Source: Candidatus Hinthialibacter antarcticus (lineage in GTDB: Bacteria; Hinthialibacterota; Hinthialibacteria; Hinthialibacterales; Hinthialibacteraceae). Taken from it: DNA of 64,000 nt. The DNA lies in NCBI GenBank assembly GCA_030765645.1, contig JAVCCE010000058.1, positions 1-64,000 of the forward strand. The letters are read 5' to 3'. The notes under the pieces are model-generated. The model was not told the origin of the DNA. It worked only from the letters and a program-made list of their open reading frames with translations, and made no database searches. Position 1 is the first letter of the stretch. Each line of letters opens with the position of its first letter. Shown in pieces: positions 1 through 64,000 of this stretch. A program made the position numbers and the translations under genes.

Positions 1-119
1 GTTCGATCTTTACCGGATGAGAATGCCATATCGAAATTGGCGATGGATTTTCCGTCATTGGTGTAGCGAATCTCTGGATCGTTTCCAAGATTTCCAGCCA
101 GTACGCATGTGTTGAGCAT
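1..119 (-). CDS. ssb: Single-stranded DNA-binding protein, N-terminal part (cut by window edge)
   Basis: The reverse strand reads MLNTCVLAGNLGNDPEIRY from an ATG at 119, which matches the opening beta-strand of bacterial SSB (usual form MLNxVxLxGNLxxDPExRYT). Only about 39 residues are inside the window; the rest of the OB fold and the acidic tail lie beyond base 1. A strong ribosome site, GGAGGAG, lies about 10 bases upstream at 129-135 and overlaps the end of the preceding small membrane-protein gene, so the two are probably co-transcribed. SSB coats single-stranded DNA in replication and repair. The motif match is good but rests on a short segment. Confidence 0.85.
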   Translation of the reverse strand, partial: MLNTCVLAGNLGNDPEIRYTNDGKSIANFDMAFSSGKDR

Positions 120-134
120 AGTGATTAACTCCTC

Positions 135-485
135 CTAACGTCGAAGAATGAATAGCAGTAGTAGTACGAAAACTGCGGTGAATGAAACGGGCAGAATCAA
201 ATGTGAGATGCTTTCAGCCAGCAGCAACGTGATGGAATTGAGTTGGACGAATGCGAAGTGAAGCAGCGGTAGGAACAACAATGCGGGAATACACAACATC
301 AGCCAGTAATAGAGGCATATTTTTAGTAGATTTCGCAGCGTACGTCTTGGACTGAGCGTGTATTCGATGGAGGGAATGGTGAAACGTAGCGATTCTAAGA
401 TTTGAAAAACGGGATTTTGTTGCAGGAAATTTGGGTCAACTTGCGGTGGTAGCAGTGGTAGATTTTGCTTGGGTTTTGCTTGCAT
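135..485 (-). CDS. Small membrane protein, two predicted TM helices
   Basis: I do not recognise this 116-residue protein. The first 50 residues are polar and proline/glutamine-rich. Two hydrophobic stretches follow (about 55-82 and 88-113), the second ending in a positive LRR tail, which suggests an inner-membrane protein with both ends in the cytoplasm. An AGGAGGTGACT ribosome site sits just ahead of the ATG at 485. An overlapping ATG four bases upstream is in another frame. It lies between a small lipoprotein gene (24 bases upstream) and ssb, whose ribosome site overlaps its stop, so the three probably form one operon. No function can be assigned. Confidence 0.55.
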   Translation of the reverse strand: MQAKPKQNLPLLPPQVDPNFLQQNPVFQILESLRFTIPSIEYTLSPRRTLRNLLKICLYYWLMLCIPALLFLPLLHFAFVQLNSITLLLAESISHLILPVSFTAVFVLLLLFILRR

Positions 486-508
486 TCATAGTCACCTCCT
501 GAGAGTTT

Positions 509-838
509 TCAGCCGCTTTGCGCGTTTCTAATGCCAAGATAGACGCCAAGTATCAATGAGACGGCGATTCCGGCGATAAACAGCCCCTTCAAAAACGCAT
601 TGGAGCGCTCTAATTGGATGATCTGCTCGGTATGCTGGTTGATCTTCGCTGACAGCGACTCGAATTGAGACTCCAGGACGGTCAGTTGCTGGATTTGCGT
701 GGTGATGGTGGTGGATTGCGAGTCGTTTTGCGGTGTTTCGTTGGTAGGTTGCTTGCTGCATGAAGTGAGACAAATGAGACAGAAAATCAGTGAAAATGCT
801 CGAAAACTACGGACATCGGGTGGCTTTAAGACGTTCAT
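509..838 (-). CDS. Small lipoprotein with coiled coil and C-terminal TM helix
   Basis: Unrecognised 109-residue protein. A hydrophobic signal segment ends in LICLTSC, a good lipobox with the lipidated cysteine near residue 27. Residues about 30-50 are Thr/Gln/Ser-rich. Residues 50-83 (repeated Q, E, L spacing) look like a coiled coil, and 84-102 are a hydrophobic helix. An AGGAGG site precedes the ATG at 838. A lipid anchor at one end and a membrane helix at the other is unusual; it may act as a spacer or tether together with the neighbouring two-TM protein, but that is a guess. Confidence 0.55.
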   Translation of the reverse strand: MNVLKPPDVRSFRAFSLIFCLICLTSCSKQPTNETPQNDSQSTTITTQIQQLTVLESQFESLSAKINQHTEQIIQLERSNAFLKGLFIAGIAVSLILGVYLGIRNAQSG

Positions 839-1043
839 TCATACATAACCTCCTGAAAATTGGAATGATGATTAGGGTTTAATATATATAGTGGATGACG
901 AGATTTAACAGATAGGATTAACGGGCTGAGCAGAAAAAAGAGAATCTTGGACAAATCCTTTAAATGGAATTGATACATAATTTTTGGGTACTGGCTGGAT
1001 TTCCACTCTGTGAGCCTCCTCTACTTTAGTTGAAGGTAGTATA

Positions 1044-1074
1044 GGAAGGGAAAGCATGTTTTGCTTTCCCTTCC
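1044..1074 (-). terminator. Hairpin downstream of the secreted protein gene
   Basis: A perfect 12-bp inverted repeat (GGAAGGGAAAGC at 1044-1055 with GCTTTCCCTTCC at 1063-1074) and a 7-base loop lies 24 bases past the stop codon of the gene ending at 1098. There is no clean T-run after the stem on the minus strand, so it may be a weak or Rho-assisted terminator or an mRNA 3'-end stabiliser. Confidence 0.5.
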
Positions 1075-1097
1075 AACTTAATACCGATTTGGAATCT

Positions 1098-1949
1098 TTA
1101 ATTATTGGGTAAAACTCTGATGCTTTCTGCAAACAGAGAGTCAACCAATTCGTCGCCGTCGCTGTCGAACAGTTTGACATGCACTGCCGCACTGTCTCCA
1201 GACTGAACCTCAATTTTGTCCGTCAGTCGCGAACGAATGAGCGTCGTTTCATTAATACGAATGGGAATACCTGAAAGGATCAGTTCACCTGCGTCGAGAT
1301 CAATGGAATCAACCACGCCTCGAATTCCGCCTTCGTCTTCATCCAGGATGCGATGCACGTCGTCCATCACGCGGACGGTCAATGCCTTGATGATTGCTCC
1401 TTCGTCTGTTTCGACAATTTCACCGACTAACGATACCCGTTGTCCTGCTTCAATTACAACTTCTTGATCGGGATCGTCTATTGAGAACCAATGTACATAT
1501 TGCAACTCGGCCTCAGAGGCGTCGATGACAAATGCACCATTCAGAACTGAAAACATCAATTCTTGCACTTCGGTTACTGTAGCCGTCAGTTGAATTTGCC
1601 CTTCTTCCAACAATGGGCCGAAGTGATTTCGAGTTGCTGATTCGATATTTCCGAAATGGCCGTGACCGCCATGACGCCAATTTCCATGACCTCTACCGCC
1701 CATCATGCCGCCGAACTGGCGAGCGCCATTTAATTCATTGAATGAATCGCAAATGCCATCGCCGTCTTCATCGCGAAAATTAAATTGAGAATTTTCTGAT
1801 GGCGCCTCAATAACGCGTTGATTATTGAGTTCAGGCCCGAAAACGCGAATACGGTTGTGTCCAAATCCTTGAGCGGATGCGTCTGCGGATGCGAACAACA
1901 GCCCCAAGGCCATTCCAAATGCGAATAAGGCGTACATTTTCCTCTGCAT
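1098..1949 (-). CDS. Secreted protein with calcium-loop motif and OB/DUF5666-like repeats
   Basis: A 283-residue exported protein with a Sec signal peptide ending ASADASAQG. Near residue 60 is DEDGDGICDSFNE, the acidic Ca2+-binding loop style seen in thrombospondin type-3 and dockerin-like repeats; a second, weaker copy (DSDGDELVDSLF) lies near the C-terminus. Between them is a Gly/His-rich stretch (residues 78-100) and two beta-rich modules that resemble DUF5666 OB-like domains (ATVTEVQ...GQRVSLVGEIVE and GVVDSIDLDAGELILSGIPIRI). No enzymatic motif is visible. It is likely periplasmic or extracellular; the function is unknown. A hairpin follows the stop. Confidence 0.6.
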   Translation of the reverse strand: MQRKMYALFAFGMALGLLFASADASAQGFGHNRIRVFGPELNNQRVIEAPSENSQFNFRDEDGDGICDSFNELNGARQFGGMMGGRGHGNWRHGGHGHFGNIESATRNHFGPLLEEGQIQLTATVTEVQELMFSVLNGAFVIDASEAELQYVHWFSIDDPDQEVVIEAGQRVSLVGEIVETDEGAIIKALTVRVMDDVHRILDEDEGGIRGVVDSIDLDAGELILSGIPIRINETTLIRSRLTDKIEVQSGDSAAVHVKLFDSDGDELVDSLFAESIRVLPNN

Positions 1950-2069
1950 GTTTTACTCTCCTGTTTGCAAGGTTGATGATTCACGGAGCAACGACGTTCG
2001 AACGTAAGTTGCGGCCCTGTAAAAAGGAATGCGTGAGTAGAGTGTTTGGTTTACGCAGCAGGCAAAAAA

Positions 2070-2714
2070 TCAGGGGATGTGTTGAGAAAACGAGAGGCCG
2101 CCGCCGAAACTGCCTAAATCGCCCACGCTGCGAAGTCCATTGCTTGGTTGGTAGCAGGCGTCTTTATAAAGAGAACCGATTCCCGGCAAAGGACATAGCG
2201 CAAGGCTTGAATCTACTTCATCCGGGCCGAAACTAGTGACGCCGTATCCTCGAATTGGATTTCGGGGGGGAACCATAAAATGAGAGTAATCATAGTAGCC
2301 ATAGCCAAAGACGCTTGGTGAAGAATTGATGTCTAATGAAACGGTTTGGTTGATCGCCTGCGCAGTGGATTGGGTAAACGTATCATTTAATAGTGTTGCG
2401 TCGTCTGGAAGGTATGCGCCCAGCAACGGCTGTAACGCTTCCTGTGCATCGTAATTGGTCATAAAACGAGTGGGCGGTTCGCTTGAGCCGTATGGGTACT
2501 TACCCTGATCGATAGCAAAGGCTTCAATAGCACTAGAAACTTGGCGGAGATTGTTTTGCGTTTGTGCGATGCGGGCTTTAAGGATCGCGTCGCTGGCAAC
2601 GGGGATTGTAATCGCGCTGAGAATGCCAAGGATCGCAACAGAGACAAGCAGTTCATTGAGAGTGAACGCTTTCTGATCCTGATTCCACCGAAGATGCCGT
2701 ATTGAGCGACTCAT
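2070..2714 (-). CDS. Pseudopilin (prepilin-type N-terminal methylation domain), atypical cleavage site
   Basis: A 214-residue type II secretion/type IV pilin-like protein. The class III signal is KAFTLNELLVSVAILGIL, followed by the usual hydrophobic helix and then the heptad-like segment AIxxxKARIAQTQNNLRQ. The conserved glycine before the cleavage point is alanine here, and the second residue of the usual LIELL motif is Asn; Glu+5 is kept. The C-terminal globular domain carries TSFGPDEVDSS and PSNGLRSVGDLG, a signature shared with the two other pseudopilins in this window. It stands alone, divergent from the sigma-factor operon, with no secretion ATPase nearby. Confidence 0.8.
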   Translation of the reverse strand: MSRSIRHLRWNQDQKAFTLNELLVSVAILGILSAITIPVASDAILKARIAQTQNNLRQVSSAIEAFAIDQGKYPYGSSEPPTRFMTNYDAQEALQPLLGAYLPDDATLLNDTFTQSTAQAINQTVSLDINSSPSVFGYGYYDYSHFMVPPRNPIRGYGVTSFGPDEVDSSLALCPLPGIGSLYKDACYQPSNGLRSVGDLGSFGGGLSFSQHIP

Positions 2715-2873
2715 GATATCCTATTGTATTGTGAGTGGTTCCATTTGTAAACAATAGATTCGAACAATAACTGGATGAAAGCATATCCAAAAAATATTTT
2801 TTATCGAGTAAACCCAAAGCGAACGCCAAGCATTCAATTGTATAGATGCAATGTAGACGAAAGGATCAACAGA

Positions 2874-3506
2874 GTGGCGGTTTCCGGTCAAACGCTTTCA
2901 ATGGACGCTCAACCGCTGGAACAACAGAGTCTTATGCTACACGCTCTTTCAGATGAAGAACTGGTTGAACGCTCAAAACAGGGCGATCGGGAAGCATTCA
3001 GCCAACTGACCGGACGATATTTAAATATGATTTTCGCCGTTGCGTTGTCTATTTCCCGAAATCGTGAAGACGCCGAAGACGCCTGCCAGGATGCGATGAT
3101 CAAAGCGTTTCATCACATTCGTACGTTGCGCGACGCCCGGAAAGTCGGCGGTTGGCTTCGCAATATTGTCAAACAGGTAGTGTACGGAAACTATCGCAAG
3201 CAATCGCGCTTTTGGAATTTTTTGGACGGATTCACTTTGCAAGCAAAATCAGACGCATCTGCAATCGAGTTTTCAAATGATCAAAAAATTTATCAGCAGC
3301 AACTCTTTGATTTTGCCATCGCCAGTCTGTCAACCAAGGCGCGAGAGATTGTTCTGATGCATTACATGAGTGAACTGAGTTGCGAGCAAATCGCGACGCA
3401 AGTTGGAATTAGTTCAGGCGCCGTAAAAAGCCATCTACACAAAGCGCGCAGCAAAATGTTAAAGGCGCTCGCAGAGATTGGCGTTCAATCACTGGATGAA
3501 ATGTAA
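2874..3506 (+). CDS. ECF-type RNA polymerase sigma factor
   Basis: A sigma-70-family extracytoplasmic-function sigma factor. Region 2 is represented by AFSQLTGRYLNMIFAVALSI and DAEDACQDAMIKAFHHI; region 4 by the helix-turn-helix around LSCEQIATQVGISSGAVKSHLHKARSKML. I chose the GTG at 2874 because AAGGA lies 8 bases upstream. An ATG at 2901 is the other reasonable start, and the frame is open back to 2775. It is followed after 9 bases by a FecR-like protein and then a secreted beta-propeller, so it probably drives expression of its own operon in answer to a surface signal. Confidence 0.85.
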   Translation: MAVSGQTLSMDAQPLEQQSLMLHALSDEELVERSKQGDREAFSQLTGRYLNMIFAVALSISRNREDAEDACQDAMIKAFHHIRTLRDARKVGGWLRNIVKQVVYGNYRKQSRFWNFLDGFTLQAKSDASAIEFSNDQKIYQQQLFDFAIASLSTKAREIVLMHYMSELSCEQIATQVGISSGAVKSHLHKARSKMLKALAEIGVQSLDEM

Positions 3507-3515
3507 GGCAATACA

Positions 3516-4349
3516 ATGACGAACAGCCGAGAAAATAAAATGGACAAAACCGCTCAAGCCTTTGAGAGTGAAGACGAATTGCTTGCTCGCCTAGGCCGAG
3601 CGATGGCGCCCGACCCGGAGCGCTTTCAAAACATGCTGCTTGCAAGGCTGAATCAAGAACGCATCCGGCCCTCGCGTGAATTGGATACTCGCCGTATCGG
3701 CTGGTTTTCCGTCACAACTCCCAGTGTAGCGTACGCCTCTGTCGCACTGGTTGCAATGATATCCATTGCCGTCTTGTTGTCATCTCAATATGCAACGAAG
3801 CCCGTTGCGAATGTCGTCGCCTCAATCGGCGAAACCAATCTCGCCGATGTCTTGCAACCGGGAGAAACGATCCAGACCATGAATGACGGCCAAGCCAGTT
3901 TGCTTTTAACGGACCATTCGCTGCTTCGTTTTGATAACGATACCTCTGCGATCATAGAGGGGCGCCGTCAAGTGAAATTAACGAATGGGCGGCTGTATGC
4001 GGAAGTGGCGCGATCTTCTCAAGCGGAACGGTTTCAAATCACAGCGCAAGACGTACAGATCATCGTTCTTGGAACGGCGTTTGAAGTCGAAACCAATCAA
4101 GATGGAACATCCGTGAAGGTGACGGACGGCACAGTAAGGGTTTCTTGGGCCAGTCATGAAGAAATTTTAAACGCAGGCGACTCGATCACGATTTCAAAAG
4201 GAAATATGGTGCCGTCTAAGACCACCGTGAAAAAAGTTGCTCCTGATTGGATTGAAAATCTTGCAAAGGCCGAACAACTCAATCCTGTCATCCAGGCTAT
4301 GCAGAAACACTTCCCCAGTCGATCTATGAATCTCAAATCGACTCCTTGA
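3516..4349 (+). CDS. FecR-domain anti-sigma factor
   Basis: A 277-residue single-pass membrane protein. The cytoplasmic N-terminal part (1-65) would bind the sigma factor; a TM helix lies at about 70-92 (SVAYASVALVAMISIAVLL). The periplasmic part is a FecR domain: GQASLLLTDHSLLRFDNDT, LTNGRLYAEV, FQITAQDVQIIVLGTAFEVE and VTDGTVRVS are typical for the family. It starts 9 bases after the ECF sigma gene and is followed 10 bases later by a secreted beta-propeller. In the known Fec scheme an outer-membrane receptor signals to FecR; no TonB receptor is present here, so the sensor partner may be the propeller protein. Confidence 0.85.
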   Translation: MTNSRENKMDKTAQAFESEDELLARLGRAMAPDPERFQNMLLARLNQERIRPSRELDTRRIGWFSVTTPSVAYASVALVAMISIAVLLSSQYATKPVANVVASIGETNLADVLQPGETIQTMNDGQASLLLTDHSLLRFDNDTSAIIEGRRQVKLTNGRLYAEVARSSQAERFQITAQDVQIIVLGTAFEVETNQDGTSVKVTDGTVRVSWASHEEILNAGDSITISKGNMVPSKTTVKKVAPDWIENLAKAEQLNPVIQAMQKHFPSRSMNLKSTP

Positions 4350-4359
4350 AAGGAAGTTA

Positions 4360-5988
4360 ATGCAATTTATTTTCAGCATTCTCTTTTTTCTTTGCATGAT
4401 GCATACGGTATTTGCAAGTACACCTCAACCGTTCGCTGGCTTTGAGATTAAACCTCTTGATATCTCCGTCGATTTAGTAACCGGTCTCTACAACTCGCCG
4501 GAAGGAATTGTCGCCTGCGACCGGGGACAAGGCGCGTTGCTGTTGTTTCCTCCGAACCGCCCCGCTCAAATTTTGTTTAACAATCTAAATACTCCCGTCG
4601 ATGTATCAAAATTGGGAAACGAATGGTTGGTCTTACAGGAAGAATCGGGATCGCTGATTGTAGTCGATGCGTCAACATCAAACCAAAGAATAATCGCATC
4701 AGGATTCCAGCATCCATCTGCGTTTGCATTGGATGAAAATGGTCGCGCATACGTCGTTGAATTCGACACCGGGTTTCTATTTCGAATTGAACTTGATACC
4801 GGGGAAATAGAGCAAGTCGATGTGTTTTTCGATAAGCCATCAGACGTGGTTTTTGTTCCGCCCAATAGATTAATCGTCGCCGATCAAATTAGTCTTGATG
4901 GACGCGGCGGATCCGTCTACACAGTCAATACGCAAGGTCAGATTATTGATGTTGACCGTCGCGTCACTGACCCAACAAGTTTGGCTATTTCGGATTCTGG
5001 AGAACTGTACGCTACTTCGTTTTTTATTCGGGAACACCAAATGGGGCATTCAAATCAAAATAACAAAGGCGGCGTCATACGCTTTGGTTCGTTTGGGCGA
5101 CCAGAGGTTGTCGCCGACAATTTGATCGGTCCGACAAGCTTATTATTTGAGAAGGACGGTAGTTTGGTTGTGCTGGAAGAGCCGACCGATTCCCTCTATC
5201 GCTATTCACCGACAGGACAACGAACGGTCATTACTGAAGGGTTCTCTCGCATCCAACAAGCCGTTAGAAACACGAATGGAGCAATTGTCACAATTGAAGG
5301 CGGTCTTTTCGAACGGCTGCGAACATCACACGGAGGGGTTTCTCATCAAACATGGGCTGAGCCTGAATTTGGAAATTGGGAAAGAGCCGCTCTTGCCTCT
5401 GATGGAATTGGAAATGTTTATCTCTCTGAACCGTTTCTTTCTCATATCCATGTCTTTGACTCTTCTGGCAATCAAACGGAGACCTTCAGTGGCATCGTTC
5501 CATTTTACATGGCGGGTATTCCATCAGGAGGCGTTTATGCGTTCACTCAATCGGGAAATGCAACCTTTATGACGAGGCTAGGGACTGTCGCAAACCCAAT
5601 AACCATTCGCTTGGATTTAAACTCCGTCTTTACCGCTTGCGTTGTGCGCCAAGACAACAATCTTCTGATGGCGTTATCAAGCGGCGAGTTATCTGTTCTA
5701 TCCCCTGAAGGAAATAAAATTTCAACGCTTTTGGCAGATCAACCAGGATTTCACTTCAGTTCAATCGTCACAGATTCTTCATCAGACAATACTGTTTGGT
5801 TGCTGGAGGGAAATCAGAAAGAAATATATTATTTGAATCGCAATAACCTTCTACAACCTGTTGCTCAATTAACTGAGAATGGCGTTTTGCTTACCGACCC
5901 TGAAGGCGTATTATTTCTCTCCGAATCGGGAAAACGTTTTATCATCAAACCTGAACAAACAAAAATCCATAATTGGACAATTCACTAA
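4360..5988 (+). CDS. Secreted NHL/SMP-30-like beta-propeller protein
   Basis: A 542-residue exported protein with a signal peptide (MQFIFSILFFLCMMHTVFA). The rest consists of repeating four-strand blades of the NHL/SMP-30 type, visible as recurring PxxxALDENGRAYVVE-, PTSLAISDSGELYAT- and PTSLLFEKDGSLVVLE-like units, with an N-terminal six- or seven-blade propeller and a second, more divergent one (about 320-540). No catalytic residues are recognised. The ribosome site AAAGGAAG is directly upstream and the gene closes the sigma/FecR operon. It could be an extracellular binding or sensing component; the ligand is unknown. Confidence 0.7.
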   Translation: MQFIFSILFFLCMMHTVFASTPQPFAGFEIKPLDISVDLVTGLYNSPEGIVACDRGQGALLLFPPNRPAQILFNNLNTPVDVSKLGNEWLVLQEESGSLIVVDASTSNQRIIASGFQHPSAFALDENGRAYVVEFDTGFLFRIELDTGEIEQVDVFFDKPSDVVFVPPNRLIVADQISLDGRGGSVYTVNTQGQIIDVDRRVTDPTSLAISDSGELYATSFFIREHQMGHSNQNNKGGVIRFGSFGRPEVVADNLIGPTSLLFEKDGSLVVLEEPTDSLYRYSPTGQRTVITEGFSRIQQAVRNTNGAIVTIEGGLFERLRTSHGGVSHQTWAEPEFGNWERAALASDGIGNVYLSEPFLSHIHVFDSSGNQTETFSGIVPFYMAGIPSGGVYAFTQSGNATFMTRLGTVANPITIRLDLNSVFTACVVRQDNNLLMALSSGELSVLSPEGNKISTLLADQPGFHFSSIVTDSSSDNTVWLLEGNQKEIYYLNRNNLLQPVAQLTENGVLLTDPEGVLFLSESGKRFIIKPEQTKIHNWTIH

Positions 5989-5993
5989 ACGGT

Positions 5994-6037
5994 TCACTGT
6001 GAAATTTTTTCTTTTCTTCGATTCGTTTTCACAGTGA
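5994..6037. terminator. Bidirectional terminator hairpin between convergent genes
   Basis: The inverted repeat TCACTGTGAAA (5994-6004) and TTTCACAGTGA (6027-6037) encloses a 22-base T-rich loop. It sits between the stop of the propeller gene and the stop of the convergent ferric-reductase-like gene; the latter's TGA is inside the left arm. Confidence 0.6.
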
Positions 6038-6581
6038 TAATGAACCCCCAAAACTGTAGGCAGATAACAGCAATAATTCCAATCCAGAAAAACCATTGAA
6101 ATAGAAAAGCCTTTCGAGCATCCAACATATATACAAAAATGAACGAATGAAGTACAACAAGCCAAAAGACGCTATAGACAGATTGTTGGACGAATTTCCA
6201 AGAGGATGTTCCCAAAAGTTTCTCAGAATAACGATTTGACGTAACTGAAAGGACAACCATTCCCAATAGAGCGACTAGGCCGATCCAATTACTCGCATGC
6301 GCGGTTTGTTTTAGCAGTTCGCCTTCTTCATTGAAAAAAAAGCGCAGGAGATTCCATTTAAGGTGCAGTTGAGCGAGCAAGCCTATATGGATGAAGCTTG
6401 TGATTGCAAACCATAAACCGATGTCCCGCCGCCAGGGAATCAAAAACTTGAATTTAGGCGATATTCGCACAAGCGGGCCGATGATCAACGAAAAACACAG
6501 CAGCACGAAAGAGACATCCGCCCACGCCCGGTTAATCTGATGGCTGAAAGGAATTCCAGACTTTGACCAGAAAAAAAGCAA
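5994..6581 (-). CDS. Ferric reductase-like (MsrQ/YedZ-type) heme membrane protein, 5' end apparently lost
   Basis: An integral membrane protein with about five to six TM helices. PWRRDIGLWFAITSFIHIGL and WKFVQQSVYSVFWLVVLHSFIF match the two paired helices of the ferric-reductase-like/MsrQ family, each with the histidine expected to ligate b-type heme. The first usable codon is a TTG at 6581 without a ribosome site. The same frame continues upstream to about 6659 with plausible family sequence (NEWLRIFLQNAILG..., giving a complete first TM helix) but contains no ATG, GTG or TTG before a stop at 6660-6662. This suggests the true 5' end was removed at the junction with the helicase gene. Its usual role would be electron transfer from quinol or flavin to a periplasmic partner. 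Confidence 0.65.
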   Translation of the reverse strand: MLFFWSKSGIPFSHQINRAWADVSFVLLCFSLIIGPLVRISPKFKFLIPWRRDIGLWFAITSFIHIGLLAQLHLKWNLLRFFFNEEGELLKQTAHASNWIGLVALLGMVVLSVTSNRYSEKLLGTSSWKFVQQSVYSVFWLVVLHSFIFVYMLDARKAFLFQWFFWIGIIAVICLQFWGFIITVKTNRRKEKISQ

Positions 6582-6771
6582 ATAAAGAAGATACGATGCA
6601 ACCCCTAATATGGCATTTTGAAGAAAAATCCGCAGCCATTCATTTGAAACAGCTAATACTTAATCTGACATTATCCGATTAAAAAATGCATCTGACTATG
6701 ACTACGCAAGTGCGAAATTTGAAGAACTTTGGGCGCTTTCAGTTGATGTATCAGAGCCTTATCAAGATGTT

Positions 6772-9357
6772 GTGATCAACCGCTCTCCCTTTGCCAATTT
6801 CACTCCATACGAACTTTATCTGAAGTTTCTTTATGAATATTTCAAGAACGAATTGAATCGTGAAGAACTTGATGATATTTATGTTCCAGAGGGTTTTAAG
6901 CGTCTTAAATATCAGGAAGAAGCCGTACTAAGCGCCAAGAAAGTATTGGAAGAGTATGGGGGCATTTTTTTATCTGATGTTGTTGGCCTTGGCAAAACCT
7001 ATATGGCGGCGCTGTTGGCTCAGCAAATCAATGGGCGTTCTCTCGTTATCGCTCCTCCTCATTTATTGGATAAACACAACCGTGGGTCATGGCCGAATGT
7101 CTTTGGTGATTTTCGCGTTCCGCATACGGATTTTGAATCAATCGGGAAAATTGAAGACCTGTTGAATCGAGACATTTCGAAATATACCAATGTCTTCATT
7201 GATGAATCTCACCGCTTCCGAACAGAGACCAAAACCTATGAGATGCTCGCGCAGATTTGTCGGGGTAAGCGGGTGATCCTGGTTTCTGCAACGCCGTTAA
7301 ACAATAAGCCTAGAGACATATTGAGCCAGATTAAGTTGTTTCAAACGGGGAAAAACAGCACCATTCCCAACGTGCGGAATTTAGAAGCCTTTTTCTCGCG
7401 CCTTGAGAAAAACCTGAATGGCCTGGACCGACAGAAAGATCGCGAGCGTTATTTCATAGTCGTTCAGAGCAATGCACAGAAAACCCGCGACCAAATATTG
7501 AAGTTTCTCATGGTTCGGCGTACGCGCAACGAAATCATGAAATACTACGGCGACGACTTAAAACTTCAGGGGATGAAGTTCCCGGATGTGGCTGATCCGC
7601 ATCCTCTCTTCTATCAACTTAATCAAAAAGAGAACGATATTTTTTTGCAGACGATTCAACTGTTAACAGTTGATTTTAAATACGCTCGTTATGTGCCTTT
7701 GGCCTACTATGAGGGCAAACGTGAACAACGGGAGATACAGGGACAACGAAACCTTGCCCAATTTATGAAGATTCTCTTTGTCAAACGGCTTGAAAGCAGT
7801 TTCTATGCTTTCCGCCACACGCTTGACCGTTTTATCAATACGTATGAACGCGTCATCGAGGAGTTTCATAATGGCGCCGTCTATATCAGCAAAAAGCATA
7901 TCAACAAGATTTTTGAACTCTTAGAAGCGGGCAACTCTGAAGCAATTGAGGAATTAGTTGAGAATGAAAAAGCAGAGCGCCTGAACGCAGATGATTTTTC
8001 TGACAACTTCATCATCGATTTAGAAAATGATCTTAAGATTCTTAAGAAAATCAAAAAACTTTGGGTGCAAATCAAACGCGACCCCAAGTGGGAGGCGTTT
8101 TGTGATCAATTGAGATCGGATGAGGATCTAAAGGAAAATAGATTAATTATCTTCACCGAATCAAAAGAAACCGCAGAGTATTTGCAAGAGAAATTAAATA
8201 GCGAAACCAAAAATCGCATTCTCTTATTCACAGGCGGCTCTCATGATTCCGTGCGTAAAGAAGTGATTGCAAACTTTGACGCTCGCGCCTACAAACCAAA
8301 AAGCGATTACCGGATTCTTGTTTGTACCGAAGTGTTATCAGAAGGCGTCAATCTTCACCGCGCCAATGTGGTGATTAACTATGACATCCCCTGGAACCCG
8401 ACCCGTCTGATTCAACGCGTAGGCCGCGTGAACCGCGTCGATACGGAGTTTCCGAAAATCCATACCTATAATTTCTTCCCCACCGAAGAGAGCAATGACA
8501 TTATCAAACTCAAAGAAGCGGCGGAGGCGAAAATTCACGCCTTTATCGAGATGTTGGGCGCTGACGCCCGCTTGTTGACCGAAGGCGAGGAAATCAAATC
8601 TCACGACTTGTTCGCTAAGTTGAACTCAAAAGAAACCATCACGGGCGAAAATGAAGACGAAGATAGCGAACTCGAATATCTCGCTGAAATCCGCGAGGTG
8701 CGCGATAACGAACCAGAGTTATTTACCCGCATTAAGCGCTTGCCCAAAAAAGCCCGCTCAACCCGGCTGGCGCCATCACACTTGGATATCCCTCCAAAAG
8801 GATTTCCCGCTCTGTTGACGTATTTCAGAAAAGGGAAACTCGATAAGTTCTTCCTGGCGAACTTACAGAGCAGTGCAGCGGCTGAGTTGGGCTTTACCGA
8901 CGCGGCCAAAGTTCTCAAGCCTACCAGCAACAATGAAAAGCGACGTAAAATCCACAAGGATTTTTATGATTTGCTCAACAAGAATAAAAGCGAATTTGAT
9001 TATGCAACCAGTTCGGAAGACGACGAAAAAAGCGCGTCAGTCAAAGGCGGAAAGAACGACGCATATATTTTGAAACGCCTGAAGGCCAGGGAGATTCAGA
9101 AATATCACGGGTTCACGGATGAAGATGAATTGTATATTGAGAGAGTGAAACAATTATTACTCAATGGGGCTTTGCCGCGTCCGACGACAAAGCGCTTGGC
9201 GGCGGCGCTGAAAAAAGAGGCGGAACCGCTCAAAGTGTTAGGAATTCTCAAGCGCGACATCCCAAAAGAATTCTTTTTTGAGACGCCCGCACAACAATCG
9301 TCAAACCCATTTGCGCCCCGTGAAGTGATCTTATCTTCGTATCTGGTGAAAGAATAA
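6772..9357 (+). CDS. SF2 helicase of a helicase-methyltransferase restriction-like module, N-terminally truncated
   Basis: SNF2-like SF2 helicase/translocase. Motif I DVVGLGKTYMA (about residue 69), motif II IDESHRF, motif III LVSATPLNN, motif V CTEVLSEGVNLHRA and motif VI QRVGRVNRVD are all intact. The GTG at 6772 is only the first possible start. The frame is open from 6664, and residues just upstream (NASDYDYASAKFEELW, DVSEPYQDVV) match the linker that in this family joins an N-terminal phospholipase D-like nuclease domain to the helicase. That nuclease domain is absent, so the gene appears to be a 5'-deleted remnant. Its stop overlaps the ATG of the methyltransferase gene by one base. In the intact form the pair probably protects against foreign DNA. 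Confidence 0.8.
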   Translation: MINRSPFANFTPYELYLKFLYEYFKNELNREELDDIYVPEGFKRLKYQEEAVLSAKKVLEEYGGIFLSDVVGLGKTYMAALLAQQINGRSLVIAPPHLLDKHNRGSWPNVFGDFRVPHTDFESIGKIEDLLNRDISKYTNVFIDESHRFRTETKTYEMLAQICRGKRVILVSATPLNNKPRDILSQIKLFQTGKNSTIPNVRNLEAFFSRLEKNLNGLDRQKDRERYFIVVQSNAQKTRDQILKFLMVRRTRNEIMKYYGDDLKLQGMKFPDVADPHPLFYQLNQKENDIFLQTIQLLTVDFKYARYVPLAYYEGKREQREIQGQRNLAQFMKILFVKRLESSFYAFRHTLDRFINTYERVIEEFHNGAVYISKKHINKIFELLEAGNSEAIEELVENEKAERLNADDFSDNFIIDLENDLKILKKIKKLWVQIKRDPKWEAFCDQLRSDEDLKENRLIIFTESKETAEYLQEKLNSETKNRILLFTGGSHDSVRKEVIANFDARAYKPKSDYRILVCTEVLSEGVNLHRANVVINYDIPWNPTRLIQRVGRVNRVDTEFPKIHTYNFFPTEESNDIIKLKEAAEAKIHAFIEMLGADARLLTEGEEIKSHDLFAKLNSKETITGENEDEDSELEYLAEIREVRDNEPELFTRIKRLPKKARSTRLAPSHLDIPPKGFPALLTYFRKGKLDKFFLANLQSSAAAELGFTDAAKVLKPTSNNEKRRKIHKDFYDLLNKNKSEFDYATSSEDDEKSASVKGGKNDAYILKRLKAREIQKYHGFTDEDELYIERVKQLLLNGALPRPTTKRLAAALKKEAEPLKVLGILKRDIPKEFFFETPAQQSSNPFAPREVILSSYLVKE

Positions 9358-9878
9358 TGGACAAAACTCAGGCGAGACAACTTGTCACTGAAACATTTAC
9401 CCAATCGTTTGATAAAGGGCGCTTTCGGCATTTCATTCTCAATATTCTCAACCAGATTGATGAAAATAAAAAAACGGCGGTGAATAAGCAGCACATCAAA
9501 AAAGCGTTTCGAGACCATGTGGCGCGTAGCGAACGTCTTGGAACCTACACCTCGCCCGATGGCGGCAAACTTGATGTCTTGATCGTTTCACTAACACAAG
9601 GCTCAAAACTTGAACGCGCCCGCACCGCTATCCGTAATTTTGTCGCCGACCATTTGATTCAGCGCGACAACAAAGACGCCGCCCTGGTTGCGTTTGTCTC
9701 TCCCTCAGAAGACCAGTGGCGGTTCTCTTACGTCAAGATGGAATACGCCACCGTAAAGAAAGAGTCGGGCGACATTGGCGTCGAGAAGCGCTTGACGCCC
9801 GCCAAACGCTTTTCATACATCGTGGGCGAAGGCGAGAGTTGCCACACCGCGCAGGCCCGTTTTATTCCGTTATTGTAA
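9357..9878 (+). pseudogene. N-terminal segment of Eco57I-type DNA methyltransferase, cut by an in-frame TAA
   Basis: 173 codons from an ATG overlapping the helicase stop (TAATG). The sequence (MDKTQARQLVTETF..., KLDVLIVSLTQGSKLERARTAIRNF, HTAQARFIPLL) is the conserved N-terminal domain that precedes the methylase domain in large Eco57I-class proteins. A TAA at 9876-9878 ends translation, but the same frame goes on without a gap (DTKEDPALAQIEEAFSVEAVTKEFF) into the ATG at 9954. In relatives an acidic or glutamine codon would be expected here, so a single base change explains the stop. Either the gene is inactivated, it is made as two pieces, or the base is a sequencing error. Confidence 0.75.
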
Positions 9879-9953
9879 GACACCAAAGAAGACCCGGCGC
9901 TTGCTCAGATTGAAGAGGCATTTAGCGTCGAGGCCGTCACCAAAGAATTCTTT

Positions 9954-12632
9954 ATGAAGTACGCCGAGCTATTTAACAAACTCAATGATGAAATTGAGAA
10001 GATCAAAAAGAAAGACAAAGCCGTCCGCGATGAATTCAAAAACAAAAATATCAAGACAGAAGACTTCTCAAAAAAACTGATGGGGCAAATCGTCTTTCTT
10101 TACTTCCTGCAAAAGAAAGGCTGGCTGGGCGTCGAAAAAGGCAAGCAATGGGGGACGGGGCCGCATAACTTCATGCGCCGCCTGGCGACTGGCGAGTATG
10201 GCACGTATAAAAACTTCTTCAATGACAGGCTCGAACCACTGTTTTATGACACCCTCGCCAGCGACCGCGGGCACGAAGCCTATTGTGAAATCTTCAAACG
10301 GCGCATCCCCTTTCTCAACGGCGGATTGTTTGAACCGCTGGGCGACTATGACTGGAAGAAGACCGACATCGTCATTCCAGACCGTTTGTTTATCAATGAC
10401 GACTTTGTCGAAGAAGGGATATTCGGCACGGGCGTTTTGGATGTGTTTGACCGCTATAACTTTACCGTCAACGAAGCCGAGCCGCTCGAAAAAGAAGTGG
10501 CGATTGACCCCGAAATGTTGGGCAAGGTCTTCGAGAACCTGATCGAAGAAAACCGCCGCAAAGGCCTGGGGGCGTTTTATACGCCGCGTGAGATCGTCCA
10601 CTATATGTGTCAGGAATGCCTCATCAATTATCTCGACACGGCCTTGAGCAAACAAAGCGTTGACGTTCCCCGTGAAGAGATCGAACAGTTCATACACATG
10701 GGAGAGCAAATATCCCCCTATGATTCTGATGATTTCAAAACAATACACTATAAATTACCCAAGGGTATAAAAGATAACGCCCGCCTGATTGATGAGACGC
10801 TGACCGCTATCACCGTGTGCGATCCGGCGGTAGGTTCGGGCGCGTTTCTGGTGGGGATGTTGACCGAGATCGTCAAAGCGCGGCTGTCTCTTACGCCCCA
10901 TTTTAACGACGTACATGACCGCGTTGCTTATTTCTTTAAGCGTGACGCGATACAGAAATCGTTGTATGGGGTAGACATCGACGCGGGCGCGGTCGAAATC
11001 GCCAAACTGCGCCTGTGGTTCTCGCTGGTGGTTGACGAAGAAGACGTCAAGCAGATCAAGCCGCTGCCCAACCTCGACTATAAAATCGTTGAAGGCAACT
11101 CGCTGATCGGGCTGGAAACAGAAGCAAACCAGATTACCTTCATCGAAGATGACTTAAGCGAATTAGAAAAACTAAAACGTCAGGAATTTGATGAAACCAA
11201 TCATAAAAAGAAACTTGATTTGAAGAAGAAGATTAACGATGAATTAGACATACTAACCAATGGTAAAAGAATATTCGACTATTCCATTTACTTTTCAGAA
11301 GTCGTGCAGGGGCAATACGGGTTTGACGTCATCATCGGCAATCCTCCTTATGTTCGTCAAGAAAAAATTAAGGAATACAAACCCCAACTGAAAAAGCAAT
11401 TTAATTGCTATACTGGCGTTGCCGACATCTATGTCTATTTTTATGAGAAAGGCTACAACCTTCTGCGCAAGAACGGCGTACTCGCCTTTATCACCTCAAA
11501 CAAATACATGCGGGCGGGCTACGGCGAAAAACTGCGGGAGTTTTTAGCGGACAAGGCCCAAATTTTGCAACTGATCGACTTTGGCGACGCTCCGGTGTTT
11601 GAAGCCACCGCCTACCCCAGCATAATTGTTTTGAAAAAAGAGAAGACTCGCGAGCAAGTCAAAGCGCTCAACTGGGAGCGCGAACGCCCCGTTTCGGAAT
11701 TTGAGAGCGTGGTCCATACCAACACGTTTTTTATCGAACAACGAAAACTCACTCCCGACGGTTGGCGCATTGAGTCGCCCTTTGCGATTAAACTCTTTGA
11801 TAAGATACGCGCCGCCGGGCAACCCCTGGGCGAGTATGTCAATGGGAAATTTTATCGAGGCATCTTGACCGGATTGAACGAAGCCTTTGTGGTAGACCGC
11901 GCCACCCGCGACGCATTAATCGCCGAACACCCCTCTTCGGAAGACGTGCTCAAGCCCTTCCTGCGCGGCAGAGACGTAAAACGCTGGTGCGTGGATTCGA
12001 AAGACTTATGGCTGATCTATATACCTTGGCATTTTCCACTTCATTTAAAATCAAACATCAAAGGAGCGTCAGAAGAAGCAGAAAAAGCATTTAAAAAGCA
12101 ATATCCCGCAATTTACAGGTACTTATTGAATTTTAAGGACAAACTTGCAGCCAGAAATCAAGCTGAAACTGGAATACGGTATGAGTGGTATGCTTGTCAG
12201 CGTTGGGGCGCAGAGTATTGGCGAGAATTTGAAAAACCGAAGATTATTTACCCTGATATAGCTAAAAAGCCTGAATTTTCTTATGATCCCGATGGGTACT
12301 TATTAGCTAACACTTTATATTTAATACCAAGTGATACAACCGTACTTTCAGGTTTTCTAAACAGCAAAGTTCTTTTCTGGTATTACACAAAATTAAGTTC
12401 GCAAATCAGAGGAGATTTTGTTCGGTTTATTGCGCAGTATGTATCACAGTTACCAATTTCAACCACAAATGATACCAAGCAAATAGAAAAGCGGGTTACA
12501 AAAATCCTCGACATCAAAGAAGATAACCCCGTGGCGGATGTGACTGAACTGGAACAAGAAATCAATGAACTCGTCTATAAACTCTACGGGCTGACCAAAG
12601 GCGAGATTAAGTACATCGAAGAGAGCGTGTAG
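9954..12632 (+). CDS. Eco57I/Type IIG-like adenine-specific DNA methyltransferase with TaqI-like specificity domain
   Basis: An 892-residue continuation of the frame starting at 9357. Helical region (1-200) with KLMGQIVFLYFLQKKGWLGV, then the methylase core: motif I VCDPAVGSGAFLVGML (about 282-298) and the catalytic motif IV IGNPPYV (about 460), typical of N6-adenine methyltransferases. The C-terminal part is the target-recognition (TaqI-like) domain: FLRGRDVKRW, KPKIIYPDIAKKPEF, LLANTLYLIP and LSGFLNSKVLFWYY. The ATG at 9954 has no good ribosome site, which fits it being an internal codon of a longer gene interrupted at 9876. With the helicase upstream it forms a two-gene restriction-like unit. 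Confidence 0.8.
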   Translation: MKYAELFNKLNDEIEKIKKKDKAVRDEFKNKNIKTEDFSKKLMGQIVFLYFLQKKGWLGVEKGKQWGTGPHNFMRRLATGEYGTYKNFFNDRLEPLFYDTLASDRGHEAYCEIFKRRIPFLNGGLFEPLGDYDWKKTDIVIPDRLFINDDFVEEGIFGTGVLDVFDRYNFTVNEAEPLEKEVAIDPEMLGKVFENLIEENRRKGLGAFYTPREIVHYMCQECLINYLDTALSKQSVDVPREEIEQFIHMGEQISPYDSDDFKTIHYKLPKGIKDNARLIDETLTAITVCDPAVGSGAFLVGMLTEIVKARLSLTPHFNDVHDRVAYFFKRDAIQKSLYGVDIDAGAVEIAKLRLWFSLVVDEEDVKQIKPLPNLDYKIVEGNSLIGLETEANQITFIEDDLSELEKLKRQEFDETNHKKKLDLKKKINDELDILTNGKRIFDYSIYFSEVVQGQYGFDVIIGNPPYVRQEKIKEYKPQLKKQFNCYTGVADIYVYFYEKGYNLLRKNGVLAFITSNKYMRAGYGEKLREFLADKAQILQLIDFGDAPVFEATAYPSIIVLKKEKTREQVKALNWERERPVSEFESVVHTNTFFIEQRKLTPDGWRIESPFAIKLFDKIRAAGQPLGEYVNGKFYRGILTGLNEAFVVDRATRDALIAEHPSSEDVLKPFLRGRDVKRWCVDSKDLWLIYIPWHFPLHLKSNIKGASEEAEKAFKKQYPAIYRYLLNFKDKLAARNQAETGIRYEWYACQRWGAEYWREFEKPKIIYPDIAKKPEFSYDPDGYLLANTLYLIPSDTTVLSGFLNSKVLFWYYTKLSSQIRGDFVRFIAQYVSQLPISTTNDTKQIEKRVTKILDIKEDNPVADVTELEQEINELVYKLYGLTKGEIKYIEESV

Positions 12633-12688
12633 CCGGATTATCATTGCTTGAACTGATGTAGTCACGAAAAAGAGGACTGGACCATTCG

Positions 12689-12796
12689 ATGATTGAGAAC
12701 CTATTACAAATTCACCAAGACCGCTTTGTAGATTCTGCGTTTTTGCTTCAACCCGCTTTATTCACACATTATTCTGGCAACCACTATAAAACATAA
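12689..12796 (+). other. Possible 35-codon ORF between accessory block and sugar locus
   Basis: ATG at 12689 (MIENLLQIHQDRFVDSAF...) to TAA at 12794-12796. There is no recognised family and no good ribosome site (AAGAGGA is about 17 bases upstream). It may be the head of a further gene of the accessory module that was lost, or chance. The rest of the 275-base gap (12633-12907) shows nothing else I can name. Confidence 0.2.
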
Positions 12797-12907
12797 ATCT
12801 CGACTGAGGTTCGCTTGACCGCAGGTTTTTGTCTGTGAGACAATGGTATTTAATTTCATCGCAGCGTTGGATGCAATCAGACACAGGCCGATCTCTGGAG
12901 GAACAGA

Positions 12908-13864
12908 ATGAAACAACAAGGCTTTTTAACTATCACCCGTCGCGGTTTTTTAGGAACAGCCGCCGCAACATTGTTTGCGCAACCCGCGTTTGTGCAGGCC
13001 GCGAGCAAACCCAACTCAAATTTCAACGGCGTGCAGATTGGTACGATTACCTATAGTTACCGGGGGATGCCCGGAAGCGCCGAAGACATTCTGAAGTACA
13101 TCGTGCAATGCGGAATCAGCTCGGTCGAATTAATGGGCGAACCGGTGGAGCAGTTCGCTGGCGTTCCGTCTGTGCGCGGCGGAAGACGCGGACAACAACT
13201 GACCGATGAACAGCGCAAAGAAATAGAAAAACAGCGCGAAGATTTAATGAACTGGCGTTTGAACGCGCCGATGGACAAATTCAAAGCGCTGCGAAAACTC
13301 TATAACGACGCCGGCGTGAATATTCATATCGTGAAATTCGGCAGCATCGGCGACGCCAGTCTATCCGACGGCGAGATCGACTATTACTTCAAGGTCGCGA
13401 AAGCGCTCGGCGCCAAAGGCATCACCCGCGAGTTGTCCGAAGACGCCGCCAAGCGGCTGGGGCCGATTGCCGATAAACATAAAATTATGATCGGCTTCCA
13501 TAACCACACCCAGATTACGCCGACTACTTACGATGGCCCCATCTTGTCGTATGGAAAATATTTGGGCATTAACCTCGACGTTGGTCATTATCTCGCGGGG
13601 ACGGGCGAGTCGCCAATTCCGCTGATTAAAAAATATCACGACCGAATTATCAGTTTGCATATTAAAGACCGCAAACGGGATAATGGCCCGAACATGCCCT
13701 TTGGGCAGGGCGATACGCCGGTTGCGGGTATCCTGCAGTTGTTGAAGAAAGAAGAATGGCCGATCCATGCGGATATCGAACTCGAATACGAAGTACCGAA
13801 AGATTCCGATGCGATCACGGAAATTACAAAATGCGTCCAGTATTGTAAAAAGGCGCTCGCGTAA
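12908..13864 (+). CDS. Tat-exported TIM-barrel sugar isomerase/epimerase
   Basis: A 318-residue protein. A twin-arginine signal (TRRGFLGTAAATLFAQPAFVQA) indicates export of a folded, cofactor- or metal-bearing enzyme. The mature part is a xylose-isomerase-like/AP-endonuclease-2 TIM barrel: start strand VQIGTITYSYRG, GISSVELMG, then candidate metal ligands in GFHNHTQ, NLDVGHY, SLHIKDRKRD and DIELEYE. Such enzymes act on free or phosphorylated sugars and on inositols; the exact substrate cannot be read. The ribosome site GGAGG lies 9 bases before the ATG. A strong terminator follows, so it is a single-gene unit at the edge of the deoxy-sugar glycosidase locus. Confidence 0.8.
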   Translation: MKQQGFLTITRRGFLGTAAATLFAQPAFVQAASKPNSNFNGVQIGTITYSYRGMPGSAEDILKYIVQCGISSVELMGEPVEQFAGVPSVRGGRRGQQLTDEQRKEIEKQREDLMNWRLNAPMDKFKALRKLYNDAGVNIHIVKFGSIGDASLSDGEIDYYFKVAKALGAKGITRELSEDAAKRLGPIADKHKIMIGFHNHTQITPTTYDGPILSYGKYLGINLDVGHYLAGTGESPIPLIKKYHDRIISLHIKDRKRDNGPNMPFGQGDTPVAGILQLLKKEEWPIHADIELEYEVPKDSDAITEITKCVQYCKKALA

Positions 13865-13889
13865 GATATTTCTCACAAGATGACATGCG

Positions 13890-13925
13890 AGAGCCGACGT
13901 CAATCGCGTCGGCTCTTTTGTTTTT
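13890..13925 (+). terminator. Rho-independent terminator after the Tat isomerase gene
   Basis: A 10-bp stem AGAGCCGACG (13890-13899) / CGTCGGCTCT (13907-13916) with a 7-base loop, followed by TTTTGTTTTT. It would stop plus-strand transcription 26 bases after the stop codon. Confidence 0.85.
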
Positions 13926-13935
13926 CAGGCGGTTC

Positions 13936-14208
13936 TCAACCAGGCGCTTTCAGATACAGATGCGTCGGCTGATTGCGGTCGCAAGATATCGCGCCGTCAT
14001 TGTATTGCAACTCAACCACCTGAATCGAACTGCGGCGCTGTTCGTATCCATTCTTGTCGGCGTCTGCTCCCCGTCTGCCGGGATGCGTAAAGTAAAATAA
14101 AAAAGCGCGTCCGTCGTTTACGACTACATCCGGGTGCCCGCCCTTCACTTGATCGTCAGGCCCGGCGCCGGAGAGAATGAGTATCTGAATGAAAGACTTT
14201 AATTTCAT
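13936..14208 (-). pseudogene. C-terminal fragment of a GH43-like five-bladed propeller glycosidase
   Basis: A 90-codon reading frame downstream of the GH106-like gene. GPDDQVKGGHPDVVV, RAFLFYFTHPGRRGAD, RRSSIQVVELQYNDGAISCDRNQPTHLYL is the pattern I know from the last blade of GH43-like secreted glycosidases, which are normally 300-400 residues. Everything upstream of this blade is missing; the frame starts immediately after the neighbouring gene's stop and stops lie upstream. I read it as a deletion remnant, possibly still translated from the ATG at 14208. The family call is from recollection of conserved residues only. Confidence 0.55.
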
Positions 14209-14222
14209 TTGTCGTCCCTTTA

Positions 14223-16226
14223 TTACGTTTCAAAAATCACCACGCGCATCTGGTGCGGTTCAAACGACAATTCGCTTTCTGGATCAAACGCCTGGCTTTC
14301 GCCCGTATGGAGCGCAAGTCGTTTCGCCTCGCCGCTCGCGGAAAACTGAATGCGCGTCTCCAATGTTTTCTCGCCTTCATTGAATAACAAATAACAATCG
14401 CGCCCGTCTTTGACGACATGGCGAACGCGAATGTCATTCTCTTGAGGAGACAGCGCGACGTCAGGTTCAATTAATTTTTTGAGGCTCGCTACCAGCCTGC
14501 TTTCATCGTCTTTCCATTGAATGACGCGACCGACTTTTTGAAGCGTCTCAATCATGGGCGCGGCTTGCTTGGGCGGTTCGACTTCAATGATTAACGCTTT
14601 GTAGTGCATGCCCGCAATGTGAACGCCGTTTTCGTCAACGGTTGCGTCTTCCCACAGGTGGCGGGCTTCGAGATAGTTGAAGTCGATCTGGTTTTGAAAA
14701 CAGGCCTTCGCCGCTTTCCAAGGCAGCAAGTCGTTTAGCCCCAATATCGCAACCTCGCACACGTGGCGGCTGTCGGCGTTGAGCCAACACAGGCGGCTGG
14801 TCGCGTCGGCGAATGGCTTAAACTCGCCCCACCATGTATTGTTCGGCCCCACGTCAGGCGGGCGTTCGTCGACGCGCGGCCCGCGTACGGAATAATAAAA
14901 CGCATGAGGATAGAGCCGGTTGCAGCCTCGAATGATGAGCCAGTTCGCCAGCCATTGCATCTCGCGAAAGGTGAAGTTGTGACCATACGCGCCGCAATAT
15001 TCGTTTGAATTAAACCGCTGGCCCAAGTGAATCATGGCGGACGAGGCGCACTTGGCTTGGGTGGATTGGGCGCCCTCTAACGCGCTTGGTTTGCCCGGTT
15101 CGATGTAACGCCAGACGATATCCTGCCCGGGAATTTGGAAGTAGCGCAGGTGTCCGATGTCGTCGGGCGCAGCGGGGTGTCCGGTCAGGGCGACGCCGTG
15201 TTCTGTGCACCATTTGGAAATAGGCGCATAAAAAGTCTCTTCCAACCGCGCCTGTAACGCCCGGTTGTATTGTGCGCGGTGTTCGGCGGCGTTGGGTTCA
15301 TCTTCAAAAAATAACGAGGGCAGATGCGGCGTGAAATCTTCGCCGCTCCATTCATTGACGAATTGCAGCACATCCGCATTGCCTGGGACGGCGCCGCGTT
15401 CGCCTCGCTTGCCGAAGAAGGAAGGCTCGTCGGTGAACATCGCTTTGATGGTCGTCCCAAAATGCTCTTTGAATTCGTCGTAGCAATGTTGATACACCAG
15501 TCGGATGAAACACTGCACCGATTCGGGATTGAGAATATCGCCCAGCGGTGGCATGTCCTCGGCGACCTCGCGTTTGTCGGCGCGGCGTTGGGGACCGTTT
15601 TCTTTAAAATGCAGCCCGCGGATCAATGAATAGCCGGGGGTGATATAGCGGTCGAGAACCGCAATGCGATGTCCATCGTTTCGTTTTACAATCGCGATGA
15701 GTTTTTGATCTTCTCTCAGTACGGGGCCGTTTTCGTCGATTTTGAATCCACGTACTTCGTCGCCGGATTTGGCTTCATCCAGATCAACGGCGAACAGCCC
15801 GCGCGGGCGGAACGTGGGATTCTCGGCTACCACCTGTCCGCTCGAAGAGCCGCTGGGGTACATGCCTTCGTCGTAGAGCACCACCCACATATCGAGGCGC
15901 TTGGCTTCATTGATCGCGTGGCGCATGTAGTGAATCATGCGGTCGCTCATCCAGCCGATGGAACGCGGCAGCCCTGCGCGCGGGTGAATGACGAAGCCGT
16001 AAACGCCGTGATCGCAAAAGTCGAGCAACTGGCGCGTGATTTCTTTTTCGGACAGGTCGTCGTTCCAGAACCAGAAGGGCGCTTGCGAAAACTCGCGGGC
16101 GGGCGTTTGCCATTGCGATAAAAATTGGTTGTCTTTCCCATAGGCGAGCCGGGGCAATCCGCCCAATGAAAGCGCGGCGCTGCTGGCGCCGATTTTCTGA
16201 ATAAACCGTCGTCTGGTTTCAAACAT
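14223..16226 (-). CDS. Tat-exported GH106-like alpha-L-rhamnosidase family protein
   Basis: A 667-residue protein with a Tat-type leader (ETRRRFIQKIGASSAALSLGG). The start of the mature domain, FWFWNDDLSEKEITRQLLDFCDHGVYGFVIHPRAGL, is the hallmark opening of the GH106-like group of large glycosidases. Further conserved points are VVLYDEGMYPSGSSSGQV (acidic pair in the barrel), MFTDEPSFFG (candidate catalytic Glu), LTGHPAAPDDIGHLRYFQIPGQDIVWRYIEPG, and a C-terminal beta domain. GH106 enzymes release alpha-L-rhamnose from plant-type polysaccharides, in keeping with the GH78 gene nearby. GGGAG precedes the ATG. It is third in a minus-strand operon after the DUF6807 and GH95 genes. Confidence 0.8.
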   Translation of the reverse strand: MFETRRRFIQKIGASSAALSLGGLPRLAYGKDNQFLSQWQTPAREFSQAPFWFWNDDLSEKEITRQLLDFCDHGVYGFVIHPRAGLPRSIGWMSDRMIHYMRHAINEAKRLDMWVVLYDEGMYPSGSSSGQVVAENPTFRPRGLFAVDLDEAKSGDEVRGFKIDENGPVLREDQKLIAIVKRNDGHRIAVLDRYITPGYSLIRGLHFKENGPQRRADKREVAEDMPPLGDILNPESVQCFIRLVYQHCYDEFKEHFGTTIKAMFTDEPSFFGKRGERGAVPGNADVLQFVNEWSGEDFTPHLPSLFFEDEPNAAEHRAQYNRALQARLEETFYAPISKWCTEHGVALTGHPAAPDDIGHLRYFQIPGQDIVWRYIEPGKPSALEGAQSTQAKCASSAMIHLGQRFNSNEYCGAYGHNFTFREMQWLANWLIIRGCNRLYPHAFYYSVRGPRVDERPPDVGPNNTWWGEFKPFADATSRLCWLNADSRHVCEVAILGLNDLLPWKAAKACFQNQIDFNYLEARHLWEDATVDENGVHIAGMHYKALIIEVEPPKQAAPMIETLQKVGRVIQWKDDESRLVASLKKLIEPDVALSPQENDIRVRHVVKDGRDCYLLFNEGEKTLETRIQFSASGEAKRLALHTGESQAFDPESELSFEPHQMRVVIFET

Positions 16227-16313
16227 GTTTTTTCTCCCAAAACAGTATTCACCATCGGATCATTCAGAAAACAAACAGCAGCGTCATTGCAAGCAAAACA
16301 ATCAATATTAATT

Positions 16314-18596
16314 TTACTTAGAATTACGAATTTGGATTCGGTCTCCCGGTGACGTCTTAAAGGCGATTACGTTTTTTTGATCTGAAGCGACCGGGACGCC
16401 GCCGGAAAATTTGTAAGAACCCGGCTCCGGCAAATAGAGCGAAAGCAATCCGCCTTTTTCCGATTCAATATCAATTTCAGTGATGACGCCGCCCTCGCGT
16501 TTGGTGGAAACCAGAAAGGCGCCTTCGGCCCTCAGCGTTTTGAATGACGCGTCTTTCCATGTTTTTGGAACCGCCGGGAACACGCGAATTACGCCCGTGT
16601 GGCTTTGCATCAGCATTTCTTGAACGCCCGCCGCGAAAGCAAAATTGCCTTCTAACGTAAACGGACGGTATTGGAATTTCGACTTGCCGGACTTGGTCTG
16701 ATCGCCGTTGAGATGAAAGGTGTTGATCGAAGTGAAACACTGCGCAAAGTCGCGCAACATCTGCGCGGCTTTTTCGCCGTCAAACGCCCGCGCATACATA
16801 TTGCCCACCCAGGCGTATGAATAACCGCACCACCAGTCGGGGCCGAGATCTTCAAGCCGCTTGAGCGACGCCTTAATGGTTTGGGCGTCTTCTTCGCCGT
16901 TGCTCATGTCAACCAACCCCAGCGGATGAAACGCCATCAAGTGAGAGAAGTGGCGGTGCGAGTCGTGCAGCGGATACTCCGGCGCAACCAAAAGCCGCCC
17001 GTCGTCTTTTGCGCGCGCCAGTTGAGGCCATTGGTTGAGGGTTTCTCTAAAAAATTCTGCATCTCTGAAGTTGCCCAGCGCTTCCGCCATTTCAATGCCC
17101 GCGCCGTACAACCAGCGCACCAGCGCGAGGTCATAATTGGTCGTTTGCTTAAACCAGGCGTCGATGCGATTGTCATTAATTTCAGGCGATGAACTCAGCG
17201 GCAGGCGGCGGACGCCGTCTTCAAGAACGCTGTGCTGTTCGAGAAATTCAATGACGGCTTTTATATATGGATAACCGCGTTCCACAAGAAATTGCTCATC
17301 CATGCTGTAGCGCCAGTGCAAATAAAAGTGGTGCGCCAACCAGGCCGAGGTCGTCGGAGAAAATGAATATTGGTTCCACCCGCCCATCGCGTCGCCGTCG
17401 AGCGTGGTTGTTCCGGGAACGTTCAGCCCGCTGTGTCCATAAAAGCGTTGAGTGAATTTTTCGTTGGCGGGCTTGATCTTCCACAGCCAATCGAGAAACG
17501 CCATGCCTTCATCCAGATGGTTAGCGCTGTAACAAGGCCAGTAACTCAGTTGGGTGTTGAGATCGTTGTGATAGTCGCCCTTCCAGGGAGGCGTACGCTG
17601 TTCGTCAGCGGTCCAAACGGCTTGCAGGGTAATCGGCGGCGCGCCGCGTCGGCTGGCGGAGCCAAACTTGTATTGCTCCAGATACCACTGTTTTTCAAGT
17701 ACGTCGTCGGGAATGTCGATACTGGATTGCTTCCAATAATTTCGCCACCAATCCAAATGGCTCTGCTTGTCGCTTTCGTATCCGCGCGTCAGGGCCGAAT
17801 GCGCCATATCGGAGGTTTTTGTTTTTGGGTCAATATTGCTTTCGGTGGAGATGATCGCCCATACGCCTGTGAGAATTTCGTCTTGCTGTTTCCATTCACA
17901 ATGCACGGCAAAACGAAAGTCGTCCCAACCCTGTTGCACATAATTGGATGACGTTTTCCCTTCCATGAGCACTGGCTCAGGATACCCCAACGCGCTGAGC
18001 GGCGGGGTGTTAAGCGAGTTGATGTTTGAAAGATCGCCGGGGTCGCCGCCGAATGGAGGCGGAACGATTTTTGGGGTGATGTCAGTTTTTAAATTTGTCA
18101 GGCGAAACCAACCGATGGGGCGTTTTGCATGGACGAAGGTTTCTAGTTGAACGCCTGAATCCCACTTAACAGTACAGATCGCCAGCGCTGGATCGAGTTC
18201 GACGCTCAGTGCGTTGCCAAAACTCGATTGGTCGAACTCAAGCCGCGCCGCTGGAATTTTGGTCGGCCCCGGTTCTTTGTCATAAGGCCTGTCGATCAAC
18301 TCTTGCACCGGGCCGATGTCGCCCTTGTTGACTTGATCAAGCATCCACTGAAAGCGAAACTCCGGCTTCTCAAAATTCTCGACCGGGCGCTCGTCCCACA
18401 GGTCGGCGCGGTCGAGCGAAAAACGCACCACGTCGCCTTCCTGCCAAACCAGCGCGCCCAGCATACCGTTGCCAAGCGGGACGGCCTCGTCCCAGCGCGT
18501 CGCCAGATCGTCGAACCGCATGAAATGGTCAGACGTCGGCGCCGCGTGTGCGATTGAGGCTAATAGAATAAGCGAGAGTGACAGAGATCGAATCAT
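16314..18596 (-). CDS. GH95-like alpha-L-fucosidase/galactosidase, secreted
   Basis: A 760-residue protein with a Sec signal (MIRSLSLSLILLASIAHAA). The N-terminal beta domain shows ATRWDEAVPLGNGMLGALVWQEGDVVRFSLDRADLWDE, the typical GH95 opening. An (alpha/alpha)6 barrel follows, with WYLEQYKFGSASRRGAPPITLQAVWTADE, DYHNDLNTQLSYWPCYSANHLDEG (conserved paired Asn region) and SSSPEIND, and ends with a beta-sandwich. GH95 members invert alpha-1,2-fucosyl or alpha-L-galactosyl linkages. Some residues differ from classical fucosidases, so specificity is uncertain. The start is 5 bases after the stop of the DUF6807 gene, so the two are translated together. Confidence 0.8.
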   Translation of the reverse strand: MIRSLSLSLILLASIAHAAPTSDHFMRFDDLATRWDEAVPLGNGMLGALVWQEGDVVRFSLDRADLWDERPVENFEKPEFRFQWMLDQVNKGDIGPVQELIDRPYDKEPGPTKIPAARLEFDQSSFGNALSVELDPALAICTVKWDSGVQLETFVHAKRPIGWFRLTNLKTDITPKIVPPPFGGDPGDLSNINSLNTPPLSALGYPEPVLMEGKTSSNYVQQGWDDFRFAVHCEWKQQDEILTGVWAIISTESNIDPKTKTSDMAHSALTRGYESDKQSHLDWWRNYWKQSSIDIPDDVLEKQWYLEQYKFGSASRRGAPPITLQAVWTADEQRTPPWKGDYHNDLNTQLSYWPCYSANHLDEGMAFLDWLWKIKPANEKFTQRFYGHSGLNVPGTTTLDGDAMGGWNQYSFSPTTSAWLAHHFYLHWRYSMDEQFLVERGYPYIKAVIEFLEQHSVLEDGVRRLPLSSSPEINDNRIDAWFKQTTNYDLALVRWLYGAGIEMAEALGNFRDAEFFRETLNQWPQLARAKDDGRLLVAPEYPLHDSHRHFSHLMAFHPLGLVDMSNGEEDAQTIKASLKRLEDLGPDWWCGYSYAWVGNMYARAFDGEKAAQMLRDFAQCFTSINTFHLNGDQTKSGKSKFQYRPFTLEGNFAFAAGVQEMLMQSHTGVIRVFPAVPKTWKDASFKTLRAEGAFLVSTKREGGVITEIDIESEKGGLLSLYLPEPGSYKFSGGVPVASDQKNVIAFKTSPGDRIQIRNSK

Positions 18597-18601
18597 AATG
18601 G

Positions 18602-19810
18602 TTACCGTTGAATGTTCAATTTTTGGGGCTGCGCAAATTGCGCGAAGGCTTCTTTCACCATGGCGTCTTCACTGTCGCCGCGATGCATGAACAGGCGATA
18701 CTGATTGGTGTATGTCTTGCCCGCGACAAAATGGAACGTGTCGATGCCCGGCCACGAGATTCCCAGAAAACCATAATCATCGGCAGCGCGAATGATCCAC
18801 GGCGGGTTGGCGTCGATGTTGTCGGGGTGGTTCATAATGGTTACGCCCGACGGAGCGTTTTGCCCTTTGAAAACGCCGGAATAGTCCGTCCAGGGCGAGC
18901 GCTTCAAATCACTGGTCGGCTGTACGCCGTCGATGTTGGTGACCACGGTGTTCTTTCGATTGGGGAAGCGGAAATTCAAACCACCGTAGCCCTTTTGGTC
19001 TTTGGGGCCGATCTCGATGTCAACCAGCGGCGTCCAGGTATATTGCACGTCCATGAATTGGCCGACGCCGTCCGAATGCCACACGGTGAGGTTCATCACT
19101 TCGTCCATCACCTTGCGCTGGCTGTCGTACCAGCCGTTTTGAATGATGAGTTCGGTAAAAACCGGGCCTTCTTCTTTGACGAGAATGCGCTCGAATTTGG
19201 TCCACATTCCGATCAGGTGCCACATGTCATAGCGTTGGTCGCCGACGTGAACGCCCGGCCAGGCAAAGTAAAAACCGCGATGGTGGTAATGGTCAGTAGG
19301 GAAGTCTTCGGTAAAGATTTCGCCGTCTAATCCCGTTAGCGGATGAAAGTAAGACGAGCGCGAGCGGTGAGTCGCGACGCCTTCGGGCGGGGAAATGACG
19401 CCGTAGTGATAATTGAGAATGAAGCGGTCGCCTTCATAAAGCGAAAGCGTGGTCTCGCCGTCGTCTTGCCAATGCAGTTTGTCCGATACGACCACCGGGT
19501 CGGTCGAACGCGCCAATTTATAGGTTGAGTTATTCGCGGCGTTGATTGGGGCCAGCGCCGATGCGTAATCAAAAGGCGTGTTCAGGTTTTGCTTTGCAGC
19601 GCTCATTTGCGCGGGCAGCGTCGAGCCGTCGTCGGCGCCCAGGGTGATATGCTGCGCTGAAATCGACCATCCCCCCGGCGTTTCAAACGTAACCGGGACA
19701 TGCAGCGTTGCTGCTTTCATCACGCTGGTTGATGATGAAGGCTGCAGCGTCGCGCAACCAACAAAAATAAATAGAGACAAGGCAAGCATTGAGACGGATA
19801 GAATTCGCAT
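18602..19810 (-). CDS. DUF6807 (PmoA-like) family lipoprotein
   Basis: A 402-residue protein with a lipobox signal (LFIFVGCATL). The middle and C-terminal part belongs to DUF6807, annotated PmoA-like in many saprophytes: YFHPLTGLDGEIFTEDFPTDHYHHRGFYFAW holds the conserved double-histidine DHxHHRG motif, and HPDNIDANPPWIIRAADDYGFLGISWPG the second conserved block. The fold is expected to be a sugar-mutarotase-like beta-sandwich; biochemical activity is unproven, and the methane-oxygenase name should not be taken literally. AGGGGA lies before the ATG. It is the first gene of an operon with GH95 and GH106-like enzymes. Confidence 0.75.
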   Translation of the reverse strand: MRILSVSMLALSLFIFVGCATLQPSSSTSVMKAATLHVPVTFETPGGWSISAQHITLGADDGSTLPAQMSAAKQNLNTPFDYASALAPINAANNSTYKLARSTDPVVVSDKLHWQDDGETTLSLYEGDRFILNYHYGVISPPEGVATHRSRSSYFHPLTGLDGEIFTEDFPTDHYHHRGFYFAWPGVHVGDQRYDMWHLIGMWTKFERILVKEEGPVFTELIIQNGWYDSQRKVMDEVMNLTVWHSDGVGQFMDVQYTWTPLVDIEIGPKDQKGYGGLNFRFPNRKNTVVTNIDGVQPTSDLKRSPWTDYSGVFKGQNAPSGVTIMNHPDNIDANPPWIIRAADDYGFLGISWPGIDTFHFVAGKTYTNQYRLFMHRGDSEDAMVKEAFAQFAQPQKLNIQR

Positions 19811-19981
19811 TCGTATTCCCCTTTGTTAATCGTGAGGCTATTGCAACATAGACGGGCAATGAAGTCAATTTTTGAGAGCCGGATATCGGGCGGCGAGCCA
19901 AGGCTCTCCCGGGGATCGGATTGTGCAGCGTCTCATCAAAGCAATTGTAGGTTAACCCACCACAGTAGGCTGGGCGGCAAG

Positions 19982-20012
19982 GGGCAAGCCGTCGCAAAAG
20001 GATGGCTTGCCC
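19982..20012 (-). terminator. Hairpin after the GH71/99-like gene
   Basis: GGGCAAGCC (19982-19990) pairs with GGCTTGCCC (20004-20012) with a 13-base loop, 17 bases past the stop of the gene ending at 20029. No T-run follows on the minus strand, so termination strength is uncertain. The rest of the 218-base gap (19811-20028) holds short palindromic repeat pieces similar to those at 25280-25302. Confidence 0.45.
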
Positions 20013-20028
20013 TTGATGACAACGTTTT

Positions 20029-21846
20029 CTATTTGCTCTCGAAGCGGTAGTTCCATCGGCGGTTGGGTGCGCTGTCGCCGTTGAGACCCAACTCTTCGAC
20101 GCCTCCGAAACTCTGGATGTTGTCCGCCCAATGAAAATCAAACGCGGGCGCATCGCTGTCTAAGCCGACTGCTTTGCGATCAAGGCTGATTTCGATTCCG
20201 TTGCCGTTGACGCGATAGGCCGCATTGACGGTAATGGCCCAGGCGCCATTTTTCCATTGATGGACGCTGGTTTCGCTTGTGCTATCAGGTTCGAGGTTGA
20301 CGATAAAGTCATAGCCCAGCCAGCCGGTTTGCGCGTCCTGGTCGGCGTCGATCAGCAGGTACATCCAATGCGGGTCCGTGTACGGCGTGATCTTGTCGCG
20401 GGTCTGCGCAAAGAAGTAGAGGTTGCTTTCATCATACGCCGCTTTGCAGATGACGAAGTCATTGCGGCCCGTGGTATTTGTATAAACCAGGTCGCCATAG
20501 CCGGGGAAATGGCGGTGGGCAACGTCGCCGATTGTGTCGCGAAACTCAGGCGCGGCTTGCTGCCAGTCACCGAACGCCCCGTCAATCGTGATCGCTGACG
20601 GCCCATTCGCTTTGGGGCGTTCGCGTACGCCTTTGAATTGACGCACCCAGTTCGCCAGTTGATAGTAATAATTGTCGGTATGTCCGCCGCGCATAGGTTC
20701 ACTGTCGCGGCTGTATTCATGGTTATATTGATCGACGAACATGCCGCCGGGATAGATACAATCCGCATCGGTGTAGATGTGCCATTTGAAATACCGCCCG
20801 GCGATCCATTCGTTCCAACCCGTGACGAAGATGAAAGACGGATCGACTTCGAGCGCCCTGCGCCATTGTTCGTCAAAGTTGAGGCCGAGATTGACGGCGC
20901 CGTCGCGCGCGTCTTTTTTGCCGTCGTGCCAGCTGCGTCCCATGGCGCCGCGTTTGTGGCTCATCGGCACCGGGCCGGGCGTGTTGGGCAGCGCGTTATG
21001 CGCGACGCCTACGCTCATCTGCTCGTTTTCGCCCTTGCTGTTTTTGAAGACGTGTTGTGGATAGGTTTCGAGCCAGCTCCATTGGTCCGGGCCTGAGGGC
21101 CCTTGCCAATAGTCGGGCATGGGGCGGCGGAAGGTGAAGAACGCCAATTGTTCCGGGTCTTTGATGTAGTCCTTATTGGCGAGAACCAGCGGCTTGCCGT
21201 CCCATTGAAACCACAGGTCTTTCCACAGGCCGGGTTTGTAGAGGTCGTTCCAAAGCCGGTCCGTTACCGGGCGCGGGTCGCCGAAGGGCGCGATGAAACA
21301 AATCGACGGCGTACGCGCGCCTTCCTGCCGCATTTGTGTGTAAGTTTTACATAACGCTTCGTATTCGTCTTTCCAGGTGAAAGGCGGGTTGGTGGTGTCA
21401 AAGAACACCGCGTCCACGCCCGCGTCGACTAACAGGCTGGCGTGTTTGCGAATCACGAACGGGTCCGTCATCAGGTAGTAGCCCAGCTCAGGCTCGCCCC
21501 AATGGTGGGTTTGCGGCGGCGTCGGCCAGTTGACCACCCCGTTGCTGGCGGCGGCGAGCAGTTTGGTATTGTCGTTGGGGCCGCCCCGGCCCGGGGTGTG
21601 CCAGGTCCAATAAAAGATGCCGACCCATTTGTCTTTTTTGACCGGGCCGCATTCATCAACGCCGACCGAGTCGCGCCCGAGGGCGTCAGTCGCGACCCAT
21701 GTATCAGCATATACATCTCCGTCTCGATAGGGTTCGCCGAAGAATTTCGTCTGCGATGTCTGCGCGTTTGTTGTGAGCGCTGCTCCCAAAAGTGCAAAAC
21801 CAACCAGCATGTAAAGAGAATGTTTGAGAAGTTTTGATCGTTTCAT
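20029..21846 (-). CDS. GH71/GH99-like secreted glycosidase with C-terminal CBM9-like domain
   Basis: About 605 residues from the ATG at 21846 (MKRSKLLKHSLYMLVGFALLGAALTTNA signal peptide); the frame is open upstream but the signal peptide fixes this start. The barrel domain has KWVGIFYWTWHTPGRGG, FVIRKHASLLVDAGVDAVFFDTTN (DxxFFD strand), KPLVLANKDYI and FIFVTGWNEWIAGRY, characteristic of GH71/99-like proteins. From about residue 440 the motif ITIDGAFGDWQQAAPEFRDT begins a CBM9-like sandwich of about 160 residues (LYFFAQTRDKI, YLLIDADQDAQTGW). Endo-alpha-mannosidase-type action is possible but not proven. It sits back to back with the GH78 gene, sharing a 142-base intergenic region. Confidence 0.7.
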   Translation of the reverse strand: MKRSKLLKHSLYMLVGFALLGAALTTNAQTSQTKFFGEPYRDGDVYADTWVATDALGRDSVGVDECGPVKKDKWVGIFYWTWHTPGRGGPNDNTKLLAAASNGVVNWPTPPQTHHWGEPELGYYLMTDPFVIRKHASLLVDAGVDAVFFDTTNPPFTWKDEYEALCKTYTQMRQEGARTPSICFIAPFGDPRPVTDRLWNDLYKPGLWKDLWFQWDGKPLVLANKDYIKDPEQLAFFTFRRPMPDYWQGPSGPDQWSWLETYPQHVFKNSKGENEQMSVGVAHNALPNTPGPVPMSHKRGAMGRSWHDGKKDARDGAVNLGLNFDEQWRRALEVDPSFIFVTGWNEWIAGRYFKWHIYTDADCIYPGGMFVDQYNHEYSRDSEPMRGGHTDNYYYQLANWVRQFKGVRERPKANGPSAITIDGAFGDWQQAAPEFRDTIGDVAHRHFPGYGDLVYTNTTGRNDFVICKAAYDESNLYFFAQTRDKITPYTDPHWMYLLIDADQDAQTGWLGYDFIVNLEPDSTSETSVHQWKNGAWAITVNAAYRVNGNGIEISLDRKAVGLDSDAPAFDFHWADNIQSFGGVEELGLNGDSAPNRRWNYRFESK

Positions 21847-21988
21847 GGATTTTCCGCTTTCCTTTGAGATAAAAAGAAAAATTTTATGCAAATGCCCCCA
21901 GATAATTGTATAAAAATTCACAAAAATTTTGTAGAATTGTTTTCAGCCATTCAAAAAACGCGCAAAGTCAGCAACCAGGATAAGCAAA

Positions 21989-24900
21989 ATGAAATCGTCA
22001 AATCAAAACGTCATCCTCGCCGCCGTCGTCAGTTGTTTCGCAATCATCATTCTGCTCACCTCTGTCGCTTCCAGCGCAGAAACTGATATGCAGATTACGC
22101 GATTGCGCTGCGAGTATCTAGAGAATCCGCTCAGCATTGATGAGCCCAGCCCGCGCCTGAGTTGGGAACTTCTCTCAAACCAACGCGGACAGAAACAATC
22201 CGCCTATCAAGTTCTCGTCGCCAGCAATGAAGAAATTTTATCAAAACACAACGGCAACCTGTGGGATACCGGCAAAGTCAAAAGCGACGCCTCGATTCAT
22301 ATCGCTTATGACGGCAAGCCGCTTCAGTCGCAAATGCAATGCTTCTGGAAAGTACGCGTCTGGGACGCCGACGGCGAAGCCTCCGCCTGGAGCCAGCCCG
22401 CTTTTTGGGGGACGGGCTTGCTGAAACCTTCCGACTGGAAAGCCAAATGGGTTGGGTGGGACCACAGCGACCCCGCGCCCGAGGCGTCAAGCGCTCAAGA
22501 CGTAGACAGCGCCAAATGGATTTGGCATGTACATGAAAAGGCCGCCCAGGCGGCGCCCGTCGAAAAGGTCTATTTTCGCCGTGTGGTGAATGTTGAGAAA
22601 GACATCGAATCCGCCAGCATCCTCGCGACAGCAGACAATAGTTTTAAACTTTGGGTGAATGCTGAAATCGCTGGAACCGGCGGCAACTTTAATCAGTTAT
22701 ATGAAATTGACTTAAACGGCCGTTTGCACAAAGGCAAAAACACCATCGCCGTCGAAGCAACCAATGATGGGGCCGCGCCCAACCCCGCAGGGTTCATCGC
22801 GATTTTACAAATCAAACATTCCGATGGTTCCGAAGAATTTATCACAACCGACGCCGGATGGAAAAGTCGCAACGCTTCCGCTGCTGGTTGGACGGGATCG
22901 GAGTTTGATGATTTCTCTTGGAACCAGGCGATCATTGCCGCCAACTATGGCGACGCGCCCTGGGGAAAAGCGGGCATGAAAAACGAAGCCCTCGACCGCC
23001 GCTTGTCGGCGCGATATCTGCGGCGTGATTTTAACGTTGATAAGAAAGTAAAACGCGCCGTGGTCTATGGAAGCGGCTTGGGCCTTTCGGAATTTTATCT
23101 CAACGGCGAAAAACTGGGCGACCATGTGTTGAGCCAGGGGCTGACCGATTACGACAAGCGGGTCTTATACGTCGCCTATGATGTCACCGATCAATTAAAC
23201 CAAGGCGATAACGCGCTGGGCGCCATCTTAGGCAACGGGCGGTATTTCGCGCCGCGTTTGACCGTGCCGACTGAAACCCGCACCTACGGCTACCCCAAAC
23301 TGTTACTGCAAACAGAAATCGAATATCAGGACGGCACGAAAGAAACCATTGCGAGCGACTCGAAATGGATGGTTACGACCGAAGGGCCAATTGGCGCCAA
23401 CAATGAATATGACGGCGAAGAATATGACGCCCGCAAAGAAATGCCTGGTTGGAGCAAACCCGGATTTGACGACTCGTCATGGAACAAAGTCGAAGTCGTC
23501 GAAGCGCCGTCGGGCGAATTGCGCGCGGAGATGATCGAACCCATCCGCGTGACCGAAACCATCAAGCCTATCGCAGTCACAAACTCCATCGGCGATGTGT
23601 ATATCTTCGACATGGGCCAAAACATGGTGGGCTGGTGCCGCCTGAAAGTGCGCGGCCCCAAAGGGACGCAAGTGCGCCTGCGCCATGCCGAAGTGTTAAA
23701 AGACGACGGGACGCTGTATCTCGATAACATCCGCTCCGCCAAAGTGACGGACGTGTATACATTGAAAGGCGACGGCGTCGAAGAGTACGAACCGCGCTTT
23801 ACCTATCATGGCTTCCGTTATGTTGAAGTGACGGGCTACCCCGGCGAACCCGCGTTGGACGCCATCGAAGGCTGCGTGGTGCATGACGACGTTGAGCCAG
23901 TCGGCGAGTTTATTTGTTCTGATCCGATATTAAACCAAATTCGTGAAAATATTCGCTGGGGCGTTCGCGGCAATTACCGTAGTTTCCCCACCGATTGCCC
24001 GCAGCGCGACGAGCGTCAAGCATGGCTGGGCGACCGCGCAGCGGAATCCAAGGGCGAAACCTATTTCTATAACGTCGCGCAGCTATACCGCAAGTGGATG
24101 GGCGACATGAACGAAGCCCAGAAAGATAGCGGCTCCGTCCCCAGCGTCGCGCCCAACTATTGGCCGATGTACCCCAACGACGTGACCTGGCCCAGCTGCT
24201 TTCTCATCACGCCTTCCAGTTTGTTGGTTCAATACGCTGACGTGCGCGTGTTAGAAGAACGCTATGACGGCATGAAACGCTGGATCGAATTCATGTCGCA
24301 GTATCTCGAAGACGGCATCATGCCGCGCGACACCTACGGCGACTGGTGCGTACCGCCCGAATCGCCGGAGTTGATCCACTCGAAAGACCCCAGCCGCCAA
24401 ACAGCGAAGCCCGTTTTAGGAACAACCTATTTCTATTACGACTTAAAGTTGATGCAGTGGTATGCAGAGACGCTCGGCATCAATGACGATGCGAAAGAGT
24501 TCAGCGAATTGGCTGAAACCATTCGTGACGCGTTCAACAAAAAATTCTATAACGAAGATGAAGGCTACTACGACAACGGCTCGCAGACCTCGCACGTCTT
24601 GCCGCTGGCCTTCGGCATGGTTCCCAAAGATCAAGAAGAGCGCGTCTTTAATAACCTCGTCAAAAAAATTGAAGAAGAAACCAACGGTCATGTCGGCACA
24701 GGCCTCATCGGCGGGCAATGGTTGATGCGTACGCTCAGCGATCATGGTCGCAGTGATCTCGCGTTTCGCATCGCGACCCAGACCGCCTACCCCAGTTGGG
24801 GTTACATGATTGAACAAGGCGCTACCACCATCTGGGAACTGTGGAACGGCAATACCGCCGATCCCGCGATGAACTCCGGCAATCACGTCATGCTGGTCGG

Positions 24901-25270
24901 CGACCTCTATATCTGGATGAACGAATATCTGGCGGGCATTCAGGCTGACCCGAAAAACCCCGGTTTCAAACACATCATTATGAAGCCGCGCATTGATAAC
25001 AGCCTCACGTTCTGCAATGCGTCTTATCACTCCATCCACGGCGAAATCATCAGCGAATGGAAAAAAGAAAACGGCGCGTTCATCTGGAAGATCAAAGTGC
25101 CTGTTAACACGACGGCGGAAGTTTCCGTCCCCGCCAACGACGCGGCGCTAGTGAAAGAAAGCGGCGTCGAAGCCTCAAAAGCGAAGGGCGTGTCGCTGTT
25201 AAAGAAAGAAGATGGCCGCATGGTTTATCGCGTTGAATCAGGCGAATATCAATTCACCGCGAAGTTGTAA
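21989..25270 (+). CDS. Secreted alpha-L-rhamnosidase, GH78
   Basis: A 1093-residue exported enzyme (signal VSCFAIIILLTSVASSA). Domain order is that of GH78: N-terminal Fn3-like domain (RLRCEYLENPLSIDEPSPRLSWEL), a carbohydrate-binding jelly roll (about 160-330), beta domain (AVVYGSGLGLSEFYLNGEKLGDHVL), then the (alpha/alpha)6 catalytic barrel. DCPQRDERQAWLGDRAAE (about 669-686) has the acidic cluster that activates the nucleophilic water, and GATTIWELWNG (Glu near 950) carries the general acid region. It ends with a C-terminal beta-sandwich. The enzyme removes terminal alpha-L-rhamnose from polysaccharides or glycosides. A terminator follows directly. Confidence 0.95.
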   Translation: MKSSNQNVILAAVVSCFAIIILLTSVASSAETDMQITRLRCEYLENPLSIDEPSPRLSWELLSNQRGQKQSAYQVLVASNEEILSKHNGNLWDTGKVKSDASIHIAYDGKPLQSQMQCFWKVRVWDADGEASAWSQPAFWGTGLLKPSDWKAKWVGWDHSDPAPEASSAQDVDSAKWIWHVHEKAAQAAPVEKVYFRRVVNVEKDIESASILATADNSFKLWVNAEIAGTGGNFNQLYEIDLNGRLHKGKNTIAVEATNDGAAPNPAGFIAILQIKHSDGSEEFITTDAGWKSRNASAAGWTGSEFDDFSWNQAIIAANYGDAPWGKAGMKNEALDRRLSARYLRRDFNVDKKVKRAVVYGSGLGLSEFYLNGEKLGDHVLSQGLTDYDKRVLYVAYDVTDQLNQGDNALGAILGNGRYFAPRLTVPTETRTYGYPKLLLQTEIEYQDGTKETIASDSKWMVTTEGPIGANNEYDGEEYDARKEMPGWSKPGFDDSSWNKVEVVEAPSGELRAEMIEPIRVTETIKPIAVTNSIGDVYIFDMGQNMVGWCRLKVRGPKGTQVRLRHAEVLKDDGTLYLDNIRSAKVTDVYTLKGDGVEEYEPRFTYHGFRYVEVTGYPGEPALDAIEGCVVHDDVEPVGEFICSDPILNQIRENIRWGVRGNYRSFPTDCPQRDERQAWLGDRAAESKGETYFYNVAQLYRKWMGDMNEAQKDSGSVPSVAPNYWPMYPNDVTWPSCFLITPSSLLVQYADVRVLEERYDGMKRWIEFMSQYLEDGIMPRDTYGDWCVPPESPELIHSKDPSRQTAKPVLGTTYFYYDLKLMQWYAETLGINDDAKEFSELAETIRDAFNKKFYNEDEGYYDNGSQTSHVLPLAFGMVPKDQEERVFNNLVKKIEEETNGHVGTGLIGGQWLMRTLSDHGRSDLAFRIATQTAYPSWGYMIEQGATTIWELWNGNTADPAMNSGNHVMLVGDLYIWMNEYLAGIQADPKNPGFKHIIMKPRIDNSLTFCNASYHSIHGEIISEWKKENGAFIWKIKVPVNTTAEVSVPANDAALVKESGVEASKAKGVSLLKKEDGRMVYRVESGEYQFTAKL

Positions 25271-25282
25271 TAGGAAATGTAG

Positions 25283-25315
25283 GGTGGGTTCTTAACCCAC
25301 CAGAGAATTTTTTTT
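25283..25315 (+). terminator. Rho-independent terminator after GH78
   Basis: GGTGGGTT (25283-25290) pairs with AACCCACC (25294-25301) with a 3-base loop, followed by AGAGAA and an eight-base T-run (25308-25315). Confidence 0.8.
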
Positions 25316-25402
25316 AGAATTGAATGGGACGAATATCGAAATGTAAATTCATCTTGTTGATTGCATGGTTGGTGAATTTGATTCATTTGAATGGGGAATA
25401 CG

Positions 25403-26026
25403 ATGAAGAAATGCCTGGGATTTACCTTAATTGAGTTGCTGATTGTCGTCGCGATCATTGGGATACTCGCCGCGATAGCGGTGCCGAATTTTTTGAATGC
25501 GCAAACCCGCGCCAAAATCGCCCGCGCCGCCGCCGACATGCGCAATGTGGGCGTCGCATTCGGCGCCTACGCCATCGATAACAACGAGTTTCCGTTGGGG
25601 ATCATCTCGTTCCTCTCGCCGCGCGAAGCGCACAACTGGGGCTTCTTGCCCGAGTCACTCACCACGCCCGTCTCTTATATGACCTCGCTGCCCGTCGATG
25701 AGTTTAACATCGGCTACCGCATCTACGGTAACGATACATCCACCGGGCCTGAGAAACGCAACGACCCGCACGCCCGCTACCGCACCGCCCGCAAGAAAGT
25801 GTACGCGGGCGACGGCGCCGGAAACACCGCCGAACAATGGAAGTCATCGTGGAAGAACATGTTGAAAAATGTGAAGATTGACGGCGAGTACATCATCACC
25901 AGCCCGGGGCCTGACAAGGTCGAAGACATTCTGCCTGCATACAACCCCCGGGCGTATGCCGTTAGCAACGGCCTGCTGAGTTCCGGCGACATTGTGTATA
26001 CGCCGGGCGGTCTGGCGGGAATCTAA
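25403..26026 (+). CDS. Pseudopilin (prepilin-type N-terminal methylation domain)
   Basis: 207 residues from the ATG at 25403, which has GGGGA six bases upstream; an in-frame ATG at 25391 overlaps that site and is less likely. MKKCLGFTLIELLIVVAIIGIL is a textbook class III leader with glycine at -1 and Glu+5, followed by AAIAVPNFLNAQTRAKIARA. The C-terminal part shows ITSPGPDKVED and SNGLLSSGDIVYT. Such solitary secreted pseudopilins in glycosidase-rich genomes may form surface fibres or help secretion; no assembly genes are near. It sits between the GH78 gene and an unknown secreted protein in the same direction. Confidence 0.9.
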   Translation: MKKCLGFTLIELLIVVAIIGILAAIAVPNFLNAQTRAKIARAAADMRNVGVAFGAYAIDNNEFPLGIISFLSPREAHNWGFLPESLTTPVSYMTSLPVDEFNIGYRIYGNDTSTGPEKRNDPHARYRTARKKVYAGDGAGNTAEQWKSSWKNMLKNVKIDGEYIITSPGPDKVEDILPAYNPRAYAVSNGLLSSGDIVYTPGGLAGI

Positions 26027-26068
26027 TCGAATATTTTTTGCAGCACTATTAATTCTAGGAGGATATGG

Positions 26069-27112
26069 ATGATGAGAAGAATTCTTGCTGTAGGTTTGTT
26101 TTGCTGTTTGGCGGTTTCGGGATTCAGCCAGGATATTGTCGAAGAATTTTTTACAGGGCAAGGCGGAAATTCGCCAATTTCGCTCAACGGCGGACAAAAG
26201 TGCGGGCAGCGTTTTACCGCAACCCAGCCGTTTGAAGGCATCGAAGTCAACGGGCCTACCTGGAGCGTCAGCGGCGAAAAGGGCCTGACCATCCGTTTAT
26301 ATGAATGGGCGGGCAGCTATGACGCCACCGTTGCGCAGGCGCCGATCAAAGTGAGCATTCTGGTTGATCTCGCCGACGGCGGCTGGTTCCCGGCCTATGC
26401 AGGTTCTGAGTTACCGGCGGGCGAATATTTTTGGGAAGCCTCCGAGCCGACCAACTCGAACCCTGAAGCGGTTGATCCCTATCAGATCGGCTGCTGGTTG
26501 TGGAACGAAAGCCGCTACGAAGGCGGCGAAGCCTACTTCAACGGCAAACCCTACGACAACGTGGCTGTCACATGGCTGAGTTGGTACGGCGACGGTCAAG
26601 CGGGCGCTTGGACGCCTTTCTCCGTGCCCGATACAGAAGTTGCTACGCTCGCGCAGAGTTTTACCGTCCCGTGGAACTTCCAGGGCGTCGCACTCAACAG
26701 CCCAACCTGGAACGGAAGCGGCGCGGGGATGCGCTTGTCGCTCTATGTCTGGGATACGGATTATCAAACCACCATCGCGTCTACCCCCATCGGTCAAACC
26801 GTGATCGAAAACCACTCGGATAATTCCCGCGCGGAAATGGTTTTAGAAAACCCCGCGCCGGATGGAAAGTATCTGGTGGTAACCGATATGCCTGAGCGAG
26901 GAACGGGAAACATCGGCCATTGGGGCTGGATGGATTCCAGTTGGTGGGATGATGACAATGTTGCGTATTCTGACGGGGTTGAGATCGAGGGCTTCGCGGG
27001 CTTTGACTTATACATCGGTGAAATTTCGTCGGAACCCATCGGCAAAGATTTTGCTTCGCGTTCCGTCACGGGCGTTGCGACCCAGGTTTCTACATGGTCG
27101 CTTCACAAATAA
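26069..27112 (+). CDS. Secreted protein with two tandem beta-sandwich domains, unknown function
   Basis: A 347-residue protein with signal peptide (RRILAVGLFCCLAVSGFSQ). I do not recognise the family. The body is an internal duplication: FTATQPFEGIEVNGPTW...LTIRLYEWAGSYDATVAQAPI (about 49-95) recurs as FTVPWNFQGVALNSPTW...MRLSLYVWDTDYQTTIASTPI (about 198-240), each followed by LxPAGEYFW- or APDGKYLVV-type strands. This looks like two jelly-roll domains of roughly 150 residues, as in carbohydrate-binding modules. AGGAGG is placed 7 bases before the ATG. It follows the pseudopilin by 42 bases and ends at a strong terminator. Confidence 0.6.
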   Translation: MMRRILAVGLFCCLAVSGFSQDIVEEFFTGQGGNSPISLNGGQKCGQRFTATQPFEGIEVNGPTWSVSGEKGLTIRLYEWAGSYDATVAQAPIKVSILVDLADGGWFPAYAGSELPAGEYFWEASEPTNSNPEAVDPYQIGCWLWNESRYEGGEAYFNGKPYDNVAVTWLSWYGDGQAGAWTPFSVPDTEVATLAQSFTVPWNFQGVALNSPTWNGSGAGMRLSLYVWDTDYQTTIASTPIGQTVIENHSDNSRAEMVLENPAPDGKYLVVTDMPERGTGNIGHWGWMDSSWWDDDNVAYSDGVEIEGFAGFDLYIGEISSEPIGKDFASRSVTGVATQVSTWSLHK

Positions 27113-27138
27113 AATAAATGAACCATGCTCGATAATTA

Positions 27139-27170
27139 CGGGGTGTTGATATCAACGCCCCGTTTTTTTT
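27139..27170 (+). terminator. Rho-independent terminator
   Basis: A near-perfect palindrome CGGGGTGTTGAT (27139-27150) / ATCAACGCCCCG (27151-27162) with one G-T pair, followed by eight T (27163-27170). It ends the pseudopilin/two-domain protein unit. Confidence 0.9.
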
Positions 27171-27215
27171 GATAGCTTCTGGAAGTAAACTCCGCGCCTT
27201 TTGGTGATTAATTTA

Positions 27216-27449
27216 GGTTCATCCGGTAATTGAGTATTTAGTATTGATGGATAGCCATAATTTTAGTTAGGAAAACGTATTCCGGCCTGTCAAAAATCGA
27301 CAAACCAAATTAGGCATGGATGCAACTCTGGAAGCGCCTGTGCAAAAGGGCCTGGAAGCCCGCACTGAAGCGAGCAGAGTTGTACCCATGCCGCATGCAG
27401 CGAAATCTCAATTCAATTTATAAAAAAGTACCCAGTATTCGGAAGAACC
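27216..27449 (+). mobile_element. MITE-like element, copy 1, with 8-bp target duplication
   Basis: A 234-bp element without a coding region. The left end GGTTCATCCGGTAA and right end TATTCGGAAGAACC form imperfect terminal inverted repeats. It is flanked on both sides by TTAATTTA (27208-27215 and 27450-27457), a perfect 8-bp direct repeat expected from transposition. The core contains a long inverted repeat, GGCATGGATGCAACTCTG (27313-27330) with CAGAGTTGTACCCATGCC (27375-27392). It lies between the 3' ends of two convergent genes. After it, at about 27477-27505, is a short palindrome-rich stretch (GCGAGCGTAGCGAAGCGATC) of a common REP type. Confidence 0.85.
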
Positions 27450-27574
27450 TTAATTTAGTTTGATAATTCAGGTTGTGTCATCGCGAGCGTAGCGAAGCGA
27501 TCTCGTTTTCAACTATTAGATTTGGTGTCCGCAGCGGTTTCAATCACCAGAGGCAATCGCCAAACGCCCGCGCG

Positions 27575-28114
27575 TTAATACCGTTCGGGGTTCAATCCCG
27601 GCGCTGTTTCCAATAAGAGGTCGCCGTCGCTGATTAAGCCATTCGACGCTGCGTATGTTACAAACTTAGTTGAGTTGGGGTAGGCGCCAAACGAGAGCGT
27701 GTCGTCTTCCATGTCGGGGCCAAGGCTGGCGAGCGCATAATTTTTGCCTGCGCCTTTTTCCGCCCGGTTGGCTTCGACAAATTCGTAGTAGGGGTGTCCA
27801 TTCACAAACAAGTCGCGCTGCTTCGGCTGAAATATGTCGATGGGAATCGTAGAGAGGTAGGCGATGGGCGTCGTGAAGCGTCGCCATGCTGCATACCACC
27901 CGCCGTCCGCCCACGCGTCGGGCAGACTGCCGCCGGTGTCGAGGCGGTACATTTCAAATGCGGTTTTGCTGGTGTTAAACTCCGACTGGACGCTGCCGAT
28001 TTTTGCCCGGATTTGCGCGTTTAAAAAATTAGGGACGGCAATCGCCGCCAGAATTCCGATGATGGCGACGACGATTAGCAATTCAATTAGCGTGAAGCCT
28101 GTTTTGTTTCTCAT
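27575..28114 (-). CDS. Pseudopilin (prepilin-type N-terminal methylation domain)
   Basis: A 179-residue protein starting MRNKTGFTLIELLIVVAIIGIL, a complete class III leader, then AAIAVPNFLNAQIRAKIGSVQSE. The helix is almost identical to that of the pseudopilin at 25403, but the globular domains differ: here WADGGWYAAWRRFTTPIAYLSTIP and NYALASLGPDMEDDT...ASNGLISDGDLLLE. It shares the GPD / SNGL / GD signature. GGGAGA lies before the ATG. It is divergent from the secreted toroid protein at 28226, with a 111-base shared promoter region. It probably exports to the surface by a type II-like system encoded elsewhere. Confidence 0.9.
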   Translation of the reverse strand: MRNKTGFTLIELLIVVAIIGILAAIAVPNFLNAQIRAKIGSVQSEFNTSKTAFEMYRLDTGGSLPDAWADGGWYAAWRRFTTPIAYLSTIPIDIFQPKQRDLFVNGHPYYEFVEANRAEKGAGKNYALASLGPDMEDDTLSFGAYPNSTKFVTYAASNGLISDGDLLLETAPGLNPERY

Positions 28115-28225
28115 GTCCGATCTCCCATAGCAATTTAACGTGAGTGTAGTAGTTTAGAGAATACGCAAGAATTAGTCGAATTGTATTATCAATACATTAT
28201 GCACACAAATCGTTAGAGGCGAAAC

Positions 28226-29707
28226 ATGAAACGACATTTCTTTTATTCGGTCATCTTTTCTTTATTCACGATCAGTGCGGTATTTTCTGTTGCCGCTCCA
28301 GACAATCTGTTGCGTGGGCGCATGAACACGCCGCTGCTTAAGGCGGAAGGCGCGATGACAGGCGAAGGCGTTTGTTGGCACGCGGCCTATGACGCAGGCG
28401 AGTTTCTTGAGGGATATCGGGAAACCCATGACGTTGAGTATCTCGACGCGGCGGCGAAATATTTTGACGCGCTCATCGCGAAACTTCACGAATCGTCCGA
28501 CGGATACAAGGGTTGGGTCGGCCCTTATATTTATGATAAAAACTTCATCGGCGACGTCCACATCGGCGACGCGATTCTCATTAACCCCATGCTGGAATTT
28601 AGCGAAACGGTGTTGAAAAATTCTGATGCCGCCGTCGTTCAAAAATACCAATCAAAAGCGAATGAGTACCTGCATCTCGCCAAAAAACACTTGATCGAAA
28701 AGTGGGACGCGCGCGGGACTTGGCGCGAAGACGGCCCCTACGGCGTCTATGTTTCGTGGGACCAATTTATGACGCCCGACAACCTGACCGAATGGCGCAA
28801 CCTGAACGTCGATAAATCCACGCTCACGCTGCCCTTCAATAAACAAAACTCAATGGGCATCGCCTGCCTGCGCATCTATCGCATCACTGGCGATGAAGCG
28901 TATCGCGAAAAGGCGCTCAAGATTTTTAATTACATGAAAAGCCGAATGTGTCTTTTCGAAGACCACTACGTCTGGAACTATTGGGAACCCTTCGGCGAAT
29001 GGGACATCGAAGAATTGAAATGGAGCAAACTGCGCCATTGGGTCAACGTGCATCCATATCGTAATTATCAATCAGGCGAAATTCACGAAATCGCCGAGGC
29101 CTATCATTCGGGGCTGACATTCACGCAAGAAGACATTCAGCGCATCATTAATACCAACTTGAAAATCATGTGGAACGGCGACAAAGAAAATCCGCAATGG
29201 CGAAATTCCAACTACGCCGTTCAGATGGCGGCGCTAGGCGACATCCCCATCAAAAAAGCGCCGGGCGGCCATTTTGAAAACCTCGCCGGGGCCTTATGGA
29301 CCGGCTTGTTTGATTTTGATGCGGCTGTGCGCGAACTCGCGGGCGCTAAGATTTCAACGCCGCCGAGTTTTGAGAGAAAACACGCCGACCTGCCAGTGAC
29401 GGAATTGCAGCGCCCGTTTCATAGCAACCAGTATTTCATCATGGCAGCGGCGATGCCCGCTGTCGTTGCTGACGGCCAAACCACAAACATCACCTGCCAA
29501 ATCCGCGTTGCAGGAAAAGTGAAAATTGAATTGCGCTCATCGGATGGAAAAAAAGTCGTGCAATCATTGCGTGAGGCGCCGGAGAAAAATGACGGCGCCG
29601 CGGCCTTAATTTTCCCCTGGAAGATTAGCGATGTCGCTGCGGGCGATTACCGTATTCGATGGACGATGAACGGAGACTATCGCGAGTTTCCTGTTACGGT
29701 TCAATAA
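28226..29707 (+). CDS. Secreted (alpha/alpha)-toroid protein, possible glycosidase or lyase
   Basis: A 493-residue protein with Sec signal (FFYSVIFSLFTISAVFSVAA). Repeated helix-turn units with aromatic/acidic turns (HDVEYLDAAAKYFDALI, YQSKANEYLHLAKKHLIEKWDARGTWRED, CLRIYRITGDEAYREKALKIFNYMKSR) indicate an (alpha/alpha) toroid as found in glucuronyl hydrolases, alginate lyases and C5-epimerases. Residues 400-493 form a beta-sandwich (QIRVAGKVKIELRSSDGKKV). I cannot assign the family or catalytic residues. GAGGCG stands before the ATG. Position and signal peptide suggest a part in breakdown of the same polysaccharide. Confidence 0.6.
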   Translation: MKRHFFYSVIFSLFTISAVFSVAAPDNLLRGRMNTPLLKAEGAMTGEGVCWHAAYDAGEFLEGYRETHDVEYLDAAAKYFDALIAKLHESSDGYKGWVGPYIYDKNFIGDVHIGDAILINPMLEFSETVLKNSDAAVVQKYQSKANEYLHLAKKHLIEKWDARGTWREDGPYGVYVSWDQFMTPDNLTEWRNLNVDKSTLTLPFNKQNSMGIACLRIYRITGDEAYREKALKIFNYMKSRMCLFEDHYVWNYWEPFGEWDIEELKWSKLRHWVNVHPYRNYQSGEIHEIAEAYHSGLTFTQEDIQRIINTNLKIMWNGDKENPQWRNSNYAVQMAALGDIPIKKAPGGHFENLAGALWTGLFDFDAAVRELAGAKISTPPSFERKHADLPVTELQRPFHSNQYFIMAAAMPAVVADGQTTNITCQIRVAGKVKIELRSSDGKKVVQSLREAPEKNDGAAALIFPWKISDVAAGDYRIRWTMNGDYREFPVTVQ

Positions 29708-29820
29708 AACGATTCAATAAATACGTTCCATGCGCTTTTAAAAATGGGCGTTCATCCTGTATGATTTGTGGTGATTGTTTATCGCATCTTTGAAAATTCA
29801 ACTGTAGGCGCAATCATCTA

Positions 29821-31917
29821 ATGAATTTAGTTATTCATCTGTTTACATACTGGCTGCATTGTTTGAGTTTGCAATCCACGCGCTGTGTCCTCGCGGTGGT
29901 TTTCTTGTCGCTTGCGTTGGCGTCCGCTGTGGCGCATGACGACCCCGACGCGGGCGTCCCATCGATGAAAGCCCACAAGACGACGGAAGAGATACGCGTC
30001 GACGGCATTCTCGACGAACCTTTCTGGCAGGAGTGCGAAACCTCCGGCGACTTTGTTGATATCCGCACCCAAGACGTAGCCGACCAGCAAACCATCGTTC
30101 GCGTTGCGTATACCAAAACCCATCTCTATATATCCTGTGTGTGTCTCGACAACGATATGAGCGAGTTGCACGCCACCGAACGCCGTGAAGACCGCGCGTT
30201 TAGCGGCGATGATTTTGTCGAAGTCCACATCGACCCCATGCACAGCCATCGCGCAAAATACGCGTTCTTTACCAACCCGCTGGGGACGCCCTATGACGCC
30301 AACGAAGGCCCTTCCGGTCAATTCAATATCGGCTGGACGGCGGAATGGGAACTCGAAGCCAAGATTGAAGAAGACCGCTGGACGTTTGAAATGAGCATCC
30401 CGCTGTCGGTGATGAATTTTTCTCAAGCCGACGGTCAAACCTGGGGGCTGAATTTCACCCGCGTCTTGCGCAGCAGCGATGTCACCAGCTTTTGGAGTTA
30501 TAACCCAACCGATTATTTTAAGCCGCGCCACTTCGGCCATCTGGAAAATTTAGACCTCGCCGACAGCGAGTTTGACCGCAATCTCGAAATCACGCCGTAT
30601 GTCAGTACGCAGACGGATATCAACGGAGAAACCAGCACCTTGTTTCAATCCGGCATTGATGTGAGTTTTCGCTTGACGCCGTCGATCACCAGCGCTTGGA
30701 CGCTGAACCCGGACTTCGGGCAAATTGAGGCGGACGCCGACACCATCGAGTTGCGCGACACCGAGCGCTTTCTCCCTGAAAAACGCTTGTTCTTTCGTGA
30801 AGGCGAAGAACTGTTGAAGATGCGCAAACAGTTGTACTACAGTCGGCGCTTCACCGATATTGAAGCGGGCGGAAAAGTCAGCGGCGAGTGGAACGACTAC
30901 AAGTTTTATTTTTTAGACATCCAGGGCGACGTGGTGCATGACGGCTCCTATCATGGAAATTCCAGCGTGTTTCGCGCCATACAAAACATCGGCGAGCGAT
31001 CCACCATCGGTTATTACGCCAATGCGTCAGAGTTTGACGAAGGCCACTCTCGCGTGGGCGGCGCCGACGGCATCCTTTTTCTGCATGATGATTGGCAATT
31101 GCGTTTTCAGGCCGCCGTCGCGGATGAAGAATTGCAAGACCGTCAAGCGGGGATCGAAAAAGACAGCATCGACTATCTCGGCTATTCGTCTCTTCAATTC
31201 GAACGCTACCCCTGGGATATCGACATTGGATATGATGTTGTGAGTAAAGAGTTTAATCCGGTGTTGGGTTATATTCCCCGTCAGGATATTTATGGCCCCG
31301 TCGCGGCAATCGAATACCGCCATGAGTCTGACGAAAAATGGTATAAAGAATTATCAGTATACGCCGATTCGCAGTTGTATGAAAACGAAGACGGTCAAAC
31401 CATCCTGCGCGACTTTGCGTTGCAATCCTCCGTGGTCTTCCCAAATGATTTTGGGCTGCGCGCTGGACAATCCATTGACTATCACCACCCCTACGACAAC
31501 ACGCGCACTCGCGCGGGGTTCTCGCTCTTTAGTTCAGATTTTTGGAAGCGCATCGACGTATTGTGGGGCGGCGGCGAATTTGAAGAGACGGACTATAACG
31601 AATTGACGTTAGAGAAAAACTTCAAGCCTTTCGAACGCTGGCCGATTCGCTACGAGTTTACCATTCGCTTAGAAGACGACCCGCTCACAGGCGAAGAAAC
31701 CGTCTGGCTCAACCGCATCGTGTTTGATTATTATTTCACCGACGAGATGTGGATCAAATCGTCGCTGCAACACCGCAACAATAGCGTCGGCAACATCAGC
31801 GTGATCTACGGTTGGGAGTTCGTCCACAACGCCCATTGGTACTTGGTGTTCAATAGCGTCAAAGATGAATTTGACACCGACAACAGCGTGTTTACCAAAC
31901 TGACGTATACGTTTTGA
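29821..31917 (+). CDS. Outer-membrane CBM9-like/DUF5916 protein
   Basis: A 698-residue exported protein. After the signal peptide comes a CBM9-like domain (about 55-240): IRVDGILDEPFWQECE, LYISCVCLDNDM, FSGDDFVEVHIDP and FEMSIPLSVMNFS are its usual strands. The remainder follows DUF5916: ITPYVSTQTDIN, TLNPDFGQIEADADTIELRDTERFLPEKRLFFREG, then alternating amphipathic strands to a terminal aromatic (LTYTF), as in outer-membrane beta-barrels. DUF5916 proteins often accompany polysaccharide-degrading genes and are thought to bind or pass carbohydrate; this is not established. The start ATG at 29821 has only a weak ribosome site. Confidence 0.8.
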   Translation: MNLVIHLFTYWLHCLSLQSTRCVLAVVFLSLALASAVAHDDPDAGVPSMKAHKTTEEIRVDGILDEPFWQECETSGDFVDIRTQDVADQQTIVRVAYTKTHLYISCVCLDNDMSELHATERREDRAFSGDDFVEVHIDPMHSHRAKYAFFTNPLGTPYDANEGPSGQFNIGWTAEWELEAKIEEDRWTFEMSIPLSVMNFSQADGQTWGLNFTRVLRSSDVTSFWSYNPTDYFKPRHFGHLENLDLADSEFDRNLEITPYVSTQTDINGETSTLFQSGIDVSFRLTPSITSAWTLNPDFGQIEADADTIELRDTERFLPEKRLFFREGEELLKMRKQLYYSRRFTDIEAGGKVSGEWNDYKFYFLDIQGDVVHDGSYHGNSSVFRAIQNIGERSTIGYYANASEFDEGHSRVGGADGILFLHDDWQLRFQAAVADEELQDRQAGIEKDSIDYLGYSSLQFERYPWDIDIGYDVVSKEFNPVLGYIPRQDIYGPVAAIEYRHESDEKWYKELSVYADSQLYENEDGQTILRDFALQSSVVFPNDFGLRAGQSIDYHHPYDNTRTRAGFSLFSSDFWKRIDVLWGGGEFEETDYNELTLEKNFKPFERWPIRYEFTIRLEDDPLTGEETVWLNRIVFDYYFTDEMWIKSSLQHRNNSVGNISVIYGWEFVHNAHWYLVFNSVKDEFDTDNSVFTKLTYTF

Positions 31918-32093
31918 CGCGCTGTTTCGTTAATGGCGGTGCTGGGGCCGAAGTTGCAGCCCACCTGCCAGCCGATTTCGCTATACCATTGGTTGGCTTT
32001 TTCTGGCGTCCATAGAGCGCTGTCCGCCAGTGCGCTTAGATTGATCCCCATAATTAAAAGTGCGGTCATTCCCATTGCGGCAAGTCGCTTCAT
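31918..32093 (-). pseudogene. N-terminal remnant of a secreted GH5-like glycosidase
   Basis: From the ATG at 32093 (AGGTG upstream) the frame reads a good signal peptide (MKRLAAMGMTALLIMGINLSALA) and then LWTPEKANQWYSEIGWQVGCNFGPSTAIN, the opening of a family of cellulase-like enzymes where GCNFxPSTAINQLEMWQ is strongly conserved. Right after AIN the similarity stops and the frame runs into the antisense of the DUF5916 gene's last codons. About 55 residues of a protein usually 350 or longer remain, so this is a deletion remnant whose 3' part was replaced at the DUF5916 stop codon. Confidence 0.6.
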
Positions 32094-32248
32094 TTTATTT
32101 CACCTGTTGAAGTTATTTTTTATTGCCAGGCATTATTCTCCGTTTTTTCGCAGAATGATACCCGGCAATTGATTTGAGGGTATTGAAAGCGTATCAATGG
32201 ATTTTTCCTTGCGTATAATAAAAGCACCTTGATGAACGGCGATTGGGT

Positions 32249-33070
32249 ATGAATGTTTTTGGCTTTAATGTATATGGCAGGCCCGTCGAAGACTGTTTTG
32301 ATTATGCGCTTCAGCATTCGATTCGCCACTTAGAAATTGATTTGAATGCCGCCCATTCTCAATTACACACATTCACGTTGCCCCGAATCGAGTTGCTCAA
32401 TCAATTTTCACAGCAAACCGGCATTCGCTATAGTTTTCACGCGGATGTGGATATGAACCTGGCGGGCAATTATTTTTTGCGCAAGCCGCATATTCAAGAC
32501 GCCAAGCAGTGTCTTGAGATCGCCCATCAAATCAACGCCGCTCACATCACCTGCCATCTCGGCCATTTCAGCGCGTTGAAGCCCTGGTCGTGGCGCCGCA
32601 AGCAGATGCTTGAGCAGGCCGCGCGCAGCATCGAAAAAATCTTGCGCGGCTTCGCGAATAGCTCCGTCGTCTTGGCCTTAGAAAACGCGCCTTCAATCTC
32701 CGGCGAGCGTGAAGTGCACCATCTTGGCGACTGCCTGGATGATTTCGAATATCTGTTCGGCGTGATTCAATCCGATCAAGTGGGCATGTGCTTAGACGTA
32801 GGCCACGCGAATACCAACGATGGCGTGTTGGCTTTTTTGAAACAGTTTGGCTCCCGCATCAGCGCCATTCATTTTCATGATAATAATGGAGAGAACGACG
32901 AGCATTTATGCGTATGCGACGGCAGCGTTCCGTGGTTGGATTTTGCGGTTGAATTCAAAAAGCAAAACCAGCAAACGCCGTGTATTTCTGAATGCTTTAA
33001 GGTGGAGCCTCATGTCGCCATCGGGCGCTTGAAGGCCATCTTCTCTGAAGCCGCTACGCCGAACCCGTGA
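32249..33070 (+). CDS. TIM-barrel sugar phosphate isomerase/epimerase family protein
   Basis: About 273 residues from the ATG at 32249; no signal peptide, so cytoplasmic. Xylose-isomerase-like/AP-endonuclease-2 barrel with likely metal ligands in order: YSFHADVDMNL, HITCHLGHF, LALENAPS, GMCLDVGHAN, AIHFHDNNGENDEH and CISECFKVE. The spread of His, Glu and Asp fits a divalent-metal enzyme of the isomerase/endonuclease IV superfamily. Substrate unknown. The 3' end overlaps the convergent sensor gene by 17 bases. A TTG six bases upstream is in frame but weaker. Confidence 0.75.
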   Translation: MNVFGFNVYGRPVEDCFDYALQHSIRHLEIDLNAAHSQLHTFTLPRIELLNQFSQQTGIRYSFHADVDMNLAGNYFLRKPHIQDAKQCLEIAHQINAAHITCHLGHFSALKPWSWRRKQMLEQAARSIEKILRGFANSSVVLALENAPSISGEREVHHLGDCLDDFEYLFGVIQSDQVGMCLDVGHANTNDGVLAFLKQFGSRISAIHFHDNNGENDEHLCVCDGSVPWLDFAVEFKKQNQQTPCISECFKVEPHVAIGRLKAIFSEAATPNP

Positions 33071-35951
33071 AGTCATAACTAATTTTAGATTGCAGGTCGG
33101 TGATATGCGAGAAGGCTTTTTTCAGAATGGCGCCGTCGAGATTGCTAAGCGCTTTTGGGTTGATAAAGTTATCGGCTTCGGTGTTTTGGCTGATCTTGAT
33201 CGCCTGATGTTTTAGCCGCAGTTGCATAAGGAACTCATACGTTTGCACGGCGTTTTCAAAGGCGCTTTCGGTCAGGGCGCCCCTCTCCCGCATCGCGGTC
33301 AGGCGCTGAACGGTATGGGTTTCTTGAATCTGGTGTTGCAGGGCGTAGAGCCGGGCGAAGTCAACGATGGGGATCATCGCTTCTTTGATGTCAAAGGTTT
33401 CAGGGCGCCCCTCTCGGTTTTGAACGACGATGTTTCCAAATAGTCCCAGCGGCGGCTTCAGCAGAAGCGTGTTCTGTGCGAGGCATTGATAAAACGCCGC
33501 TTTGCCGCTTGATGTTGCGTGCAGATGCCGGGTCAGGCGTTGTACCAGTTTTGGCTCGCCATAGAGCAGGCGGTAGTCGAAAAATATCTTTAAATCCAAA
33601 AACGCTTGCGGGTCAGGGTTGTGAATCCAGTCGGAAAAATATTGTTCCCAAACGCTGATGGGTTGCAGCCATTTGGGGTTCATGGCCATCACGCCGCCTT
33701 TGCAGAGGGTGTAGCCGCACTGGTCTAAATTCATGCAAACGGTTTTTGCCACGGCGCTGAGATAGGCCTGGACGGATTCAGCCTGGCTTTCGTCAACGTC
33801 TTCATAAATGATGGCGTTGTCCTGGTCGGTGATGAGAGTCTGCTCGCCGCGCCCTTCGCTGCCAAGCGCGATGAAGGCGAACGCGACCGGCGGCGGGCCG
33901 CATTCTTCGATGGCGAGATGAATGGCGCGTTGCGCAATTTCATCGGCGATGTTCGTAATCAGGCGGGTCATGCTTTGCGCGCGCGCGCCGCTTTCAAGCA
34001 GCGCCTGAATGCTCGCCGTCAATTGTTCGCGGCATTCGTTTAAGTCAATCGCCGAGGAGGCCGCGCGTATCGTTTGTATGAGAAGCGCGGGCGAATGGCT
34101 GTGGGCAAACAGCAGTTCATGGTCTGTGATGACGCCTTGAATCTCGCCGTTTGATTGCCGGATGGGGATGTGGCGAATTTTATTCTCCGCCATTAATAGC
34201 GCGGCTTCAAATAACAAGGCTTGCTCGTTGAGCGTAATCAGGGGCGAACTCATGATCTCAAACGCTGGGCGGTCTAAGTCAATCTCTCCCTTGAGTACGC
34301 GCGCGTTGATGTCGTGTTCGGTAATGATTCCGACCGCTTGGCCTTCGTCGGACTCAACCAAGACGGCGCTGGATTTGTTTTTATTCATAAGTGAAATCAC
34401 AATATGAATTGGCTGTTCCATGCGGCATGAAACCCGTTTGGCGGATGATTGCGTCACCGGCTGCATCAAGTGGTGTTGTGAGGTTTGCATGTCAGCCAGC
34501 AGGCGGCTTTTTTGGTTGTCCGCGTTTTTTTGCTTGGTCTTATCTTCAATCACGCCCATGAACATGCGGGAGTAGGCGTTTGCGTTCGATGCCGCCGCAG
34601 ACAGCGAGGCGTGGACCAATGCGCCGTCTTTACATTGCAGGCGAATGTCGGTGTAGCGGGCGCATCCATCGTGGTTGAGTGAATGAAGAAATTGGTGGTA
34701 AGCGCTTTCATCCGCAAATATCGCGCGCAGAGAAACCGCCGCCAGTTCGGCTTCGCTCTCATACCCCAGAAGCGCCAGCAGCGCAGAATTGGCTTTGGTG
34801 AAGCGCGGGTTTTTATCAAGCGTTGAAAGAAAAATGGCGATGTCGAGCCGTTCCGTCATGGCTTGGTAGTGTATGTCGGCTTGCCCGTTTTCAATTTCGT
34901 TGTCGCTGGGCTGGTGCGCGTCTTTAACGATTAATAACACCGCCTGCTTGTAGGCGAACACGACTTTGGACGCAGAGAGTAAAACCTCAATTGGCTCGCC
35001 GTCTTTTGTGATGAGATGGCAAGGGTGTTGCGGCGGGACGTCGCTGTCTGAGAGAAAATCTTCCCAGTAGGATTGCGTAAAAAACGCCTCGTCAAATAAT
35101 TGTTCGAGAGAGAGGCCCTCAAACTCGTTGGCGTCATACCCCAGCATGTCTTGCGCTTTTTGGTTGGAATAAAACGCCTCATTGTTGGCCAGTATGATGA
35201 AGCCTTCGGTCGAGGCTTCGACCAGCGTCTTGTATTTTTCGCGAGACGCCCGCAGTTCGTTTTCCGCGTGGACGCGCTGAATTTCAATGTTTGAACTTTG
35301 CCAGGCGATGAATGTCAGCAGCAACGAAACCAATGCCGTAATGCCGAATGAGATGAAAATGAGATGGTTGGTGATTGCGCCGATTTCTTCTTTAACGTCT
35401 TCAATGTAGATGCCGGTGCCGATGATCCATCCCCACGGCTCAAATTGTTTCACGAACGAAAGTTTGGGTACGATGCGGCTTTGGTCGTCTTTCCATTGCC
35501 ACATATAATCGACGAACCCCTCACCGTTTTGTTTTACCACATTGACAAATTCAACAAACATGCGCTTGCCCGTCGGGTCTTCATAATCGGTCAGGCTTTG
35601 ATTGTTTAAGTCGGGCAAGTAGGGGTGGACCACCATGCGCGGTTCCATGTCGGTGATCCAAAAATAGTCTTTGCCCTCATAGCCATATCGCAGAAACTGG
35701 ATGCGGGCGATGGCGCGTTGTTGCGCTTCTGCACGGGTGAGTTTGCCGTCGCGCTCTTCGGTTTCTAATTCAGCGAGAACGCTCCACGCCGAGTAGGTCA
35801 ACTCGCGAATCATCTCGCGTTTGCGTTCGAGGATGGAGTCTTCAAAAAAGGGGACCAATAGAAAAAACAAAATGGCGACAAATAAAACAATCGTCAGCAG
35901 CGATGGAAGAATGATGCGGAAGAAGAAGCCCCGGTTCGTGATGTATCTCAT
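33054..35951 (-). CDS. Membrane sensor: sCache, PAS, PAS, CBS pair, DUF294 nucleotidyltransferase-like
   Basis: 965 residues from the ATG at 35951 (MRYITNRGFFFRIILPSLL); the frame is open to 36077, but the extra part is repeat-derived. Order: TM1 (10-32); periplasmic sCache_2 with YGYEGKDYFWITDMEPRMVVHP (about 80-185); TM2 (about 190-212); two PAS domains (about 230-345 and 365-480, the second with FTKANSALLALLGYESEAEL); two CBS motifs (about 510-630, GIITEHDINARVL and GVITDHELLF); and a GlnD-like DUF294 domain with FIALGSEGRGEQTLITDQDNAI (about 695-715). DUF294/CBS proteins commonly neighbour acetate-type symporters, as here. It probably senses a small carboxylate outside and controls uptake; no kinase domain is present. 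Confidence 0.85.
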   Translation of the reverse strand: MRYITNRGFFFRIILPSLLTIVLFVAILFFLLVPFFEDSILERKREMIRELTYSAWSVLAELETEERDGKLTRAEAQQRAIARIQFLRYGYEGKDYFWITDMEPRMVVHPYLPDLNNQSLTDYEDPTGKRMFVEFVNVVKQNGEGFVDYMWQWKDDQSRIVPKLSFVKQFEPWGWIIGTGIYIEDVKEEIGAITNHLIFISFGITALVSLLLTFIAWQSSNIEIQRVHAENELRASREKYKTLVEASTEGFIILANNEAFYSNQKAQDMLGYDANEFEGLSLEQLFDEAFFTQSYWEDFLSDSDVPPQHPCHLITKDGEPIEVLLSASKVVFAYKQAVLLIVKDAHQPSDNEIENGQADIHYQAMTERLDIAIFLSTLDKNPRFTKANSALLALLGYESEAELAAVSLRAIFADESAYHQFLHSLNHDGCARYTDIRLQCKDGALVHASLSAAASNANAYSRMFMGVIEDKTKQKNADNQKSRLLADMQTSQHHLMQPVTQSSAKRVSCRMEQPIHIVISLMNKNKSSAVLVESDEGQAVGIITEHDINARVLKGEIDLDRPAFEIMSSPLITLNEQALLFEAALLMAENKIRHIPIRQSNGEIQGVITDHELLFAHSHSPALLIQTIRAASSAIDLNECREQLTASIQALLESGARAQSMTRLITNIADEIAQRAIHLAIEECGPPPVAFAFIALGSEGRGEQTLITDQDNAIIYEDVDESQAESVQAYLSAVAKTVCMNLDQCGYTLCKGGVMAMNPKWLQPISVWEQYFSDWIHNPDPQAFLDLKIFFDYRLLYGEPKLVQRLTRHLHATSSGKAAFYQCLAQNTLLLKPPLGLFGNIVVQNREGRPETFDIKEAMIPIVDFARLYALQHQIQETHTVQRLTAMRERGALTESAFENAVQTYEFLMQLRLKHQAIKISQNTEADNFINPKALSNLDGAILKKAFSHITDLQSKISYDFTGSA

Positions 35952-36136
35952 GGCGTTGCCATTAGCCCTTGTCGTGGCATTGCGCGGGTGTGGAACGACC
36001 GAAACAAGGGGAGGGCGAGGCTCCCGCCGAGCCGCAAAGACGCGAAATGCTTTCACGCAATTCTGGCTCATTCGCAATGACGCATATTTTTTTGCTGCTT
36101 ATAGATTACATGAGTCGGATCGAAGAACAAGCATAA

Positions 36137-36176
36137 AAACAACCGCCCCTCCTCTGAGAACAGAAGAAGGGCGGAA
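36137..36176 (-). terminator. Terminator after the acetate-type symporter gene
   Basis: On the minus strand CCGCCC...GGGCGG (arms around 36170-36175 and 36143-36149, extended by TTCT/AGGA pairs) is followed by TTGTTTTTA. It would end the small-subunit/symporter transcript. A REP-like GC-rich patch lies next to it at 36010-36060. Confidence 0.6.
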
Positions 36177-36195
36177 TCATCAACAAGGATTAATC

Positions 36196-37875
36196 TTAAT
36201 AGCCGTGAACTTTTTTGGCGAGGAACTCTTTGATCTCAATCGGCGTATTTCGCCCCGTGGCAATCGAGACCAGGATGTTGGCGATAATGGCCAGCGGTGC
36301 GCCCAACCATGCGAAGTACCAGGCGTTGAGGTAGTAAGTCACCATCTCATGCGCGGGCAGCGTAACGTTGTATTTTCCGCAGACGAAATAAACCAGCGCG
36401 ATCATCGAGACGGCGCTGCCTGTGAGCAATCCCGCCCACGCTCCGGCGCGGTTGGAGCCGCTCCACCAGATGCCCAACAAAAATAGCGGGAAGATGGTGC
36501 AGCCCGCCAGCGAAAACGCCAGCGCAACCAGCTGGGCGATCAGGCCCAGTTTCATCAGCGCAACAATCGTGACCGCAATCGCCATCAGGACGGTGCCGAG
36601 ACGCGCCATAAACATCTGGGTGCGTTCGGTCGCTTGCGGGTTAATCACTTTGAAATACAAATCGTGCGAGAAGGCCGATGCGCCTGCAACCAGCAGGCCG
36701 GAGACAGTAGAGAACGCAGCCGAGACCGCGCCCGCCGCGAGAAGCCCTATGACTAGCGGGTATACATCGCCCAACTGCGCGGTGTATACCACGATGGCGT
36801 CTTTGGCTAACACGCCGACTTCGGGGTTGGCGGAAAGGATTTTACCAAATGCGGAATAAACCGGTGCGCTCCAATAGAGAAGCGAAATAAAGAACAGGCC
36901 CCATACCACCGACCAACGCGCGTCTTTTGCGCGGGGGACGACGTAAAAGCGCTGAATGACGTGCGGCAGCCCGGCGGTTCCGATCATCAATGAGAAGCAA
37001 ATCGCCATCCATTGAAACGAGGTCTGCCCGGTGGCCGGGTCCCACGGCATGGCGAATTCGGCTGATGGAAGAATGCCAAACTCATGCCCCATCACGTTGG
37101 CTAACCCGTTGGGTTCAACCCCGGCGACGATGTCGGAGACCACTGCGCCGTAGCCCAGTTGCGGCAGAATCGCCATGTAGCCGTATTCGTTACACAAAAT
37201 AAACAGCGGAATCATAAACGAAATAATGATGATGACATACTGAATCTGCATGTTCTTGGTGACGCCCAACATGCCCGAGATCAGCGTGTAGGCCAACACC
37301 ACCGAACTGCCGACGATGACTGCGAGGGCGTAGTCGATGCCGAGAATCCACTTGAACATCAGGCCGATGCCCGCGAACTGGCCGACGCAATAGGAAAACG
37401 AAATGAAGATCGCCAGACACGCGCCGAAGGCGCGCAGCCCCTGCGAGTAATAACGGTCGCCGATGAAGTCCGCCGCCGTGTATTTCCCAAAGCGGCGAAT
37501 CTGCCCCGCCATCAAAACCAATAGCAGAACATACCCGCCCGTCCAACCCACGACGTATGAAAGGCCGTGATAGCCGGAACCATACATGATGGCGGCCATG
37601 CCGAGAAACGACGCCGCGCTCATCCAGTTAGAGGCGATGGCCATGCCCGCGCCGATGGGCGAAATCTTGCGGCCCGCCGCCCAATAGGCTGAGGTGTCTT
37701 TGGCGCGGTGGAAAATGCCGACCATGATAAATGTCGCCAGCAGAATAATAAGAATAATCGCCGGGCCGAGTTTGAACTTGCCTTCGAGCTCGGTGGCGCT
37801 GGTGATTTGCGCAAACGCGCTTTGATTAAACGCGAGAATGATCGTAAACAGTGTGATTGAGATCAGTCGTGTCAT
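36196..37875 (-). CDS. Sodium:solute symporter, cation/acetate type (ActP-like), large subunit
   Basis: About 559 residues from the ATG at 37875 (GGGGAG 7 bases upstream); an ATG at 37908 overlapping the preceding stop is the alternative. A short signal-like segment (LAFNQSAFA) and then 13 TM helices of the SSS family: AGRKISPIGAGMAIASNWMSAASFLG, GYHGLSYVVGWTGGYVLLLVLMAGQIRRFGKYTAADFIGDRYY and LMIGTAGLPHVIQRFYVVPRAKDAR. These match the cation-acetate symporter subgroup, whose members take up acetate or other short carboxylates with Na+ or H+. The gene is translationally linked to an enlarged DUF4212-type small subunit upstream and followed by a cache/CBS/DUF294 sensor. Confidence 0.9.
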   Translation of the reverse strand: MTRLISITLFTIILAFNQSAFAQITSATELEGKFKLGPAIILIILLATFIMVGIFHRAKDTSAYWAAGRKISPIGAGMAIASNWMSAASFLGMAAIMYGSGYHGLSYVVGWTGGYVLLLVLMAGQIRRFGKYTAADFIGDRYYSQGLRAFGACLAIFISFSYCVGQFAGIGLMFKWILGIDYALAVIVGSSVVLAYTLISGMLGVTKNMQIQYVIIIISFMIPLFILCNEYGYMAILPQLGYGAVVSDIVAGVEPNGLANVMGHEFGILPSAEFAMPWDPATGQTSFQWMAICFSLMIGTAGLPHVIQRFYVVPRAKDARWSVVWGLFFISLLYWSAPVYSAFGKILSANPEVGVLAKDAIVVYTAQLGDVYPLVIGLLAAGAVSAAFSTVSGLLVAGASAFSHDLYFKVINPQATERTQMFMARLGTVLMAIAVTIVALMKLGLIAQLVALAFSLAGCTIFPLFLLGIWWSGSNRAGAWAGLLTGSAVSMIALVYFVCGKYNVTLPAHEMVTYYLNAWYFAWLGAPLAIIANILVSIATGRNTPIEIKEFLAKKVHGY

Positions 37876-37907
37876 TGTTGTTCTCCCCTTTAGAATTGTG
37901 GCTGTCA

Positions 37908-38639
37908 TTATTCATCCTCGAAGTTGTACTTGGTGTTGAGCCGGTCGGTGATGGTGGCAAAAATCAAACAGAGAACAACAAATAGGATGAGCAGAAACTG
38001 CGCGGTATACCAATAATGAAAAGGGAAGCCGAGAAAACGAAAATCGGTCAACGCGCTTTGGTTATGGATCAAATACAGTTCCATAATTTCTGGAACCTGG
38101 CTGCTGACGGCGCCCTCTTCAGTCGGCGCTAACGCAAACGCTAGAAAGTCAGCCCGCAGCGAGTCAAAACCGGTGCTTTCGAGGCCAATCGCTTGAACGG
38201 CGAGGGCGACCGCTTGCGGCTTGGTGTCCGGGTTGGCTAGATTGGCGAGATAGCCCGCTTTTTGGTCGGCTGCAATCAGGCTGAGAACGATTTTGCTGAC
38301 GGAATCTTGCAATACTTCTTTGTGGTCAGGCTTAAGGGCGATGTTTTTGCCCAAGGCCGATAAGGCGGCTTTGGCGAAATCTTGTTTTTCACTTTGACTG
38401 GCGCTGGCGTTTTCGATGTTCGGCCAGACAGTCTCAAAGGCCGTATAACTGGGTTCCGGCGTGGGTTGGTTCATCGCGATCAGCAAAAACTGAAAACCAA
38501 ACACCGCGACCGCCCAAACCACCACCATGATGACCACCATTCTCATGTTGGCGCGTGAATGGTCGGTTTTGGGAAAGAAAAAATTGACGTCGTGTTCGCT
38601 TGCTTCGCGCCCTGCATTTTGAGTCGGCTGTTGAGACAT
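37908..38639 (-). CDS. DUF4212-like symporter small subunit with large periplasmic insertion
   Basis: 243 residues from the ATG at 38639 (AGGAGG 7 bases upstream). The ends match the small subunits that accompany ActP-like symporters: an N-terminal TM (MVVIMVVVWAVAVFGFQFLL, about 35-55) and a C-terminal FPFHYWYTAQFLLILFVVLCLIF followed by LNTKYNFEDE. The usual small subunit is about 90 residues with a short loop between the helices. Here about 130 residues lie between them, Ala/Lys/Glu-rich and probably helical (ASQSEKQDFAKAALSALGKN, KPDHKEVLQDSVSKIVLSLI). The stop overlaps the possible ATG at 37908 of the symporter, so subunits are probably made together. Confidence 0.75.
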   Translation of the reverse strand: MSQQPTQNAGREASEHDVNFFFPKTDHSRANMRMVVIMVVVWAVAVFGFQFLLIAMNQPTPEPSYTAFETVWPNIENASASQSEKQDFAKAALSALGKNIALKPDHKEVLQDSVSKIVLSLIAADQKAGYLANLANPDTKPQAVALAVQAIGLESTGFDSLRADFLAFALAPTEEGAVSSQVPEIMELYLIHNQSALTDFRFLGFPFHYWYTAQFLLILFVVLCLIFATITDRLNTKYNFEDE

Positions 38640-39291
38640 TCCGTTTCCTCCTGCGTAATGTGAAATCAAAGCAATTCAGTTAAACTCGCAGATACACATA
38701 TATATTGACGCATCTCCATTGAGGTGCGTTGGTGATTTATTCTCGCATTGAACTCGTCGAATCCAAGAGCATCTGATGCTTAATGCAACGTATTGAATGT
38801 CTCACTTAAATCAAAGCAATCAAAATAAAACGTGTTAGAAATGGGGCTTTTGTCATTCTTATATATACATAGAAACCTTTGAAGTGCAATCAAGAATTAA
38901 GATAATCCCCAGTCAAAAAAAAACACTCGCAAGTCGTTTGTGAGAACAGTGTTAGTTATATAAATCGCGATGTTAGCATATTTGCGCTTTACTGTATACT
39001 GATGATCCTTCAAGGATGATACGAACTTTTATTTCGCGAGGAAGTATAAGTAAGAGCCATCCATTGCTTGATCCCCCCAGGTGTTACAAGTCCAAAAACA
39101 TTATGATATTTGCCCCCCTTAAAAAAAGGGGGGTGGCGCCATAGGCGCCGGGGGGATGAGATTGGGTTTTCAACAATAACTAATATGTCATACATAAAAA
39201 TTGGTAATCATATTTTCGTTTCATCTTGTTTTTGACGCAGTTTTATAGTCCAATACAACCATAATCCTCATAAAAGAAACGTACGGCATCC
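38640..39291. other. Divergent intergenic region between two symporter units
   Basis: 652 bases, AT-rich, without a gene. It must hold the promoter of the minus-strand symporter operon. For the plus-strand gene at 39292, TTGACG (39232-39237), a 16-base spacer and TACAAC (39254-39259) are a fair but unproven sigma-70 promoter. A short palindrome (ATCCTTCAAGGAT) lies near 39007, and a GC-rich double-hairpin repeat at 39113-39157. Confidence 0.4.
39113..39157 (+). repeat. 45-bp double-hairpin repeat (C6/G6 type), copy A
   Basis: CCCCCCTT then A-run then GGGGGG forms one hairpin, GGCGCCATAGGCGCC a second, closing with GGGGGGAT. The same design occurs at 46514-46559 inside a MITE copy, with differences in the spacers. 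It is a REP-like palindromic unit. Confidence 0.7.
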
Positions 39292-40824
39292 ATGCAACTG
39301 AACACGATTGATATCCTCGTTTTTCTCACATTCTTCATCATCGTTGTTGGCGTCAGCCTCTTTAAAAGCCGCCACGAAAAAAACAGCGAAGACTATTTTC
39401 TCGCAGGCCGCGGCCTCAGCTGGTGGATGATCGGCATCTCGATTGTCGCCGCCAATCTCTCCACCGAACAATTCGTCGGCATGGCGGGGCAGGGCGCGGG
39501 CGGCGTGGGGCTGGCGGTCAGTTCGTGGCAACTGGTCGGCGCAGTTGGCATCGTTCTGGTCGCGTTTACGTTTTTGCCGCGCTTTCTCCGCAGCGGCATC
39601 TACACCATGCCGGAATATTTAGAATACCGCTACAACAACACATGCCGCGCGATTATGGCGGTGTATACCGTGGTGGTGTATGTCACGGTGTTGGTTACCG
39701 CTGTGTTATATTCGGGCGGGCTGACGCTGGCGACGATATTTGATCTTGATCTCACTCTTTCCGTTTGGATTATCGGGATGCTCGCGGTGATGTATTCGGC
39801 CTGGGGCGGGCTAAAAGCCGTCGCCTGGGCGGACGTTTTTCTCGGCAGCGCCCTCTTATTGGGCGGCTGCGTCACCTTATGGCTTGGATTGCGCGAAGTC
39901 GGCGGCCTGGGCCAGTTCATGCAAGACAACGCCGATAAACTACACATGGTTTGGCCTTCCGACCACCCGGACCTCCCCTGGACGGGCATCGTCGCCGGGA
40001 TGTGGATACCCACGCTGTATTATTGCGGACTCAATCAATTTATCGTACAACGCACCCTTGCCGCCAAGAGCCTCAAAGAAGGCCAGTTGGGCATCGTCTT
40101 CGCCGCGTCGTTGTGGTTGCTGGTGCCGTTCGCGATCGTGGTTCCTGGAATCATCTCGTACCAGTTATACGGCGCTCAACTCGAAACGCCCGACCAAGCC
40201 TATCCGATGTTGATTCGCAATCTGGTTCCCGATGGTATGCGCGGGCTGATGTTCGCCGCGATTGCGGGCGCGGTGGTCAGTTCGCTGGCGTCGATGTTGA
40301 ACTCGGCCTCCACCATCTTCACCATGGATTTATACAAACGCTATGTCGGCCCCGACGCAGCCCAAAAAACACTGGTGACGATTGGGCGGGTGATGACGCT
40401 CGCTTTTGTGGTGGTGGGCTGTGTGCTCGCGCCGTATTTGGCTGACCCACGTTTTGAGGGCGTGTTTAATTTTATCCAGGAGTTTCAAGGCTATGTTTCG
40501 CCGGGCGTTTTGGCGGCGTTTGTGTTTGGCTTCGCGGTGAAAAAAGCGCCGCCGCTGGCGGGCGTGACTGCGTTGTTGCTGAGCGCGCCGCTTTATGGAT
40601 TGCTGCAATGGCAGATCAACGACGTGCATTATCTCATTCGCATGTGCATCACGTTTTTCGTCGTCATCTTTGTGATGTCGGCAATCACTCTGGCAAATCC
40701 GCTGGCTCAGCCGCGCGTTATGCCAGTGAAAGCCGACTTTGATATGACTTCGTCCGGCCTGGCAAAAGTGCTGAGCGGTTTTGTGATCGCTGCTGTGATT
40801 GTGTTCTTTATCGTATTTCGCTAA
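39292..40824 (+). CDS. Sodium:solute symporter (SSS/SGLT family), probable sugar transporter
   Basis: A 510-residue membrane protein with about 13 TM helices. LAGRGLSWWMIGISIVAANLSTEQFVGMAGQGAGGVGLAVSSWQL is the conserved TM1 Na+-site region of SGLT-like carriers; SGIYTMPEYLEYRYN, YSAWGGLKAVAWADV, GLNQFIVQRTLAAKSLKEGQLG and LMFAAIAGAVVSSLASMLNSASTIFTMDLYKR follow in the usual order. The gene ends 27 bases before a GH2 enzyme gene with which it is surely co-transcribed, so it may import the sugar that enzyme releases. The initiating ATG lacks a strong ribosome site. Substrate not readable from sequence. Confidence 0.9.
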   Translation: MQLNTIDILVFLTFFIIVVGVSLFKSRHEKNSEDYFLAGRGLSWWMIGISIVAANLSTEQFVGMAGQGAGGVGLAVSSWQLVGAVGIVLVAFTFLPRFLRSGIYTMPEYLEYRYNNTCRAIMAVYTVVVYVTVLVTAVLYSGGLTLATIFDLDLTLSVWIIGMLAVMYSAWGGLKAVAWADVFLGSALLLGGCVTLWLGLREVGGLGQFMQDNADKLHMVWPSDHPDLPWTGIVAGMWIPTLYYCGLNQFIVQRTLAAKSLKEGQLGIVFAASLWLLVPFAIVVPGIISYQLYGAQLETPDQAYPMLIRNLVPDGMRGLMFAAIAGAVVSSLASMLNSASTIFTMDLYKRYVGPDAAQKTLVTIGRVMTLAFVVVGCVLAPYLADPRFEGVFNFIQEFQGYVSPGVLAAFVFGFAVKKAPPLAGVTALLLSAPLYGLLQWQINDVHYLIRMCITFFVVIFVMSAITLANPLAQPRVMPVKADFDMTSSGLAKVLSGFVIAAVIVFFIVFR

Positions 40825-40851
40825 TCCGGTTTGACAATCAGGAGAATGACT

Positions 40852-43626
40852 ATGAAGCGCTTCATTACTAGCCTGCTCATACTATGCACCGTATCTCTCG
40901 CTTACGCATCGAATGAAATTGATCTTGCAGGGCGTTGGCGTTTTCAACTCGATCCTGAAAATATTGGAACCAGCAGCCAGAATTGGCAACTTCAAACGCT
41001 CACGCAAAGCGTTCGCTTGCCGGGTTCGCTGCAAGAACAAGGCTACGGCGAGGCGCCGCGCAAGGATTCAAACTGGACAACGGGAATCGGTCTCAAGTTG
41101 CTCGACGATTCGCGCTTTGCTGAGTATGTCGAAGCTGACGAGTTTCAAAGCCCATTTTGGCTGACGCCCGAACGCCTCTATGTGGGCGCCGCGTGGTATC
41201 AGCGCGATATCCAGACGCCAAAGAATTGGGACGGCAAACGCATCGTTCTTTTTTTAGAGCGCCCACATTGGCAAACCAGCGTCTGGATTGACGGCAAAGG
41301 CGCGGGATCGCAAGACAGCCTGGGCGTTCCCCATGAATACGACATTACCGAATTCATCATCCCTGGAAAAAAACAGCAGCTCACCATCCGCGTCGATAAC
41401 GGCTATGTGGTTCCGGTGGGTAAAGATGCGCATAGCATTTCTGACCAGACCCAATCAAACTGGAACGGCCTCGCAGGCGCAATCAAACTTATCGCCGGCC
41501 CGCGCATTTGGTTTGATGATGTTCAAATTTACCCTGACCTCGACCGCAACCAGATTGATGTTCAAATTAAACTCGGCAACGCCACCGGGCAATCAGGCCA
41601 GGGCGAACTCTCACTCTCAACGAAGAACGCAACCGCTCGCTCGCATCCCGTCAAATGGAACGCCGAAAACGGCGCCGTCAATCTCACATATAACATGGGG
41701 GACGACTGGCAGGCGTGGAGCGAATATAGCCCTGTCCTCAATACATTGCATCTTTCTCTCAAGCAGAACGGCGCGGCGCTGGCGCAACGCGACGTGCAAT
41801 TCGGGATGCGTGAATTGGGCATCAAGGGCAAGCAGTTCACCATCAATGGCACCCCGATTTTTATTCGCGGAACCTTGGAATGCGCCATCTTTCCTGAACA
41901 CGGCTATCCGCCAACGGAGGTAAAAGAATGGAAGCGTTTGATTGGCATCGCCAAGTCGCACGGCTTGAACCATTTTCGCTTTCATTCGTGGTGCCCTCCC
42001 CAGGCGGCGTTTCAAGCGGCGGATGAAGAGGGCTTTTACATTCAGGCCGAAGGCTCTTGTTGGGCGTCGTTCGGCGATGGTACGGAACTAGACGAATGGA
42101 TTTATCTCGAATGCGACCGCATGTTGAAAACCTACGGCAACCATCCCTCGTTTTTATTTATGTCGCCCAGCAACGAACCCGGCGGAAAAAACCGCGATGC
42201 GTTTTTGGGCAAGTTGGTGAATTACCTCAAACAAAAAGACCCGCGCCGCTATTTCGCCGCCGGGGCGGGCTGGCCCAATATCCCTGAGAACCAATACAGC
42301 ATTCAATACGCGACCCGATTGCAAAATTGGAAGACGCTCAAATTCGATCAACCGCCGCAAACCTGGGACGACTATCGCGACTATGTGAACGACCTTCCTA
42401 TCCCCACCATTGGTCACGAAATCGGGCAGTGGTGCGTATACCCTGACCTCAGCGAAGCGGGCCAATACAAGGGCGTATTAAAGGCGAAAAATATTGAGGT
42501 GTTTCGCGATAAATTACAAAAAGCGGGCATGTTGCATCTAGCGGACGATTTCTTGATGGCGTCGGGCAAGTTCCACACGCTGCTTTACAAACAAGAGATC
42601 GAGGCCGCGCTGCGTACGCCGGGCTATGCGGGCTTTCAGTTGCTCGACCTGCATGATTTCCCCGGGCAGGGCACAGCTCCCGTCGGGGTATTGAATGCGC
42701 TCTGGAACGAGAAGGGCTATGTGAGCGGCGATGAGTATAGCCGCTTCTGTAACGATGTGGTCCCGCTGGCGCGTATGAAAAAACGCATCTTCACCAACGA
42801 TGAATATTTTAACGCGGCAATCGACGCCGCCAATTATCGCGATAGCGACTTGAGCGATATTAACGTCCACTATGAACTCGTCAGCGAGTCGGGGCAGTCT
42901 ATCTTTGACGGCGAGCGCCTCGCGCCGCAAATCTCCGCTGGCGGATTAACCCGCCTCGCAGAAATCGCCTGCCCGCTCGATCAAATTCATCAAGCCGAAA
43001 AATTAACCCTTACCATTTCGTTTGAGGGGACGCCCTACAAAAACTCATGGGAAATTTGGGTGTATCCAAAAGATGTTGCCGTCGATCCCAAAGGCGTCGT
43101 GTTGACCCAAGACTGGCGCGAAGCGCTTGCGGAACTGCAATCCGGCGGCAACGTGGTGCTGGTTCCCAAAAGCGATGAAGTCGCTAGCAATACGTTAGGC
43201 CGCTTCCGTCCCATTTTTTGGAACCGCATTACTTTCCCTCAACAAAAAGAACACACAGTCGGGTCATTGATCCGTAACCACCACCCGGCGTTGGAGGGCT
43301 TCCCTACAGACGCCTATAACAATTGGCAGTGGCAAGACCTGCTCGATTCGTCGAAGCCGATTATTTTAGATTCGCTGCCCGAACCATACTTCCCCATTAT
43401 GCAACCGATTGACGATTGGAATGATTGCCAAAAACTGGGCGTGTTGTTCGAGGCCAAAGTTGCGAAGGGAAACCTGTTGGTTTGTTCGATGGATGTCGTG
43501 AATGATCTCGAAAGCCGCGTGGTTGCGCGGCAGTTGCGTTCGAGCCTGCTTCACTATGCTGCGGGCAAGAAGTTTAGCCCGGAATTTGAACTGGCGGAGG
43601 AAACGGTTCGCAGCCTGTTTCAGTAA
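40852..43626 (+). CDS. Secreted GH2-family glycosidase (beta-galactosidase/glucuronidase-like)
   Basis: About 924 residues from the ATG at 40852 (AGGAG upstream, then signal KRFITSLLILCTVSLAYAS). Jelly-roll sugar-binding domain (about 20-200; WYQRDIQTPKNWDGKRIVLFLERPHW, VWIDGKGAGSQ), immunoglobulin-like domain, then the GH2 barrel: FIRGTLECAIFPEHGYPP, HGLNHFRFHSWCPPQAAFQAADEEGFYIQAE, acid/base region FMSPSNEPGG (Glu near 440) and probable nucleophile region PTIGHEIGQW (Glu near 523). The C-terminal 300 residues include a domain that may be regulatory or of glutamine-amidotransferase-like fold. Downstream of, and coupled to, an SSS symporter. The glycosidic substrate is uncertain. Confidence 0.85.
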   Translation: MKRFITSLLILCTVSLAYASNEIDLAGRWRFQLDPENIGTSSQNWQLQTLTQSVRLPGSLQEQGYGEAPRKDSNWTTGIGLKLLDDSRFAEYVEADEFQSPFWLTPERLYVGAAWYQRDIQTPKNWDGKRIVLFLERPHWQTSVWIDGKGAGSQDSLGVPHEYDITEFIIPGKKQQLTIRVDNGYVVPVGKDAHSISDQTQSNWNGLAGAIKLIAGPRIWFDDVQIYPDLDRNQIDVQIKLGNATGQSGQGELSLSTKNATARSHPVKWNAENGAVNLTYNMGDDWQAWSEYSPVLNTLHLSLKQNGAALAQRDVQFGMRELGIKGKQFTINGTPIFIRGTLECAIFPEHGYPPTEVKEWKRLIGIAKSHGLNHFRFHSWCPPQAAFQAADEEGFYIQAEGSCWASFGDGTELDEWIYLECDRMLKTYGNHPSFLFMSPSNEPGGKNRDAFLGKLVNYLKQKDPRRYFAAGAGWPNIPENQYSIQYATRLQNWKTLKFDQPPQTWDDYRDYVNDLPIPTIGHEIGQWCVYPDLSEAGQYKGVLKAKNIEVFRDKLQKAGMLHLADDFLMASGKFHTLLYKQEIEAALRTPGYAGFQLLDLHDFPGQGTAPVGVLNALWNEKGYVSGDEYSRFCNDVVPLARMKKRIFTNDEYFNAAIDAANYRDSDLSDINVHYELVSESGQSIFDGERLAPQISAGGLTRLAEIACPLDQIHQAEKLTLTISFEGTPYKNSWEIWVYPKDVAVDPKGVVLTQDWREALAELQSGGNVVLVPKSDEVASNTLGRFRPIFWNRITFPQQKEHTVGSLIRNHHPALEGFPTDAYNNWQWQDLLDSSKPIILDSLPEPYFPIMQPIDDWNDCQKLGVLFEAKVAKGNLLVCSMDVVNDLESRVVARQLRSSLLHYAAGKKFSPEFELAEETVRSLFQ

Positions 43627-43645
43627 GCGGCGAAAAATTTAAAAT

Positions 43646-43882
43646 AGTTCATCCGGTAAGTGAGTCCCTACATTGACGGATGGACATGATTTAGGTTAAG
43701 AAAACCTATTCCTGCATACCAAAAATTGATAAACCAAATATAGGCATGGATGCAACTCTGGGAGCGTCTGTGCATAAGGGCCTGAAAGCCCGCACTGAAG
43801 CGAGCAGAGTTGTACCCATGCCATACACAGCGAAATCTCAATTCAATTGATTAAAATAAAGTATCCAATTTACGGAAGAACC
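43646..43882 (+). mobile_element. MITE-like element, copy 2, with 8-bp target duplication
   Basis: A 237-bp element, left end AGTTCATCCGGTAA, right end TTTACGGAAGAACC. The flanks TTTAAAAT at 43638-43645 and 43883-43890 are a perfect 8-bp duplication that includes the TAA stop (43884-43886) of the convergent LytTR gene. Core arms GGCATGGATGCAACTCTG (43743-43760) and CAGAGTTGTACCCATGCC (43805-43822). It fills nearly the whole gap between the GH2 gene and the regulator gene and may serve as their terminator. Confidence 0.85.
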
Positions 43883-43883
43883 T

Positions 43884-44678
43884 TTAAAATTGAGATTGGA
43901 TGGCCCGGTTAAGTTTCTCTTTATACTTTCGGCCCATGCCCAGTTTTTTGCCGTCGCGTAACACCACGATGTAGTCATGCCCGTCGGGTTGGATTTCTTG
44001 AATATGGTCAATGTTGATAATCGCTGACCGGTGAATGCGCAAAAACGATTGCGGGTCGAGTTTGGCTTCAAGGTTCGTCATGGTTTCACGTAATAGATGC
44101 GCCTCATTGTTGGTGTGCACTTCGACATAGTTTCCCGCCGCTTCGACCCAGTCGATTTCACTGACTTGTAGAAAAAAGATGCGTGACGTCGTCCGAATCG
44201 CCAAGCGCGTGATGTGCTTAGGGGTGAGTTGTATCTCTTGCATCACTTGCAGCAGCCTGTCTGATTGTGCGCCTTCTTGCTGCTTTTCAATAAAACCAAG
44301 AACTCGCTTTAACGCGCTGTTGAAGCGCTTGGGCGGGTATGGCTTCAATAAATAATCAAACGCGTGTTTTTCAAACGCTTCAATAGCGTATTGGTCATAC
44401 GCGGTGACGAAAATAACGAAGGGCATCTCCGCCGCGCCAATGGCGTTAATCACTTCAAGGCCGTCCATCACCGGCATTTGAATGTCTAAAAAAACCAGCG
44501 ACGGCTTATGTTGCAAAATGGCTTCGGTCGCTTCCATCCCGTTTGAACATTCCGCCGCGACCTTAACTTCAGGGAACGCTTTGAGCGAAGTGAGAATCGT
44601 CCGGCGCGCCAGCGCTTCATCATCAACGATCAGGGCTTTATAGTGGTTGCCAGAATACTGTGCGGATTGAGTTTTCAT
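43884..44678 (-). CDS. LytTR-family response regulator
   Basis: A 264-residue protein. The receiver domain occupies 14-135: acidic pair IVDDEALAR, phosphoacceptor D65 in LVFLDIQMP, T92 in FVTAYD, K112 in YLLKPY. The LytTR DNA-binding domain (about 160-262) has RIFFLQVSEIDWVEAAGNYVEVHT and LRIHRSAIINIDHIQEI, as in AlgR/LytR-type regulators. The histidine kinase gene begins 69 bases upstream in the same direction. The last codons lie inside the target duplication of a MITE-like insertion, which left the protein intact. Confidence 0.95.
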   Translation of the reverse strand: MKTQSAQYSGNHYKALIVDDEALARRTILTSLKAFPEVKVAAECSNGMEATEAILQHKPSLVFLDIQMPVMDGLEVINAIGAAEMPFVIFVTAYDQYAIEAFEKHAFDYLLKPYPPKRFNSALKRVLGFIEKQQEGAQSDRLLQVMQEIQLTPKHITRLAIRTTSRIFFLQVSEIDWVEAAGNYVEVHTNNEAHLLRETMTNLEAKLDPQSFLRIHRSAIINIDHIQEIQPDGHDYIVVLRDGKKLGMGRKYKEKLNRAIQSQF

Positions 44679-44699
44679 AACGGTGTCTATCGCTGGGCC

Positions 44700-44722
44700 C
44701 CTGCCTGCGGCAGGCAGGCTAC
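44700..44722. repeat. 23-bp palindromic repeat, copy A
   Basis: CCTGCCTGCGGCAGGCAGG plus CTAC. The reverse complement is identical to 50841-50863. It sits between the kinase and regulator genes of the two-component pair and could form a hairpin in their mRNA. Confidence 0.65.
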
Positions 44723-44747
44723 GGGCGCGAATATTTTTTTCAACGCT

Positions 44748-45920
44748 CTAATGGGCTGGTTCATGGTTGTTTGATGTTTGTATGGGTTCGGTGTGGTAGG
44801 GAATCCGAATCATGATTTCCGTTTCGCCGTCTGCGTTTTTGTTCATTTGAAACGAATGCGATTCGCCATATAAAAATTGCAGGCGCTTTCGGGTGTTCGT
44901 CAGCCCGACGCCTTCGCTCGATTGTAATTCATCCAGCGAGCATGAACCACTGTCTTGAATCACAAACTCAATTTCATCGCCGTTGCGCTGCGCCCGAATA
45001 CGGATGACGCCCCCGTCTGCTTCTTTTGAAATGCCGTGCCGGATGGCGTTTTCAACGATGGGCTGCAATAAGAATGTTGGCGTTAGCGCAGAATCTAATT
45101 TGGGGTCAATCGCTTTTTCCACCCGAAGCCGGTCCGAGAAACGAATGGTTTGAATGGCAAGATAATTGTCGAGAAATAAAAACTCATCGCGCAGCGGCGC
45201 TTCGTGTTGGTCGTGAGATTTCAGCGTATGCCGGAACATTTCGCTTAAATTTGTTATCATATTGTCGGCGGCGCTCATGTTGTCTTGCAACTGTTCCGGT
45301 TTGACCTGTTCGCGCAGCAGCGACGAGATTGAGTTGAGCGTGTTAAACAAAAAATGAGGCTGCAATTGCATTTGCAGCGAATTGAGATGGGCCTGCGCCA
45401 GCTGCGTCTCTAACTGGCTGGAGTGTATCTCTCTTTCCCGCAGAACATGGTAATACTGCAACGAAAAAACAAACGCGAGGATGAAGCCAAAAATCATATA
45501 TTCAATAAACAGCCGGGGCGAAAAAATTGCGCGGACAACCAACTCTTGGAAGGTGTCAATCCTGCGCCAATCGGTGCGGCCAAGATTGAAAATATATTCG
45601 AAAAGCAATGACTTAATCACAACAACGACCGTTGCGGCAATCAAAATCACAAAGATGCATTTCCCTATTTTTTTTTGAAATGAAAATTGAGTATTGATCA
45701 ACCAGACCGCAACCGGGACGGTGAGCGCCCAGGAGTTCCACCCCAAAAAACTAAACCAAAAATCTTGCAATACATTCGGAGTTTTGCCGTAAAAACTATC
45801 GCGAAACGCCTCCATCGTTGTGGTGGCGCAGGCGATCAGCGTGAAAAAAATCACAACAACGATGGTGTTGTACAGAACGCTGTTGCGGGGGCGGTTCATG
45901 GGGCTGGTTTCCAAAGTCAT
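44748..45920 (-). CDS. LytS-type membrane sensor histidine kinase
   Basis: A 390-residue protein with four predicted TM helices (about 17-38, 60-78, 88-110, 136-157) and a short coiled-coil linker. The His_kinase domain has phospho-accepting H189 in LQMQLQPHFLFNTLNSISSLL, and the ATPase part has N291 in QPIVENAIRHGI, DSGSC and GVGLTNTRKRLQFLYG. This architecture (no periplasmic domain, kinase of the LytS/YehU class) pairs with LytTR regulators, the gene for which follows. The signal is unknown, perhaps sensed in the membrane. An ATG at 45899 is a possible alternative start. Confidence 0.9.
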   Translation of the reverse strand: MTLETSPMNRPRNSVLYNTIVVVIFFTLIACATTTMEAFRDSFYGKTPNVLQDFWFSFLGWNSWALTVPVAVWLINTQFSFQKKIGKCIFVILIAATVVVVIKSLLFEYIFNLGRTDWRRIDTFQELVVRAIFSPRLFIEYMIFGFILAFVFSLQYYHVLREREIHSSQLETQLAQAHLNSLQMQLQPHFLFNTLNSISSLLREQVKPEQLQDNMSAADNMITNLSEMFRHTLKSHDQHEAPLRDEFLFLDNYLAIQTIRFSDRLRVEKAIDPKLDSALTPTFLLQPIVENAIRHGISKEADGGVIRIRAQRNGDEIEFVIQDSGSCSLDELQSSEGVGLTNTRKRLQFLYGESHSFQMNKNADGETEIMIRIPYHTEPIQTSNNHEPAH

Positions 45921-46125
45921 GTTCTCGAGTTAAATTCCCGTGGTTATTGATAACAACGTAAGACGGACTAAGTGAAAAGCATAGTTGTATGAAATTCATC
46001 CGGCTCTGTTATTTTGATAAAATTCAGGGATGAGTCGCTTGTTTTAGAGGCAAAGCGCATATCCGTTCGTCTTATCTCTGTTGATTGAATAATTATTCAT
46101 TTATAATTCAGCCAGGTGAAGTAGA

Positions 46126-46215
46126 ATGACTTCTATTGGCTTTTTTGCATTGAAAAAAACGGCGGAAAGATTGGGAGGTCATATCTTCAATAGATAGTCC
46201 TGGGATCTTTCCGCC
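46126..46215 (+). other. Small ORF (23 codons) overlapping a long-stem hairpin
   Basis: A region of 897 bases (45921-46817) has no long gene. Within it AGGTGA stands six bases before an ATG (46126) opening MTSIGFFALKKTAERLGGHI..., ending at TAG 46195-46197. Its second half lies in the left arm of a stem GGCGGAAAGAT (46161-46171) / ATCTTTCCGCC (46205-46215). TATAAT at 46102-46107 lies just upstream with a poor -35. On the minus strand the stem is followed by GTTTTTTTC, so it could also be a minus-strand terminator. Nothing else recognisable apart from the MITE copy at 46376-46643. Confidence 0.35.
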
Positions 46216-46375
46216 ACACCAACATACCTGAATAACAGAGTAGTGCAGTCATTTTTTAATGACCGTAATAATGTGATAAGTGTTTCATTCAAGTGTTTAA
46301 ACTGCATTATCGTGTGATGAGTTGTTACTCAGCATGGCTTCTTCATTTCTTCTATGCTTCAGCCCTGTTATTGTT

Positions 46376-46643
46376 GGTCCATCCGGTAAGTGAGTTCTTG
46401 TATTGATGGATGACCATGATTTTGATTCAGAAACAGGCTCCGGTATTTCATAAAGTGACAAACCAATCCGGCTTGGGTGCCATTGACTTAAGACTCGTAG
46501 CCCAGGCTTTTAGCCCCCCTTATTTAAGGGGGGACGGCGCTGAAAGCGCCAGGGGGGATTCGGGCGCAATGAGTTGTACCCATGCCACATACAGCGAAAT
46601 CTCAATTCAATGTATAAAAAAGTATCCAATTTACGGAAAAACC
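46376..46643 (+). mobile_element. MITE-like element, copy 3, with 8-bp target duplication and altered core
   Basis: A 268-bp element with ends GGTCCATCCGGTAA and TTTACGGAAAAACC. It is flanked by TTATTGTT at 46368-46375 and 46644-46651, a perfect 8-bp duplication. The outer quarters match copies 1 and 2, but the central hairpin part is replaced by other sequence including a C6/G6 double-hairpin repeat (46514-46559); the right arm GTTGTACCCATGCC is kept. It lies upstream of the PocR-AraC gene. Confidence 0.85.
46514..46559 (+). repeat. 46-bp double-hairpin repeat (C6/G6 type), copy B, inside MITE copy 3
   Basis: CCCCCCTTATTTAAGGGGGG, then GGCGCTGAAAGCGCC, then GGGGGGAT. It has the same layout as 39113-39157. 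The position shows that it entered, or recombined into, the MITE core. Confidence 0.7.
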
Positions 46644-46817
46644 TTATTGTTGAAACGCCTCGGTGAATTGCCGGGTTCAGTTTAAAGAGTCGAGCCCTGT
46701 CTATCATTTGTAAAATCAATGACTTGAGGAAAGTTGAGTGATTTAATCTGTTTTTTGAGGTGCATTCGACTATAATTAATACACGATTTTACGATGCAAT
46801 TTATCTTCAGGGGAAAC

Positions 46818-47852
46818 ATGGGACGAGCAATCCAGGCCAGCGAAATAGAATCGGCAACATGCCCGGTTATCGACATTGATTTAATCATTAATGCGTCGAT
46901 GACGCTGCAAAATATGATTCAACTGTTTCGCGATTCAACTGGGTTAGACCTGTTTTTGGTTCTCAAAAACCAAGACGATGAATTTGAAGAGCAAGGTCTG
47001 CTTCAGGATGTCTGCAAACCGGATTTCTGTAGTTTAATGCAGCACAGCCCTAAAGGCCACGATCACTGTAAAACCTCACACGAGACGATGTGCCGCCAGT
47101 CGGTTTCGGAAAACCGCCCGATGTTAAAATTGTGCCACTCGGGTCTCGTCACAATTCATTACCCCATTTCGCTCAGCAATGGCGTGACGGGAGACATTCA
47201 AACAACATGCGCCATTGAACATGGGGCCCGTGAATCGTTTTCAAAACAAGCGCAAGAAATCGCCCATGAATATGGGTTAGAAAAAGACGATGTCGAACAG
47301 TCCATTGATGCCATGCGGATTTTATCGAAAAAGAAAATCCAGAATGTGATGAATTGGCTGGAATTAGTTGTTGATTACCTCTGCGAATCTTCAAATAAAA
47401 ATTCGCCCGTTCAGCCTGACGAAACGGCGCCGACTAAAAGCGAAAACATCATTCAATGCTCGTCTGTTGAATACCAAATCCGAAGCGAAATCGCCCGTAC
47501 GGTTTCCTTGCCGGTTTGGCGTTCTAACCGCAGTACCGGGGCAACCGCTGAAGTGATGGAGCTGGTTCAAGACTACGTGTTAACACACTATTCAAAAGAC
47601 TTGTCCGCCAAAATCATGGCGCAAGCCTTAGGGTATGACCCCGGTTATTTTTCTAAAAAATTCAAAGAACACACAAGCGATTCATTTGTGAAGTTTGTCG
47701 GGCGAATCCGCCTGCAAAAAGCCAAAGAAATGCTACAGGACCCGTTCATCACGCTGGTTGACGTATCGGAGCGCTGTGGATTCTCAGACCCTGCTTATTT
47801 TTCCAATGTCTTCAAGAAAGAATTCGGCGTTTCTCCCTCCCGACTCCGGTAA
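46818..47852 (+). CDS. AraC-family regulator with PocR-type sensory domain
   Basis: 344 residues from the ATG at 46818 (AGGGGA six bases before it); an in-frame ATG at 46794 is less likely. The N-terminal PocR domain (about 20-190) shows the family's cysteine pattern: CKPDFCSLM, GHDHCKTSHETMCRQS and LKLCHSGLVTIHYPI. The C-terminal AraC double helix-turn-helix (about 240-342) has SAKIMAQALGYDPGYFSKKFKEH and LVDVSERCGFSDPAYFSNVFKKEFGVSPS. PocR domains bind small molecules and may hold a metal through the cysteines. It lies 243 bases upstream of, and in line with, a decaheme cytochrome gene that it may control. Confidence 0.9.
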   Translation: MGRAIQASEIESATCPVIDIDLIINASMTLQNMIQLFRDSTGLDLFLVLKNQDDEFEEQGLLQDVCKPDFCSLMQHSPKGHDHCKTSHETMCRQSVSENRPMLKLCHSGLVTIHYPISLSNGVTGDIQTTCAIEHGARESFSKQAQEIAHEYGLEKDDVEQSIDAMRILSKKKIQNVMNWLELVVDYLCESSNKNSPVQPDETAPTKSENIIQCSSVEYQIRSEIARTVSLPVWRSNRSTGATAEVMELVQDYVLTHYSKDLSAKIMAQALGYDPGYFSKKFKEHTSDSFVKFVGRIRLQKAKEMLQDPFITLVDVSERCGFSDPAYFSNVFKKEFGVSPSRLR

Positions 47853-47974
47853 TTTTCAGTCATTTATATAAAAGTCCATGTTTCCCCTCGGCGATGATCC
47901 TGGAAATTCACTCGAATATCTCTGATTCCTCGAGAATTCACAAGGTTTCCCTATTTATTACAAGCTTTTTAGTA

Positions 47975-48003
47975 TTGAAGTCTGCCTTCATAACAGGAAT
48001 AAT
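47975..48003 (+). promoter_or_regulatory. Possible sigma-70 promoter of the decaheme cytochrome gene
   Basis: TTGAAG (47975-47980), 17 bases, AATAAT (47998-48003), giving a 5' leader of about 85 bases before the ATG at 48096. It matches consensus at 9 of 12 positions with ideal spacing, but it is unsupported otherwise. Confidence 0.4.
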
Positions 48004-48095
48004 CCCTAATGTACTCCAATGTAGCTAATTAGTTATATTTTGATCATTTGATTGATTTTGGGATTGGCTACTTACTCTTCACATCGAGGTGCAGC

Positions 48096-50147
48096 ATGAA
48101 GAAGCGAAATATCTTAAGCAGAATTCTTGTAATCTGTATGATGATGGCGGCTCCGGTTTTCGCAATGGCGGCTGGCGGCTTAAGCGTCACCATTGATAAT
48201 GTAACCATTAATGACGCGATGCAGCCTGTCGTGAGTTTTGAGATGCTCGATGATGGAGGAAACCCGGTTGCCATTAGCGATGTTTCCTATCGTTTTGCTT
48301 TTGCGCGTTTAGAAGTCCTCGATGCAGCCAAAGGCAGTTCCCGCTATGTGAACTATGTTGTCAATGTTCAAACGGTTCCCGAAGGCTACGAAAATGCAGG
48401 CGCCTCCGCCGAACAGGGCAGTTATGACAGCCGTGGTGCAATTACTGATTTTGGCGGCGGTCGCTATCTCTATACATTTGATAATGTGGTTCCTGCTGAT
48501 TTCGACTCCTATTCAGGCATGACTCACACCATGAGCGCCCAGATTCAGCGCACCTATGAAGAAAAGAGTTACATTGCTAATCCGTTGTTCCACTATGTCC
48601 CCAATGGCGGCGAAGTGACGGAACTGCGCAAAGTCGCTACAACCGAAGGCTGCAACAAATGCCACTCCAGTTTGGCGTTGCACGGCAGCGGTCGTCGTGA
48701 GATCGGCTATTGCATCCTCTGCCACAACCCGCAATCTGTTGATCCCGATACCGGCAATACCGTCGATATGGCGGTTATGACCCACAAAATTCACATGGGT
48801 TCGAGTTTGCCCAGTGTCGAAGCGGGCGGAAGTTACAAAATCGTTGGTTATCGCCAAAGCACACATGACTACTCACACGTTGTGTTCCCTCAAGACATCC
48901 GAAATTGCGAAACATGCCACGCTGGCCCCGATGCAGAAGTTTGGAAGACAGCGCCTTCACGCGCGGTTTGCGCTTCCTGCCACGATGACGTCAACTTTGA
49001 AACCGGTGAGAACCACGGTTCCGGCATTCCGCAAGCGAATGATGATATGTGCACTCAGTGCCACCAGGCGGATGGCGATGAATTCGGCATCAGCGTCGCT
49101 GGCGCCCATACGATTCCTGTTAAATCAGCCAAAAACAAAGGGCTGATTGCAGAAATTATTGAAGCATCCAACACGGCGAATGGCGAAATGCCGATTGTTA
49201 AGTTCACGCTGAAAGATGGCGAAGGCAATTTGGTTGCTCTCGAAAGCCTGAGCCGCTTGCGTTTGATCGTTGGCGCTCCAACTAGCGACTATGCTTCATA
49301 CTACAGAGAGGATATGCTTACGGATCCTCCTTCTGTGACATTAGATGGCGATGTCTACACCTACACCATGACCACTCCGATTGCTGATGATATTCAAGGA
49401 TCAATCGCGTTGGCCATCGAATCTCGTATTAGCGTTCTCGTTATCGACGTAGCTGGTGAAGATGATGACGTTTCCGTGAATGAAAACACATTCAACCCCG
49501 TATTTTATGCAGCGGTTACCGACTCCGCTCCCGTTGCGCGCCGCATGACGATTTCACAAGAAAAATGCGAAGCCTGCCATGATCGCCTTGAATTCCACGG
49601 CGGCTCCCGACGCAATGTTGAATACTGCCTCGTCTGCCATAACCCGCGCACCAGCGACGTTGAAGAACGCCCCGAAGGCGTGATGGGCGGCGAATCGGTG
49701 GGCATGGCGTACATGATCCACAAAATCCACAAAGGCGAAACGCTGGAAAAACCGTTCTTGGTCTTTGGACATAATTCAAGCGAACATGATTTCAACGAAG
49801 TCTTGTTCCCGGGCAGCATCACCGAATGCAGCCTCTGCCATACCACAGAGGTTCCTAACTTGCCGTTGCCGAGTGGAGTCATGCCGATCGAATTCTTGGA
49901 TAAAGAGCTCAATCTGGTCAAGATTCCTCCGACGACTGCTGCTTGCATATCGTGTCACGATAACGACGGCGCGATTGCCCACGCTGAATTGAATACAACT
50001 TCAGGCGGCGTCGAATCATGCGCCGTTTGCCACCAGGGCGGTCGCAGCTCGGATATCATTAAAGCCCACGAAGACGATTCGTTTCTGAACGTCATCGAAG
50101 TGCTTGGTTCTGATGATACGAGCGTTGGTCCATGGGATATTCACTAA
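48096..50147 (+). CDS. OmcA/MtrC-family decaheme c-type cytochrome
   Basis: 683 residues from the ATG at 48096 (GAGGTG just upstream). The signal peptide (ILVICMMMAAPVFAMA) is a Sec type without a lipobox cysteine. Ten CXXCH heme sites are present in two groups of five: CNKCH, CILCH, CETCH, CASCH, CTQCH, then CEACH, CLVCH, CSLCH, CISCH, CAVCH, each group preceded by a beta domain (about 25-190 and 350-480). This two-by-(beta plus pentaheme) plan is that of MtrC/OmcA extracellular electron-transfer cytochromes. No MtrA or porin gene is in the window. A strong terminator follows. It probably passes electrons between envelope carriers and an outside acceptor or donor. Confidence 0.95.
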   Translation: MKKRNILSRILVICMMMAAPVFAMAAGGLSVTIDNVTINDAMQPVVSFEMLDDGGNPVAISDVSYRFAFARLEVLDAAKGSSRYVNYVVNVQTVPEGYENAGASAEQGSYDSRGAITDFGGGRYLYTFDNVVPADFDSYSGMTHTMSAQIQRTYEEKSYIANPLFHYVPNGGEVTELRKVATTEGCNKCHSSLALHGSGRREIGYCILCHNPQSVDPDTGNTVDMAVMTHKIHMGSSLPSVEAGGSYKIVGYRQSTHDYSHVVFPQDIRNCETCHAGPDAEVWKTAPSRAVCASCHDDVNFETGENHGSGIPQANDDMCTQCHQADGDEFGISVAGAHTIPVKSAKNKGLIAEIIEASNTANGEMPIVKFTLKDGEGNLVALESLSRLRLIVGAPTSDYASYYREDMLTDPPSVTLDGDVYTYTMTTPIADDIQGSIALAIESRISVLVIDVAGEDDDVSVNENTFNPVFYAAVTDSAPVARRMTISQEKCEACHDRLEFHGGSRRNVEYCLVCHNPRTSDVEERPEGVMGGESVGMAYMIHKIHKGETLEKPFLVFGHNSSEHDFNEVLFPGSITECSLCHTTEVPNLPLPSGVMPIEFLDKELNLVKIPPTTAACISCHDNDGAIAHAELNTTSGGVESCAVCHQGGRSSDIIKAHEDDSFLNVIEVLGSDDTSVGPWDIH

Positions 50148-50183
50148 TCTTTGAAAATACCAGATGCAACAAATGCAGAATGG

Positions 50184-50216
50184 GCCTGCCGGAAACTTCC
50201 GGCAGGCTTTTTTTTT
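50184..50216 (+). terminator. Rho-independent terminator of the decaheme cytochrome gene
   Basis: GCCTGCCGGA (50184-50193) pairs with TCCGGCAGGC (50198-50207) with a four-base loop, followed by nine T (50208-50216). Confidence 0.95.
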
Positions 50217-50974
50217 GTGGATGCCATGATTTTGATTACGAAAACGTATTCCGGGATATTAAAGAAAAAGACAAACTAAATCAGGCGTGGGCGCAACTCT
50301 GGGAGCGCCTGTGCAAAAAGGCCTGAAAGCCCGCACTGAAGCGAGCAGGGTTGTACCCACGCCAAACGCAGCGGAGGGGTATCAAATCGTTCATGTACAT
50401 CATCCAAGCGACGCAGGTGATTGTGTGGAGCGGCTTTCGTAGGAAGCGACCAATAAGGCCGCCCGGAGACAAGCGGAATACAACACCGAGGAGTACGGCG
50501 ATCATGTATAAGTTTCGTTGTTTTGCTACTTTTTTGTTATTGCAAGCGCAGTAAAGTTATCTCGCATTTCGATGCGTGAGCCCCTACCTCCCGCAGGCCG
50601 AGGCTTAGCGAAAGATACAGTTATGAAAACTCAATCCGCACATAATTCAGGCAACCGCTCTAAAACGTATTCCGGGATATAAATAAAAAGACAAATCAAA
50701 TCAGGCTTGGGTGCAACTCTGTGAGCGCCTGTGCATAAGGGCCAGAAAGCCCGCACTGAAGCGAGCAGAGTTGTACCCATGCCTGATGCAACGAAAGAGG
50801 AAGAGGTGGCTTTTAGAGCGATTGAAATATAAACGCGCCTGTAGCCTGCCTGCCGCAGGCAGGTGTGCATAAGGGCCTGAAAGCCCGCACGGAAGCGAGC
50901 AGAGTTGTACCCATGCCTGATGCAACGAAAGCCCAATTGAATTGGTTGAAAAGTATCCGATTTACGGAAAAACC
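50217..50974 (+). repeat. Degenerate cluster of MITE-like copies 4 to 6
   Basis: Three partial copies in the same orientation between convergent genes. Copy 4 (about 50217-50375) lacks its left end but keeps both core arms (50284-50301 and 50346-50363). Copy 5 (about 50660-50800) keeps a core of about 22 paired bases (arms 50704-50721 and 50766-50783). Copy 6 (about 50864-50974) begins in mid-core just after a 23-bp palindrome (50841-50863) and keeps the right end TTTACGGAAAAACC (50961-50974). Between copies 4 and 5 lie about 285 bases with no recognisable gene. Clean target duplications are not seen here. Confidence 0.75.
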
Positions 50975-51005
50975 GTATTTCGTTAATCGTTTGTTGAGTT
51001 CGAAA

Positions 51006-52766
51006 TTACTTGCTGCCTAAGCAATAGAGAAAGCGGTCGCCGCGAACAAAGATTCGCCCTTGAGTGAACGCGGGCGAGGCGAGAATCCACTCATCAATAA
51101 AGGGAACTTCTTCCGCTTGCTCAAATTCCGCAGTCGTTTTGACGCGATAGGTTTTACCTTTTTCGCTCATCATATAAATCCATTCGCCAACCAGAACCGG
51201 CGATGATTGAAACATATCGTCCATCTCGTGCTCATAGAGCATCTCGCCCGTCTCGACTTTGTGACATGACAGCGTTCCCATCGTGGTCAACAGCCAGATC
51301 AATTCGCCGTCGGTCACCGGGCTGCCGATATCGGGCGCCATGCAGTCGACATGCCAGGCAACGTGCGATTCGGTAACGTCGCCGCTGCCGTCTGTTTTGA
51401 TCGCGGCCATCCATTCATTGGGTTGAATCACAATCGCCATGTCTTTGGCGATTACGGGCGAGGGCGCGAGGTCGGTTCCCATCATGGTGGCGCGCCACAG
51501 TTCTTCGCCGGAGTCGGCCTTGTAGCCAATCACCCACGGTTCCGAGACGGTAATGATCTGTTCGCCGCTGTTGGTTTTCGCCAAAATCGGCGAGGTCCAA
51601 CTGTTCGCCACCGGGCGGACGGTTTGCCATACAACGCTCCCCGTCTTACCGTCGAACGCATACAGGACAGACGTGTCATCGTCTTCATAGCCCTGGTCAT
51701 ATTGCACGATCACTTTGTCTTGATAGCACATCAGAGACGTGGCGTAGCCGTACACGCTGTCAGGGACGCCCAGGTTTTTCGCCCACACGCGGTTGCCGTC
51801 AAAGTCAAACGCGACCAGCGAGCCGTCGAAGAAAATCGCATACACGCGGGCGCCGTCGGTCGCCATGGTGGAGGCGGTACGGCCTGTGCCTTCCATGACG
51901 CGCGGTTCTTCGCTGGGCGCGCCGGGAACCATGCCAATCGGTTTGCGCCATAGCAACGCGCCGTCTTCAGTTGAATAGCAGAAAATCTCTTTGGTATTTT
52001 CATCGGCGCCCGACATGAATAAGCGGTCGCCCCAGACGATAGGCGAGTTGTTGCCCTCGAGCAGGACTTCCGTCTTCCAGATGATGCCGTCGCCGCTTTC
52101 GCCGTCCCAGGTTGTCGGGGCGGTTTCGTAATGGGCGACGCCTACGCCGCCCGGCCCACGAAAACGCGACCAGTTCTGGCGAATTTCTTCTTGGGTCGGA
52201 AACGTGACTTGCGGCGCCGCTTCGGCGATTTGCTCGGCTTCGTCGGATGCTGAGGGCAGATCAACGCCAGGGGCGAACCCCAACGCCAGAGCGCCTGCCA
52301 ACAAGACGATGGATGAGCCGATGACGGTTTGCCGCGCTTGCGTCGTCGCATTGGCTTCGCGCAGCGGGTCTTTGTTCTTTACTCTCTTCTTGGGTAATTT
52401 CTTTTGCATCGCGACTGTCTTCTTTAATGCGAGCAACAACACAATCACGCCCGCCAATAGCAAATATTTGCCGCGTTTAGAAAACGCCATCCGTTCAAAA
52501 TATTGCTGACGCAAAGCCAGATCGAGGTCGCGAATTTCACTTTTGAGTTCTTCGTTTTTAACGTCCTCGATTAACAGCGCCTTCTTTTCCGCCATTTGTT
52601 GAGAGTAAATCCGTTCTTTTTCAGGAAGCCCCGACTGGGCGGCGGCGTAATTGTAGGCTAGAAATCCCGCGACCAGGATGCAATAAATCGCGGCGACGAC
52701 CGCGATGTTTTTCGCAGAGGAATCCCACAGGTCTTCGAAGAATTGAAAGCGGTTTTTATTATTCAT
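51006..52766 (-). CDS. Membrane-anchored PQQ-like beta-propeller protein
   Basis: 586 residues from the ATG at 52766 (a GTG just before it is also possible). TM helices at about 22-40 and 102-118, a third near 150-170, with a charged helical section between the first two, then an eight-blade quinoprotein-type propeller (about 205-585). Blade motifs recur as DGALLWRKPIG, GNRVWAKNLG, GSVVWQTVRPV, GEELWRATMMG. NWSRFRGPGGVGVAH is the typical entry strand. PQQ ligands cannot be confirmed, so it may be a scaffold rather than a dehydrogenase. It is the last gene of the NapG/NapH-like redox operon, 10 bases after the previous gene. Confidence 0.8.
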   Translation of the reverse strand: MNNKNRFQFFEDLWDSSAKNIAVVAAIYCILVAGFLAYNYAAAQSGLPEKERIYSQQMAEKKALLIEDVKNEELKSEIRDLDLALRQQYFERMAFSKRGKYLLLAGVIVLLLALKKTVAMQKKLPKKRVKNKDPLREANATTQARQTVIGSSIVLLAGALALGFAPGVDLPSASDEAEQIAEAAPQVTFPTQEEIRQNWSRFRGPGGVGVAHYETAPTTWDGESGDGIIWKTEVLLEGNNSPIVWGDRLFMSGADENTKEIFCYSTEDGALLWRKPIGMVPGAPSEEPRVMEGTGRTASTMATDGARVYAIFFDGSLVAFDFDGNRVWAKNLGVPDSVYGYATSLMCYQDKVIVQYDQGYEDDDTSVLYAFDGKTGSVVWQTVRPVANSWTSPILAKTNSGEQIITVSEPWVIGYKADSGEELWRATMMGTDLAPSPVIAKDMAIVIQPNEWMAAIKTDGSGDVTESHVAWHVDCMAPDIGSPVTDGELIWLLTTMGTLSCHKVETGEMLYEHEMDDMFQSSPVLVGEWIYMMSEKGKTYRVKTTAEFEQAEEVPFIDEWILASPAFTQGRIFVRGDRFLYCLGSK

Positions 52767-52775
52767 CACGTCTCA

Positions 52776-54077
52776 CTATACAAATGAAGCTGATTTGAGT
52801 TGTTTCAGGCGTTTGCGCTCTAATGGACACGAACAATAGCAACGTCCGCAAGCCAGGCAGTCTGAGCGGTCGGCTTCGTAGGCGATCCGTGTTTGTTGGA
52901 CCGAATGCCAGATCAGTTTCAACGCGATCACGAAGCCCAAAAACGCGCCGAGTATCCACCCGCCCCATACATACTGCTCGCGAATCCGCCGGGCGGACTC
53001 AAACAACGGCGCGGCGGGTTGTCCGCTGTCGCGGAACGATTGGCTGGCGTCGATAAAGCCTTCGACCGCGCCCGCGTCTTCGAGCGCGATGCGTTCCGCC
53101 AAGCGTACTGTGTAATCCATCTGTGAAAAGGGAGTAGCGGAAAACGATCCGGCCCATGCCGCAACAAGAATAACGACTGGAGCCAAAACGGAAAAAAGAA
53201 CCAGTCGTTTCTTGTCAACTTCGCTGGGCGGCGGGGCGTCGTCGGGCGTTGGTTTGGTGATAGCGTTGAACGGACAGGCGTCTTCGCATGAATCGCACTG
53301 CACGCAGTCGCCGCCGGGGCCGACGGTGACGCGCCATTGTGAGAATTGTCCGAATGCTTTTAGCAAGACGCTATAGGGGCACAGATACAAGCAATAAGGC
53401 CGTCCGATAAACATGCCGATGATGAGCAGGCACACGCCCAATGTGACCACCGTGATGCTGCCCGTCAGGCGGAAAAACGAAACGAACGGATCGTACTTAC
53501 AAATAATAAACGCGCTGCCCATCGCGGCGAACAATACGGCAGCGCCGAAATAAACGTATGTGAGCATCCCCAGCGCCTGGTGCAGCCAGCGGGGAACTTG
53601 CATCGGTTTGATTAACACCAAATCTTGAATCGCGCCCAGCGGACATACGCCCGCGCAAAAGACTCGCCCGAAAAATAACGTGAAAAACAACGGTAAGAGA
53701 AAAAACGCGACCGCCGCCAACGGCAGCGAATAATTCGGGTCAAACAGCGCCAGCGTGACGTTTTGAATCGCCCCGATGGCGCAGATGCAGCCTTCGCGGT
53801 AAAAGCCAAAATAGAGCAGCGAAAAAATGGTGAGATAAAACACGCCCTGGCGGTTGCGTTTGTGAATCGAAAAATACGACGCCAGCGACAACGCCGCAAA
53901 CAACACGGCGATATCCACATAACTCATCACAACGCCGCGCGGGGCGGGCGTCTGCGTCATCGGAAATGTGTAGCCGCTTTCAAAATCCGGCGGCGGAAAG
54001 CGCTGGACGTCTTGCGCCCAGCCGCTCAGTGAAGCAAGCAGAATCAATACAGGGATGATGCGGGCCATGATGTTCAT
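52776..54077 (-). CDS. NapH/NosR-like membrane iron-sulfur protein
   Basis: 433 residues from the ATG at 54077, which overlaps the stop of the ferredoxin gene as ATGA, so translation is coupled; an ATG at 54068 is also possible. N-terminal signal-like helix (RIIPVLILLASLSGWA), about six TM helices, and the two CxxxCP motifs of NapH/NosR/RdxA proteins: FCAGVCPLGAIQDL and YCLYLCPYS. Then comes a 4Fe-4S motif CVQCDSCEDACPFNAI, one more TM pair and a last CLACGRCYCSCPLERKRL. Such proteins accept electrons from quinol and hand them through Fe-S centres to a periplasmic partner. An extra REGCICAIGAIQN motif near residue 95 adds cysteines. Confidence 0.85.
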   Translation of the reverse strand: MNIMARIIPVLILLASLSGWAQDVQRFPPPDFESGYTFPMTQTPAPRGVVMSYVDIAVLFAALSLASYFSIHKRNRQGVFYLTIFSLLYFGFYREGCICAIGAIQNVTLALFDPNYSLPLAAVAFFLLPLFFTLFFGRVFCAGVCPLGAIQDLVLIKPMQVPRWLHQALGMLTYVYFGAAVLFAAMGSAFIICKYDPFVSFFRLTGSITVVTLGVCLLIIGMFIGRPYCLYLCPYSVLLKAFGQFSQWRVTVGPGGDCVQCDSCEDACPFNAITKPTPDDAPPPSEVDKKRLVLFSVLAPVVILVAAWAGSFSATPFSQMDYTVRLAERIALEDAGAVEGFIDASQSFRDSGQPAAPLFESARRIREQYVWGGWILGAFLGFVIALKLIWHSVQQTRIAYEADRSDCLACGRCYCSCPLERKRLKQLKSASFV

Positions 54078-54649
54078 TCGGGTTTGTTCTCTATTTTCAG
54101 TCGGTACGGTTTGCTTTTCGGGACGCGCACAAACGCGTCGGCTGGACACGCCAGCGCAATCGAACATTCGTTGCAGTTGAGGCAGCGGTCATGGCGCACT
54201 TGCAGATAGAGCGAGGCGTTGCCGAAGGCTTCGCACCACTTCACGCATTTGGCGCAGCCGATGCACAGGCTCTCGTCAATGGTGTAGTCAAAATAGGGGT
54301 CTTCCACAAACGTGCGGATAATCGCCCCGGTGGGGCAAAGTTGGTTTTCGGCGCCGGTGTCGAGCGCGCTAGGCGCGGCGTTAAAAAACCCGGTGCAGAG
54401 TTTGCAGTAGCCGCACATGGGGTATGACTGAACGCACTTCGACGCTGATTCTTCCAACACGCAATGAGAAGCGCAGTTGCCGCAGGAGATGCACTTGTGC
54501 GGGTCAATCTGCCAGACGTAGTCTTCGGCTTGCACGCGGCTAACCAGATAGCCCGACGCGCCGCCCATGCTGAGCACGAAAAAACTGCGGACGCCGTCTC
54601 TGAGTACGCTACGCCGCGTGATTTTGGTTTCTTTCTTAGGCTTGTCCAT
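54074..54649 (-). CDS. Tat-exported multi-cluster ferredoxin (NapG-like)
   Basis: A 191-residue protein with twin-arginine leader ITRRSVLRDGVRSFFVLSMGG. It is cysteine-rich, with about four 4Fe-4S binding groups: CISCGNCASHCVLEESASKC, CGYCKLCTG...LCPTGA, CIGCAKCVKWCEAFG and CLNCNECSIALACPADAF. It resembles NapG and related periplasmic ferredoxins that work with NapH-type membrane proteins, the gene for which follows with a 4-base overlap. AGGAG lies 8 bases before the ATG. It overlaps the preceding small Tat gene by 14 bases. Confidence 0.85.
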   Translation of the reverse strand: MDKPKKETKITRRSVLRDGVRSFFVLSMGGASGYLVSRVQAEDYVWQIDPHKCISCGNCASHCVLEESASKCVQSYPMCGYCKLCTGFFNAAPSALDTGAENQLCPTGAIIRTFVEDPYFDYTIDESLCIGCAKCVKWCEAFGNASLYLQVRHDRCLNCNECSIALACPADAFVRVPKSKPYRLKIENKPE

Positions 54650-54872
54650 GGCGGCGCTCCTGGGTGGTTTTCTCTTTTAATGCTTGCGGCAGCGAGCAAT
54701 CATCGAAAGCGCCGCAACCCTGGCATAGTGGAAACGGCTCGCAGTCGCTGTTTGCAGACGGCTTCCGCAGCAACGCGCCGCCGCCGATCAGCCCTAAAAA
54801 TCCCAGCGCCGCGTAGCGTCCGGTTGAGCGCAAAAATTCGCGTCTTCGTTTCATGGTTTCAAAGAACCGCAT
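54636..54872 (-). CDS. Small Tat-leader, cysteine-containing protein
   Basis: A 78-residue protein of unknown family. AAGGAGA is ideally placed before the ATG at 54872; a second in-frame ATG lies at 54854. KRRREFLRSTGRYAALGFLGLIGGGALL resembles a Tat leader with a Gly-rich core; the mature part has four or five cysteines in CEPFPLCQGCGAFDDCSLPQ and a charged tail. Its end overlaps the ferredoxin gene, implying linked translation and a role in the same complex, perhaps as a small Fe-S subunit or assembly helper. Too short for a firm call. Confidence 0.65.
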   Translation of the reverse strand: MRFFETMKRRREFLRSTGRYAALGFLGLIGGGALLRKPSANSDCEPFPLCQGCGAFDDCSLPQALKEKTTQERRHGQA

Positions 54873-54900
54873 GTTGCATCTCCTTGAAGCAGGCTCGGTC

Positions 54901-55908
54901 TTAACTCATTTTCTTGCTGTAGGCTCTCACTTCTGATTGGGTCGGGTCTAACACCAAAACGCGCCCGTTTGAATCGACGACTGCATCAACGCCGGAAGCG
55001 CTGAAGCACGACTCCGGGCTTTGGCAACCCGCGTCATGTTTTGAAAACTGTTCGGGCGGGGCGACATAGCCGACAAACTCGCCCGCTGCGTCGTAAACCT
55101 TCACGCGGACGATGCCCTTCTCGCAGGTGATGAAGCCTTGATTGTTGGGCAGCAGGGCAAAATGGATCGGGTTGCAGCAACCGCAAAAGCGGTCGGGCTT
55201 GGTCATCGAAAACGCGCCCCACCATGCGGTCATGTCGCCCTGGAAGTTGAAGGTCTCGATGCGGTGCTCTCCGGTATGCGCGGCGTAGAGTTTGTCTTCG
55301 CCCGCAACGGCGACGTCAAAATAAAAACTGGGAATCGCAAATTCGCCGAATGTATTGATCTTGTTTCCTTCGGCGTCGAAATGATGAATGGCTTTTATGC
55401 CCGCGTCTGCGGCGAAGACGTGATTTTCATACTGAGCAATAGATGTGATGAGTCCTTTTTCGCCGACGGGGTTCCATTGGGCGGTTCGCTGACCATCGGC
55501 GTTAAAGATTTCGATGTGGTCAGAGAGTCCAAGATAGATCGGGCCATCGTTTGAAACTTCGATGGCGGAAATTTCGGTTTCGGTTTGAATATGAAGTGAA
55601 CGGGGCTTGCCTGCTGAATCAAAACTTTTGACTTGCGTTCCACTGACGGTATAGATTGCGTCGTTGCGGTCAATCGCGATCAGCCGCGCATGGTCAAGCC
55701 CGGTTTGAATGCGCGGCGCCGATTCTTCATAGAGGTGCAAAGCGGGGTCGGATTTCAGCAAGTCCGCCAACGGGAGATTCATTGGGTCATTGGCGACGGG
55801 CTTTTCGCCGAACAGGTCAATGCGGAAAATAGAAAACACCGCGCCCGCAACAGCGGCCAGGATCAAGCCGATAGTCCAGCGTTTGGAATGTGATATTTTT
55901 TCTTCCAT
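54901..55908 (-). CDS. Membrane-anchored NHL-type beta-propeller protein
   Basis: 335 residues from the ATG at 55908 (AGGAG upstream). One N-terminal TM anchor (WTIGLILAAVAGAVFSIF), then a six-blade NHL-like propeller: ARLIAIDRNDAIYTVSGTQVKSFDSAGK, GPIYLGLSDHIEIFNADGQ, NHVFAADAGIKAIHHFDAEGNKINTFG. A cysteine cluster FCGCCNPIHFALL near residue 255 and CQSPESCFSASG near 300 are unusual for a propeller and recall NHL proteins found near Fe-S redox genes. It is second in the operon, before the small Tat protein. It may be the periplasmic docking or sensing part of the complex. Confidence 0.75.
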   Translation of the reverse strand: MEEKISHSKRWTIGLILAAVAGAVFSIFRIDLFGEKPVANDPMNLPLADLLKSDPALHLYEESAPRIQTGLDHARLIAIDRNDAIYTVSGTQVKSFDSAGKPRSLHIQTETEISAIEVSNDGPIYLGLSDHIEIFNADGQRTAQWNPVGEKGLITSIAQYENHVFAADAGIKAIHHFDAEGNKINTFGEFAIPSFYFDVAVAGEDKLYAAHTGEHRIETFNFQGDMTAWWGAFSMTKPDRFCGCCNPIHFALLPNNQGFITCEKGIVRVKVYDAAGEFVGYVAPPEQFSKHDAGCQSPESCFSASGVDAVVDSNGRVLVLDPTQSEVRAYSKKMS

Positions 55909-55936
55909 GATGCCGCTCCTTCTAGAATCTGCGTCT

Positions 55937-57334
55937 TTAGTCGGCTGCGACTGCAATGCAAACCATCTGGGTCAGGTCGCGTAAAATCATGCGTCCCGAC
56001 GCCAGCGCAATCGGCGCCCATGATTCATGTCCGTGTAAAACTTGCGTCTGATCGACCAGATGAAATTCATCGGTTCGCGCTTCAACGCGGGAGAGCAAGC
56101 CTTCGTCGTCCATCACATAAATATACTGTCCGGCGATCATGTAAGGCCCCAGCCCGAATTTATACGCCGGGCTGCTGGCCCAGACCTCGTTGCCGTCGAA
56201 ATCCAGGCAAACCAGTTGACCGTCGGGGCGTACGCCGATGATGTGGTTTTGAAATAAAATCGGCGTGTGTTGGGTCGAGCCGAATTGCTTGTTTTCGAGT
56301 TTGAATAAAATTTCTGGAACCACGCTGCCGTTGCTTTCGCTGACGCTGAGCTTCATCATCATCGCGCCTGCGCCGTAACCGCCGCTGAAGAACACGCGGT
56401 TTTCGTCGATTACCAACGGCGAGGGTACGTTCGCCATGCGGATGGTCCAATCGGGCGTTTCCCACAGAATGCTGCCGTCTTCGGCGGAGACGCCAGTGAC
56501 GCCGCCGCTGGCGCAATAGATGTAGGTGCGCTGTCCGTTGAATTCCATCGGCGTGATCGAGGAGTGGGTCATTTCCCATTGGTTGGGGTTGGGTGTTTCC
56601 CAGATGGTCTCGCCTGTTTCGATATCGAGCGCGACCATCAGCGCCGAACCGCTGGGCGCGAGAATCAGCCTGCCGTTATCGACCAGAGGGTTTTGTCCGG
56701 CGTACCAGGGCGGCACTTCGGTCCCGTAGGCGAAAACCAAATCAAGCGACCATTTTTTCTCGCCGCTCTTGGCGTCAAGGCAACTGACGTGGCACTTGGG
56801 GCCGAGTGAAATCACAACGTCGTCGGTGACGTAGGGCGCGGTGCGGCTCATGCCGTGGTTGCGTTTGACGTTAACGGGGTAGGTGTATCGCCATATTTCT
56901 TTGCCGTCGTCGAGCGACAGGCAGCGCAGCGCGTCTTCTTTGTTGTCGCGGTCATAATCCATCAAATAGACGCGGCCATGTTTGACCACCGCGCCTGCGA
57001 ACCCTTCGCCGACCTCGAGACCCCACAGTTCTTCAAAGCCGCCGTCTTTAGCGATTGGTTTAAAATTTTCCTGGCTGATGTTGTCGAAATTCACTCCGCG
57101 AAAGCAGGGCCATTCGCCAGTCAGTTCCGATGGAACGCCGTCGGATTTCGTCAACAGTCCAGCCGGGCCGGTGCGGCTGCGTTCAGAAGCGGCGCTGTTT
57201 TGGGATTTATCCATGCCGGGAACGCGGTGTTCCAGGCTATAGGGGCTGGAGGCGCTCAACCAGAATAGGATCGATAAGATTCCGGCGGCAGCGAGAATGG
57301 TAGAGGCAATTTTGCCCGTCAACGATGTATTCAT
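55937..57334 (-). CDS. PQQ-like beta-propeller protein, membrane-anchored or secreted
   Basis: A 465-residue protein opening with a hydrophobic segment (IASTILAAAGILSILFWLSAS) that may be an uncleaved anchor. The propeller shows GEWPCFRGVNFDN as entry strand and blades ending GKEIWRYTYPV, GEKKWSLDLV, GETIWETPNP, GSILWETPDW and GNEVWASSPAY. It is first in the six-gene redox operon; the promoter should lie in 57335-57450. It is related to, but clearly diverged from, the propellers at 51006 and 57511. Without visible PQQ or metal ligands I call it a propeller only. Confidence 0.8.
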   Translation of the reverse strand: MNTSLTGKIASTILAAAGILSILFWLSASSPYSLEHRVPGMDKSQNSAASERSRTGPAGLLTKSDGVPSELTGEWPCFRGVNFDNISQENFKPIAKDGGFEELWGLEVGEGFAGAVVKHGRVYLMDYDRDNKEDALRCLSLDDGKEIWRYTYPVNVKRNHGMSRTAPYVTDDVVISLGPKCHVSCLDAKSGEKKWSLDLVFAYGTEVPPWYAGQNPLVDNGRLILAPSGSALMVALDIETGETIWETPNPNQWEMTHSSITPMEFNGQRTYIYCASGGVTGVSAEDGSILWETPDWTIRMANVPSPLVIDENRVFFSGGYGAGAMMMKLSVSESNGSVVPEILFKLENKQFGSTQHTPILFQNHIIGVRPDGQLVCLDFDGNEVWASSPAYKFGLGPYMIAGQYIYVMDDEGLLSRVEARTDEFHLVDQTQVLHGHESWAPIALASGRMILRDLTQMVCIAVAAD

Positions 57335-57454
57335 TTGGCTTCTTGTGTTGTGACGAAAGATGAAATCGTGTCTCAGTATATAAGTACGACCGAAGAGCCT
57401 AGCGATACGTTCATGATCCCATTATTCAATCTTGAATTTTGAACATGCAATCAC

Positions 57455-57496
57455 GATAAAATCGCCCTCGCCGAAGATTATACATCAGCGAGGGCG
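57455..57496 (-). terminator. Rho-independent terminator after the PQQ-like gene
   Basis: On the minus strand CGCCCTCGC (57496-57488) pairs with GCGAGGGCG (57471-57463), loop 16 bases, followed by ATTTTATCG. It lies 15 bases after the stop of the gene ending at 57511. Confidence 0.75.
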
Positions 57497-57510
57497 TAAT
57501 GTTTACTATT

Positions 57511-58800
57511 TTAACGAACTTTAAGGCATTTAATCTGGGTCTGGTCGCGAACCAGCAGTTTGCCGTCAACCAATGCCAGCGGGGCCCAATTTTCGCCCGG
57601 CTCCAGCAGTTTGGCTTTGGCAAGCGGCTTGAAGGCGTCCGGCGACGGATCAACCAAATACAGTACGCCGTCTTTGCCGTCTGATATAAAGATCATGTTG
57701 TCGGCGAGAATCAAACCGCCTTTGTCAAAGATCGGGTCGCGTTCGGTTTTCCATTTGACGTTGCCGTCCAGGTCCATGCAGATCAGGCCGTCGCGTTGCT
57801 CGTTGGTGGTGCAGGGGCCGTACAGATGGCCTTTGTATAATAAGGGTGGATGGCAATGCGCATTATACGCTTTGGTCTTGAATAGCTCTTCCACTTTGTA
57901 ATCGCCGCCGTCTTTGGTGACGCGAATCATCGCCGAACCGGCTTCGTAGCCGCCCGTGATAAAGAAGCGTCCATCGCCAATGGCAACCATGTTGGGAATC
58001 GGTATCATGCAGCCCCAACCGTTGTACTTCCACAAGGTTTTTCCATTGGTGGGATCAAGCCCGGCAACTGCGCCTTGGTTTTGCGGTTGGATTTCAGCGC
58101 TGCGGTTTCGGCGGTCTATGACTGTGGCGCTAATCATAACAATATGGTCTGTACCGCCTATCGAATACACGGCCGGAGATACATAGCCCGCGCGGCCTGT
58201 AAAAGGCTCAGACGCCCAAATTAGTTCTCCGGTTTTGGGGTTTAACGCGACGACCTCGGTTTGTTTGGTCATCGGCGCTACGATCAACATCCCCTTATAA
58301 ACCAATGGGTTTTGTCCGAATCCCCAGTTGAGAGACTCGCCTTCGCCAAAGCCGTCACGCAGCATTTTGTTCCAGACGGGCTTTTTGGTTTTCAGGTCGA
58401 AGCAATACAGGTGGCCTTGTTGCCCGATGGTGTAGGCGAGGCCGTCGGCGATGGCGGGGGTGCAACGCGAACCGCCGTGGCTGAAGCGGCCCGGCGCGTC
58501 ATATTCAAACGACCAGTCGAGTTTACCGGAGGCCATGTCGATACAAAGAAAGATATCTTTGTTGGGCTGGCGGTCTAACAGATAGGCTTTGCCTTCAGAG
58601 ACGGCGGGCGCGCCGTAGCCAATGCCGAGCGGCAGCGTCCATAAGACTTCGGGGCCGCCTTCGGGCCATTCTTTTAAGAGGCCGGTTTCGGGTGAAGTGG
58701 CGTCGCGGTTCGGGCCAAGATATTGGGTCCAATCTGCGGCGAAAGTGCTTGTCGATAATAGGGTTGTGAGTGCGACGAGGGACAGAAATAATCTCTTCAT
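57511..58800 (-). CDS. Secreted PQQ-like beta-propeller protein
   Basis: A 429-residue protein with Sec signal (FLSLVALTTLLSTSTFA) and GGAGG upstream. DWTQYLGPNRDATSPETGL is the usual opening of outer-membrane-biogenesis/quinoprotein-like propellers; blades recur as GKLDWSFEYDA, KKPVWNKMLRD, GELIWASEPF, GKTLWKYNGWG and GNVKWKTERDP. It is a single-gene unit between its own terminator and the upstream peptidase gene. The substrate or partner is unknown; clustering with two more propellers and the Fe-S genes suggests a shared envelope process. Confidence 0.8.
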   Translation of the reverse strand: MKRLFLSLVALTTLLSTSTFAADWTQYLGPNRDATSPETGLLKEWPEGGPEVLWTLPLGIGYGAPAVSEGKAYLLDRQPNKDIFLCIDMASGKLDWSFEYDAPGRFSHGGSRCTPAIADGLAYTIGQQGHLYCFDLKTKKPVWNKMLRDGFGEGESLNWGFGQNPLVYKGMLIVAPMTKQTEVVALNPKTGELIWASEPFTGRAGYVSPAVYSIGGTDHIVMISATVIDRRNRSAEIQPQNQGAVAGLDPTNGKTLWKYNGWGCMIPIPNMVAIGDGRFFITGGYEAGSAMIRVTKDGGDYKVEELFKTKAYNAHCHPPLLYKGHLYGPCTTNEQRDGLICMDLDGNVKWKTERDPIFDKGGLILADNMIFISDGKDGVLYLVDPSPDAFKPLAKAKLLEPGENWAPLALVDGKLLVRDQTQIKCLKVR

Positions 58801-58963
58801 TATGGTGCGTCCTCCAGGCTGATGGTCAACTCAGGCGCAAACTCTGCCTGAATTATTAACTAGGTCGCTCAAATGTAGCAAAATGTTCATCTGATTTCTA
58901 TGTGGTGATGGTCTCCCGCGTTAATCATTGATTCAGTCACTCAAATTTTAGAGAGGCCTATCA

Positions 58964-59896
58964 TTACGCCAATAGCCGTTTTCCGCAGACGAAGCGTTCG
59001 ACCAGATTGGGTTTTTCTTCCCAAGTGCGGATGCACACCTGGTTTTCATCTTCGGCGTGTGCGAATGCGCCCGGATCAATCGCAACCGCGACATGAGAGA
59101 TGCGCCCCGCCGGGCCGCTGAAAAACAGCAGGTCGCCCCAGCGCAACGCGTCCTTGGTTTGCGGCGTCGCGCAGATACGCCCCGTGAGGTATTGCTGGTC
59201 GGCGTCGCGCGGCAGGTGGACGCCGATGGAGCGATAAACCGTATTGGTAAATCCCGAACAATCAATGCCTTGTTTAGACATCCCGCCCCAGACGTACTTG
59301 GTTCCCAATAAACCGTTCGCCGTTTTTTGCATGGTCTTGATGCGCTCGTCGTGGTCGGGCGCCTGTTGATTGATGGCCGCGACCCAGGCGGTCGAACCGA
59401 CGGGTTGCAAGTGCGCCGCCTGCGCCCAGCCGATGTATCCGTTGGCTGAATGCAGCAGAAACGCCCCGCATTCATAGCGCAACAGCACCAGCGCATCGCC
59501 GGGCAAAGCGGTATCCATACGCTCCGTCTGATCGGTGTTGGCGTAGATGGGGCACTCTTCGGTAACGATTGCATAACTATTGTCGCCTAAGGCGGCAGCA
59601 GGCAAGGGGATGACTGCGCTCGAGTCGCAGGTCCCGCCGAGATGGGCGACGGCTTTTTCAAGAACGCGCAAACTGAACGGGTTTGAAATCCACCCCTCAA
59701 TTTTGAAGGGGTCGCAACTGACCGCCCGCACTTGCCAGGCTTGCATACGCAAGTCGGAGTGGGCGCAATGACCGATATAGTCGCATAAGGTTTGAGCGGA
59801 AGCCGCGCCATTAAGGGATGGAACGGGAATGTCATCAAGAATGGCGTGGATTTTACGCCGGGGATACAACGGGGCCATGATTTCGTCTCGATTCAT
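58964..59896 (-). CDS. NlpC/P60-family cysteine peptidase with SH3-like domains
   Basis: A 310-residue protein. N-terminal and middle parts contain SH3b-like segments (YAIVTEECPIYANTDQTERMDTALPGDALVLL, GYIGWAQAAHLQPVG). The C-terminal NlpC/P60 domain (about 190-305) has GTKYVWGGMSKQGIDCSGF with the catalytic Cys, and GRISHVAVAI with the catalytic His. Enzymes of this layout cut gamma-D-Glu-diaminopimelate bonds in peptidoglycan peptides. No signal peptide is visible, so it may recycle wall peptides in the cytoplasm like YkfC. The start overlaps the queA stop (ATGA), so translation is coupled. Confidence 0.85.
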   Translation of the reverse strand: MNRDEIMAPLYPRRKIHAILDDIPVPSLNGAASAQTLCDYIGHCAHSDLRMQAWQVRAVSCDPFKIEGWISNPFSLRVLEKAVAHLGGTCDSSAVIPLPAAALGDNSYAIVTEECPIYANTDQTERMDTALPGDALVLLRYECGAFLLHSANGYIGWAQAAHLQPVGSTAWVAAINQQAPDHDERIKTMQKTANGLLGTKYVWGGMSKQGIDCSGFTNTVYRSIGVHLPRDADQQYLTGRICATPQTKDALRWGDLLFFSGPAGRISHVAVAIDPGAFAHAEDENQVCIRTWEEKPNLVERFVCGKRLLA

Positions 59897-60936
59897 AAGA
59901 TCACCATCGCGTCGCCGTACGAAAAAAAACGGAAGCGGTGTTCTACCGCATGGGCGTAGGCTCGCTCGCGTAAGTTGTTTCCCATGAATGCAGAAATCAT
60001 CAGTAATAATGTCGATTTGGGTAAATGAAAATTGGTTATCATTGCATCGACGATTTTATAGTCATATCCAGGATAAATGTAGATCCGCGTCGAGCCAGCC
60101 CCGGCTGCCAGTTCGCCGTTGGCTCCAGCGGATTCCAGCGTACGCGTTGCTGTGGTGCCGACCGCGATCACCCGGCGGCCTTCGCGGCGGGCGCGGTTGA
60201 CGGCCTCGGCGGTTTCGGGCGGCGCGTCATATTCTTCTGCGTGCATGATGTGGTCTTCGATGCGGTCCACCCGCATTGGCAGAAACGTGTCGAGCCCCAC
60301 CCGTAATGTGACCGACGCGGTCTCAACGCCCTTTGCTTTGAGCGCATCAAACACCTGCGGCGTAAAGTGCAGCCCGGCGGTGGGCGCCGCAGGCGAGTTA
60401 TATTCAAACTGGTTGCGGGCGTAAATGGTCTGGTAGCGCTGGCGGTCTTCGTCGCTGCATTCGCCGTTGTCTCGCGCAATGTAAGGCGGCAGCGGGACGC
60501 CGCCGTGCTGCGCCAACACATCGAGCCATTCGCCCCGCCACTCAAACGCGACGATAAAGCGCCCGCCGTCCAGCGTCTCGCGTACCGTGCAAGACAGTGT
60601 CTCTGAAAATACGACTTGTACGCCCGGTTTGAGCCGTGAAGCGCGATAGGCGATGACTTCCCAATCGGTGTTTGACTGAGGCTTAAGCAGCAGCATTTCA
60701 ATCTGTGCGCCGCCCGGCGTCTTGGTTCCAAACAAACGCGCTGGAATCACCTGGGTATCATTGAGAACCAGCAGATCGCCTTCTCGCAAAAACGAAGGCA
60801 GGTCAGAAAACGCGGCTTCCTGCAGCGAGGCGTCATCCCGCTTCACTACAAGCAGCCGCGACTGGTCGCGTTGTTGCGCGGGATGCTGGGCGATGAGCTC
60901 TTCGGGCAAATGGTAATCGAATTGCGAGACGTCCAT
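59893..60936 (-). CDS. queA: S-adenosylmethionine:tRNA ribosyltransferase-isomerase
   Basis: 347 residues from the ATG at 60936. QueA makes epoxyqueuosine on tRNA from 7-aminomethyl-7-deazaguanosine and SAM. Family blocks are in order: FDYHLPEELIAQHPAQQRDQSRLLVV, GDLLVLNDTQVIPARLFG, GVPLPPYI, APTAGLHFTPQVFDAL, VGLDTFLPMR, HAEEYD, GTTATRTLES and TNFHLPKSTLLLMISAFMG. Length is normal. It begins 8 bases after the stop of the DUF2905 gene and overlaps the next gene by four bases, so three genes form one unit. Confidence 0.95.
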   Translation of the reverse strand: MDVSQFDYHLPEELIAQHPAQQRDQSRLLVVKRDDASLQEAAFSDLPSFLREGDLLVLNDTQVIPARLFGTKTPGGAQIEMLLLKPQSNTDWEVIAYRASRLKPGVQVVFSETLSCTVRETLDGGRFIVAFEWRGEWLDVLAQHGGVPLPPYIARDNGECSDEDRQRYQTIYARNQFEYNSPAAPTAGLHFTPQVFDALKAKGVETASVTLRVGLDTFLPMRVDRIEDHIMHAEEYDAPPETAEAVNRARREGRRVIAVGTTATRTLESAGANGELAAGAGSTRIYIYPGYDYKIVDAMITNFHLPKSTLLLMISAFMGNNLRERAYAHAVEHRFRFFSYGDAMVIL

Positions 60937-60943
60937 GTGTGGT

Positions 60944-61186
60944 TTATTTGCTCCCACCGCTGAATAGATTGAGCACAATCGTAAGGATGACCGAGATCAC
61001 GATGCAGGTGACGACGGGAAAATAAAACGAGACGTTGCCGGATTTATTTTCCATATAAATATCGCCGGGCAGTTTGCCCAAAAACGGGACCTTGGGGCCA
61101 AACCACACCGCTAGCCCCAGCGCAATGAGAACCACGCCGAATAGGACGAGCGATTTGCCGATGCTTGCAGAAATTCCCGGTTCCAT
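60944..61186 (-). CDS. DUF2905 family small membrane protein
   Basis: About 80 residues from the ATG at 61186 (AGGAG five bases before it). Two TM helices: KSLVLFGVVLIALGLAVWFG and FYFPVVTCIVISVILTIVLNLF, with the DUF2905 signature PFLGKLPGDIYMEN between them. The family is widespread, often next to queA/ruvB genes, and has no known function. First gene of the queA unit, divergent from the MDR dehydrogenase gene with a 69-base gap. Confidence 0.9.
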   Translation of the reverse strand: MEPGISASIGKSLVLFGVVLIALGLAVWFGPKVPFLGKLPGDIYMENKSGNVSFYFPVVTCIVISVILTIVLNLFSGGSK

Positions 61187-61255
61187 AATGCTCCTGCGTC
61201 GATCCACTGGATGGACGCTAATCGTGTTATCCTGTATGTATATCTTATCTGATTT

Positions 61256-62215
61256 ATGATTGTTTTCACTGGAGAGCGCGGCTTGAGCGACGTGTTAGTT
61301 TTAAATTCTTGCGGCGAAGTAGAATTTCGCCCGGTTGAAGCCGCTTCGCCCGGCGCGGGCGAGGTGCGGGTTGATGTGCATCTCACCGGTGTCGAGCAGG
61401 GGCTTGACCTTGCCGCGTTGCGGGCCGGGCGCGAATCACAGCCGGGAGGCTGGGGCGTTGGCAAGGTGCTCGAAGTGGGGCGCGGCGTTTGCGGGGTGCG
61501 GCGCGGCGAGTGGGTGCACGCGCTAATGGCGCATGGCGCCCGGCAGGTATTGAAGGCGGAGAACGTGTACCCGCTGCAATGGCTGCGTAAGGAATTCGCC
61601 GTCTTCGTCGGCCCCGGCGTACACGCATTGCGTTGCGTCCACGCCGCCAACATTCGCTATGGCGACCGGGCGGCGATCTTCGGCATGGGCGCGGTGGGGC
61701 TGATGGCGCTGCAATTCGCCACGCTCAACGGCGCTTCGGAAATCATCGCCCTGGATGCGCACCAGCCGCGCTTACGCATCGCGCAGCGTCTGGGCGCGCA
61801 CGGCGTGTTGCAACTCGAGGAGCCGTGTCTGTTTCGCGACGATATGCTTCAGATGGACGCGGTGGTCGAACTCTCCGGCCATGATGACGCGCTGCGGGCG
61901 GCTCTTGCCAATGTGCGTAAGGGAGGAACCTTTGTCGCGGGCGGGGCGGGCTATTCAAGCGAGGCGCTAGGGCAAACCGCCGACGCGGCCCAGCAGCAGA
62001 GCGTTCAGTTTATCTCTTCTATTGAATCTACCAGCGAAGACCGCATCGAAGACCGGGTGATCCGCAGCCTCGACAATCAGCAGGTGATCGTCTGGCCGAT
62101 CATATCGCACATCCTGCCGATTTCCGACGCCCCCGCCGCCTACCACAGCATCCAACAAAACCCCGAAACATACATCAAAGTGCTTTTTCAGTATGAAGGA
62201 TTTTTTTCCAGATAA
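61256..62215 (+). CDS. Medium-chain dehydrogenase/reductase (MDR) family protein
   Basis: A 319-residue protein. The GroES-like N-terminal domain is GAGEVRVDVHLTGVEQGLDL...GVGKVLEVGRGVCGVRRGEWV; the Rossmann domain has AIFGMGAVGLMALQFATLNGASEIIALDAHQPRLRIAQRLGAH, the usual NAD(P) binding site with an acidic residue (D) after strand two, favouring NAD. The cysteine set of the structural zinc is missing. Relatives include sorbitol and other sugar-alcohol dehydrogenases. The start is uncertain: ATG at 61256 has no ribosome site, while a TTG at 61284 has GGAGAG ahead. The stop codon lies inside the first GATAAC box of the next region. Confidence 0.75.
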   Translation: MIVFTGERGLSDVLVLNSCGEVEFRPVEAASPGAGEVRVDVHLTGVEQGLDLAALRAGRESQPGGWGVGKVLEVGRGVCGVRRGEWVHALMAHGARQVLKAENVYPLQWLRKEFAVFVGPGVHALRCVHAANIRYGDRAAIFGMGAVGLMALQFATLNGASEIIALDAHQPRLRIAQRLGAHGVLQLEEPCLFRDDMLQMDAVVELSGHDDALRAALANVRKGGTFVAGGAGYSSEALGQTADAAQQQSVQFISSIESTSEDRIEDRVIRSLDNQQVIVWPIISHILPISDAPAAYHSIQQNPETYIKVLFQYEGFFSR

Positions 62216-62258
62216 CTAATGATAACCTTAAGATAACTAATGATAACAATAGGATACC
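62211..62258 (+). promoter_or_regulatory. Phased array of five GATAAC-type boxes
   Basis: GATAAC begins at 62211, 62221, 62232 and 62242, with GATACC at 62253. The spacings are 10, 11, 10 and 11 bases, i.e. one per DNA turn, all on one face. It can also be seen as two copies of GATAACTAATGATAAC 21 bases apart. The array ends directly at the -35 position of a perfect TATAAT (62281-62286), as expected for an activator or repressor site. Confidence 0.6.
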
Positions 62259-62286
62259 TTAGGTGTTTTTTGTTGTCGAGTATAAT
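62259..62286 (+). promoter_or_regulatory. Candidate regulated promoter P1
   Basis: TATAAT at 62281-62286 is a perfect -10. The best -35 is poor (TTAGGT, 62259-62264, 16-base spacer), as in activator-dependent promoters. It abuts the GATAAC array. Confidence 0.45.
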
Positions 62287-62447
62287 TACCTCTAATAATT
62301 GAAGATAATCACGAAAAGTATTTATTTTATGGGTTTATATGTTGCAACTCAATATTCAGTTGGTATATATATGTAAATGAAAATTCATCAGCCTTTGATA
62401 GGTGTGTTTTTAGTATAAGTACTATTAACATTGAATAAAATCAATTG

Positions 62448-62476
62448 TTGACATTGAGGTTACAAGAGGATACAAT
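62448..62476 (+). promoter_or_regulatory. Strong sigma-70-type promoter P2
   Basis: TTGACA (62448-62453), a 17-base spacer, TACAAT (62471-62476): 11 of 12 consensus bases at ideal spacing. The predicted start near 62483 would make an RNA carrying the leader ORF and hairpins that follow. Confidence 0.75.
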
Positions 62477-62514
62477 CCTCAATTGAATAAGTAAATATTC
62501 AGATTGATTTTTTT

Positions 62515-62562
62515 AAGGAGGTGATGGCGATGTTTAGAATAAAAAATGCCTTTTCTGGCTAA
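62515..62562 (+). CDS. Possible leader peptide (10-12 codons) with near-ideal ribosome site
   Basis: AAGGAGGTGAT (62515-62525) is complementary to nearly the whole anti-SD tail of 16S rRNA. Eight bases after GGAGG comes ATG (62530) reading MFRIKNAFSG and TAA (62560-62562); an in-frame ATG at 62524 would add MA. The last five codons form the left arm of the following hairpin, so ribosome movement would open it. No gene family; called on signals only. Confidence 0.5.
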   Translation, partial: KEVMAMFRIKNAFSG

Positions 62563-62644
62563 TCGCATCAATCCAGAAAAGGCGTAATACAAGAAAGGCC
62601 TTCTATTCCGCAATCCCTGATCAAGGTGGTGGAATAGAAGGCCT
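62548..62644 (+). ncRNA. Structured leader or small RNA: two long stem-loops
   Basis: Hairpin 1: GCCTTTTCTGG (62548-62558) / CCAGAAAAGGC (62573-62583), 14-base loop. Hairpin 2: AGGCCTTCTATTCC (62596-62609) / GGAATAGAAGGCCT (62631-62644), a perfect 14-bp stem with a 21-base loop. They lie between promoter P2 and a terminator, giving a transcript of about 195 bases. On the minus strand hairpin 1 is followed by TTTTTTATTC and could be a terminator there. I know of no Rfam family with this layout. Confidence 0.5.
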
Positions 62645-62648
62645 GATG

Positions 62649-62675
62649 CACATCTTACGATGTGTTAATTTTTTT
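62649..62675 (+). terminator. Terminator ending the structured leader/small RNA
   Basis: CACATC (62649-62654) / GATGTG (62659-62664), four-base loop, then TTAATTTTTTT. It is short but has a clear T-run. It lies upstream of the gene at 62765, so read-through or attenuation would be needed to reach that gene from P2. Confidence 0.6.
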
Positions 62676-62764
62676 CTTTGAAGTAGTAAATCGAAATTTG
62701 CTTGCGCTCAACGTGATCATATCAGAGCGCTTTATTTATAAAGTAAACTTTCAAGGATTATATC

Positions 62765-63289
62765 ATGGCTTCCCCACAAAGGCGAGCAATAGAGGAAAAA
62801 CGTTTAGAATTAAGGTTAAGTCTTTGGCCAAAATTGAATGTTAATGATCTGTGGAATAAAAAAAAGAATCAAGGATTCACAAATGTACCAAGGACTATCC
62901 CAATCATCTTAAAGATAATGGACAGTATGTCTAAAGGGCGTCCTGTCTCATCTGTATACTTAGATTTATGGTGTCGCTCATTTGACGAGTCATTTATAAC
63001 ACTAAATAAGTCGAAAGAAATGGCATTTAGTTCTGGTTATACTGGTCAGCGTGCAGAAAAAACTTGGGAAGATAGGTTAAAAATATTAGCAAAGCTCAAA
63101 TTTATTGACCTTAAATCAGGACCACATGGTGTTTGTAGTTATGCTCTAATTTGGAATCCATACCTTGTAATAAAAAATCATTATAAAGAAAAAAAAGATG
63201 GTTTAACAGAAGATTTATATAATGCACTTTTAGCAAGATCAGTTGAAATAGGAGCTCGTGACCTTCTTTCTAGAGAGAATAGTGAATAA
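62765..63289 (+). CDS. Conserved hypothetical protein, possibly nucleic-acid-binding, AT-rich gene
   Basis: A 174-residue protein starting MASPQRRAIEEKRLELRLSLWP. I recall similar unnamed proteins in unrelated bacteria sharing PRTIPIILKIMDSMSKGRPVSSVYLDLWCRSFDESFITL, AFSSGYTGQRAEKTWEDRLKILAKLKFIDLKSGPHG and YALIWNPYLVIKNHY; the helix-turn-helix-like middle suggests a winged-helix fold, as in replication or regulatory proteins. There is no signal peptide. Base composition is much more AT-rich than the flanking genes, suggesting recent transfer. Function unknown; it may be governed by the leader region upstream. Confidence 0.6.
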   Translation: MASPQRRAIEEKRLELRLSLWPKLNVNDLWNKKKNQGFTNVPRTIPIILKIMDSMSKGRPVSSVYLDLWCRSFDESFITLNKSKEMAFSSGYTGQRAEKTWEDRLKILAKLKFIDLKSGPHGVCSYALIWNPYLVIKNHYKEKKDGLTEDLYNALLARSVEIGARDLLSRENSE

Positions 63290-63394
63290 TTGTATTAATC
63301 ACCCTTTTATAGCGCTGGGCGCCGAGCCAAGGCCGTGCAGCGAAGCAGCCCACCGATTACCTGATCTCATCCTGGGAATAAACGCACAATCTAC

Positions 63395-63495
63395 TCCCTC
63401 TCCCGCTGGGAGAGGGCTGGGGTGAGGGCTTTAATTTCGATTTCAAAACCTAATTCTAAACCCTCATCCTCCGCTTTCTCCCATAGGGAGAAGGG
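63395..63495. repeat. Inverted pair of REP-like palindromes
   Basis: The first unit (about 63395-63428) is CCCTCTCCCGCTGGGAGAGG plus CTGGGGTGAGGG. The second (about 63461-63495) is the same type in reverse orientation (CCCTCATCCTCCGCTTTCTC, then CCATAGGGAGAAGG). Two inverted REPs around a spacer of about 30 bases resemble a REPIN. The motif is common in many bacteria. Bases 63300-63345 hold another GC-rich repeat fragment. Confidence 0.65.
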
Positions 63496-63518
63496 ACTAC
63501 GCCCCTACTTCAATTCAC

Positions 63519-64000
63519 TCAGCGAAATAAATTCCAGTCATCAACTTCGGCGGGCGTGAACTTGCCTGTCGAGGTGATAAGGGTGTTTCCGTTATCTAAA
63601 TGAACCACGCCCGGATCGCTGCCGAATCCGGTATGTTCATAGGCTTGGGCAACGCCAAAATCGGCGCCGTCTGCGGCGTCGGCAAACCACATCGACCCGA
63701 ACAGGCCTTTACCTTTAACCAGGGTTCCATAAAAACGCACCCGCCCGTCAAGAAAGACTGCGCATCCCAACCAGTTCTGCCCGAGTTCGTTCACCAGGTC
63801 GTCTTGCCGTTCGAATGCCAGCCCATCGCTTGAAGTCGCGTGATATGCTGTTCCCACCGCGCCCTGAATCGGCGAGTAAAGATGAAACTCATCATCCGTG
63901 CGGACCACGGCGCAATCAATCATCGGCGCATCGTCAACGCCGAAGCGCTCGCCTTCTTCATAGACGTAGTGGATTCCATCGGTTGAAACGGCTGAGTAGA
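63519..64000 (-). CDS. C-terminal part of a GH43/GH32-like propeller glycosidase (cut by window edge)
   Basis: The frame is open to the right edge; the start lies beyond base 64000. Visible are about 160 residues with repeating propeller strands: YSAVSTDGIHYVYEEGERFGVDDAPMID, VVRTDDEFHLYSPIQG, AYHATSSDGLAFERQDDLV, GCAVFLDGRVRFYGTLVKG, DPGVVHLDNGNTLITSTGK. The SxDGxxF/DxxP pattern is that of five-bladed propeller glycosidases and related sugar-binding proteins. The catalytic residues, if any, are in the missing part, so the family is not fixed. It ends in DDWNLFR. Confidence 0.55.
   Translation of the reverse strand, partial: YSAVSTDGIHYVYEEGERFGVDDAPMIDCAVVRTDDEFHLYSPIQGAVGTAYHATSSDGLAFERQDDLVNELGQNWLGCAVFLDGRVRFYGTLVKGKGLFGSMWFADAADGADFGVAQAYEHTGFGSDPGVVHLDNGNTLITSTGKFTPAEVDDWNLFR

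Follow-up and report, generated by a model that had tools for sequence, protein, structure and literature searches.

A compact peptide-coding leader, with a candidate antisense RNA, ahead of a mobile and predicted winged-helix gene in Candidatus Hinthialibacter antarcticus

The 64,000-nucleotide stretch of Candidatus Hinthialibacter antarcticus DNA analysed here (contig JAVCCE010000058.1, positions 1 to 64,000; the window) contains, at positions 62448-62675, a compact leader that looks transcribed, carries a genuine Shine-Dalgarno (SD) sequence and peptide ORF, and belongs to no described family. Downstream of it lies a plus-strand gene (62765-63289) whose 174-aa product is predicted to be a winged-helix DNA-binding protein of an unnamed plasmid and phage family, and which is the presumed target of the leader. 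Tentatively, we favour the view that the element is the leader of a mobile, plasmid-type gene, whose product would be a winged-helix protein that binds iterons, and that the leader is subject to control by an antisense RNA.

Results

The leader element

The leader begins with a sigma-70-type promoter (TTGACA-17-TACAAT, 62448-62476, plus strand) that matches the consensus at 11 of 12 positions, has the top PWM score on either strand between 62100 and 63300 (14.7) and, from its position, predicts a transcription start near 62483. It is followed on the same strand by the SD sequence AAGGAGGTGAT (62515-62525) and by a ten-codon ORF, ATG to TAA, encoding MFRIKNAFSG (62530-62562); a second in-frame ATG at 62524, upstream of this start, would yield MAMFRIKNAFSG. 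Hairpin 1 (62548-62583), which can form on both strands, has a perfect 11-bp stem (arms 62548-62558 and 62573-62583) and a 14-nt loop. Hairpin 2 (62596-62644) has a perfect 14-bp stem (arms 62596-62609 and 62631-62644), a 21-nt loop and a sense-strand energy of -31.9 kcal/mol. An intrinsic terminator on the sense strand (62648-62675), with a 7-bp stem at 62648-62665, a TTAC loop and the T-run TAATTTTTTT, ends the element about 90 bases before the gene, the end of the leader ORF being about 200 bases from it. The first-pass annotation of the window had listed the promoter, SD, ten-codon ORF, two hairpins and terminator, and all are present in the sequence where it had placed them; absent from its account were the 174-aa gene, the iterons and operator described below, and the role that hairpin 1 may have on the minus strand.

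Both long stems are far beyond chance. The predicted RNA (62483-62675) has a minimum free energy of -64.7 kcal/mol, where 200 dinucleotide shuffles give -40.3 ± 3.9 kcal/mol (z = -6.2). When 62483-62764 was shuffled 2000 times, 0.5% of the shuffles contained a stem of at least 11 bp and a 14-bp stem never appeared. Hairpins 1 and 2 account for two of the four perfect stems of at least 11 bp (loop of at most 25) in the 64-kb window. The sense terminator is ordinary by itself: a stem of at least 6 bp with a T-run is found in 8.7% of shuffles, and one such site was found where 1.2 are expected. As for the SD, the pattern AAGGAGGTGATN4ATG (the AAGGAGGTGATNNNNATG site) occurs a single time in the 5.15-Mb assembly, namely in the leader. 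A search of the assembly for the host 16S 3′ end gave no match, the 16S gene being probably missing from the assembly.

The annotation had named no matching described element, and this agrees with our searches: none of the 4227 Rfam models reaches its gathering threshold in the window, and under relaxed settings the top-scoring model for 62400-62800, mir-4875, reaches 23 of the 90 bits required. A search of the host genome for copies of the leader returned the leader itself and nothing else. In plasmids and phages, blastn at E values up to 1 returns chance matches of 22-34 bases only, and the hairpin-2 pattern has no match in IMG/VR. The annotation had also proposed a test by conservation. The leader ORF, hairpins and sense terminator have no counterpart in any of about 50 relatives of the downstream gene, which weakens the annotation's interpretation but does not kill it, since the closest of these relatives are themselves only about 50% identical to the 174-aa gene.

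The downstream gene and its family

Members of the family to which the 174-aa protein belongs are found in 164 plasmid records, with 26-54% identity among the matches listed, and also in a Burkholderia phage, 31 IMG/VR loci and 11 genome contigs; a further copy lies inside a 4.6-Mb contig. The family ranges over plasmids, phage-like contigs and chromosomal insertions. The protein has no match among Pfam, NCBIfam, PHROGs and PADLOC models, nor to the PDB by sequence. An AlphaFold model built from a 19-sequence alignment has a pLDDT of 88, and its best fold matches in the PDB include the winged-helix regulators MarR, BusR, SarA and TubR; these matches are weak, none having E <0.05. From this model, the protein is predicted to be a winged-helix DNA-binding protein.

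Two properties of iteron-type initiators were found, namely: iterons upstream of the gene and a DNA-binding fold, the latter taken from the weak model matches; no Rep match was obtained in Pfam, NCBIfam or PHROG. Nor does the protein have to act in replication initiation, since two enterobacterial member plasmids (L007 and L008) carry the RNAI of ColE1, which is lacking on a 3.3-kb Pasteurella plasmid of the family. Both L007 and L008 are small plasmids, and each combines ColE1 RNAI and the iteron/winged-helix module with a second gene of 164-187 aa that has no Pfam match.

The gene located 3′ of the family member varies and is often of a toxin or defence type (L005, L010, L011, L048, L050 and L060). 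These neighbours include AbiJ, an AbiD/PD-T4-5-like protein, an NYN nuclease (HEC-09), a PBECR2 nuclease, YafQ and a weak match to PDC-M04A. Members of the family may be markers of a locus for defence or addiction in which the effector can be exchanged. Unlike many of its relatives, the gene in the window has no effector gene downstream; its ORF is intact and keeps the conserved motifs.

A small AT-rich islet

The leader lies within an AT-rich islet of about 1.1 kb, which has a GC content of about 0.33 compared with about 0.57 around it and contains one clear gene, that at 62765-63289. It is flanked by a zinc-dehydrogenase-like gene (61256-62215) and by an opposite-strand gene ending at 63519. 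The gene family is absent from five genomes of the host's own family and from 380 further genomes, and so the islet is probably a small foreign insert that was horizontally acquired. Beyond the islet, at 63400-63500, there are imperfect, REP-like palindromic repeats (CCCTCTCCCGCTGGGAGAGGGCTGGGGTGAGGG).

Upstream layout shared with relatives

An iteron-like array of five GATAAC/GATACC units with 10-11 bp spacing is located at 62210-62256 (TRF period 10/21, score 73), and relatives have arrays of approximately 10-bp repeats, of GAGCAC type, at the matching relative place. About half of the relatives also carry the palindrome AACTCAN4-5TGAGTT upstream of the gene, approximately 140 bp past the iterons. 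The window has a degenerate form of this operator palindrome, AACTCAATATTCAGTT (62346-62361, by pattern match), some 105-135 bp past its iterons, and thus keeps the family's upstream order of iterons and then palindrome. In addition, the leader promoter contains a putative operator (62454-62482), which consists of the inverted repeat TTGAGG-N17-CCTCAA and the tandem units GAGGTTACAA/GAGGATACAA (TRF, 62456-62475). GAGGATACAA resembles the last iteron, and the promoter 12-mer ACAAGAGGATAC equals ACAATAGGATAC of the iteron array with one mismatch. The presence of this iteron-like unit pair inside the promoter suggests that the 174-aa gene may be autoregulated.

The leader occupies the slot between palindrome and gene, which is variable. 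In the IMG/VR relatives this slot consists of about 110 bases with no large hairpin, and in Alphaproteobacteria it holds a different structured leader.

TCCA-loop leaders in Alphaproteobacteria

In alphaproteobacterial and a few other loci (L004, L005, L012, L014, L015, L045-L055 and L064), the family gene is preceded by one to four hairpins with the loop [CG][GT]TCCA[AC]AC, in which TCCA is invariant, at -33 to -240 from the gene start. In 16 loci there are 35 sense-strand TCCA[AC]A words, which were not selected for pairing, within 260 bases of the gene; around 31 of the 35, at least 5 of the 6 flanking pairs can form, compared with 1 of 63 such words elsewhere in the same loci. Across 27 of these hairpins, 91.5% of pairs form as opposed to 59.8% in shuffles, a comparison that is biased because the hairpins were pre-selected for inner pairing, and all 7 pairs change on both sides. 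Matches of the TCCA model at E ≤0.01 in whole genomes and records fall within this leader wherever the position was checked, and Rfam has no match at these leaders. The TCCA-loop hairpins make up a conserved, covarying RNA or DNA motif that is tied to one gene family, absent from Rfam and apparently restricted to this leader. In L053 (2251-2476) and L055 (about 2330-2456), the inter-hairpin segments AGCCCTCGG and AGCCCTTGG could, by eye, pair with the 5′ arm of the final hairpin (AGGGCT, AAGGGCT), an arrangement to be expected of mutually exclusive structures.

These leaders resemble that of the window in preceding the same gene family, in filling the same operator-to-gene slot and in having several sense-strand hairpins; they differ in their unrelated loop and stems and in having neither a terminator nor a leader ORF. 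The possibility that the window leader is a diverged TCCA-loop leader was rejected: no TCCA[AC]A word occurs on either strand of 62200-62764, and the TCCA-loop model R1 scores at best 6.2 bits on the window leader versus 24-37 for most copies.

The opposite strand

In the minus-strand reading, ATTTTTTATT comes after hairpin 1 (tail at 62538-62547), making this hairpin a candidate antisense terminator. It is the sole minus-strand hairpin of at least 10 bp with a T-tail in the 64-kb window and the strongest such terminator-like site, and a comparable minus-strand site appears in 0.05% of 2000 shuffles. A candidate antisense promoter, TCGCCT-17-TATAAT with the extended -10 element TGATATAAT, is found by consensus match at 62757-62785 (minus strand), where it overlies the start codon of the gene; its PWM score of 11.7 is the best on the minus strand in 62100-63300. 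In this AT-rich region, an extended -10 element with at most one mismatch occurs in 15% of shuffles. A weaker candidate, TGATATGAT, matches the minus-strand consensus at about 62716-62724. The antisense fold of 62712 to 62530 is highly structured (z = -5.7). The combination of a terminator-like hairpin 1 on the minus strand and an extended -10 candidate over the start codon suggests that the leader may be paired with an antisense RNA, as happens in copy control of the pIP501 type, the candidate transcript running from about 62750 to about 62540 and including hairpin 2.

Predicted response of the leader fold to translation

The annotation had proposed that translation of the peptide would melt hairpin 1, and that the element resembles a translation-sensing attenuator. 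Folds in which a ribosome footprint was masked uphold the first part, in that a ribosome in the middle of the ORF or at its stop codon opens hairpin 1, and do not support the second: hairpin 2 and the terminator are unchanged with the footprint at the start codon, in mid-ORF or at the stop. An SD-bearing leader ORF does lie upstream of an intrinsic terminator, as in attenuators; in the masked folds, outside which pseudoknots fall, none of the three positions reveals a competing structure or a ribosome-dependent, mutually exclusive terminator and antiterminator. The terminator forms with a pairing probability >0.99 in the free leader. A search for an antiterminator by masking and constraint showed that forbidding the terminator costs about 6 kcal/mol and gave no convincing alternative. 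The peptide has no codon run, and classical amino-acid attenuation is unlikely, as the annotation had judged.

Part of the hairpin 1 loop, ATCGCATCA, is by eye the reverse complement of the SD/start segment TGATGGCGAT (62515-62532), apart from a single additional G. It is conceivable that the two form a pseudoknot in which the start codon of the leader ORF is hidden.

Discussion

Under the reading that we favour, transcription would begin near 62483 and be governed by an operator to which the 174-aa protein probably binds, and the nascent RNA would carry the short peptide, whatever role this may have, and then two strong hairpins and the terminator before the gene. Most transcripts would end early because the terminator lies ahead of the gene. 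An antisense RNA would start over the start codon of the gene, end at hairpin 1 and pair with the leader, thereby tuning the amount of full-length mRNA, much as RNAIII does in pIP501. Several observations argue for this reading, namely: the promoter-terminator-gene order, with iterons and operator shared with relatives; the placement of the leader in the slot that holds a different structured leader in alphaproteobacterial relatives; the strongest terminator-like site on the minus strand of the window, which the best minus-strand promoter match closely precedes when read antisense; and the highly structured fold that the antisense transcript would have, together with the pIP501 precedent. Doubt comes from the antisense promoter being a mere consensus match, from the occurrence of the leader in no relative and from the protein not needing to be an initiator. 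Moreover, with no antiterminator and with the terminator present in every fold tried, nothing is visible for an antisense RNA to switch.

Control of rep in pIP501 combines a repressor at the promoter with an antisense RNA, RNAIII, that induces attenuation within the leader (PMC4981023). The window resembles the repR leader of pIP501 and pAMbeta1, with its RNAIII and CopR, in having a plasmid gene with an operator at its promoter, a structured leader and a terminator before the gene; the likeness would extend to a possible antisense RNA ending inside the leader. Unlike those systems, the window leader lacks an antiterminator, and no default antiterminator that antisense pairing could disrupt appears in free-leader folds; in addition, the gene family is unrelated to RepR, and the protein bound at the operator would be the gene product itself. 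An SD, a short leader ORF and the idea of an antisense RNA are features in common with the repA leader of R1/IncFII plasmids (CopA/CopT, tap). In the window, the ORF ends about 200 bases before the gene with an intrinsic terminator between them, and so tap-type translational coupling presumably does not apply. The trp, erm and cat leaders likewise have an SD, a short ORF overlapping a stem, and a terminator; the window differs from these peptide attenuators in having neither a codon run nor an alternative pairing, and in a downstream fold that is indifferent to the position of the ribosome.

Other explanations were weighed against the same evidence. The 62483-62675 segment could be a stand-alone small RNA of about 190 nt, its peptide functional or not, with a constitutive terminator and with the gene silent or served by another promoter. 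The terminator that forms in all folds without an alternative structure would fit this, as would the strong promoter and SD and the two very stable hairpins, which are typical of stable RNAs. We consider it unlikely, if a serious contender: the best plus-strand promoter between terminator and gene scores 7.7 compared with 14.7 for that of the leader, the element sits directly between operator and gene as leaders do in relatives, and it has no second copy or relative anywhere. The islet might instead be what is left of a plasmid or phage that integrated and is now decaying, its expression and regulation lost, as its small size (about 1.1 kb) and AT-richness, the absence of the gene from the 5 genomes of the host's family and the 380 others and the missing downstream effector would allow; with the ORF intact, its conserved motifs retained, and a perfect promoter, SD and stems that decay would not be expected to leave, this second main rival is improbable.

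The model of the first-pass annotation, in which hairpin 1 is melted by a ribosome translating MFRIKNAFSG, with an effect on termination or downstream expression, draws on the perfect SD, the overlap of the ORF with the 5′ arm of hairpin 1 and the terminator before the gene. Footprint masking alters neither hairpin 2 nor the terminator, relatives lack the ORF, and hairpin 1 is explained at least equally well as an antisense terminator, which together make the model quite improbable. Finally, sense and antisense features that converge on a small ORF would also suit a type I toxin-antitoxin-like or other module, made up of a peptide mRNA and an antisense RNA and unrelated to the downstream gene. 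Known type I toxins are longer than 10 aa and have a membrane-spanning stretch. The 10-aa peptide has no such stretch and nothing similar exists in relatives or databases, so that we regard a module of this kind as highly improbable.

Returning to antisense control of the leader, a wider proposal can be made, although we hold it to be a fairly improbable one: that a family of mobile regulators of winged-helix type, often with a toxin or defence gene next downstream, is controlled through leader RNAs by at least two unrelated devices. One would be the TCCA-loop array of Alphaproteobacteria; the other, seen in the window, would be a leader that encodes a peptide and is countered by an antisense RNA terminating within the codons of that peptide, with hairpin 1 common to both strands. 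If the leader works as proposed, it would represent a new device for RNA-based control, attached to a mobile gene family that has as yet neither a name nor an assigned function, and the iterons, operator, structured leader and variable toxin or defence neighbour would be joined into one testable system.
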